From Alternaria dauci (Eukaryota > Ascomycota > Dothideomycetes > Pleosporales > Pleosporaceae), in NCBI RefSeq assembly GCF_042100115.1, contig NC_091278.1:310001-374000 (forward strand): a DNA stretch of 64,000 bases. The letters run 5' to 3'. The notes beneath the pieces are model-generated. The model was not told the DNA's origin. It saw nothing but the letters and a program-made list of their open reading frames with translations, and searched no databases. Positions within the stretch are counted from its first letter, which is position 1; each line of letters begins with the position of its first letter. Made by a program: the position numbers and the translations under genes. Shown one piece after another: positions 1 to 64,000 of this stretch.

Positions 1-278
1 TCTGCCATACCGTCAGACGTCCGGTAGGCCGCGTGTACTTTACAGGAGACAAGCCCATGTACCAGAGATGACCGAGCGTCATTACGAACTTTGTAACTGA
101 ACTCGGGTTACATGGCCAGAAGGACGTTAGATCATCTTCATCTTTATCAGCAGAGAGGCCTACAAATAGCTGCCCAGAAATGCGTGTGGCTATTTGTCTT
201 TTCCTACACAAACACAGTTGAATCTTGCGAAGACCCCTAAGCCCAGTTTTATATTCTCACTCGTACGCATAGCCCAAC

Positions 279-583
279 ATGCACAAGAGCTTGTTCCTTC
301 TCATCGCTTTGGTTGGATTATCGGCGGCAGCCGCTTCTCGTAAGTTTCCTTTCAGCACCGTGATAGGAAAATGACCGTACTAATTGTCGAAGCTGGTGCA
401 GAAGAACCTCATAATGTGAAGAAGCGCGCTACCTATATTGATTTATTCAGAGATGAGGGGCCAGCTCCGGCGCCAGAAGTGGAGGTTGAAGTGAAGGAAA
501 AGAAGCGCGCTACCTACATCGATCTGTTTAAAGACGAGGGCCCCGCACCTGCGCCGGAGCAGGAGGCCGAGAATAAGGAATGA
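279..583 (+). CDS. Secreted repeat precursor peptide (candidate fungal RiPP / Kex2-processed precursor)
   Basis: Two exons, 279-339 and 402-583, encode 80 residues. The intron (340-401) has a GTAAGT donor, a TACTAAT branch site and a CAG acceptor, and the join keeps the frame. Residues 1-20 form a hydrophobic signal peptide ending in an Ala-rich stretch. Two 17-residue repeats follow (residues 30-46 and 57-73), each preceded by Lys-Lys-Arg and starting ATYIDLF, then a charged residue (R or K), then DEGPAPAPE. The spacers and tail are Glu/Lys rich. Ustiloxin- and phomopsin-type precursors share this plan: signal peptide, KR-separated repeats, and a core holding Tyr next to an aliphatic residue. 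The two repeats differ at 12 silent sites but only one residue, so the peptide looks selected. No UstYa-like oxidase or tyrosinase is visible here; the cluster could continue left of the window. A pheromone-like or other Kex2-processed secreted repeat peptide remains possible. The start is the only ATG giving a signal peptide. Confidence 0.75.
419..559 (+). repeat. Tandem core-peptide repeat, two copies
   Basis: Copy 1 (KKR at 419-427, core 428-478) and copy 2 (KKR at 500-508, core 509-559) lie 81 nt (27 codons) apart. Across the 17 core codons I count 12 silent changes and one amino-acid change (Arg to Lys). This is old, conserved duplication rather than a fresh copy. Confidence 0.85.
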
Positions 584-641
584 TCGGGCCGTTCAGGTAG
601 CGGAGAAGAATGTCGACGACAAGGGCGGTGTCGGAGAGGGA

Positions 642-651
642 TATATATAAA
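642..651 (+). promoter_or_regulatory. TATA box of the GT90 gene
   Basis: TATATATAAA lies 72 bp upstream of the ATG at 723 and only 6 bp before an in-frame ATG at 657. Transcription would normally begin about 30 bp or more downstream of a TATA box, which favours 723 as the translation start. Confidence 0.5.
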
Positions 652-722
652 GGAATATGAATGAATGCCAGACGTACTGTTCTCATGTTGAGCCTTCTAC
701 CGTGCCTGCACTCACTACAACC

Positions 723-2564
723 ATGCAACACCTACTCCTGACATGCATTCTTGTTGCAGTGGCAACGTGGGGAGCCTCGATCGCATATTCAAGAATATAC
801 ACTCCATTACATCCTCTCGAGCGTTTAACCGATGTTGCCGAGGACCACTTCCAGTCTTTGGCGGCTCACGAAGCTCATACATACGCGCAGGCGGTAAAGT
901 CATACCGACACCGACGCGGACGATGTCCACCACCAGGCTTCCGAGTCTTCTACGAACGCCTTCAACAGTCAGGAGGGATCTCGATCGAGCCATTCTGGGA
1001 TCAGATCTACGATGACTTGGAACCATTCTGGGGCGTCCCAGCAGAGACCACGCAGAGTGCTGCGGCCTCGCTGGTCTCTCTCGCCAGATTTCAGAAGCCC
1101 ATTGAAAGACTCCAAGGATTCTCTTTTCGACGTGGAGAAGTTCGAGCTAGTTGCCCGAAAGAAGACATGACCTGCGATGATCAACTGAGTTTGCTAAGGA
1201 GAATCGCCCCGCTGTTGCCGGATGTTGACGTGGTGGTGAGTGTGCATGCCTCGCCTCGTGTGCTCGTTCCTTGGTCTGTGATGGAGCAAGCCCGACAGCA
1301 GGCACGCCAGCATATCCTTCTAGCATCACGCTCCGCAGGCGCCCAGATTCATGTTCATGCGGGCATCAGCAGGGCCGTCCATTCTGATGAGGAAGACGTC
1401 GTGAAGGGATGGAATCGAGGTAAGCCACGGCGCCGGCATGTGCGAAGCTTCTCGGGTTGACTTTTGGACTGCGCGCAGATATCCCTCCATACGCTTTCCG
1501 CAGCGTCGTCTGTCCTCCACAAAACTCACCGTCCGATCACGTACCACTGGCGAATTCTGCTGTCCAAGACGTGTGCGCTCAACCAGAGTTGGCCGGTATC
1601 CACGGCACGATGTTGGCGCCTCACATGGTGTCGACATCGTCTACCCTTCTACCCATTTTCTCCTCAACGCACATACGACACGTGAGCGCCGAAATCACAG
1701 TCCCTGACTTATGGACGTGGGTGGACGAACCCAGTTTCAGCCTCCCTGAACACTTGGTCAACTCGTCCGTGGGCGTGGCGTGGTCAGAGAAGCACAACAA
1801 GGCCATCTGGCGGGGCTCGAACACTGGAGGCAGGCATAATTCCTTGACGTGGATGAAGTCCCATCGCCATCGTTTTGTAGCTCTAATGAACTCCACTTTC
1901 CTTGAAGCTGTCAGCGGTGGTCAAACCGACTGGACTAATGCTTCTCTGGGGAACATAGCGACCATCGAACCACCACACTCTGACTGGATGAACGAGCATC
2001 TCGACTGCGCTTTCACGCAATTGCGTTGCGCTGAGCGAGGTTGGGACGTTGGAGATGCCTGCAGCTACCTCGACCAACACTTTCGAACTGCAGCGCATAC
2101 ATCTATGGCTGACATGGCCGCGTACAAGTATCTGCCAGATATTGATGGTAATGCGTACAGCGGTAAGTTCATTTGTTCCCACGGATGAAGTTTGCCGTAT
2201 GACACCAGTCACAGCTCGTTTCCGCGCATTGCTCATGACAGGCTCTGTGGTGTTGAAGGCTACTATTTTCGACGAATGGCACCGATCGCGGCTTGTGCCG
2301 TACAAACATTTTGTTCCCTTTGACCTTGGCAGTCTTCCTGACCTTTGGCACAAGCTCTGCTTCTTTATCGGCGGATGCTGTCGAGGAGGGGGTTGTCTGA
2401 ATCACGAGAGACATGCTGAAGCGATTGGTGTAGGCGCGGCCATCTGGAGCCGCAGAGTCCTTCGTAAGGCAGACATGGAATTATACTGGCTGCGGTTGTT
2501 GTTGGAGTATGCGAGAGTAGTAGACGAGAGAAGGCACGTGTTATGCGAGCGGGACAATGTATAA
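723..2564 (+). CDS. CAP10-like glycosyltransferase, family GT90
   Basis: Three exons (723-1419, 1479-2162, 2215-2564) give about 576 residues with matching phases. The N-terminus has one hydrophobic segment (about residues 2-22, HLLLTCILVAVATW), as expected of a type II Golgi membrane enzyme. The C-terminal half carries the CAP10/GT90 signature: a WRGSNTGG motif, KYLPDIDGNAYS, then an RFRALLMTGS / SVVLKATIFDEW block and VPYKHFVPF. Characterised family members include Cryptococcus Cap10 and xylosyl- and glucosyltransferases of the secretory pathway; the sugar and acceptor here cannot be read from sequence. It sits 140 bp downstream of the repeat precursor on the same strand, so a role in modifying that peptide is possible but only inferred. 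An in-frame ATG at 657 would add 22 residues, but the TATA box at 642 argues against it. Confidence 0.85.
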
Positions 2565-3293
2565 TGAGTCTTTTTGGAAAAGGTTTTTGCAGCTCCGCGA
2601 TCGGGCCCAATAGGGGAGCCGAGGTTGTTAGCTCTACTGTGGTGGTAGGCGTGAATTCTGTATGTGGAACGCCCAATCACCTAACAATACCTAATTGCCA
2701 TACAACAGGCCTCCACCAGGAGACCTAAAGGCAACTCTACACTTGTAGAAACGCCAAATCAGTCCTACCCCTAATAAGTAGTGCTCACCTAGTTGGGATT
2801 GGAGGGTGCACGTGACTCTGGGCCCACAAAATAAGCCTCCTGCTAGCCGCCACATGGAGAACTTACTCCTACCACCACAGTAACCCATCACATTGACTCC
2901 CTTCTGAGACTCATCGACACCAACCTGACGCCCATATCAGCGCTACGGGCCGTTTTCCTTGTTCTTAGCCTGGCACGCAGAGCTGAGCAAGATTCCAGAA
3001 ACCGTTATCGGATCCGCATCACAAATAAGGATCGTTCTAGAGACGGACCGAGCGGGATTTGGCGGAAGCGGTGGAGGACGACGATAGAGTACAGGGGTTT
3101 ACAACGTTTGGAACACGTCGTTAATTACTCCGTAGCCCGGCAAGAGGTGCACCGTGAAGATACAGACATGTGCGGTCGCCATGTGGTCCTTGATTGGACA
3201 CGGTTGAGCTAGAGCTTATGTAAGAAGACTTGCGCAGCATTCTTCTGTTACCGACTTTGTGCCTGTTCTCTTTGTCTTGACTGCCCAAGTATC
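2565..3293. other. Intergenic, GT90 to S28 peptidase
   Basis: This 729-bp gap holds a 244-bp MITE-like element (2637-2880, listed separately). I see no coding frame in the rest, which presumably includes the peptidase promoter. Confidence 0.6.
2637..2880. mobile_element. MITE-like element with TA target duplication
   Basis: The ends are an imperfect 31-bp terminal inverted repeat (2637-2667 and 2850-2880, 26 of 31 matches by eye; the outer 13 bp, CTGTGGTGGTAGG, match perfectly). TA lies directly outside each end (2635-2636 and 2881-2882). There is no coding capacity. Short length, inverted ends and TA duplication fit a non-autonomous Tc1/mariner-type element. Copy number elsewhere in the genome is unknown. 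Confidence 0.65.
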
Positions 3294-4997
3294 ATGAAGA
3301 AACTGTTTACCTTGGCAGCGTTCTCTACGCTTACTCGATTTCGGAAGCAGTATGACAAAACTGGGCATGTCGACAATTATCACGGCGAGGACTGGTATGA
3401 CTGCGGTCCTTATGGCGGTGAGCTTTTTCTAGGGATACAGTCCGAAATTCACTCGTTAACATCTCGTCAAGGCTTGGGCTGTACCCAGTCTACGATAGGC
3501 AGTGAACCGCCACAGAAACAGGATTACTACATGAACAGCACTTTCAAACAATTGATAGACCACAGCAACCCAAGTCTCGGAACTTTTGACCAATTCTACT
3601 ACTACGACACGACGTACTGGAAGGGCCCCGGCTCGCCAGTGGTCTTCATTTCGCCTGGGGAAGTGAACGTGTCCATGTACCACAGCTTTCTAACCACGAG
3701 TGCCACGCCAGGAGTCCTGGCTGAGCAGATTGGCGCAGCTACCATTGTTCTCGAACACCGATACTGGGGTACTAGCACACCTTTTAGCAACCTCACGACC
3801 GAAAATTTGAAGTACCTTACTTTTGAGAACAGCATGAAGGATATAACACACTTCGCACGTGAAGTCCAGTTGCCTTTTGCGGCCCAACTGAACGCCAGCA
3901 GCAACGCCAAAGATGTCCCGTGGATAGGCGTAGGCGGTAGCTACTTTGGTGCACTGCTAGCGTGGATTGCAAACCTTGACCCGGGCACTATCTGGGCCTA
4001 CTACGCTTCGAGTGCATCAGTCCAAGCTACTGATAATTATTGGACCTATTTCTCTCCCGTACAGGAAGGCATGCCGAAGAACTGTAGTAAAGATGTCTCT
4101 CTTGTAATCGACCACATGGATAGCATCCTTATCAATGGCTCCAAGGACGAGCAACACGCACTCAAGGCTAAATTTGGTATGCAAGACGTCGCTCACAATG
4201 ACGACTTCATGGCTGCCATGGCACATGGGCCTTATCTCTGGCTGGGCAATCAGTTTTCCTACAACACGGGCTTTTTCACCTTTTGCGATTACGTTGAAAA
4301 CGCTGTAAACGCCACACCTGCCAACCTCCCGTCCGAAGCTGGCGTCGGTCTCGACAAAGCGCTCGAAGGATACGCGAGATGGTGGAAAGAGACCAGACTC
4401 CCAGAGAACTGCGCCTCGTTCCTGTACCCTGATTTCAACAGCACAAACAATACTGACTGCTTCGACACCTACAACGCGAGCTCGCCACTCTTCACTGACA
4501 TGACGATGGACAATGCCATGGCCCGGCAATGGGTCTGGATGACCTGCAATGAGCCCTTTGGAAACTGGAAAGTTGGCGCTCCCCCAGGACATCCATCACT
4601 CGTTTCCCGTCTCATTACGACCGACTACTGGGTTCGCCAGTGCGGACTATATTTCCCCCCTGGGCCGAACGGAGAAACATATGGCATCGCAGAAGGAAGA
4701 ACCGTAGAGCAAGTAAATGCGCGTCTGGGAGGCTGGAACATTACTAATACAAGCCGGCTCATCTACGTCAACGGCGATTTCGATCCGTGGAGAGAAATCA
4801 GTGTTTCGGCGAAAGGGCGGCCTGGAGGTCCGCTGCAGAGCACTGAGCAGGTTCCTGTCGAGGTTGTCCCTGGTGCTGGCCATGTGACTGATTTGTTCAT
4901 GAAGAATGGGGAGGTGAATGCCGGGGTGAAGGAGGTGCAGGATCGAGTGATTAAGCAATTGGTCGCGTGGGTCAAGGAGTGGCCCGAAAAGAAGTAG
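3294..4997 (+). CDS. Serine carboxypeptidase, family S28
   Basis: A 567-residue frame related to S28 enzymes (lysosomal Pro-X carboxypeptidase / DPP7 type), which cleave near prolines in secreted or vacuolar settings. The expected triad is present: Ser216 in GGSYFGAL, Asp497 in NGDFDPW and His530 in GAGHVTD. Typical blocks are SPVVFISPGEVN, VLEHRYWG and YYASSASVQA. There are many NxS/T sites, as in secreted glycoproteins. The N-terminus (MKKLFTLAAFSTLTRF) is only a modest signal peptide. Bases 3418-3471 (54 nt) look like an in-frame intron (GTGAGC donor, CAAG acceptor); removing it gives 549 residues. Position next to a Pro-rich secreted precursor invites the idea that it trims that peptide, but this is inference, since many fungi have stand-alone S28 proteases. 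Confidence 0.88.
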   Translation: MKKLFTLAAFSTLTRFRKQYDKTGHVDNYHGEDWYDCGPYGGELFLGIQSEIHSLTSRQGLGCTQSTIGSEPPQKQDYYMNSTFKQLIDHSNPSLGTFDQFYYYDTTYWKGPGSPVVFISPGEVNVSMYHSFLTTSATPGVLAEQIGAATIVLEHRYWGTSTPFSNLTTENLKYLTFENSMKDITHFAREVQLPFAAQLNASSNAKDVPWIGVGGSYFGALLAWIANLDPGTIWAYYASSASVQATDNYWTYFSPVQEGMPKNCSKDVSLVIDHMDSILINGSKDEQHALKAKFGMQDVAHNDDFMAAMAHGPYLWLGNQFSYNTGFFTFCDYVENAVNATPANLPSEAGVGLDKALEGYARWWKETRLPENCASFLYPDFNSTNNTDCFDTYNASSPLFTDMTMDNAMARQWVWMTCNEPFGNWKVGAPPGHPSLVSRLITTDYWVRQCGLYFPPGPNGETYGIAEGRTVEQVNARLGGWNITNTSRLIYVNGDFDPWREISVSAKGRPGGPLQSTEQVPVEVVPGAGHVTDLFMKNGEVNAGVKEVQDRVIKQLVAWVKEWPEKK

Positions 4998-5936
4998 ATC
5001 TGAAGGAATACCAACATTGATAGGATGTGTTGTCGGATGTGAATCTCCCAAGCTAAGCTCAGATTGGACGAGATCCACATACTCTGACACTAGCCTGTCT
5101 TGGCAGTCTCACGTGATATGCCTTGGGGGTGCCAGGACTATGTAGTGGCTTGAAGTGAGGGAGCATGCACCGGTGCGAGCAGCAGGAGTACAATACATAG
5201 GAGCCTGGTTGCTACAATCTGCACTCTAAACATTCTATCCTACTCTGGAAATTTTACAGGAAATTGACAGTGCATAGCTTTAAAGTGACGCATCACATAT
5301 ACCTTGAGGCTATGTCCTAGTTGGGTGCACAACAGAAGAAGCGAGCTCACTCGCAATGGTAAAATCAAGGCGCGATCAAGATCACTTTTTGCAACATGGA
5401 GGCTGTGTCATTTTGCAGCCTGATGTTCGCAACAGTCATGTCTTGGCAGCACTCACCGAGGGGTTCGACGCGTCTAGGCTACTACTCGGTCAGCTACCAC
5501 GTAAAGTCGTTGTAAAAAGCATTACTACGATGCCAATATTAGGCATCCTTGAATGCATTCGCAACAACTCTTCGTGACAGATGCGGTATCCTCCATGGGG
5601 CTCTTTGTTACGCCCATGTTTGGGGGACTGGCGGTGCACGCTAGCTTTGGTGGCTGAAAGGTATAAAGGTAGCCGCCCCTCGCTCCAAAATATGGTAAAC
5701 GAGCCGCGACGCCTACGTCAATCCCAGTCGCGCGACACAACCACCCACGACAGCAATACCACGTCCAACCTCAATCCAGCGCGTACCCCGACAGACGGCC
5801 CACGTCATTGCAGGCGCTTAGCTCGAGCTCGTTCCCATCCGTCGCCGCGGAAGTCCCGAATGCGCCCGCCCCAAGCACAACGCGCCCCCCATCAACACGA
5901 CCACGTCGCCAGTCGCATGGGCTGCCCCAACTCGGA
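4998..5936. other. Intergenic, S28 peptidase to FCP1
   Basis: No gene recognised. A short frame at 5356-5577 resembles nothing known. A TATAAA at 5662-5667 lies upstream of the FCP1 leader. The last roughly 130 bp are open in the FCP1 frame from an ATG at 5808. Confidence 0.5.
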
Positions 5937-8492
5937 ATGAAGGTCCTTTCGCCCCGAGATTTAAACTATCCCATCACCGTCGTCGATCTCCTCAAGAAGC
6001 GCGACGAAGATGTAGAGCGGTCTGGGAAGCTGTTCAACTACAGCTATGACAGTCGCGTCACCGAGGGCGACAAGTGGGGAGGCGAGAAGACGGTCATGAA
6101 GAAGTTTAGGCAGACGTTTGCCGCGAGCACCGAGGGAAAGGTCACGCGATGGTTCATCAAGCCGGGCACCATCATCGAGAGGCATGGGTAAGCCTGCCCA
6201 CCGCGCGCCTGCTACAGGCGCGACATGCTGACCAGCCTCCAGAACACCCCTTGTTGAAATTGAAGAGCCATGCACTCACGAAACACAATTCGGTGGCCTC
6301 TGCGTCGACTGCGGCAAAGACATGACGCAAGTCGACTATCTCACCAAGGAGCTCGGTACGGGACGCGCGACGGTGAACATGGCGCACGACAATACTGCGC
6401 TTCTTGTCAGCCACAAAGAGGCGGTAGCCGCAGAGGAAGACGCGAAGAAGCGACTCCTGAGCGCGCGAAAGCTGACCTTGATTGTCGACTTGGACCAGAC
6501 CGTCATCCACACTACCTGCGAGCGCACCATTGCCGAATGGAAGAACGACCCCGAGAACCCAAACCATGACGCCGTCAAAGATGTGGAGGGTTTCCAGTTG
6601 GCCGACGACAACGTGTCCAATGTAGCCGCAAACTGGTACTATGTCAAGATGCGCCCAGGTCTCAAGGACTTTTTCGATCGCGTCTCAAAGCTCTATGAGA
6701 TGCACGTTTACACCATGGCCACCCGAGCATATGCGCAAGCTGTCGCAAAGATTATCGATCCCGAGCGCAAATACTTCGGCGACCGCATCCTCAGTCGCGA
6801 CGAAAACTACACAGACAAGCTGAAGAGTCTGACGCGGCTCTTCTACCAGAACACGGCAATGTGCGTCATCATTGACGACAGAGCAGATGTCTGGCAATAC
6901 AGCCCCCACCTCGTCCGCGTGCCCGTATTCAACTTCTTCCCCGGTGCTGGCGACATCAACGCGAGCTTCCTGCCTAAGCAGCAGGAGCTGGTTTCGTTCG
7001 CAAAAGACAAATCACCTCCGACACCCAAGAAGGCTGCGGTTGAAGCTGCGCCTACGAACATCGTGTCTGTGGCAGGCAAACCGCTGGAGACAACCCCGGT
7101 CGACGCTGCGAACGGCGATTTGAACGAGCTGGGACAGCAACTCATATCCTTGGCTGCAACCGAAGACCTGGAGGAGCAGGCCAAGGAGCAAGAGAGGCTC
7201 ATCATTGCGCAACAAACCGAGCGGCCTCTGTTACAGCAACAGCTCATGCAGGATAAAGAGGATGAAGAGGCGGACGGTGTCGAGGCGCTCGTCGAGGACT
7301 CCCGGCAGATTGAGCATCCCAAGGCACGGCATAGTATCCTCAACAATGACGATAGAGGACTGGATATCATTGAACAGAATCTCAATCTCGTCCACCGCAC
7401 GTTCTACGACGAGTACAGGAAAGCCAGAGGAAAGGCGCCTGCAGATGGCCGCGTCGCCGCACTGAAAGGCGAGAAGAGCCCCAAGAAACGCTCCATGGAA
7501 GACGTTATCCCGGACGTTGCCGAGATTATGCCTCGAATCAAGGGTGAGGTGCTTGACGGTACTGTGGTCGTCTTCTCTGGTATCATACCGCTTGGTGTGG
7601 ACGTCCTAACGTAAGTCCTCCGCTTCAAGCCCCTTGAGAAAAGCTAACCCATCTCAGATCCGACTTTGCCCTTTGGATCTCCTCCTTCGGCGCCGAAGTA
7701 ACGTTAAACGTGACCCGCCGCACGACACACGTCATCGCCAATCCCGACCGCAAGACCACAAAAGTAAAGCGCGCAGCCCGGTATCCCCACATCAAGATTG
7801 TCAATCCAGAATGGATGTTCCAGTGCTGTACCCGGTGGGAGCATGTAGATGAGACACCCTATATCATCGAGACAGAAGCAGCTGGGTCACCCGTCGCGGA
7901 TCCCGAGGACGAGAGTATCGATGGTACGGGTGACGAAGCACCAGACGACGTACCACACTCACCGATTGTCGAAATGTCAAACGACGACTGGGCACAACTA
8001 GACGACGAGCTGGCCGATTTCATGAACGCGACGGATTCAGAAGCCAGCGAGTCTGATACTGATAGCGTCCGGTCAGAAAATAGCACCGCGTCCACAGGAA
8101 CCGAGTCGAAACAGAACGGCGGCAAGAAGAAGCGGAAACGCACTAGCACCAACTCGACGGACGGCAGCGAAGCTGAGCACGACGGGGATAGCGACAGGAG
8201 CGATAGCAGCGTTAACAGCACGACGTCGCGGCTGCAACGGCGGAAGAAGAGGACGATGGAGAGGGTCACGAGTCTGACCAATGTCGTTCTTGCAGAGAGC
8301 AAGTCATCCGGGTTGCCTAGTCCAGAGACAACGGGGCCGGAGGAGGATTTGGGAGACGAGGCAATCGATGGGGAGGAGAAGATAAATGGGGTAGAGGGCG
8401 TGGATGGCGCGGCGCCAGATCTCCAAGACGATTATGATGATGGTCTGGAGGCAGAGCTATTAGCTGGGTTCGGGGATAGTGATGAGGAGTAG
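5937..8492 (+). CDS. FCP1: RNA polymerase II CTD phosphatase FCP1
   Basis: Three exons (5937-6187, 6243-7610, 7658-8492) encode about 817 residues. Fcp1 removes phosphate from the RNA polymerase II C-terminal domain so the enzyme can be recycled. The N-terminal barrel-like segment starts LNYPITVVDLLKK. The catalytic DxDxT motif is at residues 166-170 (DLDQT), and the FCPH domain continues through KYFGDRILSRDE and CVIIDDRADVW. A BRCT domain spans about residues 519-610, split by intron 2, with the usual Trp in NPEWMFQC. The C-terminus is acidic and Ser-rich (SSVNST, EEDLGDEA), as in fungal Fcp1, where it contacts TFIIF. I chose the ATG at 5937 because family members begin just before the LxYPI block; an in-frame ATG at 5808 would add 43 low-complexity residues. 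Confidence 0.95.
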
Positions 8493-9515
8493 GACTTCCT
8501 TGTTACCCAGGGACAAGGACTTTGTATGAGGCATGCATAGCGAGGTGTTTGGCTATCTGGCGTTCTTTTTTTTTTGTTTCCCCACAACATACCTGGCATT
8601 CTTGGGAACGTTCTGCCGTTTACAGGCGCGGACATGGGTTGGGGAAAGACTAGGTTATCGTGAGGAGCGAAGTTCCTTTGAAATGGAAAGCTTGATACCC
8701 TTGTTCTTTGCTGATTGTGTGATGTAGTGTATAAGGCTGTTTGAGCGTTTGTGATCATCGGTATGGTTGAGAGTTGTTGGCTGGTCGTAATGGCGATAGG
8801 TAGCCGATGGGCATGACTTTGATATACTGCCCGAGCAGGACTTCATTTGGTGGTGCAGAAGATCAAGACAGCATACAGGGACGAGGAGCTATTGTTATTA
8901 AGGTTGTGATAAATGTCACTGTGTTCCCCACTCATCACGGGGTGAGATCGATATACACCAAGTGTGCGCTGTTCATGCTCGCGTTGACCTACTTTCCCCC
9001 TTGCTTCGTAAATCAACTTCAATCCAACTCTGCGTATAAGACCAGCGTACAGCCTGTCGAGAACGATCGTCTTCATACCTAGATAGTCATGTAGGGCTCT
9101 TCACTGAGCTCACGCAGCGCTTACCCCAGTTATCGGCTGCATTAGCGCCCTTTTTCGTCCCGTGTGGACCCTGGCTTGCGCGGAACTAATACCCTGTGTG
9201 GGTCCCCTATGGCGGGACACAAGTGAGGCTGAACGGCTTGCTTACTTTCTTTTTGTTGCCCGCCAGCTGTTCACGCCTTGTCACTCCACTCTTACCGGTC
9301 AGTCTGCCGGTCATCCTGGGAACTACTGTAGCGCTGTGTTTTACTGGCGATTAGGCAGCAGAGAGGAAGAATAATAGTCCGGAAAGTGCTGCGGACGCGA
9401 CGATTGTGATTACGTGGACTGGTCGCACGTATCGATCAAGGCAACGACACAAACATACGACCGAGTACTCTTTGCGATATCACGAGAGGGCCAGGTTCGG
9501 AGGAGAGTCGACAGT
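8493..9515. other. Intergenic, FCP1 to F-box gene
   Basis: About 1 kb with a T-rich tract near 8565-8577 (likely the FCP1 3' region). I see no convincing gene or element. Confidence 0.5.
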
Positions 9516-11450
9516 ATGGCGCCACGACTGGCTTTTATGGACCTTTCGGTCGATATCAAGACGTTGATCGTTCAGCATGTAAGTGTCTGGGTTGATGACT
9601 TGTTGGTTCGCGAGGCTGGGGGAGGGGTCGCGCTGTGGGGTAATCGAGCGTGAGGACCTTCTGGCATACCCTTAGATGGGCGTTTGGCGCATTCAAACGA
9701 CGCGAACGTGTCTTGAATTTGTCTCCAGGGTGAGGTTCATGGTTGCAAGAACAGCACGGCTAACACTACATGCTCCAGATCAACCGCCCAACCGACCTCA
9801 AGAACGTCTGCCTCACCTGCAAACAGCTCCACGAGATCGCCGTCCGTCCGCTCTACTACGAAGTGACGCTCGACGTTGGTTCATCCCACGACACTCGCCT
9901 CGCAGCCTTCCTCAACCCCAAGAACATCGGCCTACAACATGTCCGGAAGCTGGACCTCTACCTCGCGGACGTTCTGGACAAATGCAACCAGCAGCAGCAA
10001 GCCAACTTTGCTATTCGCATGATCTTGGAACTGCTTCCGGAGAACCAGCTAGAGAAGTTCTCGTGGCATCCGTGGTCGCCGTTCTCGGGAGAAAACCTAG
10101 TGTTACTGTACAGGAAGCAGAAGCGCATGCGATGGCTGGAGAGCATCTCGCTCGACCGCAATGTTCTTCCCGATCTCCAGAAGCTGCCGAACATTGAAGA
10201 GTGCTTCAAGGAAGTACGCAAACTTGGATTGTACCCGGATTCACGGGAGGTGCTAGACTTTTGCCACTTCCTGCTGAAGAACGTGGCTGGTCGCAAACTG
10301 GAGAAGATTACGCTGCATGCGAGCTTCGATGAGATGGACCCGAATGTCACGACGCGCGAACTAAACGATACTGTCAATGAACCCGGACTCATAACCTCGA
10401 CCATGTTCAGCCATATGCAGCCGTTTGCCAAGTGCACACCAATCGCACTCAACGAGATTACGCTGCAGAAGCTACATCTGCGCTACGCAGCAGAGACATA
10501 CTGCAAGCTGATTGACTTCCAGTCCATCAAGAGCATCCGCGTCTTTGGCTGCTCCGGTGCTGACGCCCTCTTCGCCGAACTCAGCAAGAGCACAAAGCTC
10601 CCTGACAAGCTAGAAACGCTCGAATTCAAACACGACGACAACGCCGAGAACGACGGTCTAGGCGCCATCGACGGGTTTCTGTGCCTCGTCTCAGGCATCA
10701 AGACCCTTACCCTCGACCTCACCTACGTCAAAGCCCTGCCAGCCGCTGCGGGGATCGTGCGCCACAGCAAGTCACTGAAGAGCCTCAACGTCCACGCAAG
10801 CACGGGCCCAGACATGTGCGACGAGGAACTCATCTACGACTACGCCTCCTTCTCGTCCATCTGCAAAGAATGCACACTCCTCGAGCAAATATCCGTCGCC
10901 TTTCCCAGCGTCAGCGTCATCCGCAGTAAAAACGATAGCTTTGTCAACTTTGAGAACTGTCTGGGTGATTTGCCACATCTGGCAACTTTGAACATTACTA
11001 CCTGGCCGACCAACAGTCCTTCGTCGACGAAGCTGCCACGCAAGATTTACGAACACTTGCTTGCTGGGTTGGCACAGCAGGGGTTCGAGAGGAGTGCGAG
11101 TAATGCAAAGGAGAAGGGGAGGAGCAGCAAGTTGGGCATTATTGCGTTTGGGTCGAGTGACAAGGTTTATGATCGGGAGGATAGCGAGAACCAGATCAGT
11201 ATGTGTTACCTGTTTTTCTCCCCTTTCCCCGACGTGGCTCTTGCTAACCTATTCCAACCATCTAGTCTTCGTCAAAGGCCGCCAAATCGATCCCCTGGGT
11301 AATGAGACATCAACGGCAGTACAGATCGGATGGTGTCTGCGCAAGTTTATCGATGCAGGGTCCAAGTCTGATATCTTGGATTTCTCGCTGAGTAGGAGTT
11401 CGAGGCCGCCGAGTAGGAGTGAGCCAGGGAGTGATGATAGTGACCTCTGA
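9516..11450 (+). CDS. F-box-like / leucine-rich-repeat protein
   Basis: Three exons (9516-9578, 9779-11198, 11266-11450) give about 555 residues. The first 50 residues resemble a divergent F-box (MDLSVDIKTLIVQH, then DLKNVCLTCKQLHEIAVRPLYYEV), the module that binds Skp1 in SCF ubiquitin ligases. The rest is a series of irregular Leu-rich segments (VRKLDLYLADVL, LEKFSWHPW, LKSLNVHA, LATLNITTW), as in fungal F-box/LRR proteins whose repeats bind the substrate. The C-terminal tail is Ser-rich and acidic. The first intron is 200 nt, much longer than others in this window, and contains an internal CAG and GTGAGG near 9728-9735. The substrate is unknown. Confidence 0.7.
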
Positions 11451-12287
11451 CAGGCGCGGTTGGAGTGGTAGGGATGGGGAGGTATCAGCAGGTGTAGGGG
11501 TTGAAACGGGATGAACATGTAACGACCAGCATTTATACCAATTTGAAGGGTTCAGCGGGCATTGGCACCGGCAATGCATTCTTTACGACGTGTCTTTTTT
11601 GCAGTCAGATTGGTAGGGAGGAGAAGTCGGCAGGTTGGCCTGCCCGGCCCACACGACTCGGTCAGATCACGAACATGGGTTCGCGCTCGGAGTATACTCC
11701 TTTGGACAGGATCGACGTCGCTAGAAGATCATGCGGGTTGCGTCATTGATGGACATATGAATCGGGACGCGACACTGTCTAGCACCGCGTCTGGATACAA
11801 GTAGCAACGGGTGCTACAGCGAGCGGAGTGACGGGCGAAAATGTTTTCATCCTTGCGGATGCCCTGGCGGACCGCTCCTGCCTACCATCGTCGATAGCTT
11901 GAAACACTTTGCCAGATTTTTTCACGTCACTGAGCACGCAATGTCTAGCAGCGCCAACTCGACTCTGGACTGCTAGCATTGCCATTGCTGCCGCCTCGTG
12001 CTGCCGAAAGTCGCATACGCGTGTACCCAGTCTCAGATCATCTCCGGGCTGCCAGTGTCTAATCAACATCGGGAAGTGCCGCGTGTGATCGGACCGCGAG
12101 ACTTATATGCAGGTGAGCCCTCTAGACTGGAGAAACCCCAAGATCTGCCACTGGCTGTCAGGCAGCAATGCGCGTCGTTGGACGATACACCTCTGGACCC
12201 TTACCTTGCAGACGTCTGCCTCTCCGGAAGCTAACGGGACCATCAGCCAGCGTCCTTCCGTCGTCGCGGTAGAACTGCGGCTACGCC
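11451..12287. other. Intergenic, F-box gene to Zn2Cys6 regulator
   Basis: 837 bp with no recognisable gene. It presumably contains the 3' end of the F-box transcript and the promoter/leader of the regulator. Confidence 0.5.
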
Positions 12288-14681
12288 ATGACTTCTTCTC
12301 CGCATGCGTCGCAGTATGCTGCACCACCAGACGGCCAGGACCCGCATAATTACACGCCCTTGTATCCCAACGGGCAGGTTCTGGACGGGCAGGCAGCACG
12401 GCGCATCGCTTACCCGCAGGAAGCCGCCTACCCGAAGCTCGAGAATATCAACGAGGTGCTCCAGGCGCAACAGGCTCTCCAAGCGAATCATGCCCTGAAT
12501 CCTGCGCTGGCCCAGCCCCAACAGTCCAAGCCGAACCGCCTGCGCAAAGCCTGCGACTCGTGCAGCATACGCAAGGTCAAGGTAATGCTTTGGTCAGCCA
12601 TTCTATGTACATCTGTTCGGCATACTGACCGCGGCAGTGCGATGAATCGGGCCCGCCGTGTAGAGCGTGCCTGGCGCTGGAAATCCCATGTACCTTTGAG
12701 CGCCCGAGCCGGCGACGCGGTCCGCCCAACAGACATGCCGAAGCCATCAAGAAGCGAAGGATTGGCGAGGTAGACTCTGCCTCGTCAACCTCACAGTCCC
12801 CGACCAATGCCGCGCATGCCCTGGCCCAGCTGCAGTCGTCGTCGTCGTCGTCGTCGTCGCATCCCACCCAGCTCTCTGCCGAGGAGATATGCGCCCTCCC
12901 CACGCTCAACGCCCTCATCGACGACTTCTTCACCTACATACACCCGCTGTGTCCCTTTCCGCACGAGCCGTCGTTTCGCGAAGCATGGAGCCAGCGCGAG
13001 GACTTGTCGAATCCATCGTTCCTGGCGCTGCTGGCGTCCATGATTGCCGTCCTCGTCGCTTCCTTTCCGCGCAAACCTCGCCTCCATCTCAACACGCAGA
13101 CGCGACGCGAATACCCAAACCATCTCTCCTTGGTCGACAAGTGCAGAGACGTGTGCGCGCGGGCGCGAGGGCCGGGTTATCTGGATCGGCCGTCTTTGAA
13201 TATATACGACGCGTGCACCAGCTACTTCCTCGGCTTGACTGGCGCCTATGTGTTTCAATGGCAGCAGCTGCGACTCTACCTGGCTGAGTGCCTTACCATC
13301 ATACGCTCATTGGGTCTCCACAAACACGAGGCTCAGGGCTATACCTATCTCGGTGGCATGCCGCATGCGTGGGGCTCGAATGGACCGAATTACGATGGCT
13401 CGAGAGAATTCAAGGTCGACTACATCACCGAGGAGATTAGCCGGCGTGTGTTCTGGACGGTGTTTGTGGGCGTGCGGTAGGTTCTTCTACTTCCTGAGGT
13501 CGACAGTGCTGACTATGACCAGAACCATACAACAACTCGGCGCTTCGTTCGGAGAGTTGATGATTCCGCCTGCAACACCTACCGAGCCCCTCCCACCACT
13601 GCCCCGCGAAGTCGACGACGTACACATCTTCCCGAACGAGATACAACCGCAGCGCGAAGGAGTCGTCTCCATGATCACCGGCTTCAACGTCAACGTGCGC
13701 ATCTACCTCTCCTACTCATCGTTAGCAACGGCGGAGATGGCATTCGGCATAGACGAGATATTTGACTGGGACCGGCAACAACAAATCTTCGCACAGAGCT
13801 TGCAGCGCTGCCGGCAGATCCTAGACAGCCTCCCCGAAGTCCTCAAGGTCCAACCAAAATCCAGCAAAGACAGCGGTCTCGAACAACAAAAACCCTACTA
13901 CCCACCCATGCCAGAGTACTCCGGAATGCGAGATCCTACCATGGACAATTACCACAAGACAGATAGCTACGACCTGCGACGCTACGAGATCCAGAAAGCG
14001 AACATATACGCCAGCCACCTGTCTACGCGCTCACACCTTGTGGAAAAATACTTTCTCCAGCTAGACAAGTACCAGAGGTCGATGGGCCAGTCTCCCGCAC
14101 AGCTCAGCACCAACGCCCTCGCAGCAGGCATCGACAGGTTTGTATCCGCACCCACGACGCACGCGGAAGCCCTCGAGAAAGCAATGTCGGAAGAACGCGA
14201 ACAAGTGTTCAAAGACCTCCTGGTCGTACTGGGCAGCATCGACATGGTCAACATGGAGCCAAACGGCGACTCGTTTGTAAGTCTATACGTTTACTTGCAG
14301 AATTCTGATTTCCTATATCAGCCCGCAGACGACAGTGATCTTGTTCTTTCCATGTCAACCCGCGACTTTTTTCGCACAAACACTCGCAGTCTGATCGCAA
14401 GCTTACGCTTCTTTCCCACGCAGATTCAGAAGATTCGCAGTATCGCCAGTACGCTCTTGGAAGTGCCCAAGGAGCGGCGTGGTAGTGTTGCGCTACAGCA
14501 CCAGGACTATCTGTACAAGTTCCTGGATATATTGAGTAGGTTGGAGAGGATGAGTCCGGAGGGCAGTGATCCGAATGGTGCGGGGGTGTTGGATGAGGAG
14601 AACGAGTTGAGGCTATGGGTGGACTTGAGGGATCATCAGTTGAGGTTTCAGGAACAAGGGGGTGTTTATGGGTTTTCTTGA
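12288..14681 (+). CDS. Zn2Cys6 transcription factor with fungal-specific domain
   Basis: Exons 12288-12581, 12638-13476 and 13523-14681 give up to 763 residues. The binuclear zinc cluster uses Cys89, 92, 99, 106, 109 and 116 (CX2CX6CX6CX2CX6C), and intron 1 falls inside it. A basic linker follows (RPSRRRGPPNRHAEAIKKRR), then a poly-Ser run encoded by TCG repeats (about 12835-12860) and a fungal_trans-type middle domain (FFTYIHPLCPFPHEPSF, YFLGLTGAYVFQWQQLRLYLAEC, RSLGLHKHE, RRVFWTVFVGVR). Such proteins bind CGG-containing sites and activate or repress metabolic genes. Bases 14277-14321 probably form a third intron of 45 nt kept in frame (GTAAGT donor, TATCAG acceptor); without it the protein has 748 residues. 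The target pathway cannot be told from sequence. Confidence 0.9.
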
Positions 14682-15148
14682 TGGAGGTATGTATGAACGT
14701 GGTGGAGAGGTGAGGGTGGAGGTTGCAGTAGGCGTGTTGGGAAACGGCAACGGCATAAGGGTTGAAAGATTATGTGATTTGTAAGATACTCATGGGGAGG
14801 ATTTCTGGTGGGTTAATGTGATCGGGTAGGATATGGGAGCTTATGCGTTTAGTATCGCAGGCAATCAATTTCACATGGTAATCGCAAGTCATATCATCCG
14901 AGTCGAAGCAATGTCAGAACTGATCATGCATCATGGGTCTTTACCAGGTATACAATATTTGTACAAGTTCTTTCTCCACAAGACGTGTGCACATACTCCA
15001 AATGCTCGACATTCCCAAGCCACGTCATGTAACCCCATTGCATGCTCTTGCGCTTCTTCCTCTTCTCACAATGTTTCTCCTCATAGCAGCAGATATTCTC
15101 CACGACCACACAGCACATGCCCCGATCCATCAATCCACACCCCCTCTC
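14682..15148. other. Intergenic between convergent genes
   Basis: 467 bp between the regulator and the mitochondrial ribosomal protein gene, which converge. It should hold both 3' ends. No other feature seen. Confidence 0.5.
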
Positions 15149-15747
15149 CTACGGCACAACAACAACCCCTATACTCCCCGCCTGCCCCACCACACACCTC
15201 GCCACGCCCTCCAAGCTCAACCCACTCAACCTCGTCTCACCATGCTTAATCTTCGCAATCTCATACACATGCTTGAGCGACACGGTGCCCACGGTGCCCT
15301 TAACCGCATTCCCAACCGTCGGACTGCTCGTCGACGTCTTGCCCTTTTGCCCGTCGTGGTTGTTCATGGGGCCGGGGACATTGCCTGCACCCCGGATCTT
15401 GTTCTTGACGGGCGCGACGCCCGCGGCGGAGAGGAGCAGTGTGGCGGTCGGCGGCGTGCGCAGGTCGAAGTGGAAGGAGCGGTCTGGGCGGACGGTTATG
15501 CGCGCGGGGATGGGGGTCCCGGGTGTGTAGTGGGCGGTGCGGGCGTTGAATTCCTGGAGGGGTGGGTGGTTAGGATATATATAGAGGGCATGCGACAATT
15601 GGAGATGAGGGAACGTACTTTGCAGAAATCCATGCTCTTTACACCTTTACTTCCTAGCGCGGGACCGACGGGCGGCGAGGGCGATGCTTGCCCTGCGCCC
15701 ACGATCAATTTGACGATTTGGTCCTTTGCTATTGCTTTTCGCGCCAT
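15149..15747 (-). CDS. MRPL19: Mitochondrial ribosomal protein uL11m
   Basis: Two exons on the minus strand (15747-15619 and 15553-15149) encode 177 residues. Protein L11 forms the GTPase-associated centre of the large subunit. The N-terminal L11 signature is clear: [24 protein letters not shown], then MDFCK and, after the intron, EFNART. The C-terminal rRNA-binding domain includes [18 protein letters not shown]. It matches the fungal mitochondrial form (yeast Mrpl19) rather than cytosolic Rpl12. The GTACGT donor and CCTCCAG acceptor keep frame. The start at 15747 gives [10 protein letters not shown]; an upstream in-frame ATG at 15831 would add 28 residues that could act as a presequence. It is divergent from RAD54. 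Confidence 0.92.
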
Positions 15748-16142
15748 GGTGTGAGTGGGGGTTTGGTTGGGTGATGGGGTGGGTGCGCGATGCTGGGGGA
15801 TTTGCGGAGAGGGCTCGGAGGTGTCGGTCACAGGGTTTTCAATGCAGAATCGAGAGGTGGAATTGACGCGTTAAACGTGTTTGAAGGGTAACCCAGGTAT
15901 CTTGCAGTAATGCAGATGCTATTCTCCAGCAAAAATGTATTTTTGGATGTCAGTAGAATGACGATGCTGCCTGCCGCTCCACGTGACGACGTGATGAAGC
16001 TAACATCCGACGCGTCGCAATTCCGCCACCTGCGAGCACTGATCAGCGTTCCCACTTCGCTCACTCTCTTCTCAACTCCTACCACATCGACCGAACATAG
16101 GTAGCAATACTCTATACGGCCCACTGGAAGTGCCAATTTCTC
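15748..16142. other. Divergent promoter region, MRPL19 / RAD54
   Basis: 395 bp separate the two start codons, so both promoters must lie here or overlap. No coding potential seen. Confidence 0.5.
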
Positions 16143-18581
16143 ATGCATCGACCAAAAACTCTCGCAGCTGGCGAGGTCACCCCTGCGAAGCCCGCGGCGC
16201 GTCTGTACGGTGGCACTCCGCAGTCAACCGAACGTCTCATCAAGCCCTTTCGGTGTCCCGGCTCAGCAACGGTATCTAGCGTTTCCACGAAACCTGCACG
16301 GAAGAGGAGAAAGGTCGACTATTCTGGTGCTGGCGGTGAAGATGGAGAGAGCGATAAGCCATATTCAAATGAAGACCGGTTAGCTCTCGCCACACGAGAC
16401 GCAAACCGATTTCCTGTCTTCAAACCAAAAGACAAAGACACCGCGTTCAAGACCAGATTCATCGTGCCTCTAGTCAACAAGGACGTTGGAGCGTACAATC
16501 CGAATCGACCAGCGCCATTGCTTGGCATGCGGACAGGAACCGTCTTTGTTGCGCGACCACTGCACGACCCCAGCGGAGAGTTTGCGATTGTGCTCTACGA
16601 CCCGACAGTCGACGACGAGCCGGTAGAAAAGGAAGAGGTGGAGCCAAAATTGAGCCAAACAGAGAAGAAGGAGATGGAAGCTCCGCTGGTGCACAAAAGT
16701 CTGGCCGAGATACTGGGGTTGAAGAAGAAGGTGGACAATGAACGACCACGCGTGCCAGTCGTTATAGATCCAAGGCTTGCCAAGGTTCTTCGGCCGCATC
16801 AAGTCGAAGGTGTAAAGTTCCTGTACCGCGCCACGACGGGCATGATCGACCCCAAGGCGAATGGGTGTATCATGGCAGACGAGATGGGTCTCGGAAAGAC
16901 GCTACAGTGTATCGCTCTCATGTGGACGCTGTTGAAGCAATCACCCGACGCCGGCAAGTCGACGATACAAAAGTGCGTCATCGCTTGTCCGTCGAGTTTA
17001 GTGAGGAATTGGGCGAACGAGCTTGTCAAATGGCTTGGAAAGGACGCCGTCACCCCCTTCGCCATTGACGGCAAGGCGTCGAAAGAGGAGCTTATCCAGC
17101 AGATACGACAATGGTCGATTGCATCCGGACGCGCAGTTGTCAGACCTGTCCTTATCGTGTCGTACGAAACTCTGCGCCTCTACGCCGACGAGTTTGGGCA
17201 GACGCCCATCGGATTGATGCTTTGCGATGAAGGGCATCGACTGAAGAACGGCGACAGTTTGACATTTACTGCGCTCAACAACCTGAACGTGCAGAGACGC
17301 GTCATCCTATCAGGTACACCCATCCAGAACGATCTATCAGAGTACTTTGCGCTACTCAACTTTGCGAACCCAAACTACCTCGGCACACGTATGGAGTTCC
17401 GCAAGCAATACGAAATTCCCATTCTCAAAGGTCGCGATGCCAATGGTACAGATGAGGATGTCAAGAAGGGCAATGAGCGGCTCACCGAGCTTCTCGGCCT
17501 GGTCAACAAGTTCATCATTCGGCGAACCAACGACATCCTCTCCAAATACCTGCCAGTCAAGTACGAGCACGTTGTATTCTGCAACCTCGCGCCTTTCCAA
17601 AAAGACCTTTACAACCACTTCATCAAGTCGCCCGACGTCCAAAGTCTCCTCCGCGGCAAGGGCTCACAGCCACTCAAAGTCATTGGCATGCTCAAGAAAC
17701 TCTGCAACCACCCGGACCTTCTCAACCTCCCCGAAGACCTGCCCGGCTGCGAAGACAAGCTACCCGACGACTTTGTGCAGAAGGATGCGAGAGGCAGAGA
17801 TCGCGAGGTCAAGGTTTGGTACTCTGGAAAGATGGCTGTCCTGGACCGTATGCTGGCTCGCATCCGTGCAGAGACAAACGACAAAATCGTGCTCATTTCC
17901 AACTACACGCAGACCCTCGACATCTTCGCCATGCTGTGCCGGTCCCGCGGCTACGGTTGTTTCCGCCTCGACGGCACAATGAACGTGTCCAAGCGGCAGA
18001 AGCTAGTCGACAAGTTCAACGACCCAGAGTCGCCAGAATTTGTCTTCCTCCTCTCTTCCAAAGCCGGTGGATGCGGTCTCAACCTCATTGGCGCTAACCG
18101 CCTTGTTCTCTTCGATCCAGACTGGAATCCAGCTGCTGACCAGCAAGCCCTCGCGCGTGTATGGCGTGACGGCCAAAAGAAGGATTGTTTCGTATACCGC
18201 TTCATCACCACCGGCACCATTGAAGAAAAGGTCTTCCAGCGCCAATCCCACAAACAGGCTTTATCGAACTGTGTTGTTGATTCCGCGGAAGATGTTGAAC
18301 GCCACTTTTCTCTCGACTCCCTCCGCGAACTCTTCCAGTATCGTGATAATACTACGAGTGATACGCACGACACGTTCAAATGTAAGAGGTGTAGGAAGGA
18401 AGATGGGCGGCAGGTCATCAAGGCGCCGGCCATGCTGTATGGTGATACGAGTACGTGGAATCATTTTGTGAATGATGGGGAGACGGGGCCGTTGGGTAAG
18501 ATTCAGGATTTGTTGCTTAGGCAGGAGACGGCGAATGATTTGAAGGATGTTAGTGCTGTGTTTCAGTATATCAGTCATTGA
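16143..18581 (+). CDS. RAD54: DNA repair helicase-like ATPase Rad54
   Basis: A single exon of 812 residues. Rad54 is the Swi2/Snf2 motor that works with Rad51 in homologous recombination, driving strand invasion and removing Rad51 from duplex DNA. The N-terminus has RLIKPFRCPG and the basic ARKRRKVDY stretch typical of the family. Helicase motifs: VLRPHQVEGVKFLY, Walker A DEMGLGKT (about residue 246), motif II DEGH (about 362), motif III LSGTPIQND, then VLISNYTQTLD, the LLSSKAGGCGLNLIGANRL block and motif VI QALARVWRDGQKK (about 667). A C-terminal CxxC pair (KCKRCRKED) matches the small zinc-binding tail of Rad54. The length is normal and no intron is needed. Confidence 0.96.
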   Translation: MHRPKTLAAGEVTPAKPAARLYGGTPQSTERLIKPFRCPGSATVSSVSTKPARKRRKVDYSGAGGEDGESDKPYSNEDRLALATRDANRFPVFKPKDKDTAFKTRFIVPLVNKDVGAYNPNRPAPLLGMRTGTVFVARPLHDPSGEFAIVLYDPTVDDEPVEKEEVEPKLSQTEKKEMEAPLVHKSLAEILGLKKKVDNERPRVPVVIDPRLAKVLRPHQVEGVKFLYRATTGMIDPKANGCIMADEMGLGKTLQCIALMWTLLKQSPDAGKSTIQKCVIACPSSLVRNWANELVKWLGKDAVTPFAIDGKASKEELIQQIRQWSIASGRAVVRPVLIVSYETLRLYADEFGQTPIGLMLCDEGHRLKNGDSLTFTALNNLNVQRRVILSGTPIQNDLSEYFALLNFANPNYLGTRMEFRKQYEIPILKGRDANGTDEDVKKGNERLTELLGLVNKFIIRRTNDILSKYLPVKYEHVVFCNLAPFQKDLYNHFIKSPDVQSLLRGKGSQPLKVIGMLKKLCNHPDLLNLPEDLPGCEDKLPDDFVQKDARGRDREVKVWYSGKMAVLDRMLARIRAETNDKIVLISNYTQTLDIFAMLCRSRGYGCFRLDGTMNVSKRQKLVDKFNDPESPEFVFLLSSKAGGCGLNLIGANRLVLFDPDWNPAADQQALARVWRDGQKKDCFVYRFITTGTIEEKVFQRQSHKQALSNCVVDSAEDVERHFSLDSLRELFQYRDNTTSDTHDTFKCKRCRKEDGRQVIKAPAMLYGDTSTWNHFVNDGETGPLGKIQDLLLRQETANDLKDVSAVFQYISH

Positions 18582-19242
18582 AGAGGGGGGTGGAGGGTTG
18601 TTTGCATATTGTTCCAAGGTTCTAGCGTTTGGGATGCGTGGCATCGCGATGGTGTTATCGTTGGTTTTTTGATGATGATGAACATGGTATCTTTACTTCT
18701 GTGTTGGTTGTCGTTTGCGTGTTGAGAATTGCGAATGATAATACCCTCGTCATGCTATGCTCGTGCCGCATCGGTTATGATCTCGATGCGCCGGACTGTT
18801 CTAGGAGTGAATATGCTGTATAATGCCTAGCATAGTATTCGCGAAGACATGCCGAACGATATTATGCAACGAATACTCTACTGTAGTGGCCGTTCTGCTC
18901 AAAATCATGATATGGATTTGTTGGTGTGGTCCGGGTGGCCACTTCCGCCGTCACCATCTCCCCCAAGGTCAACAACATCAAGAATCCATCCAGATACCAT
19001 CGAGCGTAAAATCTACAAGGGTTTGAGTACCTGAAAGTCTGAAATATTTTGATGTGCGAATACCTTTAGGCTCAGGTTTCAAAATGGTCCCGAACCATCG
19101 CAAGGTTGCGACACGCTAACGCGAACTGGTCCGAGCTTCAACATTTCCTAGACAGCTCCACCGTCCACTACACACCACAAACTTCGCACAACCCAGCATC
19201 CTCGACAGAACACCTACTGATCCTCCGCGCACATCACACACC
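18582..19242. other. Intergenic, RAD54 to DEAH helicase
   Basis: 661 bp with no recognisable gene. Small frames at 18823-19034 look like chance. Confidence 0.5.
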
Positions 19243-21744
19243 ATGGATCCAAAACGCCGCAAGACCGGCGATCAAGACATCAGCGCGCTGAGGCTTGCGT
19301 CGCGCCAGAAATACCTTGCCGAACGAGAAGCGCAACAACTCGCCTTACTTCGCCGCCAAGTTGCAGAGGAAGCAGAGGAGGAGGAGAGACTAGGAGACAA
19401 ATTATCAGAAAGAGAACGCCAGGAGTTTAGAAATAACAGGAAAACTCTGGAATTGGCAGAGGCGCGCAATGCTATCGACGATTCGGGAGAAGGCTACATA
19501 CTCCCCGATGCGGATTACTCAAATAAACATGAGGCTCTTACCAAACGGCACAAAGACAAGGTCTACGAGAAGAGTGAGGTTCAGCTATGGGAAGAAGAGC
19601 AAATGAAGAAGATCAAGAGCCAGCCTAAGCCCAAGGCGACGGATCGTGTTCAAGCGGACGACTACGAGTATGTCTTCGACACATCCAACGAAGTACAGTT
19701 TCAAGTCGACGCTGCGACTCGTGTGGACGTGGACAAGCAGATGTTGCAGCGTCAACTTGACGAAGCAGAGAAGAGAGCCTCGACTATCGAGGAGGTTCGT
19801 CGAAGTTTGCCCGTCTACAAGTTCAAGGACGAACTACTCGCGGCTGTAGATCAGCACCAGGTCATCGTTGTCGTCGGAGAAACTGGTTCTGGAAAGTCAA
19901 CACAAATCCCTCAGTACGTCGCCTCTGCTGGCTATATCGAGAGCGGCATGATTGCTATTACACAACCACGACGAGTCGCGGCGATGAGCGTCGCCCAGCG
20001 AGTGGCAGAAGAGTACGGCTGCAAGCTCGGGAACGAAGTCGGCTACAGCATCCGTTTCGAAGACAAGACGGGGCCAAAAACGAAGATCAAATTCGCCACG
20101 GATGGTGTACTGCTCCAGGAGGCAAAGTCCGATCCGCTACTCTCCGAATACTCTTGCATCATGATTGACGAGGCCCACGAACGGTCCTTACAATCCGACT
20201 TGCTACTCGTTCTCTGCAGGGAAGTTTGCCATGCCCGGCCCGAGTTTAAACTTCTCATTCTCAGTGCTACGATCAACGCCGCGCACTTCTCGCAGTACTT
20301 CCACGACTGTCCAATATTCTCTATACCGGGTAAAACCTTCCCTACGCAAGTGTTTTACACTGAACGGCCCGAAGCAAACTATCTCGCGGCAAGCGTCACA
20401 ACTGTGATGCAAATACACATCAGTGCTGACACACCAGGTGACATCCTGGTCTTCCTTACGGGTGAGGAGGAGATTCAAGCGGCCATGGAGAGCCTAGAGG
20501 AAACCAAAAAGAAGCTCGGGTCAAGAATCAAAGAGCTGGTCGTGCGCCCCATGTACTCTGCTCTCCCTCCAGCAGATCAAGCGCTCGCGTTCGAGCCAGC
20601 GCCCGTCAATGGACGTAAAGTGATATTGGCGACCAACATCGCGGAGACCAGTATCACGTTTGAAGGCGTCAAGCATGTCATCGACACGGGCTACAGCAAA
20701 GAAAATACTTGGGACAGTGTTCGAGGCTTGTCGTCACTCGTCATAACACCAATCTCGCGTGCCAACGCAGAGCAAAGACGCGGTCGAGCAGGGCGCACGT
20801 CTGCAGGTTTTTGCTACAGATTATACACGCGGCACGCCTACTACAACGAGCTGCCTGCGGAGGCGATACCCGAGATTCAACGCACGAACCTCGATGAAGT
20901 CGTTCTCACTCTGAAGCAGTTGAATATTTCCAACCTTCTTGAGTTTGAGTTCCTGGACAGCCCTTCGAGCTCTTCGCTTATCAAGTCTCTGGAAAACTTG
21001 TACGCCCTGGGGGCTTTGGACTCCACGGGAGCATTGACCCGACTAGGTCGAAGAATGGCTGAGTTGCCATTGGACATCAAGTTATCCAAGGCTATCATTG
21101 ATTCCGAAAAGTACGGTTGTAGAGAGGAGATCCTTTCGATTGTCAGTATGACGGGAGAGTCGGCGACCTTGTTCCTTCGACCCAAAGACAAGAAGGTCGC
21201 GGCAGACGCGGCGCGAAAAAGGTTTTTTTCTACAGATGGTGGTGATTTCATCACGTATCTCAACATCTGGAACCAGTTCGTCGACAGCGGTTACGATCCA
21301 GGGTGGGCACGTGAGAACTTCATCCAAGGAAGAGTTCTTACGCGCGTGCGCGATGTGAGAGACCAGCTCGTCCGTCTAGCAGACCGTGTCGAGGTGCCAG
21401 AGTCGTCATGTGGTACTGATCACATCGCCATCCGCAAGTGTCTTACCGCCGCGTTCTTCACCAACGCAGCGAGGCTGCAGAGAGACGGGCAAACCTACCG
21501 CGTCTTGGCAAACAGCGGCTTGACAGTCCATCTCCATCCTTCCTCCCCACTCAACGAAAGCAGGCCGAAGTGGTGTATATTCGCTTCTCTGCAGGCAACG
21601 TCGAAAGAGTGGATGATGACGTGTGCGCCTATCGAGCCGGATTGGTTGGTCGAGGTAGCACCGCACATGCACACTGAGAGCTCGATTTCCAAGCTCGGCG
21701 ATAATAAGAAGATGCCGAAGGCGGTCCAGGAGAGGTCGAGGTAG
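19243..21744 (+). CDS. PRP2: DEAH-box pre-mRNA splicing helicase, Prp2/Cdc28 type
   Basis: A single exon of 833 residues. Prp2 (S. pombe Cdc28, human DHX16) remodels the spliceosome before the first splicing step using ATP. The N-terminus is a charged coiled-coil (ERERQEFRNN, ARNAIDDSGEGY) ending in YEYVFDTSNEVQF, which matches the Prp2/DHX16 branch rather than Prp16, 22 or 43. Motifs: GETGSGKST (about residue 212), TQPRRVAAMSVA, DEAHERS (about 309), SAT (about 340), TNIAETSIT, and QRRGRAGRT (about 511). The helicase-associated and OB domains follow (ALGALDSTGALTRLGRRMAELP, then HPSSPLNESRPKWCIFASL and EPDWLVEVAPH). It is downstream of RAD54 in tandem, with no operon-like link. Assignment to Prp2 among DEAH paralogues is fairly safe. 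Confidence 0.9.
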   Translation: MDPKRRKTGDQDISALRLASRQKYLAEREAQQLALLRRQVAEEAEEEERLGDKLSERERQEFRNNRKTLELAEARNAIDDSGEGYILPDADYSNKHEALTKRHKDKVYEKSEVQLWEEEQMKKIKSQPKPKATDRVQADDYEYVFDTSNEVQFQVDAATRVDVDKQMLQRQLDEAEKRASTIEEVRRSLPVYKFKDELLAAVDQHQVIVVVGETGSGKSTQIPQYVASAGYIESGMIAITQPRRVAAMSVAQRVAEEYGCKLGNEVGYSIRFEDKTGPKTKIKFATDGVLLQEAKSDPLLSEYSCIMIDEAHERSLQSDLLLVLCREVCHARPEFKLLILSATINAAHFSQYFHDCPIFSIPGKTFPTQVFYTERPEANYLAASVTTVMQIHISADTPGDILVFLTGEEEIQAAMESLEETKKKLGSRIKELVVRPMYSALPPADQALAFEPAPVNGRKVILATNIAETSITFEGVKHVIDTGYSKENTWDSVRGLSSLVITPISRANAEQRRGRAGRTSAGFCYRLYTRHAYYNELPAEAIPEIQRTNLDEVVLTLKQLNISNLLEFEFLDSPSSSSLIKSLENLYALGALDSTGALTRLGRRMAELPLDIKLSKAIIDSEKYGCREEILSIVSMTGESATLFLRPKDKKVAADAARKRFFSTDGGDFITYLNIWNQFVDSGYDPGWARENFIQGRVLTRVRDVRDQLVRLADRVEVPESSCGTDHIAIRKCLTAAFFTNAARLQRDGQTYRVLANSGLTVHLHPSSPLNESRPKWCIFASLQATSKEWMMTCAPIEPDWLVEVAPHMHTESSISKLGDNKKMPKAVQERSR

Positions 21745-22560
21745 CACCGCACAAAACACAACAATCAAAAGTGTGATGCCCATGGGTCAGAAGTAGGTCA
21801 CGGTGGCGGGATTTCACATCCTCGTTGTTCTTGGGGCTGAGGAATTCTGGGATTATGTCGGCGGCCGGCATGTACAAGGTTTGGGGTAGTGTAATGTCTA
21901 ACACCTCTGGCATGCGTCGGGTACAGTCATGGTGTAGCAGTTTTTACAAAATTCATGTCTTGGGGGAGTCAGGATTGGGCGTTCTTTGGAAAGGAAAAAG
22001 GTCACAGTGTTCGATATGATACCCGATCTCGTGTTTATCTGCATTAGGCGTATTTGCGTCTTAGCGTAGTATGGTGGAATGAAGAATATCAAGTCAAACC
22101 ATGTCCACATCTTGAGGTGTATTGAATTGGCATTCATGCTTACGTAGCTTTTGCTAGCTTTGCTCGAGTCAGCGTCATGAAGTGCTCGAGGCTGTTATAG
22201 TGGCATGTATGATCAAGACCGTACACGCCCATCGTATATCGCCAGGCTGGGTGGAGAGTGCTAAGAAGTGACATGATGATGCACACCATGTTCTTCAGAC
22301 GAACATATCGGAGCATATGTCCACGTCCTGGCTCTGTTGGCAGTTGCCAGAGCCTACCAAGATAGTGTGAAACTACAGACGCTATCTAGACGTCGACGGT
22401 GCTAACAAGGCGAATTCAGCACATATCTCACACAACATCGCATAGCTAGTTGGATATCCTAACATATCCCTCTACATCCATCACCCTTCATAGTGAGCCT
22501 CTTTTTGATCAAGCCGCCACAGATATGCTACGCTATATCCCATCCCCGAAACACACACTT
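21745..22560. other. Intergenic between convergent genes
   Basis: 816 bp between the helicase and the ammonia-lyase gene, both 3' ends facing inward. It is AT-richer than its neighbours. No gene seen. Confidence 0.5.
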
Positions 22561-23767
22561 CTAAATACCCACCGGAACGTCATACCCCCTCTCCCCCTCG
22601 GTACTAAACAACACCACCACGCTCTCCTCTCCTAGCCCCAACACTCTTTTCATCTCCGCGTCCCCACAAACTTTCTTCAACGCCGTCAACGTCGCAGCTC
22701 CACACGGCCCATTCCTCACTCCGCTTTTATGTAATCCCAACAAATCATTATGGACATCGACATCTTCCACCGTCACACTGACATCCACGCCTTTCCTCAG
22801 CACCTCCCACGCCGTTGTAGATGTAGTTCCGCAGTTCATCCCGTTGCATATCGTATGGCCTGTTTGGATAGGTGTAATTTTCCCAGCGGAGAGGGAGGCG
22901 AGGAGACTAGCTGCAGTGGCGGGTTCGACAGTGATGACAGAGACGGGTGGAGAGTTGGAGGAAGAGGCTTTGTAGTGCATGGTTACGGCTTGCGCCCAGG
23001 AACCTACTCCACAGGCGGCGATGGCGTGGGTTACGGGGGGAATGCGCATGGATTTGAGCTGGGCGTCTGTTTCGGTGAGCATGGTTGTGTAGCCTTCTAC
23101 GACCCACTGCTTCCTGTTAGTCTGCAGTCTTATTGTAACCGTGTAGAGATTGGTAGATGTTGGTGTGGGTGGATAGTCAAGCCAGCTAGGTATCACACAC
23201 CTGTGGTATCTCTTCGTATCCTTCCCAGGACACATCCATGACCAGCATACCTCCTTTTCCTTCCGCTTCTTCCCTCGCTTTCGCAATCGAGTCATCGTAG
23301 TCTCCATCTATCACTCTCACTTCTGCGCCTTCACTCCTAATCTTCTCTTGCGTCGCTTCGTCCATGAACCCAGGCACAAAGATGACAGCTTTGATGTCCA
23401 GATACTTTGCCATGCGCGAAACAGCTCGACCCCAGTTCCCTTCCGTACACGTGACTAGTTCGATACCCGCCTCTCTTGCTGCAGTGCCGAGTTCGTCTAG
23501 GGTAGCGGACAGTGGGAGGTGGCATTTTGATGCAATGGCCTTGTGGATGGCCCACGATGCGCCTAGGATTTTGAAGGCGGGAAGACCGAGACGGTTGGAT
23601 TCGTCTTTTATGAGGACGTGGCGCAGGCCGAGGTGTTTTGCTAGGTCTGGTAGGGGAACGAGGGGAGTGACGGAGTAATCGGGGAGGGTGCGGTGGAAAG
23701 GCTCGACTGATGGGTTTGCAGAGGGCCCAGAGTGCTTCCAAGAGGCTGCGGATGGGTTGTGGAACAT
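22561..23767 (-). CDS. PLP-dependent ammonia-lyase (diaminopropionate ammonia-lyase-like)
   Basis: Two minus-strand exons (23767-23201, 23106-22561) give 370 residues. Fold type II PLP enzyme of the tryptophan-synthase-beta family. Lys66 in LPAFKILGASWA is the expected PLP Schiff-base lysine. TEGNWGRAVSRMAKYLDIKAVIFVPGFM is the typical substrate/phosphate region, and CGVGSWAQAV the Gly-rich phosphate loop. The order and the FKILGASWA motif fit diaminopropionate ammonia-lyase, which turns 2,3-diaminopropionate into pyruvate and ammonia; D-serine or threonine deamination are alternatives. The protein is slightly shorter than bacterial forms. The 94-nt intron has a GTGTGT donor and a CAG acceptor. 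It is divergent from the next gene. Confidence 0.85.
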
Positions 23768-24158
23768 GGCGATGGGATATCAGGTGATGGGCTAGTGTTC
23801 AAGCATACGTGTGAAGTGATATCGGTTGGAGGATTACTCCCGTCAACCTTTATGGAGCAGCGCCTCATGTACAGTCCACGATCGTTCGCAGGGCGTGCCC
23901 AGCATGCTTGCCGATTGAGCGTGTGCGTGGTGCAAGTTACTGTGCATTACTGCAAGCCATCATGAATAACGCTGAACGTGCGCGTCTCTTCCGACGGGAA
24001 ACGCTCATGTTGGCTAATCGTGGGGCGTGGGGACCAAGTAGCTGCTCAGGGTCCAACCCGCGTACGTCATCCCCGCGGCTGTTCACACAGCTGCCTCTGC
24101 GCATGTGTTTCGCAGCATACTCTGCAAACTCCAGCACCTGCGACGACAAACCACGAAT
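23768..24158. other. Divergent promoter region, ammonia-lyase / EI24-like
   Basis: 391 bp between the two start codons. No coding potential or other motif that I can name. Confidence 0.5.
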
Positions 24159-25186
24159 ATGTCACAGCAAGGAGTACATGCAGCGCTGGGGAATATTCCA
24201 AGAGTTGTAGTGCGGCCAACAGTGGACAACGTTGTAGCGTCCTCATACCTCGTCAAGGTATCTGAAGAAACTGTACTGCGGTTGCGCATATGCTAACAGG
24301 CAACAGGGCATCGTCTTCTTCCTTGCGCACCCGTTCCTATACCCTCTGCTCAAGGCGCGATTACTGCCCGCAGTCCTTCTCAGCATCTTCGTGCTTACCA
24401 ACCTCTTCGTCTGGACATTGCTGCCGCAGGTCCTCTTCCTCAAGCTGTTCCACACAGCAGGCAGTGCCTGGGTCAACGCCGTATTCCTCGTCCTGGGAGA
24501 AGGGGCCGCAATCGTCGCACTGCTCTTCGAGTCCTTCTTGGTGGTTCGTATACCCCAACCACATCCAACACGCACCGCGTATCCTACAGGCACTGACATG
24601 CACACCCCCAGGACGAATCCCAAGTCGACGTCTTTGATGCCGTCCTCATCTACAAAGGCTACGAAGACCTCGTTCGCAAGCACCGCCCCGTCAGCGAAGA
24701 CTCGCTCAACGACCCCGTCCGCCGCCTCGGCAAGCCCACACGCTCGTCTGTCTATGCGCCCTTTTCGTTCCGCCAGATCGCCGAGTTTGTGATGCTGCTG
24801 CCGGTGAACTTTGTACCATACGTCGGGGTGCCGTTGTTTCTTTTGTTGACGGGGTATCGCGCCGGTCCGTTTCAGCACTGGCGGTACTTTCAGCTTCTGG
24901 GGTACGACAAGAAGCAGAGGAATGCTGCGATTAGGAAGAGGCGGTGGCAGTACACTTGGTAGGTCGAACGCCGTTACGCGTCAATCACAAAAAGGCTAAC
25001 ACAAGCAGGTATGGCACGGTGTACTTGGTTCTGCAATACGTGCCGCCGCTCAGCATGTTCTTTCTCATGACGGCGCCCGCCAGCTCGGCGTTGTGGGCGG
25101 CCGACCTGGAGAGGGCGAGGAGGGAGCAGGAGGCGAACCTGGCGCAGGCGCCGCAGTACACGGACGAGCCGGACGCGGGAGTATGA
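24159..25186 (+). CDS. EI24 / Rrt8-Lds-like multi-pass membrane protein
   Basis: Four exons (24159-24257, 24307-24543, 24612-24958, 25009-25186) give about 286 residues with consistent phases. Hydrophobic segments lie at about residues 34-65 (GIVFFLAHPFLYPLLKARLL), 70-110, 160-185 (FVMLLPVNFVPYVGVPLFLLL) and 225-245 (YLVLQYVPPLSMFFL). The layout and the PVNFVPYVG block resemble the EI24/CysZ-like fungal family that includes yeast Rrt8 and Lds1/Lds2, found at lipid droplets and involved in outer spore wall formation. The second donor is uncertain: GTTCGT at 24544 or GTGGTT at 24541, differing by one Val. The function here is unknown. Confidence 0.75.
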
Positions 25187-25771
25187 TAGTACACCGCATA
25201 GTCTTGTCTGGTTGTTCGGAACTCACCGACTGGAAGATGGTAGTCGAGTATCAATGTTTGAGCTAGCAGCTTGTTGCTCAGGTCCGCAGATGATCGGAGT
25301 GTTGAGGTCATGGAAGCTGGACGCGCGTGACCACGGGAGGGTTTCGCGCGATGCTTCCAAGAATGCCATGTTGCCACAACTGAATGCACATAGCCAAACG
25401 CGTCAACTAACAACTGTCCGTCTGCTCCCGATATGCCCGGTCAGCTGCTGTCTTGTGCTGTCGTATCCTGTCCTGTCCTGTCTCGTCACGATGGCCGGCC
25501 TCGGTTCCCACAGTGACGGCGGATCCGGTTGGCGCAGGTACGGAGCTCGAACAGGGAACGTGTCACGCTAGCCGCACGGCGCCAGGCAGCACTGATCACA
25601 TTCGTCATTCGCTCGCCGCGCCTTCCCCAGCCCCATAGATAGCTGCAGCTTGAGCTCCATCCCCAACACACCTGACATTCACTCCCTCCATCTCTCCACT
25701 CCCCCCATCCATCATCCATCTACCCCGACTCTTCTTCCGCACCCATCCAAATCCATTAACACTCCGCCATC
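25187..25771. other. Intergenic, EI24-like gene to PEP4
   Basis: 585 bp; the last 100 bp are C/T-rich, as in many strong fungal promoters and leaders. There is a CCTGT-type microrepeat near 25457-25483. No gene. Confidence 0.5.
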
Positions 25772-27076
<1,305 letters not shown>

Positions 27077-27800
27077 GACGCTCAATGAGAGTGGGGATAT
27101 GACACAGCTTCAGGAACGTCATGGTTATGAGGGAGTTTGGATCAAATTGTAGTTCGGCATAATGACTTGGGTATCGGTTCTACAGTAGCAATAGCGAATG
27201 AGAAGGATCAAGAACAAATGTCGTGCATCGTGATGGTGATGTGTTCCGGCTGTCACCGCGTAAGCTAGTATAGTCTGCACTAGGCGGACGGCTGAGCCCC
27301 AGGCGTTTACACGTGCACCTATCGATAAGCTCAACCAATGACGTCTTTTGGACGGCCGCGACGGATACGGATGGCTTGCAGCTCAGGCAACCTAGAAGCA
27401 GTGGGATGATAACAGCCTAGAGGGAGATGTTGTAATTAATGCGCTATACACTTGAATCCACTCCTACCGGTCGCTGTTGTTGCCTAGAGATGTGCGTGGG
27501 TAACCTTATCGCGTCACGCTAACAGGTACCCCGGAGCATGGATCTCGTGGCTGACGAGCGTGCATAGCTCGCAGACGTCCAAGTCATTCCGGCAGACGCG
27601 AACGCCCCCAATATGTGACCATCAACAGAATCCGCAAACTGCCCTGCAGCGAGAAACACGAAATACACGTCTGGATTCACTCCGTATTTGCCCTGGGTCT
27701 GCCTCGTCTGAACCGCGGTACATCCGCCAACACACCCGCAGCCCTCCCTCGCCAATAAAGTGTTGAGAAACCGCGCACTCCCACCATCCCTTTCCCAACC
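27077..27800. other. Intergenic, PEP4 to ATG26
   Basis: 724 bp with no gene recognised; the last part is probably the ATG26 leader. Confidence 0.5.
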
Positions 27801-30800
27801 ATGGCAACCTCACAAGACAGAGGCCGCGATAGGACGAGTCGCCGCCTGAGCCGCAAACGCAGAAATTCAGCGCGAGAACCACGGAACATGTCGCTCGACG
27901 TGCCAGAGCGCTTTCGAGACGGAGACGATGCACACGAAGACGTTACAGCGCCGAAGCGCAACAACACCATGTCGATGAATCAGTCGCTCTTCTCCATGAT
28001 AGCGCGTGCAGGACAGCAATCACAAACCGACCTGGGCACCATGGCCGAGGTCGACTCGGGCGATAGCGACGACGGAGGTGCGAAGCGGAAGACATACCGG
28101 AACCTCGACGGCGCAGCGCGATTAAGTCGTCTGAGTTCCGCAAACGATTTTCAGAGCGCCGAGCAAGACGCAGACGACAAGACGGACAAGGGAAAGCACC
28201 GGCGGACGCTTTCTGAGAATAAATATCTGCGCAACTTGCCCAAGTTGAAGTTGTCGAGCAGGAAGGAAGGACAGGCCCAAGGCCGGACGTCGAACCGCAG
28301 CGATCAGAATCAGATGTCGAGCAGCCAGTTCTTGCCGCCGAAACCGTCGCCCGAGGACCTTCCGAGTCCACCGCGGTCGAGCGAGACGCTGGCCAAGATA
28401 AAGACCAAGGATAAAGACAAGAAGACCATCAGCGCCGGCGAGGACATGGCCGTAGACAACACGCAGGCCTCTGGCCGTAAGAGCAGACACGGAAGCACTG
28501 CTGGGCTAGCCAAGAGCAAAGCACCCGTCACGCTGGCGCAAAGGATACAGCAGATTTTCGAATTCGAAGAGGTGGAAGAAGTCATTTCTGAATACGCATG
28601 CTGGCTGCTCCAAAGCATCTTGCTGCAGGGCTACATGTACGTTACACAGAAGCATATATGCTTCTACGCGTACATACCCAAGAAACACCACGATGTCAGC
28701 AAGACGGGCTATCTGTCCAAGCGCGGCCGCAGCAAGTTCAACCGGTATTGGTTCGTGCTCAAGGGGGATGTACTGGGTTACTACACCAACCCGGCTGAAG
28801 TATACTATCCCCGAAATCGCATCAATCTGCAATACGCCATTTCCGCCGAGGTCATCGACTCCTCTGCCACTACCAAGAAAGGAGCAGCAGAAGAAGAGAC
28901 TAGCTTTGCTGTTACGACGGACGAGCGGCGCTACCTGTTCAAAGCGGATTCTGCGGCTAGTGCAAAGGAATGGACGCGTGCTATTCAAAAAGTCATCTTC
29001 CGGACGCATAACGAGGGTGGCAGTGTGAAGATTTGTTTGCTGATTCGCAATGTGCTTGAGATTGAGGAGAGCAAGATGCTGGACCTGGCGCAGACGGTGC
29101 GCGTAAGAGTCGTGGATAACGATGAGACGTTTGCTATTGATGAGGTATGTTGAGCTGGCAAGAGGGGCTTGTATAAACGAGAATTGTGCTAATCTTGACA
29201 GTACTTCTTCTCCTTTTTTAACAAGGGACAGGATGCGCTCAATGTTCTACGCATCATGATCAACGACAACGAGCACCACCAAGCTCTGCAGCAGCAGGGT
29301 GGTGACGGCGAGGCGTCTACTCCGGTAGGAACACCAACTATCAAGGGCGAGACACCACACATCCACGAGAATGTTCGGGCTACGCTTTCACCTTTGCCGG
29401 CGCCCCATGCGGGACGGTCCAGTATAAGCGACGTGTCTGCGAGATCTAGCAACGATGCGAATAGAAAGAGCTGGGATGTACGACGTAGCATGGACGCGGG
29501 TCGCGGCTTTCGACGACCGAGCCAGGAGTTTCGACGGCCTAGTCATGAGGTGCGACGGAGCTTCAGTAATAGAGGTCGCCAGGGCGACAGGACTCCTGGA
29601 AGAGTGGGTGGGGGAGGCAGTGGTAGTCAGTCGCGTCAGTCGCCTGGGGCAGCGGACTCGGAATCAGCCTTTGACCCAGGTAAGTTGTGACGGTACGAAT
29701 GGCATGCGAGACATGTACTGACTCCACATCTTCGCCTTTGCAGGTACCGAATCGTCTGTCGCTATTCAATCCATGGACGAGAGCGGGGCCTCTGCTTCTC
29801 AAATCTTGGATCGCTCCGACGTTTTCCGGGGACCTGTCAATGCGCCCCTACATAACCTTGACACACACACTAGACATTCACAAGACACGGCGCGATCGAC
29901 GCAGCCAAAGTCTGCCACTCGCTCAAAGCAGCCCCAAACACCGACTGGCGCTGAGTTCGAAGACGATACCGATAACAGCGTGCAGCCCCGCCTGTCAGGT
30001 TCATCGTCTGCTCTACAGGATATCGCCTCCTACCCGCTTCAGAAGGCTTCGGGCTTAGCGGGTTTTCTCAGGACTCGCTCGAAGAAAATCAGCAACCTTC
30101 TCACAGGCGGCGAATCTATGGGTTACTACGAAAAGGTGTCTGGCATGCTTGCAGGTGGGCGAAAGCACTACAACACAGCTGAGGGACTAGAGACTGGCGA
30201 CCAGATCCACGGATTCGAGGACGATGAGGATGCCGCAAAGGCTGCCGAGAACTTTCGAGATCACTTCGCTTTCCCCGAGACGGAAGTGCTCCAGTCGTCG
30301 TTCTTCGCGTCGCTCCAGCGTCTTGTGCCGAATTATGGAAAAATCTACATTAGCGGGAGGTATTTTTGTTTCCGCAGCTTGATGCCCATGTCCAAGACGA
30401 AGATCATCCTCCCCATGCGAGATATTGAGAATGTCAACAAGGAGAAGGGGTTCCGACTCGGCTACTCTGGCCTCACTGTCGCCATCAAGGGCCACGAAGA
30501 GCTCTTCTTTGAGTTCTCAAAGGCCGAGTACCGCGATGAGTGTGCAATCATGGTGCTCCGCGTTCTGGAGAACACAAAGTATCTCGAAGAAGAGGATTCG
30601 TCGTCTTCGGGCGTGGACAGCGACGACGAAGCCGCGAGAGCAGAACACGAGTTGCTACAACAAGCTCGCGAGAACACCGATACGGACAAGCCAGCTAACA
30701 TGTCAGATATTGTGCGCGCTGCAGACCACGATCGCATCCCCCTCATCTTCGACGACCCGCTCGCCTCGTTTGTCGACTTCAAGCCCTCGGAGCCCCTGAC

Positions 30801-32385
30801 CATTGTCTGCCTCACCATTGGATCCCGCGGCGACGTGCAGCCCTACATTGCGCTATGCAAAGAACTCCTCAAGGAAGGCCACAAACCGCGCATCGCAACG
30901 CACGCCGAATTCGAGCCCTGGGTACGTAAACACGGCATCGACTTTGCAGTCGTCGACGGCAATCCCGCCGAGCTGATGCGCATCTGCGTCGAACACGGCA
31001 TGTTTACCTACGGTTTCATGAAGGAAGCCAATGCCAAGTTCCGGGGCTGGCTCGACGACGTGTGTAGCTCGTCGTGGCGCGCCTGCCAGGGCGCTGACGT
31101 GCTTATTGAGTCGCCGAGTACCATGGCCGGCATCCACATTGCGGAAGCGCTTGAGATTCCGTATTTCCGTGCCTTTACCATGCCCTGGACACAGACGCGT
31201 GCGTACCCACATGCCTTTACTGTCACGGAGAAGAAGATGGGTGGGACGTATAACAACTACACGTACACGGTCTTTGACAAGGTGTTTTGGACCGCCATTG
31301 CCAACCAGGTCAACAAGTGGCGCAGAAGGGAACTCGGACTCCAGGCCACGAACCAGCACAAGATGCAGGCGAATCTGCGTCCGTTTCTGTATAACTTTAG
31401 TCCGCATGTGGTGCCGCCGCCGCTGGATTGGCCAGATTGGGTCCGCGTGACGGGATACTGGTTCTTGGATGAGAGCGACATGTACGAGCCGCCCAAGGAG
31501 CTCATGGCGTTTATCGAGAAGGCGAGGCGAGATGGGAAGAAGCTGGTTTACGTGGGCTTTGGATCTATCGTCATTGACGATCCGGCCGCGCTTACCAGGA
31601 CCGTTGTCGACTCTGTGCTCAAGGCTGATGTCCGTTGCGTTCTCAGCAAGGGCTGGTCTGATCGCCTCATGGACCACACCACCAAGGATGCGTCCAAACC
31701 GGAGATTCCGCTGCCCGAAGAGATATTTCAGATCCAGGCTGCGCCGCATGATTGGCTGTTTCGACAGATGGATGCAGCGGTGCATCATGGTGGGTCTGGG
31801 ACTACGGGCGCGAGTCTGCGCGCGGGTATCCCAACGATTATCAAGCCCTTTTTTGGCGACCAGTTCTTCTTCGCGCAGAGGGTGGAAGATATGGGCGTGG
31901 GCGTTTGGCTCAAGAAGGTCAATACGAGTGTGTTTAGTCGCGCGCTGTGGGAGGTTACGAATTCGCAGAGGATGATTGTTAAGGCAAAGGTTTTGGGACA
32001 GAAGATTAGGAAGGTATGTTCTTTACATCGCCCCTTCAACCCGTAAAAAACAAGCGGGTTTTCGCTAACACAACGACAATAGGACAACGGCACGCAAACC
32101 GCTATTCAAACCATCTACCGCGAACTCGACCGCGCAAGGACTCTGATCAAGAAACAGGCCAAGCAGCCCGGCGACGAGGGCGACGCGACGGATGAGGAAA
32201 TCGAGGCCGATTGGACGCTGGTAGAGGAGGGCGAGGAAATGGATGCTGTTGCTAAGCACATGGCTGAGCAAGCTGCTGCTATGGGCGGGCTACAACAGGA
32301 TGTTTCGCGTACTGGGGGTGGGTCCTTGGTGTTGGGCAGCATGGTGCTGAAGGGTGGGGGTGGAATGCGGAGGACGAAGGAGTAA
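27801..32385 (+). CDS. ATG26: Sterol 3-beta-glucosyltransferase Atg26
   Basis: Four exons (27801-29144, 29202-29679, 29744-32013, 32083-32385) give 1464 residues. The enzyme moves glucose from UDP-glucose to ergosterol; in Pichia and Colletotrichum it is needed for pexophagy, in the latter during infection. Domains in order: a basic/Ser-rich start, first GRAM (about 243-300, [20 protein letters not shown]), PH (about 301-400, [20 protein letters not shown]), a Ser/Arg-rich linker with [14 protein letters not shown] repeats, second GRAM (about 775-850), GT28-type N domain ([19 protein letters not shown], about 958) and the UDP-sugar site ([18 protein letters not shown], about 1288). Length and domain order match fungal Atg26. 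All introns are short, with normal junctions. Confidence 0.97.
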
Positions 32386-32689
32386 TGTTAATTTCCTTTG
32401 ATGTGGTTTTTTTTTCACGATTATGCTCATGTAGAGGGAGGGAGCGGCTTGTTTCTTTTCTTTACTACGTTGGAGTATGAGCAGGGAGTATTAGGCGTTT
32501 AGGGAGAGAGGATTAGACGTAATTAGATTGCAAAGATACCACGCGGTTATGAATACTTATGCGCATGTTAGCATGATGCGCAGGTGAATTCTAATTCCAA
32601 TGTAATAGACGATAATGATATATCTCTACTTGCGCTGTGTAGGCAGACTCGCATCTGACATGGCCATGCCACCCCTTCACATCCCCCTC
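32386..32689. other. Intergenic between convergent genes
   Basis: 304 bp with T-rich tracts (about 32407-32416) that suit 3' ends of ATG26 and the RED-like gene. Nothing else seen. Confidence 0.5.
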
Positions 32690-34456
32690 TCACCCCAACG
32701 TCTTACTCTTCTTCTCCTTCTGCCTCTCCATAACATTCAGCACATCCTCCGCATTATTCTTATCCCCCTTCCTCTTCTTCCCACCCCTCTTCCTCTTCTC
32801 CTTCTTCCCCTTCTCACCCTCTTCATCACCATCATCGCCACCTTCCGCGCCCAATCCCTTCCACTGACTAAACTTGACCTTCTCCCCTTCCCTCTCCATC
32901 TCCTCCGCATCATCGAACCGCGACGCACCGAAACCCAAGTCCATATCTTCCATGTCGCGATCCGCGGCTGCGAGCTCCGCAGCACGTTTCTTGAGGCGCG
33001 CTTCTTTTGCGGCGGGATCGTTGGGGTCGGAGGATCCGAGGTTTTGGAGGAGCGTGGAGGATTCGTCGAGGATGCGGACTTTGGCTAGGGCGGCGCGGAC
33101 GGTGGCGTCGGCGGCGGAGAGATTGGTTGGTGCTTTGGAAGAGGTGTTGCGGGTTGTTGTGGATGCAAAGTAGTCTCGTTTTGTGGGTGCGGGGGATGCG
33201 GTATCGCTGGGTTTCGTGGGCGCTTCTTTTTCTTCTTGTTCTGCGTCCGGAGAAGATGTCTCGCCTTCGGAGTGTGGTTCTGCAGTCGTGGTATCGAGAT
33301 TGGGTACAGCAGGTAGCTGCGGCTTTGCTTCTCCCTCTTCTTCTCCATCTTCGTCGTCGTCCGAGTCGTCAAAGTTTGCGAGCGGGTTGTAATTCGAGCC
33401 GACACCTTGGAATATATCCTCGTCTTCTGACTCTTCCTTCTTGGGCTCCGGGAGGTTGTGCATGTTGATCGGCTTGCTGGCATCGTCTAGATCATGACGC
33501 ACTTCAGGCGCTGGCTCCTCAACTTTCTGCTTCTTGACCTTGCGCTTCTCCTTGCCGTCCGGACCCGTGATGATTAATACCTCGCGGCCCTTGTCGTCCG
33601 TCTCGATGCGATGTGTTTCGCCTTGTGCATTGATCTTGCGGAAGCCCGGCCCCAAGGTAGGAAACCTCTTCTCGTGCTCAGCCGCCGCGGCCGCAGCAGC
33701 TTCTTCTCGCTGCCTCTTGAGGTCCTTGAGGATATCATTCCGGCTCCTCTTGACGCCAGCGACAGGCCGTGGTGATGTCATCTTCTCACCTTTCTTCTCG
33801 ACCTTCTCTCGTGTAATGGGCCCAATGTCGGCTTCTGCCAGCTCGTCGAACGCGTCCTCGACTTCTGGTTCCTCTTCTGCCTGCTCGTCTTCCGCCTCTT
33901 CCTCCTTCTTGTCCTGGCCGCCGAGAACATCCTCGCCCCGCCTTACGCGCTCGAGGAGCTTCCTATCCAGGCCCTTGACCAAGTGTGTAGTGCCAACATC
34001 ACCGCCTGTAATCTCCTGCACGAGATTCTCAAACGTCTCGCGGTCAATCTCGCCCTTTTTCATAGACTCCTCGAGGTTCTTGACGCGCTTCGCAATCTCG
34101 CTGTCTTCCTCGTCGGTGTATGCCTTTGTGCGGTCGGTGTAGCCTGCAGCGAGCTTGGTCCCTTTTGGTACTATGTTTCTCGTCTTCTTCTGCGGGTTGT
34201 TCTTCGCGTTGCGTTCGGCGAGCTGGCGCGCAAAGTCTGACTGGATCGACCCCTTGCCTACCTGGCGACTTCAAAATTATTAGCATCAGTCTGCGCGAGA
34301 CAATATGGAAAAGACTTGCGGTGTCATTGGTATGCTAGAGTGCTTGCGCGCGCCCAGCACCGCCCGCGGCGTTGCGGCCGCGGGAGACTTGCCCTTGTCG
34401 CCATCCTGGGGCTTTGGCGTTTCGACTAGGAGTCGCCGGAATTGCGAGTTGTTCAT
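32690..34456 (-). CDS. RED/IK-like spliceosomal protein
   Basis: Two minus-strand exons (34456-34320 and 34268-32690) give 571 residues. RED (IK, plant SMU2) is a component of the activated spliceosome that works with SMU1. The N-terminal RED domain is recognisable: MNNSQFRRLLVETP, SIPMTP, RQVGKGSIQSDFARQLAER, TDRTKAYTDEEDSEIAKRVKNLEESM, then FENLVQEI and THLVKGLDRKLLERVR. The rest is charged and disordered (long Glu/Asp runs, basic KKRKGDKNN tail), as in fungal members. The intron (34319-34269) appears to use a GC donor (GCAAGT) with a CTAAT branch site and an AAG acceptor. A GT-AG reading (donor GTCTTT, acceptor CAG) also keeps frame but breaks the conserved MTPR block. An animal-type RE/RD repeat is absent. 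Confidence 0.88.
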
Positions 34457-34970
34457 TATGCGCCGAGTGGAGAGTCTGGTACAAGGCCGGGATTCGCAAA
34501 AGACGTGCCAAGCCTTTCGCAGGCGCCTTTGGCTCGCGTCTGCACCACGCGACAAGGGCGCTAGAGCAGTGTGGCTAGATCAAACGCGGGGAACCTTGGA
34601 CGCAAGCGCACAACACCAGCCTCGTCTGTTACTGGAGGTATTGCGTCACCACGGGCATGATGATGGACGAGTGGACTGCCTGGTCCTTCTCGTCGTGCTG
34701 CTTCCGCTCTAGTTGAGAGGCTGTGAGGCTGCACCGCGGTCGTCCTCGTGCTTGATCAGAAGACTGATGTAGAAGAATACTACCTAGGTATCAGTTTCCT
34801 GTGTGATGGTTACGTCAAATTGCTTCCTTGAACTCCCTCTTTCACTTGTCCGGGCTAGGTACCCACCACCCCGCGTATCCCCGCACACGTACTTGAACCG
34901 CCTGATAAATACATTCCTCTCCGTCTCTCACTCCTAGTCTTCTGCAACACACTGCGATTCAGACGGCAAT
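34457..34970. other. Divergent promoter region, RED-like / GH43
   Basis: 514 bp between the two starts. An ATAAATA element (34905-34911) lies 60 bp before the GH43 ATG and may be its TATA box. No gene. Confidence 0.5.
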
Positions 34971-36134
34971 ATGTTCAAGCTTCTCATCGCAGCGGCCCTC
35001 ACTGCCGTGGGCGTCTCCCAGTACAGCCCGCCGCCGTCTTTCGGCAACATGACCAACTCATCAACATTCATGAATCCAATTGTGCCCACTGGAGCAGACC
35101 CGTGAGTCAAGTCTCCAAAGAAATTCCACAGGCATCTGTCTCTAACACCATCTAGCTGGATGTTCCGCCACGAGGACTACTACTACATGACCTATACCAA
35201 CAACGTCAACATAACTCTCTGGCGCAGCAAATCCCTCACCGACTGGTCCACCGCGGAATCAAAGACCATCTTCCAACCCCCACCCGACCAACCCTATTCC
35301 ACCGACCTCTGGGCCCCAGAAATCCACCACATCGACAATGCCTGGTGGGTCATCTTCACCGCAGACCCAAACTTTGACTCTCCACCCCCAGAGACGGAAA
35401 TGTGGTGCGAATACAACTGCCCCGCCGTAAACCACCGCATGTTCGTCGCCGTGGGCGAAGCCGACGACCCCTGGACGCCAGAGTACCGCTACGGCGGGCA
35501 GCTCGAAACCTACGACCAGTTTGCAATCGACGGGACCTACTTCCAGCACGGCAGCGAGCTATACCACATCTACTCATGCTGGTACCGCAAGTACGACGGC
35601 TGGCCCGCCAACCTGTGCATCACCAAGCTGTCCGATCCGCTGACCACCGCGTCCCCGTTCTCGGAGCGCCAAATCATTTCCGTGCCAGAGTACGCGTGGG
35701 AAAAGACGCCCTTCGGACGCGCATCCAACGACCGACTCTCGTCCAACGAAGGACCCCAACAACTCACCAATCCGCGCACCAACCAAACCTTCCTCATCTA
35801 CAGCGCCGCACGCTCAGATAACCGTAACTACTGTCTCGGCCAGCTGGAGCTCGTCGGCACCGACCCCATGAACCCGAGCGACTGGCGCAAACATCCGTAT
35901 CCCGTGTTCTATCAGAATCCGAGTGAGAAGGCGTATGGCGTTGGACACGCGTCGTTTACCACGTCGCCGGATGGCACTGAGGACTGGATTGTGTATCATG
36001 GCATGCAGGATCCGTCGAATGGGTGGGGTGCAAGGACGATTCGCGCGCAGAGGTTTGGGTGGAAGGAGGATGGGAGTCCGGAGTTTCCGAGGCCGGGGTA
36101 TGGGCCGTTTGAGGTGCCTAGTGGGCAGGAATAA
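34971..36134 (+). CDS. Secreted glycoside hydrolase family 43
   Basis: Two exons (34971-35101, 35156-36134) encode 369 residues with a signal peptide (MFKLLIAAALTAVGVSQ). The five-bladed GH43 fold is indicated by the three acidic residues in their usual contexts: Asp43 in GADPWMFRH (base), Asp169 in FAIDGTYF (pKa modulator) and Glu242 in SNEGPQQL (acid). Other blocks are TDLWAPEIHHI and GVGHASFTTSPDG. Family members cut arabinan or xylan side chains in plant walls (arabinofuranosidase, xylosidase, arabinanase); the subfamily layout suggests an exo-arabinofuranosidase, but I cannot settle this. The enzyme would act outside the cell on plant polysaccharide, fitting a plant-associated or saprotrophic fungus. 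Confidence 0.9.
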
Positions 36135-37447
36135 GAGACATGCTGTTTGTGTGTCTTGCTGCTTTTGGTATGGGCGGCTCGTGGGGGAAGTTCATGTTTG
36201 ATGGCTCTCTTGTGTGCAGAGCGTGGGTACTTGGATGTCCTTGGAACTGTAATGCTGTCTAGATGATAATGAATACGATGAACTTGATGACACGCGTAGT
36301 GCAGTTTGCCCTGTGCAGAGAACGTGAGGAAAGCTTTACCATTGTTCATTGTTCCAATTCGATGTCTTTTGTTAACGTAACGTCTTGAAATGCTACACTT
36401 CGCGTGCTCTCGCGTTGCTCTTCCGACGCGTCTTGCCACGATTAGCTGTGCGTTCCGGAAGTGATGCGCAACCCACCACGTTGCTCAAATCGACGTGATG
36501 AAACCATCAGTGGTGATTTCTGATGTCTCAGTACATATTCCGACGCGATTATGTGATTTTATCGGATCTCATTTCGCGTTGTGATGCGAATGTAGTGGAT
36601 GTCGTTGAATATCTCTACAACTATTTTTCTGAATTAAGACTCAACACGTAACAACTTCAAAAAATTCCAACACCACCACATCATGTTCAATTGACCTGAA
36701 ACTTTGGAATCCAAACAAAGTACCATACAAAAGTACTTCAAATGAGTCTTGGATAGATTAGACATCGTTGGGGTTGTTTGGGATGTGTAGGTCTGCGGAA
36801 GCGTCGTTCCGGTGCAGCCAAAGCACGCGTATATTCTACCAAACAGTACACAACGCGCATTGTCAATGGACTACACCATGAAAGCAATGTGATTTTCACA
36901 TGCACTTAACACATATAGAAGGCCTTTGATTTCTAGCAGCAAGCGTCGCGTGGAGCAGCCGTCAGACACAAATACATGACGTCATGCACGAACAGCCATA
37001 TTCTACAATGCCGCACTGATTCGAGTGGCAGACAGCAACGAGCCACGTCTCAGCCAGACAACAGCATCAGTGCACATAGTCGATGCGCTCATTGTGAATG
37101 GGACGAAAGTCGGTCTGCTTGACGTTGGCCACTAGCACGACAAAAGGCGGAACAGCACATCATACAGAGTGGAGCCCCACCGCCCTGACCACCGCGTCAA
37201 CCAAAGAACCCAGACGCGTCGCGACACTGTAGCAGCAGAAGAGACATCACATTGCAAAAGACAGCCGATGAAGTTATTATGGTATCATTCCATGCAAATC
37301 AGAAACCCTGACTGATATAACCCGTAACTCCGAGCCTCACTGTACTATACAAAGGCCATGACCATTCCCACCAAGCACCAAAAGGAGCCGACCGTAGACT
37401 GAACAAGTCGTAACATGAAAACCGTGATTGAAAAGCAAGAAGCGCGC
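36135..37447. other. Intergenic between GH43 and histone H4
   Basis: 1.3 kb between convergent genes, relatively AT-rich (about 36440-36900). No coding frame, no terminal repeats that I can find. Part must be the histone H4 3' region. Confidence 0.5.
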
Positions 37448-37877
<430 letters not shown>

Positions 37878-38432
37878 ATTGATGGATGTGGGGGAGTTGT
37901 TGTTTGGGGTAGGGTAAAGTTGGTAGAGTGAGAGAGTTGCAGAGTGTGTGAGGCTGGTGGTGTGCTTGGATGATGGGAGAGATAGAGAGGGCGGCGGTGG
38001 TGGTGTTTATGAGGCAGCGGGGCGCGTCTCAGCAGCGCGCCGGATCACACGTCCTGCCACCGCTAGATCAAACCGGCGCACGGGCGCGCTTTCCAGATCA
38101 ACGACCGTGCCCCTTCCCAATCGAGACGCGCCCGTAAGCGAGCCAATGGCGAATGCGCGCGCGGCGTGCGGACTTTGTAGTTTTGAAGTTCGCAGCCAGG
38201 TGCGCGCGCGCATTACCTGGTCGCTAGTTAGCAGTCGTCGACTTTTGGTGTTCGTTAACTGCGCGCAACAAAGATTGATTTTCCAGGCAGCCGCCCGCCC
38301 CCCCATTTACCATATAAGCTGCGCCCGCCCACCCTCCTCCATCTCTCATCCACTCAACTCCACTCACCACTACAACAACAACCATCTCCATCACACAACA
38401 CATCCACATTTCCACCTCCATCAACCAACAAC
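37878..38432. promoter_or_regulatory. Bidirectional histone H4/H3 promoter
   Basis: 555 bp between divergent start codons. It is GC-rich with repeated GCGCGC-type blocks around 38030-38215, then a C-rich run and TATAAG (38313-38318) 115 bp before the H3 ATG, followed by a C/A-rich leader. S-phase coupling is known for such pairs; the actual factor sites are not identified here. Confidence 0.7.
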
Positions 38433-38902
<470 letters not shown>

Positions 38903-39378
38903 GCTTTCTCATCAACTCATCGACACGACATGACAACTTCTTCGGGTCAGTGATTGGATTGGGTCTTTAGTGGTTAGGATATCAAGGCGTTTATAGGGTT
39001 TCATGGTTCACGGTCTTCAACTCGGTTTATGAGTGCACACGAGCGGTGCTGAGCATGTAGTATATCCAGGTTAATCAGTGATGGTCACTGGCGATATCTC
39101 GAAATCAACAGATTTCTACTTCACTTGTTTTTACTCTGTGACATGTCTTGCCGCTTTCTCGCGTTCGCCTTGGTGTTTTGATACTGCGGCTCTTCGCCAT
39201 CGCCGACGCCAACAGTCGCGATCGCCCTCACCCCGCAACATGGCGCCCATCGCAGTTAACACCGCGATCATCACCACCGGCCCCTTCACAAGCAAACACT
39301 AACAGCAGACTACATCATGTCCTCTGCACCATGTTGCGCAATTGCGCATCCCATCTACCCTCAACCCATTAACCCACC
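38903..39378. other. Intergenic, H3 to peroxiredoxin-like gene
   Basis: 476 bp; H3 3' region, then the promoter of the next gene. No other feature. Confidence 0.5.
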
Positions 39379-40065
39379 ATGACCTGGCAAACCGAACTCA
39401 ACTCCTGGCTCTCGCCACCCAGCGTGCCAACAGCGGAAACGCCCACCGTCGGCCAAAAGGCGCCTTCAACACCCAAACTAACCATACCCGTACACCATGG
39501 CAAACCGACCATCATCACCTTCCTGCGCCACTGCGGCTGTCCTTTTGCAGAAAGCACGTTTCTGCATATGAGGAACATGGCCACTGCGCACACGGATATC
39601 GAGTGGGTAGCCGTGAGCCACAGCGAGCAAGGCGCGACAGGTAGATGGTTGTCTGCACTCCCCGAGCCAGAAAAGAATACACAACCTAATCTGCACATCG
39701 TCGTTGATGCTGAGCGCGAGGTAGATTGCTGACTATAACAATTTCATATACAAGACGTACACTGACTGATTTGTTGCAACTAGGCATATGGCGCATGGGG
39801 TCTAGGCATATCCTCGCTGTGGCATGTCCTCGGTAGTATACCGGGGACCTCGAAGCTCAAAGCACAAGGCATCAGCGTGCGGGCGACAGAGAGCGGGAGT
39901 AGGTGGCAGATGGCAGGGAATTTTGGGATTGATGGGCAGGGCGTGGTGAAGTGGGTGAGGGTGGATCAGAGGGCGGATGATATGCCGGATTTTGGGAGCG
40001 GCGTGGAGATGCTGCTGGGGAAGAGGTTTGAGCAGGTGGGTGTTGCTGAGGCGATGCAGGGGTGA
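39379..40065 (+). CDS. Peroxiredoxin-like (AhpC/TSA_2) protein
   Basis: Two exons (39379-39720, 39784-40065) give 207 residues. A thioredoxin-like fold is indicated by PTIITFLRHCGCPFAEST near residue 45, the position of the peroxidatic cysteine in PRXL2/AhpC-TSA_2 proteins, followed by IEWVAVSHSEQGATGRWL and, after the intron, AYGAWGLGISSLWHVL and NFGIDGQGVVKWVRVD. The second cysteine of a CxxC motif is replaced by Ala-Glu (CPFAE), so it may be a one-cysteine enzyme or a non-enzymatic relative. Fungal genomes carry several such small cytosolic proteins; the substrate is unknown. Confidence 0.8.
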
Positions 40066-40438
40066 TGGGGAGTTGCGGTGTGTAAGATGTAAGAATATTT
40101 GTTTATTATCTGGGTGGTGGAGGTGGTCCGGCTGTGGCATGTTGGAGAGGCTGCTGTGCATACCTAGGTATGCTGAGTGCAATGTGCTGATACGTTTGGG
40201 ATGATAACGCAGGTACTCACGCATGCTTCTAGTATTTATGACAAGAATGAAAAATGTCTTTTACATAGTTTTACAACCTATACACACCTTCTCTCCTTCG
40301 CGTTATCGTGTTAACCACCCTCGATTGGCCCGCCACCGATGACCTCACGAGTAAACGCGAAAACGCGCCAGCAGACTCAGCGCGTCAGAGAGTCGCCACC
40401 CACGCCCGACCAGCACGCTGCGGCTAGATCATGGCATC
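40066..40438. other. Intergenic, peroxiredoxin-like gene to EXO5
   Basis: 373 bp, no feature recognised beyond presumed 3' region and promoter. Confidence 0.5.
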
Positions 40439-42149
40439 ATGGCCGCACCGTCCACACAGCTAACGTCGACCTACGCAAGCGAGTATGGCTCCGACATCGA
40501 CATCTCGTCCCTCGCGACGCTGAGCGACTACGGCTCCGACATTGACATTGACGACGACACCCTACTCGCAGACGCCTTTGACACAATCAGAAGCACAGCG
40601 CAAGTCCAGAAGAGCGCAGTGCTGCCCAGCATCGAGTTTGAAGAGGGCGAGAGCGAAGATGAAGAGCAGGATGTGGACGGCTTCGTGCAGGTACACGGAC
40701 CCGCGGGGCTGCGCGTTGCAAAGGGCACGAGAAGCGGCGATGCGGATACACAGCGGGACATACAGAGTTCGCCTGTGCGAGAGCGAAAGACGCTGGAAGT
40801 CGAGTACGACGAGAGGTCGCGACGGGCGTGGAGTGGTACGTTGGTCTCGACAACACACATGTAGGCGGGATATGGTATCAACTGACAACTAACAGCGCCT
40901 AGTTCCCCATGAACAACCAGCCTCTCCTCATCCTCCTCCGCCCTGGATGGGGACGTCCAAACGCAACGCATCGCAAGCCACCGCCCCACTCGCTCCAACT
41001 CAAGCCGTCCAAGTCGCAGAAACAGACACCCGCCCGCCCCTCGAGCGTTTCCGCACGAAGCCCAAGAAATGTCTCTCGGTGACGGATCTCGTCTCCCCAG
41101 CGTGGTGCGAACTACAGTACTTTTACACGCTCAGCAAATTCGGCCGCAAGCCGCGCACACAGGCCATGAAGACGGGCAGCAAGATCCACCAAACGCTCGA
41201 AGACCAAGTCCACACCACGGTGCCCGTGCAGGTCGAGAGCAAAGAAGATAGATTTGGGCTGAGGATGTGGAATGCGATTTCGGGGCTGCGCTGTCTGAGA
41301 CAGACGGGACTCACGCGCGAACTCGAAGTATGGGGCGTGATTGAGGGACAGGTTGTGAATGGCGTTATTGACGAGATTAGTCATGTTTGTCCTGACGCCG
41401 AATTGGAAGACGAGGTTGAGAGGACGAGGGCGGAGAGGAACGGGGGCATTGTGCCGTTGCCGTTGAATCAGCCTAGCATTTCAGACGCGTTTGCGCAAGC
41501 GTCTGGCGGACCGTCTTCTTCTTCGTCCATGACAAGGCCTTTGGACCGCCAAGTATACATTGCGGATGTAAAAACGCGCTCTGCGAAATCGCTGCCGACG
41601 GGTGCGAGTCTGCGGCCGACGTGGATGCAACTCATGCTCTACCGCAAACTCCTCGAATCCTTGTCTCTCAACACCGTAGACGCAGAGACCGTCCTACAGC
41701 GCTACAATCTCGACCCCCTCGCGCCTTTTTCGCCGACCTTCCTCGGCGAAATCTCGTCCATTGGACCCCATGGCAATCCAGAATCTGAAGCGCACACGTA
41801 CCCCAACCTGCTCGCCCTATGGAGCTTGTTAGTCACAGAGATGGCAGACACGTTTCCAAAGGGCAGTCTGAGTCCGCTGCTGCGAGCAGAGTTTCGGTAC
41901 GCGAAGACGGGGGATGTGCTGGGGAGTTTGTTGACGGTGTATGAGGCTGAGGTTATTGATGGGTATGTGGAGAGCGAGATGGCGTGGTGGAAGGGAAGGA
42001 GGGAGGCGAAGGGTGTGGAGATTGAGGAGGCGTTCAAGTGTCGGATATGTGATTTTGCGGAGAGTTGTACGTGGAGGAGGACGAAGGTGGAGGAGGCGGT
42101 GGAGAAGAGTCGGTTGAGGAGGGAGGGGAAGGTGAAGGCTGTTGTTTGA
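40439..42149 (+). CDS. EXO5: Exonuclease V (Dem1/Exo5)
   Basis: Two exons (40439-40835, 40903-42149) encode 547 residues. Exo5 is a PD-(D/E)XK single-strand-specific exonuclease with an iron-sulphur cluster; the yeast protein acts in mitochondria, others in nuclear DNA repair. The four cluster cysteines are visible: Cys201 (SPAWCELQYFY) and Cys512, 515 and 520 (FKCRICDFAESC). Nuclease core residues lie in GVIEGQVVNGVIDEI and VYIADVKTRSAKSLP, with the Q-rich helix WMQLMLYRKLL. The N-terminus is acidic and shows no strong mitochondrial presequence. The intron has two AG candidates; only CTAG at 40902 keeps the frame open. Confidence 0.93.
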
Positions 42150-42296
42150 GGGGGGGATTGATGTGTTGATGATGTTATGAATGTTGATATTGCTTGATTG
42201 CATGATTGATTCTAACGTGTACAACTATAGCCAGTGGAGGTCTCTTGCTAAGCTATATGTAACTAAGAAACCCTCAGCACGATTACTACATCCAAC

Positions 42297-43106
42297 TCAC
42301 AGCCCATCAGCGATCCCCAACTTTTCCGCCACACTGATAAACCCCTTGCTCCCCTCTCCTCCAACCCACAGATCCACCCACTCCGCCTCCCTCGCCTCCT
42401 TGATCTCCTCTTCAGTCCAGTCCTCCTCCTCAGGCCTCTCCACATAAACCGTCTTCAACCCATTCTCATGCGCAGCCTTGAGATCAGGTAGATGCGCAGC
42501 CACCATGACACACTCCTTTGGTTCCAAACCAAGTTTCTCCGCCGCCCCAAGATAGACCTCCGGCGCAGGTTTATACGTGCCAAACATCTCCGCCGACAAG
42601 ATGTGCACAAACGGTATCCTGCTATACGCACGGAGGTCTGTAAGCAGACTCACATTCCCATTCGAAAGCATGGCTGTCGCGAAGCGTTTGTTAAGTAATG
42701 CAACGCCGGCGGCAGAGTCTTCCCAGGGGTCTAATTGATGCCAGACTAAACTCAGAGCAGAAATCTCCTCGTCGTCCCACAGACCATCCAGCTCCCATTC
42801 AGTGATGAGCTGCTTGAGCGCACTCAAGTGGTGGTCGTCGACCGATTTCCACGGGAGCGATGCGTCGGCGGCTAGTTGTGCTGTAAACACCTTGTAACTG
42901 TTTCGCCATTGTTGAGCGAATCTGCCCCAGTGCTCTTCTGTCATCTCTGATGCTCGCAGCCGGAGTTTGGATGCGAGGGATGCGGTTGCTGAGTTGAGCG
43001 ACTTGTGGGCTGCGAGGGAGAGCGCGCTAGTGACGGTCGCGCGCCAGTTGACGCAGGTACCGAATACATCGAAGAATAGTGCGCGTGGAGGAGGGGACAG
43101 GGACAT
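42297..43106 (-). CDS. HAD-family dehalogenase-like hydrolase
   Basis: A single minus-strand exon of 269 residues. The haloacid dehalogenase (type II) layout is present: nucleophile Asp13 in ALFFDVFGT, motif II SNGN, motif III with Lys in GTYKPAPEVY, and the end motif (VAAHLPDLKAAHENGLKTVYV). In true L-2-haloacid dehalogenases this gives hydrolysis of 2-chloro- or 2-bromo-acids to 2-hydroxy-acids; many fungal members have unknown natural substrates. The length is slightly above the bacterial 220-240 residues, from an expanded cap region. It is divergent from the acyl-CoA synthetase; no functional link is shown. Confidence 0.9.
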   Translation of the reverse strand: MSLSPPPRALFFDVFGTCVNWRATVTSALSLAAHKSLNSATASLASKLRLRASEMTEEHWGRFAQQWRNSYKVFTAQLAADASLPWKSVDDHHLSALKQLITEWELDGLWDDEEISALSLVWHQLDPWEDSAAGVALLNKRFATAMLSNGNVSLLTDLRAYSRIPFVHILSAEMFGTYKPAPEVYLGAAEKLGLEPKECVMVAAHLPDLKAAHENGLKTVYVERPEEEDWTEEEIKEAREAEWVDLWVGGEGSKGFISVAEKLGIADGL

Positions 43107-43699
43107 GGTTATGCTGGTAAAGTGCTTTGGAGAGACTAGAGGTGGTGTGGCGGATTAGGTCTACTTGGCTGGTGGTTGAAGACATGGGTTGTGTACGTCA
43201 CTATGAGTGTGCGCGGGGAAACAATGTCCGCCATACACCTCGCTGAAGAGCATCTCAAACCCACTCACGAGATTTCGTCTAGAAGTGGATGAACTTAGAC
43301 TGCATCTGTCTGGCCACGTGATCTGAGCCGCTACACCTTCGAGTCTTCACGAGGTAGTCATACGTCATACCTTGAGTGTCTAGACTCCCAACCACCTCCA
43401 TGCCTCCACATCTTCACCTCAACCATCTACCACAAACTGCACGAATAGCACAACAGAGCGGCCTACGATAGGAGAAAACAGAACTAGCTTGACACTATGC
43501 ATAAGTCAATGCGCTACAGTCAGCATCCGGCCAGGCGGGATGCCGCCCCCAGCTGTGCCCAGGAGTTAGCACCCCGCTAGCGCTTTGCGGGGGGCTCCAG
43601 GGCTTGGGGTAGTCCGAGCTATCTCCTTCCGAGGTCAGCATCGCCGGTCCCCTTGGACCGATCGGCAGAGTCTAAAAGATCAATGCTCATGACGCCCAT
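43107..43699. other. Divergent promoter region, HAD / acyl-CoA synthetase
   Basis: 593 bp. The stretch 43520-43680 is GC-rich and can form small hairpins (GGTCC-CCTT-GGACC at 43647-43660). No gene or tRNA recognised. Confidence 0.5.
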
Positions 43700-46029
43700 A
43701 TGCTCGTCGCGAAGAGCAACTCGTGCTTGACCGCATTCGCCGTCTCAAAGTTCAGCAGCGTACTACCATTTACTTTTCGTTCAGCTCGTCGTCCACGCGT
43801 CTGTGCTAGCTTCGCCATTACGTCTCGCAGACTGCTTTTATCATCGAGTCAATCAATATCGTCCGTTCGGACCGACAAAATGCCTCAAGAGCACATCCAG
43901 GATCAGGTCTACGCGGCCTCCATCAGCAACCCCGAGCAGTTCTGGCAGCGTCAAGCAAACAATCTGTACTGGCACAAGAAGCCGTCTAAAGCGTTTCAGA
44001 GGAGCACCAAGCACCTGAAGAAGAGCAACGTGTCCCACGAGCACTGGGAGTGGTTTCCCGATGGTGAGATCTCAACAACATACAACTGTGTGGATCGCCA
44101 TGTAGCGAGTGGAAATGGCGAGAGGGTTGCGATTTGCTGGGACAGTCCAGTGACTGGCCAGAAAGAGCAGTACACGTACCAGCAGCTTTTGCAAGAAGTA
44201 GAAACGCTGGCAGGTGTGTTGAGGGAAGAGGGAGTCAAGAAAGGGGATGTCGTGTTGATTTACATGCCAATGATACCGGCTGCGCTGTTTGCTATGCTCG
44301 CCATCGCCAGGCTTGGAGCTATACATGCGGTTGTGTTTGGCGGTTTCTCGCCTGCGGCACTGGCTCAGCGGATCGAGGCAAGTCGCCCTGTCGCGATCAT
44401 GACGGCTTCTTGTGGAATTGAAGGAGCGAAGAAGCCCACCGAGTACAAATCGATGATCGAGGGCGCCGTCCAAAAAAGCAGCTTCAAGCCGTTCAAGACG
44501 ATTGTTTGGCAGAGAGAGCAGCTACGATGGGATCCGGTAGTCAAAGAGGAGGGCCAGAGAAACTGGCAACGACTGGTCAAGAGCGCGAAGAACAGAGGCC
44601 TAAAGGCAGACGCTGTGCCTGTTAAGAGCGGCGATGGGCTGTACATCATTTACACATCGGGTACTACCGGGCTACCAAAGGGTGTTGTTCGCTCAGCAGG
44701 TGGCCACGCGGTTGGATTGAACTTCTCCATCAAGTACCTGTTCGGAGTTCATGGCCCGGGCGACGTCATGTTCACGGCAAGCGATATCGGTTGGGTTGTC
44801 GGACACTCTTACATTGTCTACGCTCCACTGCTGGCTGGTGCGACTACCGTTCTATTCGAGGGCAAGCCCGTCGGAACCCCCAATGCGAGCACCTTCTGGC
44901 GCGTCATCGAAGACTACAAAGTGACGACCATGTTCACCGCTCCCACAGCCCTACGCGCAATCCGCAGGGATGACGGCGACAACGAGTTCTTCGAGGCAAG
45001 GGGGCAAAGGGGTGCATTGAAGACACTCAGGGCGCTGTTCCTGGCAGGGGAAAGAAGCGAACCGAGCATCATCCAAATGTACCAGAAACTACTAGCAAAG
45101 CACTGTGCTCCTGGTGCCGTGGTCGTAGACAACTGGTGGTCCTCTGAATCTGGCTCACCCATCTCTGGCATCGCACTCAGCGCGTCTGCTGGACTGGACT
45201 TTTCTTCGCAGGAGCGACCCGCACCGCTTCCGATCAAGCCCGGCTCGGCTGGAAAGGCCATGCCCGGGTTTGATGTACGTATCGTGGATGATTCGGGCAA
45301 AGAGGTCAAGAGGGGCGAGATGGGCAACATCGTCATGGCGATACCGCTTGCTCCGACGGCTTTCACCACGCTCTGGGAAGACGAAGAGCGCTTCTACAAG
45401 GGCTACATGAAGAGATTTAACGGAAAGTGGATCGACACTGGCGATGCTGGTATGATTGACGAGGAGGGATACATCTCGATCATGGCAAGGGCCGATGACG
45501 TGATTAATGTTGCGGCACACCGCTTCAGTACGGGTATGTCACCGTCTACTAGATGGACTGTAAGAACGAACTGACAACACTAGGCGCCATCGAGCAAGCT
45601 ATCACGACGCACACAGCCATCGCCGAAGCAGCCGTAGTCGGCATCCCCGACGCGCTGAAAGGCCACCTTCCTTTTGCCTTCATCACACTCTCGACGCACG
45701 CGCACTCGGAATCCGCCGTGGCAGACGACAAACTCTTCGCCGAAGTTCAACGCCTAGTCCGTGAGCAGATTGGTGCAATTGCAAGTCTCGGCGGCATTAT
45801 ACAAGGCAAAGGGATGATACCGAAGACCAGGAGCGGCAAGACGTTGAGGAGGGTGCTGCGCGAGCTGCTGGAGAATGCTACGCATGGAGAGTTTGACAAG
45901 GAAGTCAGTGTGCCGAGCACGATTGAAGATAGACAGGCTGTCGATGTTGCGCGGGAGAAGGTTAGAGAGTATTTCCAGGTCAAGGGCAAGGATCTGCACA
46001 AGGCTACAGAGGCGAGGGCGAAGTTGTAG
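43700..46029 (+). CDS. Propionyl/acetyl-CoA synthetase, ACSS3-like
   Basis: Two exons (43700-45533, 45584-46029) give 759 residues, or 699 if translation starts at the in-frame ATG at 43880. AMP-forming ligase: a short-chain acid, ATP and CoA give acyl-CoA. Motifs: the ACAS N-terminal WQRQANNLYWHKKP block, the P-loop YTSGTTGLPKGVVR, VVDNWWSSESGSPI, GKWIDTGDAG, and the C-terminal KTRSGKTLRRVLREL with the adenylation lysine. ARADDVINVAAHRFSTG spans the intron. The layout matches propionyl-CoA synthetases (ACSS3, PrpE) better than acetyl-CoA synthetase FacA. The first 60 residues are Arg/Ser-rich without acids (FRSARRPRV, SRRLLLSSSQS), like a mitochondrial presequence; two starts could give mitochondrial and cytosolic forms. 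Confidence 0.92.
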
Positions 46030-46924
46030 TTGTACTGTGGACTGTGCTAGCGATTGAGTGTTGCAGCGTCGTCCTTGAATACACGTGTTGAGTAAACATT
46101 TGGTACTGGCGCGCCTCCGCTCTGTGCAAGTGGGCTGGGGGATCCTTGCCATGTGGGCTGCACCGTCTCTCATCAGCTGGGCGTACGTTAGCATTCTCCC
46201 CAATACCAGTACACGCCGTTTGCATAGCAGCCACCTTCGTATTTGCAGGCTCGTTACCGGATGAGTGAGCGGAGTCGGACTGGCGAGTCGCGGCCCGTCC
46301 CCCAGAAAATCGGATTACACGAAGCAGCCGTTTCACGCTCGACGCCAAACGCCCCTCCCCAGCAGTCCACCCCCCCCCCATGACGGCCAGACCAAGAAAA
46401 TAATTGACAAGGTCCAGTGGACAAGCGGAGTAAAAAGATTCCGCTTCCGTCACGGCATGCGCGTTGGTGGCCCCGCTCCAAACACGTGCTTACATGGTGC
46501 TGCGGGCCATGGTCCAACCGCCGGAAGTACGCTCCTACAAATTCCCGGGGCTGACATGGACTGAGCGCTTGTGCTGAAGTTGCTGCGACCTGGGGAGGGG
46601 CTTGCTTGACACACTTTCATCAGCCCATATATCAAGCCATTCCCTGATTCGCAACCGTCTAGTCGTCGCGCTGGCAGAGTCCTTGTCATCTCAGGTTGTT
46701 GTGCGTCTCGCCCGAGTCTACAAAGCCTTTCTTACCGGCAGAATCGTCGTTACATTGGTGACCAATCAATGCTGCAACGGCAGCAAGGCGTCTTACATGA
46801 GATAGCAGGCCGCCGCCACCAGTCGGTCGCGGAGGTCGCCCGTATTGCTCAGGGCGTGCCGGAGAGGACGTCTGTTGGTGCAGTGATCCCGTCGGCTCGG
46901 CAGAATATCAGCAGTAGTAGTAGT

Positions 46925-46958
<34 letters not shown>

Positions 46959-48713
46959 AGCAGCAGTAGTCAGCAGCAGCAGCAGCAGCAGCAGCAGCCA
47001 GCAGCAGTAGTCAGCCAAGCGACTATCGGCTACGAGCTGTAGCGGCTTGGGGTCCTCTTCCCCGAAGCACCATCCCTTCAAGGCCAGGACTGACCTGGAC
47101 TGAAACCCTGGCGCAAAACTGCACATCCCATCTCGCACCTCGCCCTGCAATGTCCAGGCATGCTTTACATGTTGTTGCAGCGCGGCCCCTGCTTCATGTG
47201 CCCTTTGTGTGGCTGGAATGTTGCAGCCATGGGGAGTGGTGCTGGTGCTGCGAAAGAGCGGGCTGTCGATGGCTCGGCGTCTTTCTTGTTCCTACAGAGT
47301 CGAGGGCGCATGTGTAGTGGCCTGCGCGCTCCCTCTCTCCCCAATGACATCCCCAAGGGGGGGTCCCCGTTAGCAGCCCTAGTATAGTCCCAGGGCCTGC
47401 CGCCTGCGCTTGCGCACTGAGACGACGGCAGCTCTTCTGGCCGTTGCACATGGCTAACTCGCAGGCGAGGTGGGACCATGTAATGGCCGCACACAGCAGA
47501 GACAGAGACAGAGAGCGAGAGGGAGACGAGACTTCCAGGACCCAGGGGGCGTCATGGGAAGGAGAGGGGAGGGGAGGGGCCACGGCGTCCGGCTTATATG
47601 TACACACAGCAGCCAGCCACGGGCCCGGGTCGGTGAGGCGGCCTTTTGTGCTTCTGGCGGTGCAACCCATGGGTTGTTTCTCGTCTGAATGGCCTGGACA
47701 GGACTAGGCGAATCCTGACGTTTGGCAGCCCCCAGTGCTGCAGCGCCAGTCGCCCAAGGCCCAAGGTGCCAACCTCGACGCAGCGTAAAAACCCCGGCCG
47801 CCCATGTCGACTAATCGCGCGTTTCTTTTGACCTCCCTCTTCCATTCACGCCGCTATCGTTGCCCCCCCGTCCACGGCCTGCTGCTGCTGCTCTGCCCAT
47901 CCCACGTCGCCCGCGTCGATGCAACGGAGCCCCGATAGTAGAAACACGCTGATTGATAGCTAAAGCCCTGGGCCCGGACTCTTGCACCGTTCTAGTTCCC
48001 CTTGTTCGCATCTGTGCATTGCCAAATCCAAACCGACCATCTTCACGTGGGGACACGAGCCACTGGAGCGAGAACCCTGACCACGCAAGCCTGCCACACC
48101 TCGCCCAACTTTCTCCCCCATCATCACCACCATCATCTCGACTCGACTCGACCCCTACCGGACCACGCCCAGCCTCCCCCTCTCCCCCTCTCCCTCTGTC
48201 CATCTCCATCTCTGCACCACCTCTCCGCTCACTTCTGCCGCCCTTTCTGCGTCGACCCTGCTCCTGCTCCTGCTGCACAGGCCACGCTTCCGCCTCGACA
48301 TCTGCGTGTGCACTCCTTGTCCTCATCACACGCACGCCACCGTCGGATCGATTTTGAAGCGGCTGCAGCTCCCCCACCCCATCGACACGCGCACCTGTCG
48401 CTGCTGTGCGAGTGTGGACCGCTGTTGGGGACCACGACATTGACGCTCATTCCGGCCGCGCCGCCCCCTTCTTCGTCCTACCCCCCTCTCCCCCTTCTGG
48501 ACTGACGACGCTGCTTCCATCCCAAGCTGGTGAGCTCCGCTGGTCAGCTGCGAATCTGCTGCCGAACACGAGTCGACTCTGCGACTACGTGGCGAGCTGC
48601 TTGCACGACTCGACGCCCTTGATCTGTGCCCTGTCGGCCGCATCCGCGCACACACACTCGCACTAGAACACTACCTGCATTGACGAGGCCGATTCTGATC
48701 TACTACCGACACC
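46030..48713. other. 2.7-kb gene-free region upstream of RAS2
   Basis: No protein family is recognised in any frame. The long frames around 47.2-48.6 kb are low-complexity (Pro/Ser/His-rich) results of C-rich sequence. The region holds CAG-repeat arrays (46926-47011), a G-rich block (47560-47580) and, over the last 700 bp, C/T-rich sequence typical of long fungal leaders. It probably contains the promoter and a long 5' untranslated region of the Ras gene. Confidence 0.55.
46926..47011. repeat. Duplicated compound CAG/TAG microsatellite
   Basis: Two successive blocks, each a run of CAG triplets ending with an extra C, then CAGCAGCAGTAGT: roughly 46926-46970 and 46971-47011. A TAG-repeat lead-in occupies 46913-46925. 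The block-level duplication is visible by eye. Confidence 0.85.
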
Positions 48714-49505
48714 ATGGCGGGGAAGATGACGCTGTACAAGCTGGTGGTGCTGGGCGATGGCGGTGTAGGCAAAACCGCCCTGACCATACAGGTAGGCCTG
48801 CCCCATTCTCCCCAATCTGTTGACATGGCTGACCGCGGCTAGTTGTGCCTGAACCACTTTGTTGAGACGTACGACCCCACCATTGAAGACTCGTACCGCA
48901 AGCAGGTGCAGATTGACGGCCAGTCGTGCATGCTCGAAGTCCTCGACACGGCTGGCCAAGAAGAATACATTGCCCTGCGGGACCAATGGATACGCGACGG
49001 CGAAGGCTTCGTACTCGTTTACAGCATCTCATCACGCTCCTCGTTTGCTCGCATACAGCGTTTCCACAGCCAAATACAGCGCGTCAAGGAGACGGCCATG
49101 GCTGGCTCTCCGACCTACCCCGGCTCGCCTATCAGCGCGTCCGCACCCATGTTTGGCCAAGCCCCCGTGATGCTCGTCGGAAACAAATGCGACCGTGTGA
49201 CGGAACGCGAAGTATCGACCCAAGAAGGACAAGCACTCGCAAAGGAACTCGGCTGCGACTTTGTTGAGGCATCGGCCAAAAACTGCGTCAACGTCGAAAA
49301 GGCCTTTTTTGACGTCGTCCGACAGCTCCGACGGCAACGACAAGGCAGCGGACGCTCGCCCACAGACAGGAAAGAGCCGCGAGTACGCACCGGCTACCAC
49401 GAAAAGGACCGCACAAGAGGAGCCAGCGACCGTCGTACACGCGGTGCCGGTATGACCGGAGGCAGCAAACGCGGCAAAGACAAACCCAAGTGCGTGATTC
49501 TGTGA
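48714..49505 (+). CDS. RAS2: Ras GTPase, RAS2/RasB type
   Basis: Two exons (48714-48791, 48843-49505) encode 246 residues. Motifs: P-loop GDGGVGKT (residues 14-21), effector loop YDPTIEDSYRK, switch II DTAGQEEY, NKCD, and ASAKN. The MAGKMTLYKLVVLGDGGVG start, the insertion between alpha-3 and beta-5 (SPTYPGSPISASAPMFG) and the long basic hypervariable tail identify the filamentous-fungal Ras2/RasB branch (N. crassa ras-2, A. fumigatus RasB), which controls polar growth, conidiation and virulence. The CaaX box is CVIL; a final Leu points to geranylgeranylation. There is no Cys just before the CaaX, so palmitoylation close to it is not supported; polybasic KRGKDKPK may serve membrane binding. 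The first intron falls after residue 26. Confidence 0.96.
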
Positions 49506-50410
49506 GCTACAAGCTTGATACCCCCCACACCTCCTCGGTCCAGCGACCGATACGCCTTCCAATATACATATTTGGATTTACTGCACAACAACAGGCTACG
49601 ACACTTGGCATTGTCGTTGAGCCTACATCACTGATAGAAAGCACTCAACAAGGCGTCGGCATATGAGCGGCGTTTGCATCAATGGTCTCACTTTGGTTTT
49701 GCATGAGACCCATGGAGTATCTGGCGTACTACGAACATTAGCCCATTCTTATTTCCTTAACGACTGAGATCTGTGCAGCACTGAGATCTTGCATGACACT
49801 GTACGGCTGGTTTGATTAGTGGGCTAGGGCTGGCGGTTTGGTTGCAACAAGAGGCAACCCTATCTTGACAATCTGGAAGACGGTACCGTGGTAGCGAGTG
49901 TTTATTTGTTAGCGCATGGTATTTTGGAAATCTCAAAACCTGGAATAAGGACGGAAAAGTCATATGGGTTCAGTTTGGGTATTACATTCTTCTATAACGC
50001 CCCCCGAGATACCTTTCGAATTCAATGCCTTGTCTTTTTTTTTTTTTGGTAGTAATCAGCTTGTGTCTCCCATCAGGCCTCGTTCGTCTTCCCCGTCTCT
50101 CTCTCCTTGATGTGAGTGATGTTGATTGTTTGGTTCCGGGTTCCTAGCCCCCGATGTTCCGGTACCTTAAGTCAGGACACCCTTTTCCCCACAAAGAAAC
50201 CGACCCGACTCCGGCACTGAGGGCATGTGGAACTAACTCCCCGATAGTGCGCTCTTTCCACACGAGCGAGCGAGCGAGTGCAACAACAAAAAGCAGGGAT
50301 TGGAGGAAGGATTATTTGCAATTAATATCCAGAAAGCCGCCCAGCTCCAAACCCAAACCAGCCAATCGCTCTACTTCCTTGAAACCGACAAGTTTGAAAT
50401 TTTGGTAGGA

Positions 50411-50441
50411 AAGAGAGAGACAGAGAGAGAGAGAGAGAGAG
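50411..50441. repeat. GA dinucleotide repeat
   Basis: A GA/AG run interrupted by one C. Confidence 0.85.
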
Positions 50442-50649
50442 GGACAAGACCGAGGCTTTGCGAGAGATTGCGGAAAGACTTGTTCCCCCTTCTCTCTTTT
50501 ACTTGCCTGTTGACCCCTCCTTTTTTTTACCCCCCTCTCCCCTCTCCCCTCACATCCCCCCTACCATACCCTAACACCCTTGGTTGTTTACGTGCATTGC
50601 GGCAGGCCGGGACAACGTTGGCGACGGATATCAAAGCACGTACCGTACA

Positions 50650-50672
50650 CGCACGCACGCACGCACGCGCGC
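50650..50672. repeat. ACGC/CG microsatellite
   Basis: Tandem ACGC units that grade into CGCG. Confidence 0.8.
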
Positions 50673-51667
50673 GAGCAAGCGCACACGCGGCGAATGAATG
50701 ACAGTAAGCAGGCTTGGGTAGCTTCAGGTACCCAAGACAACAACGGGCATGACCAAAAAAAAAAAAAAAAAAACTTTGCCACCCGTAAAGCTTGCATGCG
50801 AATCAAAGCCAGTTTCTGGACTCACACGCTGTATGGGTTGGGAATAGGAGAGAGTGTGTGGTCGGGGTATTTTCCTCCTCTCTCGCTCGCTCGCTCTGCT
50901 TGGCCCGTTTTCGAACCTGTCAAGTTGGTTGGGCAGCATTGCATACTGCGGGTCATCAACGAGGACCCTGGCACGTTTTCCTACCTAGAGACGGCAAGGC
51001 TAGCGATGTTCCATTGTACCCATCCATGTGCAACTTGCAATCAGGCGATCTTCTTTTCTCGTGCTTGCCTGCCGGGGAGGTAAGCAAGATGTTGTGCTTT
51101 TGTTTGTTTTAAAGCGAGTTTACGGGTTACAGGTTTGACTATTTTGCTGTGGGTTGTTCGGCGTCAAAAAAGATGATTAGAGCAAATGTCCTGCAGCAGC
51201 AGCAGCATCGAAATGAGTCACCATGAGTTTCACGCCGTTTGTGCCAATGTGCACTTCGTTCAAGTCGTGTACAAGTAAGCTATACAAGTCGGCCACTACC
51301 AGCACTTATGCTCGGGATAATCCCATCTTGCGCAACTCAGGCCCAAGGCAAACCATCAAACAGGAGGGACTGCGGTCATTTCATCGTCGTTAGGCTTTGA
51401 CGCGTCGTTTGCTGGTTTCGGAAAGCTTGTGAGAGAGGGTCTGGTCTGGTCCCTTGTTTTTTTTTACCTGTGCCAAAAAAACCGTTGCGGGGTTCTCTCG
51501 AGAGTGGAAAACGGGCAGCTACACACCCAACCATAACCCACGTAAGCCGAGAATGTCACCTGTTACACTCCCTGTCCCAATCCGTCCCACGAAATTAACT
51601 AACAGGTATGATTTGAGAAAGAAAAAAAAAGGTTTCTAGCACCGAGCCAATCGCATATGTCCGAGCA

Positions 51668-53140
51668 ATGACGCTCCTGGATATGGATATCGACCTGATG
51701 GGTGCCCAGCCCGCGCTTTTCAAGCTTTATACCCAACTCGCCTTCATGTTTCCGCTGGCGGACGCGGAAAAAGAGGGGAAAACGTTGCATCATCGCCAGG
51801 TTACCTCGACCTTGACGGCAGGATTGGCAGAGCTAGCAGCAAATTTCCCTTGGGTTGCTGGTCAGGTTGTAAACACAAACTCTGATGATGATGATGATGA
51901 TGATGATACCCAGGCTGCTGCGCCACAGTACAAGATTCGGCCGTACAAACCGGTGCCGCAGTTGGCCGTACGAGATTACACTGGAGATGACAAGATGCCC
52001 AGTTTTCATGTCATGCACGAAAATGGGTTTCCGATGAGTGTGCTGGGTGAGCATGTTTGGGCGCCGTGTCCGACGCTCGCGGCCATGGGATTCGATCCGA
52101 AAAAGGCTTCTGGGACTGTCGATGGGCCTGCGCCGGTGATGCTCGTGCAGATTAGTTATGTACGTGGTGGGCTGGTGCTTTGTGTTAATATGCAACACAA
52201 TGTGTGCGACATGATGGGCCAGGCGGCCGTCTTGGGCTGGCTGTCCCAGGCGTGTCGGGGCGAGCATTTTACTGAAAACGAGCTTGGGATTGGCAACTTG
52301 TCCAGAGTAGGTATTGTGCCGCTGATTGAGGAGCAAGGCTGGACGCCTGGACCTGAGCTGCGGAATCAGCTGTTTCCTCCGCTATCGCACACTGTTGGCA
52401 CCACGGAGGTGGATAGCACTATCGAGCAGAAGAAGAGTCCAGAAGCACATGGCCAGTGTGCTTGGACGTATTTCGACTTCTCAGCCGAGTCGCTGCAGTC
52501 GTTGAAGGGGCTGGCGACTGCTACTCTTCCGCGAGATTTCACCGGCTTCGTATCGACCGACGATGCGCTCTCTGCGTTCATATTCCTCTCTGTTCTACGC
52601 ACAAGACAGTCGCGTCTGCGTCCGGATACCTCGGTGACGTTTGCACGAGCTGTTGATGCTAGACGCTATCTGGATATACATCCTGACTACCCCGGCGTCC
52701 TGCAAAACATGGCATACACTAGCTATGCTCTCGAGACCCTACTCTCCACTCCCCTCGGCCACATCGCCGCCAAAATGAGGCAAGCAGTCGATCCGTTAGC
52801 GTCAGATGTTGCATATCGAACACGCTCCCTAGTCACATTTTTATCCCAATCGCCAGACAATGCGGCGAAGACGAGTATGACGGCTACCCTCGATATGAGC
52901 GTTGACATTGCGCTTAGCTCGTGGACAAAGGTACCCGCTTATGAGTGGGACTTTGGGTTGGGATTGGGCTCTCCGGTTGCTGTGAGACGGCCGGGCTTTG
53001 TGCCTGTCGAGTCGCTTATGTATCTGATGCCTAAGAGTCTAGAGGGGAGTGTGGCTGTTGCGATGTGTCTGCGCGAGGGAGACCTGGACTGCCTTGTGCG
53101 AGATGAGGACTGGAAGAGGTTTGCTAGGTATATCGGCTGA
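51668..53140 (+). CDS. BAHD-like acyltransferase (trichothecene 3-O-acetyltransferase-like fold)
   Basis: A single exon of 490 residues. Family hallmarks: HxxxD at His177-Asp181 (MQHNVCDMMGQ), in which His is the general base, and the structural DFG-type motif DFGLG at about residue 428 (EWDFGLGLGSP). Members transfer acetyl or larger acyl groups from CoA to alcohols or amines in secondary metabolism; fungal examples include trichothecene 3-O-acetyltransferase. Overall similarity suggests that superfamily, but no other toxin-pathway gene is nearby, so detoxification or another metabolite is as likely. An eight-Asp run (about residues 74-81, GAT repeats near 51886-51909) is an expansion in a surface loop. 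An ATG at 51680 is an alternative start. Confidence 0.8.
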   Translation: MTLLDMDIDLMGAQPALFKLYTQLAFMFPLADAEKEGKTLHHRQVTSTLTAGLAELAANFPWVAGQVVNTNSDDDDDDDDTQAAAPQYKIRPYKPVPQLAVRDYTGDDKMPSFHVMHENGFPMSVLGEHVWAPCPTLAAMGFDPKKASGTVDGPAPVMLVQISYVRGGLVLCVNMQHNVCDMMGQAAVLGWLSQACRGEHFTENELGIGNLSRVGIVPLIEEQGWTPGPELRNQLFPPLSHTVGTTEVDSTIEQKKSPEAHGQCAWTYFDFSAESLQSLKGLATATLPRDFTGFVSTDDALSAFIFLSVLRTRQSRLRPDTSVTFARAVDARRYLDIHPDYPGVLQNMAYTSYALETLLSTPLGHIAAKMRQAVDPLASDVAYRTRSLVTFLSQSPDNAAKTSMTATLDMSVDIALSSWTKVPAYEWDFGLGLGSPVAVRRPGFVPVESLMYLMPKSLEGSVAVAMCLREGDLDCLVRDEDWKRFARYIG

Positions 53141-53934
53141 CGGGATGAATCCGTTTCGGACTGTCTTTCGTACTTGTCACATTCTCATGCTTCGCTATCT
53201 CTTTCTCTGTATCACCTAGGATTGCGTTTTTCCAGGTAAATGGTTCGAGGTACAGAGTGGGTGGAGTAATGGCGTTCGCTCTTCGTTAAGAATCTTGGAC
53301 TTGGTCACAATAACTCTATTCGAGCAGACATTTTGGCCTACAATCTCCGCTTTTTGTCCAGTTTTTCATGCTATTTCGCGATCTGGCCCAAAGTTGTTAC
53401 GTTTATACTGTCATTAGTGACACTGTTATCTCTATGCCACCTGTAATCTACCTCAAACACCTCTTACCGTATGCAACTGGAAAGCAAGGAGGGGTGACAA
53501 AGTCAACAAGCCAGGAGACGCAAAGTAGACGACATAGATTGAGACGAAGCACTAGAATCTAGCAAGGTAGAATCCAAGGATCGAGTTGGTGAACTTGCCA
53601 TATTAGATGAAGATGTCTCTAGTGTTCAGCTTGCGTGTGGGAGTGAGGTATACTGGAAGTTGTGAGAGATGGGACGCTGAAGTGATATTGATTGATCTGA
53701 GCTGACTCGCCACGTGCTGTGCCGCACGGAACGACTCAAGACAAAGAACGTGCTGAAGAGGTTTCCTTATAGAGAAAGTGCACCGTTCTGGTTCATGTCT
53801 TGATCAAAGGCCAGCACCGTAAAACACTTTGTATTCATGTACAGGACCACGACCTCTTCGTTTCTCGCTATCAATAGCTGATCCCATCCAGCTGTCCTCT
53901 CCCCCCTCCAAGACACCCGAACCCATCCACCACC
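53141..53934. other. Intergenic between convergent genes
   Basis: 794 bp between the acyltransferase and the small secreted protein gene. Relatively AT-rich; no gene seen. Confidence 0.5.
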
Positions 53935-54315
53935 CTACTCACAAACAACATCAAAACTTGGAACATTTGCGTGCTCAATCACCGTCTGCGAACATTCAGA
54001 CTCGACATCAGCACTCAACACATCGATAATCCGTTCCAGACTACACCCATCGTCGCGGTACAAATAAACCGAGCACCCGGAGCTGATGTTGCCTTTGATA
54101 TAGGACCCAAATGAACCGTTTCGAAGGCCTCTGGTGCATCCTTGAGACGAGGTGCCGTTGTAGGTGTCCGCGGCTCCGGTGCATCGCGAGGTGCTTTGGT
54201 AGACGGTGAAGGTCCACTCTACTTCTGAGTCTTGGCGTGGAGATAGAGGGGAGGCAGCGGTCGTGGAGGAGATGGCGAGGAGTGAGAGGAGGGTGGCGGT
54301 GGATAGGGTGAACAT
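53935..54315 (-). CDS. Small secreted cysteine-rich protein (effector candidate)
   Basis: One minus-strand exon of 126 residues. Residues 1-20 are a clear signal peptide (TATLLSLLAISSTTAASP) followed by SPRQ. The mature part has six cysteines (in SRCTG, QGCTR, SGCSV, DGCSL, SECSQ and VVCE), enough for three disulphides, and two NGT/NGS-type glycosylation sites. No family is recognised. Length under 150, secretion and an even cysteine count are what effector searches select, but antimicrobial or wall proteins look the same. A TATATAA on the minus strand (54520-54526) lies about 205 bp upstream. Confidence 0.75.
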   Translation of the reverse strand: MFTLSTATLLSLLAISSTTAASPLSPRQDSEVEWTFTVYQSTSRCTGAADTYNGTSSQGCTRGLRNGSFGSYIKGNISSGCSVYLYRDDGCSLERIIDVLSADVESECSQTVIEHANVPSFDVVCE

Positions 54316-54874
54316 CTTGGCGATTCTTGTTGAGAACGTGCAGAGGCTTGAGTATTTGTAGTCGAGGTTTGGCCTGAACAGACGGTCAGTGAAGTCTACG
54401 GCGTGGTTGGGAGGCCGTGGTCTAAATACTTATGGGATTGTGACGATTTTGGCTTGTCGCTTGGTCTTGGTTGTGAAGAACTTTGATAAGTAAAGTTGTC
54501 TTCGAGATATGGAGGGATCTTATATATCCCAAGACAGATGCATGGCAACATCCATAACGCAACACACCTCGTGGTAAGACTGCTTGAAATCTCCGATTTA
54601 CCTCCACATACAAGGAAGGCTATTCCCACGTTCTCTTGGAACCGAAACCGACGATCCTGCAGCTCGGTATTCTTGGGTCAGATTACGCCTGATTCTAATG
54701 TTCCGGTGTAAGATGACGGGTACACCAGGATGTGACAAGTTTCTTGGACCCGAATCAGAGTTTGACAAGTACATGCTGGACTATAGCCACCCTACTCATT
54801 ATAGACAATGTACCAACCTTGTGTACCGACCCCACAAGGCACACCATCCTACCGCCCACGAAAACCGCCTCGAC
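54316..54874. other. Intergenic, secreted protein to three-exon gene
   Basis: 559 bp; both flanking genes are on the minus strand. No further gene. Contains the putative TATA box (54520-54526). Confidence 0.5.
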
Positions 54875-55531
54875 CTAATCGTCGTAATGTCGGATAACTC
54901 CATCCGAAGCCGTCGTCTCAAAATGACCATCACCGCCACAAAACTGAACCTTGACATTGAGCGTAGCCATTGAAGATTTAAAATCCGATCTAACCATGAT
55001 ACGGCCAGGATTCTCGGGATTACGTGAGAGTTCTCCATCTTTTGTCGTTACCAATAGACAAGTCCTGTCTTTCAACGTCTGCTGATCCAGAATGACAAGC
55101 TCGTAAGGGGCGATGCCGTCTCTCTTGCGATCCAGGTGCTGCGCTGCCCATGCGATGACGTCTTGCGCGCTCCAATTCAGAAACGGCGTGGATGGATCCT
55201 CGGAAACGGGGGCGGAGATGTAGCTGGTGATTTGGGATATGTCTTGTGTATCGACGAGTACAGCTATGTTGTTTGTCAGGTAGGATTCAGACAGCTGTAG
55301 GTCTGCGACCTAATGATGAATCTTCCGTTTTGCGTACCAATTCCGTCGACTTCCTCGAAATCCGGCACTCCATGGCTCAGTGTGACGAACTCTTCCAGCA
55401 CCTGTTTGCCGATCAGCGTTGCAATTCCAATAATGAGATTTGTGTTCATCCACGAGAACTCATCAGCTTACTTGTCTCGGGATACTGGCAGTGCAAAAGA
55501 TGGGGATAGCATCCTTTAGTTTCTCAGACAT
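54875..55531 (-). CDS. Unrecognised 170-residue protein, three exons
   Basis: I assembled this from short minus-strand exons: 55531-55472, 55401-55338 and 55263-54875. The junctions are GTAAGC/CAG and GTACGC/ATAG and phases agree; of the two AG sites near exon 3 only the one at 55264 avoids a stop. The protein begins MSEKLKDAIPIFCTASIPRQ, then VLEEFVTLSHGVPDFEEVDGI, then VLVDTQDISQITSYIS, and near the end GRIMVRSDFKSSMATLNVKVQF and ETTASDGVIRHYDD. It has no signal peptide or membrane segment, so it is probably cytosolic. Its final third looks like a compact alpha/beta domain, but I do not recognise a family with confidence. It lies among secreted accessory genes. Confidence 0.6.
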
Positions 55532-56016
55532 GTTCGCTGCCTCGAAGGTTGTGTGTTTAGCCGTGTGTTAAGTATGTTTGAACTGGGTACCGTATGACTG
55601 TGCTTTGGTCGGGACCGCGGCTAGATTATATACTGCCCGGTGTTGGATTTACATAGTAGCTAGGGAGCTGACAGTATGACGTATCTCGCTTACGCCCTGT
55701 GCCATTGTTCCAACATGCGATGATCCCCGGCTGACAGGTACCTTGAATAATCCAGGGGTATACGGACAGGGCGTAATCTGGAACTCGGTCAGTGTTGCTT
55801 TGGGGCCATGAGGTTTGTGACTCGACGGGCTGCCTAGCATTATCCACGCCGCACAGGATGTAAGCCATGTCAAGATACGCCTGCGACGGCTTGCTCAAGA
55901 TCATTCGAACATAAAAGCCCTTTGATGTCTAGATAATGTAGAGACAACTTCCAGTGAGCAACCCTCAATCAAGAATCCTCCTTTAGTACCTTAAGCTACC
56001 TATCAAGACAACCACA
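55532..56016. other. Intergenic, divergent
   Basis: 485 bp between divergent genes. A 92-codon minus-strand frame (55626-55904) has no recognisable family. ATAAAAG (55911-55917) about 100 bp before the next ATG may serve as a TATA element. Confidence 0.5.
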
Positions 56017-56880
56017 ATGAACTCTCTTGCCGGCCCCATCTTTGTCCTCTCCACCTTGGTCGCAAGTACTCTCGGCCAGACTGTGCGTAACTACAATTGC
56101 GCCAGACAGCCGACTATCTGCACGAACATCTGTTACTACCAGACGTGCGTCCAACCCGGCAATGACCTCTTCACCTACGACCCCAGTGGTGATGCCGACC
56201 AAAAGCGCATCGACTCTGGGGTCACTCCTGACCCGTCAAGCCGCCAGCGCCCCTGTCTCGGTCTTGTAGATGGAGGACCAGGCATGGAGACTGACGAGTT
56301 TCCTTTTGCGAGCATGGCCGAGGGCGGTGCTGGCGCGACGCTTATCTGTACCAGTGGAGCCGAGCAGCGCTGTGAGTGAAATGTAGCGGTTCAAGTCATA
56401 TAGGACTGTGCTAATATGCTGGCAGCGCAAGGTGGTGTTCTTCGTCAGTTGTATCGCCCACTCAATTCAAACGGCGAACAGTTTCGCCTGGCCCTTACGA
56501 ATACCAATGGGGTGTAAGTACACTCCTTCGCGCTACCTCACCGTCCATGCATGTCAGTCAAGCTAACACCACACAGTGCGTATTGCGACCAAGCTGCAAC
56601 GCCAGCTACAGGTTGCAACGGCTTAGAATTCCCTGGCTTCCGTTTCTTGCAGGACGACGGGCTATACTGCCAATGGGACATTGACATTTCCGATGGCGAA
56701 CAGATCCTCTGCGTCAATGCAGATGATGGCACGATTGTGGATCCGCCCGCGAAGCTTCGCCTCCGGTCGGAAGAGGCTCTTCGGGGGATGAACTGGACCA
56801 ATCTGCTTCATGTTAGGGATCCCGAGTTGGTGAAGCGTATGGCGGCTGAAGAGCCTGTTTCCATTCCTTTCGAGGGCTGA
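56017..56880 (+). CDS. Secreted NucA/NucB-like deoxyribonuclease
   Basis: Three exons (56017-56371, 56426-56513, 56577-56880) give 248 residues. A signal peptide (MNSLAGPIFVLSTLVASTLGQ) is followed by a cysteine-rich region (YNCARQPTICTNICYYQTC). The NucA/NucB-type core is seen in DEFPFASMAEGG (Asp93, Glu94), then QGGVLRQLYRPLN, which corresponds to the catalytic Asp-Glu and later Gln/Asn positions of the bacterial sporulation/competence nucleases. Ten or more cysteines suggest a stable extracellular protein. The role is probably DNA degradation outside the cell (nutrition, or removal of host extracellular DNA), which is inference. Introns have GTGAGT and GTAAGT donors with CTAAT and CTAAC branch sites. 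Confidence 0.8.
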
Positions 56881-57630
56881 GTGTGGCATGTAAAGCAGAT
56901 TTAGCACACATTGGATGTGGTTTGTCAGGTTCTTTCCGTACACAAACTCTGGGATTCGATCATCGGGCTGCTTATCAATTTGTACCTGGAAAGGACTTCC
57001 CATGCCATGATGCTGTGATGAGCGAAACCGAGATGACTTTCTAGCAAGGAGCGAAGCTTTGTGTGTACTTACTGTTCCACGCAAGTCCGTCGACAACACG
57101 TGCATGGCCTCTTGAGAAGTTGGAAGTAGAGTTTGAGTAAGGTCTTAGCAAATGTTAGGTAGCCGCCCGCTCTTACCGGCGGCCCCTCCAGCTCGCTTGT
57201 GGAGAAGGCGCTAAGCGGGGAGATCGTACCACTTCCAGCAGACTGATCTCCGCACTCGAAGCTGGTCGCGATCTGGAGACTGGCTGACTAGGTTCCCCCG
57301 CTTTTTAGAGGCACCCGTCCTGCATGCACGTTACTAAAGTCATCCATGCAGACAGCTGGGACTAGTTCTCGACGCGTCTATAGACGTGGTGTGAGAAACC
57401 CAAACCAAACTCTAACAGCCAATATCAGACCCTGCGTCGTCCATTCAGAAAGCCTATCGCTGCGTCAGCCCGCACAAAAGGAAGAGCCATAATCACGAGA
57501 TGACCTGATGTCTGCTGCACATATTATCATCATCACCACACTCTCTTAGTTTCTGCTCCAACCAAGTTCATGTATAAAGACTAGAGAGCCAAGGGGTTGA
57601 TGACATACACAGAATCCATCTCAATAAACC
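56881..57630. other. Intergenic, nuclease to small orphan gene
   Basis: 750 bp. Contains a short inverted pair around 57215-57265 (GGGGAGATC / GATCTCC) and a TATAAA (57573-57578) ahead of the next gene. No gene seen. Confidence 0.5.
57573..57578 (+). promoter_or_regulatory. TATA box of small orphan gene
   Basis: TATAAA, 58 bp before the ATG at 57631, supporting real transcription of the small frame. Confidence 0.4.
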
Positions 57631-58068
57631 ATGTCTCTCCCAGCATCGAACACAAAACAAACTTTCCTACCCCTGGTCCCAGAGCCGCACCCACGCTCTG
57701 ACAAAACCTCACCTCCAACCACCACTGCAAGCCAACAACCACTCTGCACATCTCCAACGCAGCCACCCATGCTCACCACCACCAAAGTCGTGCCGCAGAC
57801 GGTCGACCAAGACCCGCTGCTCCAGTCTCCACGCATCGACCAACCCCCAACATCAATCGCAGAAGAAATGCATGCTGGTGAAAACAAAGTAGGGGGTGAG
57901 AAGCTGGTAGCGCGCCCTTGGCCCATTCCTCATGCAATAGAACAACAGAAACATGTTTGGTATGGCTCCATGTTGGGCATGGGGGCATCCAAGGTCAAGG
58001 ACGAATGGGGGTTTTCTAGCGCAAGTGTCTCGCGGGCGCATACTCCGGATGCTGCTGGTAAAGCTTGA
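57631..58068 (+). CDS. Hypothetical 145-residue Pro/Thr-rich protein
   Basis: A single frame from a good start context (AAACCATGTC) with an upstream TATAAA. The first 75 residues are low-complexity, rich in Pro, Thr, Ser and Gln (SPPTTTASQQPL); the second half is less biased (GGEKLVARPWPIPHAIEQQ, GASKVKDEWGFSSASVSRAHTPDAAG). There is no signal peptide, membrane segment or known domain. The tail resembles short disordered proteins common in Pezizomycotina, but chance coding cannot be excluded. Confidence 0.45.
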   Translation: MSLPASNTKQTFLPLVPEPHPRSDKTSPPTTTASQQPLCTSPTQPPMLTTTKVVPQTVDQDPLLQSPRIDQPPTSIAEEMHAGENKVGGEKLVARPWPIPHAIEQQKHVWYGSMLGMGASKVKDEWGFSSASVSRAHTPDAAGKA

Positions 58069-58197
58069 GAGTTTAGTCGTATGTTGAAGACAGTATTTCA
58101 TACATGTACACATGGTACAATGGTAGTAGTGAATCCTTGGAGTTTAGTCGTATATCGAAAAAACATGTCATACATATACACGTGGCACAGATACCAT

Positions 58198-59542
58198 CTA
58201 TACTTTGGGCGTCTCTCCCTTTGGCGTCTCAACATTTGGCGTCTCAAACTCGGCCTTGCCATCCTTGACAGTAGCATACCTTAGCGTCCCCGAAGCATCC
58301 GTATTAGGTATGGGTGCCTTGGTGCCCTCTCCTATCGACTTGATCTCTTCTTTAATCTTCCGCGTCGCAGCATCCTCAACAGCACCTGGCGGGCTATCCG
58401 CAATCTCGTCTACGTTCCTCAGGGTGAGGACGTCACTGATACGCGAGGCGCGAGATTGGAGCAACATGGTGGTTGGGCCTTCGAAGCGGAGGAATAACTG
58501 CGTGTTGTCAGCGTGGGTGGTGGGTGTTTGTCGTGACGTTATGACTTACCCTGTCGCCCCAGACTGTTCTCCGCAGCCACGTCTTGAGGGTGTAGTATGT
58601 AGTTGCTAGGGCGCGCCATGTGCCAGTCTTGCTCATAGCGCGGAAGAATTTTGTGTTCTGGACCATGGAGCCAAAGCCGAGGTCTGGGACTTGGAAGCGG
58701 AGGTTGGACGACTTGAATCGGAAGGGAATTGGTGGTGTGTTGGAGGCCGTGTATGCTACAACGTTGCTGTCTTGTTGTTAGTATACATATCCAAGTGTGC
58801 CTGTCGTCTCAGCGTACCTGGGATGCGCAACGTAGCTCTCGCCCGCCTTGACTTGGACCTGGTATATTTGGCCGCTTCCCGCCAGTGCCAACAGTCCCCT
58901 GCCGGTGATGTATGTGTTTCCCCAGTGTGCGAGGCCCAACTTGACATTGTACTGTGGTTTCAGCTTCAGCGTATGGCCAGTCCACGCCAGCAGTGCCTGT
59001 CTCTGGCTGATGATCCAGTCGTCTCGTCCGTCCATGTTGACGGAGACGATGCTCGATATGGGCGACTTTGTGGAAACGAGAGCTGTGACGGGGCTCGTCG
59101 AAGACACTTTCTGGTAGAGGAAGGGGATGCCGACGGGGGCTCTCTGCAAGGGCTCGAGGACCGAGAGGGTGGACAGCGTGTTCTCCGACTTTCCGCTGAG
59201 GCCGACGAGGGTGCCACGGCGGGTGTAGAGCGTCTGCGATGCCGAGAGGGAGACGGAGAGGAGCGAGAAGGGGGTGCCTATGACTTCGAACCGGGCGTCT
59301 GACATGTGGTGAGTTTGTGTCTTTTTTGCCAGTTTGTGTCTATTTTTCACAGTCTCTTCCTTACCTGGAGTGTGCATCGGCGCCGCTGTGCCCTCAACAC
59401 TGACTGCCTGTTGCAGCGCGGGCTCCGTCGACGAATTGGTGGCAGATATGTTGATGCATCGCGCGGCAGTGGGCGTCCGCCGTATGGCAGCCGCCGATGT
59501 GCGCGAGAAGGTCCCCCAGGGCGAGGCAGCCGGTCGTAACAT
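58198..59542 (-). CDS. AIM24: Mitochondrial biogenesis protein Aim24
   Basis: Four minus-strand exons (59542-59365, 59298-58818, 58766-58550, 58497-58198) give 391 residues. Aim24 is an inner-membrane protein that supports MICOS and respiratory complex stability in yeast. The N-terminus is a mitochondrial presequence ([22 protein letters not shown]). The AIM24 beta-sandwich follows: [31 protein letters not shown], then [22 protein letters not shown] and [17 protein letters not shown], the last spanning intron 2. The C-terminal segment [21 protein letters not shown] is typical. The tail ends in short [12 protein letters not shown] repeats. An in-frame ATG at 59593 adds 17 residues. The gene is divergent from ATM1, another mitochondrial gene, 247 bp away. 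Confidence 0.92.
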
Positions 59543-59789
59543 GGCTGTGCCGGTCAATTGGCGCGTGTTTGCGGTGGGCGATGTTCTCGACAAGCTCCGA
59601 GCAGCGATGATGCAAGACTCGCTTCAGCCCTGCCGCCGGGGGGAAAACGCGCTAAGCAACGTGGGATGCATGGCGACATGGCTCCAGGTACTCACGCAAA
59701 CGCCTTGTTTGTCTCCTCCAATTCCCAGCATATAACCCTCCCTCTCCCCCTGTGGTAGCGGTTGGAATCCCTAACATGTGGCATCTGCC
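59543..59789. promoter_or_regulatory. Compact bidirectional promoter, AIM24 / ATM1
   Basis: Only 247 bp separate the start codons of two divergent nuclear genes for mitochondrial proteins. A shared promoter is likely on spacing alone; no factor site is identified. Confidence 0.5.
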
Positions 59790-61944
59790 ATGTTGATCCA
59801 ACCACTTGCCCGCGCCGCCAATCGGCCGGGCCTTCGAGCATGCAGTTTGCGCCCGCATCCTCTCCACCACGGCATCCGCGTCTTCACCTCCTCCCCGCTG
59901 CACAGGAAAGATGCCCACGGCCAGCGGCCAAAGCCAGGCGCCAAGCCAGCCCTCGAAGCTACCAAGCCGGCCGTCGACGCCGCTGCTGCCAAAGTCGCAA
60001 AGACGGATCCGTTGCTCCAGGAGCAGGTCTTGACCACCAAGGAGCAGCGCAAGGCCGATTGGGCCATTATGAAAGAGATGACAGCATACCTGTGGCCCAA
60101 GGACAATCTGGGTACACGCCTCAGGGTCGGCCTCAGTGTGGGCTTGCTTGTAGGCGCAAAGCTGCTAAACGTCCAAATTCCCTTCTACTTCAAGAGCATT
60201 GTAGACGCCATGAACATAGACTTTGCAGCTGTTGGCGGCACAGCGACCACAGTGGCAGGCTCTATGATCATTGCATGTAAGCTAGACCCGACAATGCATC
60301 TTCCTACCACTCTCGCTGAGACTTCCCCTAGACGGCGTCACGCGCATTGGCGCGACCGTGTCCCAAGAACTCCGCAATGCTGTCTTCGCCAGCGTGGCCC
60401 AGAAAGCTATCCGCAAGGTCGCGTGCAGTGTCTACGAACACTTGCTAAGGCTCGACTTGAGCTTTCATCTGTCAAGACAGACCGGAGGCTTGACACGGGC
60501 CATTGACCGCGGAACCAAGGGCATCAGCTTCCTGCTGACCGCCATGGTATTCCACATCTTTCCGACCGCACTCGAGATCTCATTAGTATGCGGTATCCTG
60601 ACATACCAATACGGCTGGCAGTTTGCTCTCATCACCGGCACCACCATGACCGCCTACTCCGTCTTCACCATCATGACCACATCATGGCGCACCAAATTCC
60701 GCAAGCAAGCCAACGCCGCAGACAACAAGGCCGCCACCGTCGCCGTCGACTCCATGATAAACTACGAAGCAGTAAAGTACTTCAATAACGAAAAGTACGA
60801 AGTTGGCCGCTACGACAAAGCCCTCAAAGACTACGAAAAAGCGTCCATCAAGGTTGCCACCTCCCTCGCCTTCCTCAACTCGGGTCAGAACATCATCTTC
60901 TCCTCCGCACTAACCGCCATGATGTACCTTGCCGCCAACGGCGTCGCCACGGGCCAACTCACAGTCGGCGACCTCGTCATGGTCAACCAGCTCGTCTTCC
61001 AGCTCTCCGTGCCCCTTAACTTCCTCGGCTCCATGTACCGCGAGCTCCGCCAGAGTCTTCTGGACATGGAGACCTTGTTCAACCTCCAAAAGGTCAACGT
61101 AGCCGTCAAGGATAAGCCAGATGCCAAGCCCCTCGCCCTTAAGACCGGAGAGATCAAGTTCGAAAACGTAACCTTTGGATACCGTCCTGATAGACCCATT
61201 ATCAAGAACCTCAGCCTTACCATCCCCGCGGGCAAGAAAGTCGCCATCGTCGGGCCCAGCGGCTGCGGAAAATCAACCATCCTCCGCCTTCTTTTCCGCT
61301 ACTACGACGCGCAAGAAGGACGTATCCTAATCGACGGCCAAGACATCCGCGACGTTTCGCTAGACAGTCTCCGCAAAGCCATCGGCGTCGTACCCCAAGA
61401 CACGCCACTCTTCAACAACACAATCCAGCACAACATCCACTACGGCAATCTCGCCGCCACCCAGGACCAAGTCATCGAAGCCGCACGCCGCGCCCGCATC
61501 GACGAGAGCATCGCCCGTTTCCCGGACGGATACCAGACCATGGTGGGCGAGCGCGGCATGATGATTTCCGGCGGCGAGAAACAGAGACTTGCCATTGCGA
61601 GACTTGTGCTCAAGGACCCGCCGTTCTTGTTCTTTGATGAGGCCACGTCGGCGCTGGATACGCATACGGAGCAGGCGCTCCTGTCGCATATTAATTCGCT
61701 GGTGAGGGAGAAGAGGCGCACGTCCGTGTTTGTGGCGCATAGGCTGCGCACGATTTATGATAGCGATGTTATTATTGTGTTGAGCGAGGGCGGGGTGGCG
61801 GAGAGTGGGACGCATCAGGATTTGATTGATCGGGATGGCTTGTATAGTGAGCTTTGGAGTGCGCAGGAGACGATGTTTGTGGATAAGGAGGAGCTGGGGG
61901 ATGGAGAGGGCGAGGAGAAGGGTACGGATGGGGAGAAGAAGTAG
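59790..61944 (+). CDS. ATM1: Mitochondrial ABC transporter Atm1
   Basis: Two exons (59790-60276, 60332-61944) encode 699 residues. Atm1 is the inner-membrane half-transporter that exports a glutathione-linked sulphur compound needed for cytosolic iron-sulphur proteins. There is an Arg-rich presequence ([21 protein letters not shown]). The membrane domain includes the conserved [21 protein letters not shown] and [16 protein letters not shown]. The nucleotide-binding domain has Walker [10 protein letters not shown] (about residue 470), Q-loop [10 protein letters not shown], signature [12 protein letters not shown] (about 575), Walker [13 protein letters not shown] and the H-loop VAHRL. The signature Gly-Gly-Glu matches Atm1 and ABCB7. 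The start is the ATG at 59790; nothing in frame upstream is better. Confidence 0.96.
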
Positions 61945-62556
61945 GTGGTGGATCGTTACGTTGGTTCATGTTTTTTGATATATATAACCTCGTGCGTTTG
62001 TTGTTGGATGTTTGGGCTACGACGGGGATGAAGACTAGACATGGGTTTCCCATGTAATTTGGTTTTCTCTGAATAGACGAACTTGTTGCATTTTCGTTGC
62101 TTCTTAAAGTCTGCTTGTACATCTTACATCAGAATATGGAGCAACAACGCGGCGCCTCACCCTAAACTGGTTAGCGTGCTCAAGGTCCGGTTCTCGGGCC
62201 CTAAGCGGCCAACGACGTTTGATATGCAGACAAACCATCAGCCAATTCATCCTCGCCAACCTCATCTTTGTGAATTATGCTAGTCTATGCGCATCTTGGG
62301 AGTGAAAGACGCGTGATGACTCCTCCTCGCTCATCCCTTCCACAGAGTACGCCTGTGCGTACGTCATGCATGACTGGACAGGTGCAGCACGCGACGCGAC
62401 ACGCGAGGCATGCTTGTCTGCCACCATTCATCACCATTGACGGGGAGAGATTTCTAGAGATTCTTAGAGATTCTAACCTGTCGATCGGAAATTAACCTCA
62501 GCCGCCCTTCAGTACCAATAGTACACAGCTCCGATTGCATGTATTAGACCGGAGAA
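61945..62556. other. Intergenic, ATM1 to MFS transporter
   Basis: 612 bp with no gene recognised. Promoter and leader of the transporter presumably fill the second half. Confidence 0.5.
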
Positions 62557-64000
62557 ATGCAGACCCAGAACGACCAAGAGTCGCAGAATCACCATTTGCA
62601 CGACAACGACGTGCTCGCCAAAGACGAAGATGCGTCAAATATAACAGACATCGAAGTGAAAATGGTCGTTCCACCATCAGAAACAGCAATTCCGTATACA
62701 GTTTTTACCAAGGCTGAGCGGCGGATGATAACATGGCTTATCGGATGCAGCATGTTCTTCTCTCCTTTCACAGCCAACATCTACTTTCCATGTCTCGAAG
62801 AACTGCAATACGCTGTGGGCGTCGACTCAAGCCTGATCAATCTCACCATCACGACATACCTCATTGTCCAGGCGATAGCGCCAGCCTTTTGTGGAGATCT
62901 GGCCGACAATCTAGGCCGACGCCCTGTTTATCTCATTACCTTCGCTATATACGTCTGCGCCAATCTGGGTCTTGCGCTTCAGCAGAATTATGCTGCTCTA
63001 ATGGTTCTTCGTGGTCTCCAGAGCTTCGGGTGCTCCGCAACCGTTGCTATTGGGTACGGAGTAATTGCTGATGTTGCGACGCCATCTACTCGTGGAAGTA
63101 TGTTGGGACCTGCTATGATTGCGACGAACCTTGGCCCAAGCATAGGTCCTCTCGTCGGCGGTGTACTGGCAGCACGAGCTCACTGGAGATGGGTCTTTTG
63201 GTTACTGGTTATTGTTGGGGCCGCCTTCCTTGTCGTTCTTGGCCTTGTCTTTCCTGAGACTGGGCGCAACGTTGTAGGAAATGGCAGTATTGTGGCACCA
63301 AAATGGAATAGACCTTTGTTGCATTCACACCGACAGCGAGGCCTGGTAGCATTCGGCGAAGAGAGACTGTGGAAAAAGAGAAGCCTAATACCCAACCCGT
63401 TCAAAGCTCTTCTGGTCTGTTTCCATCGAGACACCGCTGCTGTTTTGTCCATCAGTGCTGTTTACTATGCCGCCTACTATTGTATCCAAGCCTCCATCCC
63501 GGTCATCTTCACGGAGGTCTACGGTCTTAACGAACTCCAGATCGGGTTATGTTACCTCTCGATTGGAACAGGAGTCATTCTCGGTGGCTACGCTAATGGC
63601 AAGTTAATGGACTACAACTATCGCTCAACAGCCAAAGCAAATAACATAACCGTCGATAAGGTCGTTGGTGAGGACCTGGTCAAGTTTCCAATCGAAAAGG
63701 CGCGGTCTCGGATGTCGTGGCTTCTGATCCCGATATCTACTGCAGTCATTGTTGGGTACGGATGGGTCTTGCGCGAAGGAATCGTATGCCGTTCGTGCTG
63801 CCAGCGCTTCCAAAAGACTAACAATATCTCAGCATATAAGCGTACCACTGATATTCTTGTTCCTACATGGCTTCCTTGCCACATGCATCTGCCAGGTAAT
63901 CGACCTTGACTCATATCATCGGCAATGACGCTGACAAGCTTTATAGACACACAACACCCTTATTATGGATATCTCGCCCCAGAACACAAGCACTGCCGCT
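62557..64000 (+). CDS. MFS multidrug transporter (DHA1 family), cut by window end
   Basis: Three exons are visible (62557-63783, 63833-63895, 63947 to the edge at 64000); the C-terminus is outside. The N-terminal 55 residues are acidic and cytosolic. TM1 begins MITWLIGCSMFFSPFTANIYFP, the DHA1 start. MFS motif A is GDLADNLGRRPVY, and TM5 has the GPAMIATNLGPSIGPLVGGVL antiporter motif C. A long central loop (about residues 235-285) separates the two halves. The last exon reads THNTLIMDISPQNTSTA, the conserved TM11 region. These are drug:H+ antiporters (yeast Qdr/Flr1-like) that export toxins and antifungals. Introns have CTAAC and CTGAC branch sites. Confidence 0.9.

Follow-up and report, generated by a model that had tools for sequence, protein, structure and literature searches.

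A putative dikaritin-type RiPP precursor with two Kex2-separated repeats beside an UstYa gene in Alternaria dauci

Introduction

Close to the left end of a 64,000-nt stretch of the Alternaria dauci genome (contig NC_091278.1, here C7, positions 310,001 to 374,000; hereafter the window) lies a small gene for a putative secreted protein that contains nearly the same peptide twice. This raises the question whether the gene encodes the precursor of a cyclic peptide and which of the neighbouring genes may act on it. The dikaritin route is described in reviews as secretion, Kex2 cleavage, cross-linking by UstYa-type enzymes and trimming (PMC9233826, PMC6514808). An older definition of the class comprised five genes, including a tyrosinase, a methyltransferase and a transporter or peptidase; under a definition from 2021, UstYa/DUF3328 with two HXXHC motifs is the class-defining enzyme and a tyrosinase is not demanded (PMC12048977). 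In a survey of 7878 Kex2 repeat precursors, 1758 had DUF3328 genes nearby, and Tyr was present in 65.6% of the repeats of this group compared to 38.2% of the other repeats (PMC7329392). A sequence-only reading of the window had proposed a dikaritin-type precursor, and this proposal is supported by an UstYa gene nearby and by related precursors.

Structure of the precursor gene

The features of the gene, in window coordinates, are as follows.

279-583, + strand: precursor gene, two exons, small putative secreted repeat protein with a putative signal peptide followed by two 17-residue repeats
279-339, + strand: exon 1 with the start codon, encoding the putative signal peptide MHKSLFLLIALVGLSAAAAS (hydrophobic N-terminus judged by inspection)
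340-392, + strand: intron, GTAAGT...AAG, alternative acceptor at 401
393-583, + strand: exon 2, carrying both repeats, stop codon 581-583
419-427, + strand: Kex2-type site KKR ahead of repeat 1
428-478, + strand: repeat 1 ATYIDLFRDEGPAPAPE, 17 residues, starting ATYIDLF
500-508, + strand: Kex2-type site KKR ahead of repeat 2
509-559, + strand: repeat 2 ATYIDLFKDEGPAPAPE, 17 residues, starting ATYIDLF

The earlier description of a (putative) signal peptide and two 17-residue repeats, each placed after KKR and each starting with ATYIDLF, is borne out by the sequence, in which positions 419-499 and 500-580 form a tandem pair with a unit of 81 nt and 74% identity. The specificity of Kex2 is well established and is the basis for calling the KKR sites Kex2-type. 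With its N-terminal hydrophobic segment and a KKR site before each repeat, the protein has the defining architecture of KEPs (PMC6339444, PMC7329392) and is a KEP-type precursor with a repeated core. The repeats end in PAPAP and are followed by an acidic linker; the unmodified peptide would have the form ATYIDLF[RK]DEGPAPAPE.

Both possible acceptors of the intron keep the frame. Splicing at 401, as assumed in the sequence-only reading (intron 340-401), yields a precursor of 80 aa, and splicing at 392 yields MHKSLFLLIALVGLSAAAASPGAEEPHNVKKR-ATYIDLFRDEGPAPAPE-VEVEVKEKKR-ATYIDLFKDEGPAPAPE-QEAENKE with 83 aa. Because the latter form is identical in 83 of 83 residues to the annotated A. dauci protein ACET3X_007275 (P0001), the intron more likely spans 340-392. 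The precursor P0003 from Alternaria sp. RS040 has the same splice pattern (...ATAS-PDAEEP...) as the 392 form.

Conservation of the repeat

Between the 17 codons of the two repeats (428-478 versus 509-559), 13 bases differ. Twelve of these differences, in 11 codons, are silent and one exchanges Arg for Lys, while the KKR codons are identical between the two units. The divergence had been described as silent only, which is slightly too strong in view of the Arg/Lys exchange; the 12 silent bases and the notion of selection on the peptide stand. When 13 changes were placed randomly on the first copy, none of 100,000 trials gave one or no amino-acid change (minimum 3, mean 8.3), which rules out a chance repeat. 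Three of the seven residues are changed in the linker following each repeat, and the constraint is therefore confined to the repeat: the repeat is conserved at the protein level and this constraint ends at the repeat boundary.

A degenerate pattern of the core matched twice in the whole genome (34.9 Mb, 10 contigs), both times at this locus, and the reversed pattern did not match at all. Among 4,176 stop-to-stop open reading frames (ORFs) from 231 kb, a set that includes overlapping copies of the precursor locus, only the precursor gene reached 9/10 when scored for a 10-mer that recurs behind a dibasic site. The runner-up with 8/10, on contig C6 (L037:5786-6127), was rejected because it is a tandem repeat of AT-rich DNA.

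A protein search with the precursor returned five proteins at E ≤ 0.1 among 76 candidates (P0001-P0005), so that the related precursor anticipated in sister species was indeed found, P0003 being from Alternaria sp. RS040. P0001 may be A. dauci itself; identical to the protein encoded in the window, it was excluded from the independent relatives. The four further precursors (P0002-P0005) share the repeat [AD][TS]YID[LG]F, and all precursors contain two or more repeats, with three in P0002. The window and P0002-P0005 together provided 11 repeat copies for comparison, the incomplete third repeat of P0005 being left out. Y3, I4, D5, F7 and D9 are invariant in all 11 copies, residue 2 is T in ten copies and S in one, and PAPAP is retained in 10 of 11. 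Position 6 is G in P0004. The consensus over the 11 copies is [AD][TS]YID[LG]F[KRN]D[ES]GPAPAP[ED], with two departures, both in P0003, one copy of which has V instead of G and the other a divergent end. In P0003, moreover, the site ahead of the first repeat reads KKC rather than KKR and the C-terminus is divergent, which suggests that the gene may be decaying in Alternaria sp. RS040 or that its gene model is wrong. A tblastn search of a plasmid collection and a search of viral contigs with one degenerate pattern gave no matches, as expected for a fungal gene.

Genes to the left of the precursor

Two genes located directly left of the window may be relevant for the fate of the peptide.

About C7:307300-308307, - strand: UstYa gene (PF11807), start and splicing assigned by eye
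C7:308951-309619, + strand: divergent double-HXXHC gene, 222 aa, between the UstYa gene and the precursor

The sequence-only reading would have given up the dikaritin proposal if no oxidase gene had turned up in a range of about 30 kb. The UstYa gene is situated ~2 kb left of the start codon of the precursor. With the PF11807 profile, 18 matches were obtained in the 34.9 Mb of the genome, a mean of about one in every 1.9 Mb; this very gene gave the best of them (E 2.1e-33, C7:307525-308166). Its main exon alone matches PF11807 with E 2.9e-32 and 112.8 bits at a cut-off of 25 bits, and the protein contains the two HXXHC motifs HNIHC and HTKHC, as the newer definition of the class demands of an adjacent UstYa/DUF3328 protein. 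Fourteen relatives were found among 132 candidates; four of them, including proteins from A. triticimaculans and Pseudocercospora eumusae, share 55-86% identity with it across 76-100% of its length. Other Alternaria also carry relatives of both the UstYa protein and the divergent double-HXXHC protein. No solved structure related to UstYa by sequence was found at E ≤ 1.

The double-HXXHC gene ends about 660 bp ahead of the precursor and diverges from the UstYa gene at a shared gap of 0.64 kb; the precursor and the two genes downstream of it follow on the same + strand. The encoded protein has the motifs HVAHC and HIRHC and, in its AlphaFold2 model, a helix at residues 43-74 that resembles a TM helix, so that it combines the features of the UstYa family, a (predicted) TM helix and two HXXHC motifs. 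It does not match PF11807, and its relatives P0008 and P0011 likewise stay below the gathering score. A profile alignment with hhalign linked it to UstYa over the HXXHC stretch only (E 2.6e-4, probability 42%). Six relatives were detected among 301 candidates, including proteins from Alternaria ventricosa and Colletotrichum cereale, and the A. dauci genome has weak similarity at seven further places. Six paralogues at these places have HXXHC motifs, and four of these give weak PF11807 matches that stay under the cut-off (E 5.4e-5 to 0.033); the ORF at the seventh place, C6:2665634 (+), has no HXXHC. An alignment of 12 proteins, comprising the double-HXXHC protein, five of the six relatives and six of the seven paralogues (P0010 and C6:2665634 were left out), has ten invariant columns: C83, C95, W104, C109, H165, H168, C169, H195, H198 and C199. 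Since the six paralogues were chosen from ORFs listed for having an HXXHC motif, the constancy of the motifs is partly due to selection; three of the invariant residues, C83, C95 and C109, are Cys outside of the motifs. AlphaFold2 modelling gave two structures of modest confidence (mean pLDDT 64.5 and 65.4), neither of which had a PDB match at E ≤ 0.001, and the structure comparison therefore contributed nothing. Judged from these sequence comparisons, the double-HXXHC protein is likely related to UstYa.

One paralogue on contig C4 is accompanied by a P450-like ORF and an acyltransferase-like ORF (both assigned by eye) as well as an UstYa gene with a PF11807 match, and another on C6 adjoins an NRPS condensation-like ORF and an ABC transporter (functions again assigned by eye). 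With two paralogues in such biosynthetic-looking loci, this family, which is missed by Pfam at its cut-off, could serve as a marker for clusters of this kind.

The earlier suggestion to look for tyrosinase and methyltransferase genes led to none at this locus. PF00264 had 35 matches genome-wide, of which the only one on this contig (C7:2647336) is about 2.3 Mb away from the precursor. No methyltransferase, transporter or P450 was found above the cut-off among 20 ORF stretches scanned, a selection over C7:275337-328578, and no S41 peptidase among the ORFs scanned around the precursor. A SET match about 8 kb left of the precursor was below the threshold (E 0.0015). The more distant ORFs matched a phosphatase with BRCT, Rad54, FRQ and an amidase; SET and F-box matches were sub-threshold. 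Two fungal transcription factors are located about 12 kb away, one on either side of the locus. The ORF C7:304024-304896, which has no Pfam match, is rich in Ser, Pro and Thr; with an N-terminus that looks like a signal peptide and a hydrophobic C-terminus, it resembles a GPI-anchored cell-wall protein. Elsewhere in the genome, UstYa and tyrosinase matches are a few kb apart at two places (C2:154635-157901 and C2:4212755-4217020); this gene pair is also seen in ustiloxin and phomopsin clusters.

Genes to the right of the precursor

Two further genes follow the precursor inside the window.

723-2564, + strand: GT90 glycosyltransferase-like gene, exons 723-1419, 1479-2162 and 2215-2564 by inspection
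3294-4997, + strand: S28 peptidase gene (PF05577), homologue of Aspergillus niger prolyl endoprotease

The GT90 gene starts 140 bp downstream of the precursor and encodes a protein of 576 aa with an N-terminal hydrophobic segment. It matches PF05686 with E 1.9e-19 and 70.3 bits (cut-off 24), and among solved structures, protein O-glucosyltransferase 2, Rumi and protein O-glucosyltransferase 1 come nearest, with significant similarity restricted to residues 436-563. GT90 is not rare in this genome, with 10 exon matches at about seven places.

The first ATG of the S28 ORF is at 3294, but the N-terminal start and splicing are uncertain and the sequence is conserved from about 3540. The protein matches PF05577 with E 3.2e-42 and the A. 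niger prolyl endoprotease 8b57 with E 4.7e-158 over residues 110-590 of ORF 3213-4994. By eye, GGSY, DPW and GH stretches align between the S28 protein and 8b57, and we take the catalytic Ser, Asp and His to lie in these stretches. The genome carries S28 genes at five places, counted from 10 exon matches. From position only, in one genome and with the co-location noticed after the fact, the GT90 and S28 genes are candidate members of the precursor cluster. Between them, an inverted repeat (2635-2667 / 2850-2882; 33 nt, 85% complementary, 182 nt apart) could be the remnant of a small transposon.

Discussion

We consider it quite probable that the gene codes for the repeat precursor, processed by Kex2, of a dikaritin-type RiPP with an UstYa-type oxidase as neighbour. 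By analogy with the known systems, the product is probably a small cyclic peptide that is secreted by the fungus and might act as a toxin, antimicrobial or signal. The signal peptide would carry the precursor into the ER, and cleavage after KKR by Kex2 is expected to release two peptides beginning with ATYIDLF. The membrane-anchored UstYa-type oxidase, possibly assisted by the double-HXXHC protein, would then cross-link side chains of the core, a step suggested by the gene neighbourhood and by reviews that describe knockouts and expression of UstYa-family genes for the pathways to ustiloxin and asperipin. The acidic linker and the PAPAP tail would finally be trimmed, for which the adjacent S28 prolyl endoprotease is a plausible, less firmly founded candidate, and it may be speculated that GT90 O-glycosylates the conserved Thr/Ser2.

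Since residue 6 is G in P0004, Tyr3, Ile4, Asp5, Phe7 and Asp9 remain as constant candidate side chains for the cross-link, which would most likely connect Tyr3 with a neighbouring side chain, e.g. that of Ile4 or Phe7. A role of Phe7 is possible because victorin, in a class whose known cores include cyclic nonapeptides, has a Phe-Leu link (PMC9233826). The Tyr-Ile pair had been regarded as compatible with dikaritins, and both residues are indeed invariant, but they are directly adjacent (Y-I), whereas the EDYXI repeats of ustiloxin and phomopsin have the spacing Y-x-I (PMC6339444). The cross-link pattern can therefore not be transferred from ustiloxin or phomopsin.

With ustiloxin B, phomopsin, asperipin-2a, victorin and the epichloecyclins, the locus shares a (here putative) signal peptide, Kex2-separated repeats, an adjacent UstYa/DUF3328 gene and a Tyr in the repeat. 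It differs from them in having only two repeats, no tyrosinase near, no methyltransferase or S41 gene among the ORFs scanned and GT90 and S28 genes at its flank. The conserved peptidase in known dikaritin clusters is S41 (PMC6514808); measured against the older definition, the S28 gene at 3294-4997 provides the peptidase and the cluster has no tyrosinase. The lack of a tyrosinase nearby is shared with the asperipin-2a cluster, which consists of genes for the precursor, one UstYa homologue, a transporter and a reductase and whose core FYYTGY differs from ATYIDLF (PMC6514808). The core TYIDLF had seemed unfamiliar from the start. TYIDLF, TYIDGF, YIDLFKDEGP and YIDLFRDEGP were all absent from the literature searched, although an unnamed listing in the supplementary tables of the KEP surveys (PMC6339444, PMC7329392) is possible. 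To our knowledge, ATYIDLF is none of the other known dikaritin cores. Most likely, the gene represents a new precursor of the dikaritin type with its oxidase, a known kind with over a thousand predicted.

The gene may alternatively be a real precursor whose product is shaped mainly by GT90 and S28, being processed by the prolyl protease, O-glycosylated or both, with UstYa as one step among several. This fits the close homology of the S28 protein, from one of five S28 places, to a prolyl endoprotease and the ending GPAPAP[ED] of the repeats, as well as the resemblance of GT90 to protein O-glucosyltransferases and the T or S at position 2 of 11 out of 11 copies. Nevertheless, we consider it rather unlikely, as the co-location was seen post hoc in a single genome, the S28 gene may simply code for a digestive protease of the usual secreted kind, and GT90 is not a rare family, with significant similarity here over a limited stretch. 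A specific pathway, in which Kex2 sets the N-terminus, UstYa cross-links Tyr3, GT90 O-glycosylates Thr/Ser2 and S28 releases the peptide or closes it head-to-tail at proline, appears decidedly doubtful to us. If true, it would combine three chemistries that were not encountered together in the literature searched. Its product would be a glycosylated dikaritin, and the pathway would be one for Kex2 repeats that includes a prolyl protease of its own; the same searches brought up neither.

Improbable as well is a plain Kex2-processed, secreted linear peptide, i.e. a signal or small effector, with the UstYa gene as an accidental neighbour. Of the 7878 Kex2 repeat precursors surveyed, the majority, 6120, lack a DUF3328 gene in their vicinity (PMC7329392). 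The conserved repeat is acidic and, at 17 aa, longer than the known cyclic cores. These cores have 4 to 9 residues. An accident is, however, difficult to reconcile with the rarity of PF11807, the best of whose 18 matches is located here, with the second double-HXXHC gene in between, and with a Tyr3 that is invariant in all 11 copies.

We regard a non-functional origin, as chance ORF or decayed remnant, as very improbable: the gene is small with only two repeats and P0003 looks partly degraded, but 12 of 13 base differences between the repeats are silent, random placement never did as well, and the same residues are retained by the precursors from other records. That the gene encodes an alpha-type mating pheromone precursor, which would have the same plan of signal peptide, two repeats and KR sites, is hardly conceivable on sequence grounds and was rejected, because the pheromone motif PYG[LM]P[IV]G of Pleosporales (PMC6339444) is missing from the repeats, a separate ORF of 92 aa at C8:1243058 has two PYGLPI repeats with KR/RR sites, and almost no pheromone precursor in the survey had a DUF3328 neighbour (PMC7329392). 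The ORF at C8:1243058 (L038:1348-1626) is likely the alpha-pheromone precursor of A. dauci, a distinct gene; the DNA pattern for PYG[LM]P[IV]G matched once in the genome, a count that proves nothing by itself because the reversed control also gave one match per strand.

In a survey of 187 Pleosporaceae genomes, three RiPP families were distinguished, two of them exclusive to Alternaria, and family 1 was present in 97.7% of 86 genomes of section Alternaria and 40.9% of 22 other Alternaria genomes (PMC12278603, Table 3). The precursor locus could belong to one of these families, e.g. family 1; the accessible text of that survey gives no precursor or product name for them. In a paper on the secondary metabolism of A. 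dauci (PMC9114375), the terms RiPP, UstYa and DUF3328 do not occur. Venturia inaequalis has nine dikaritin clusters, and four of its precursor genes peak in mid to late infection (PMC9632046).

Only five dikaritins had been reported by 2022 (PMC10512285), compared to 1758 precursors predicted beside DUF3328 genes (PMC7329392). The locus, with up to five genes and a conserved core, is a compact candidate. Alternaria includes crop pathogens, and the repeat is short enough for chemical synthesis, with exact masses computed for its detection. For ATYIDLF, the calculated [M+H]+ is 842.429 in linear form, 840.414 after loss of 2H and 838.398 after loss of 4H; the -2H forms of ATYIDLFKDEGP and ATYIDLFRDEGP are expected at 1366.653 and 1394.659, respectively, and glycosylation would add 162.053 for a hexose or 132.042 for a pentose. 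If GT90 or the prolyl endoprotease acts on the peptide, the chemistry of fungal RiPPs would be widened.
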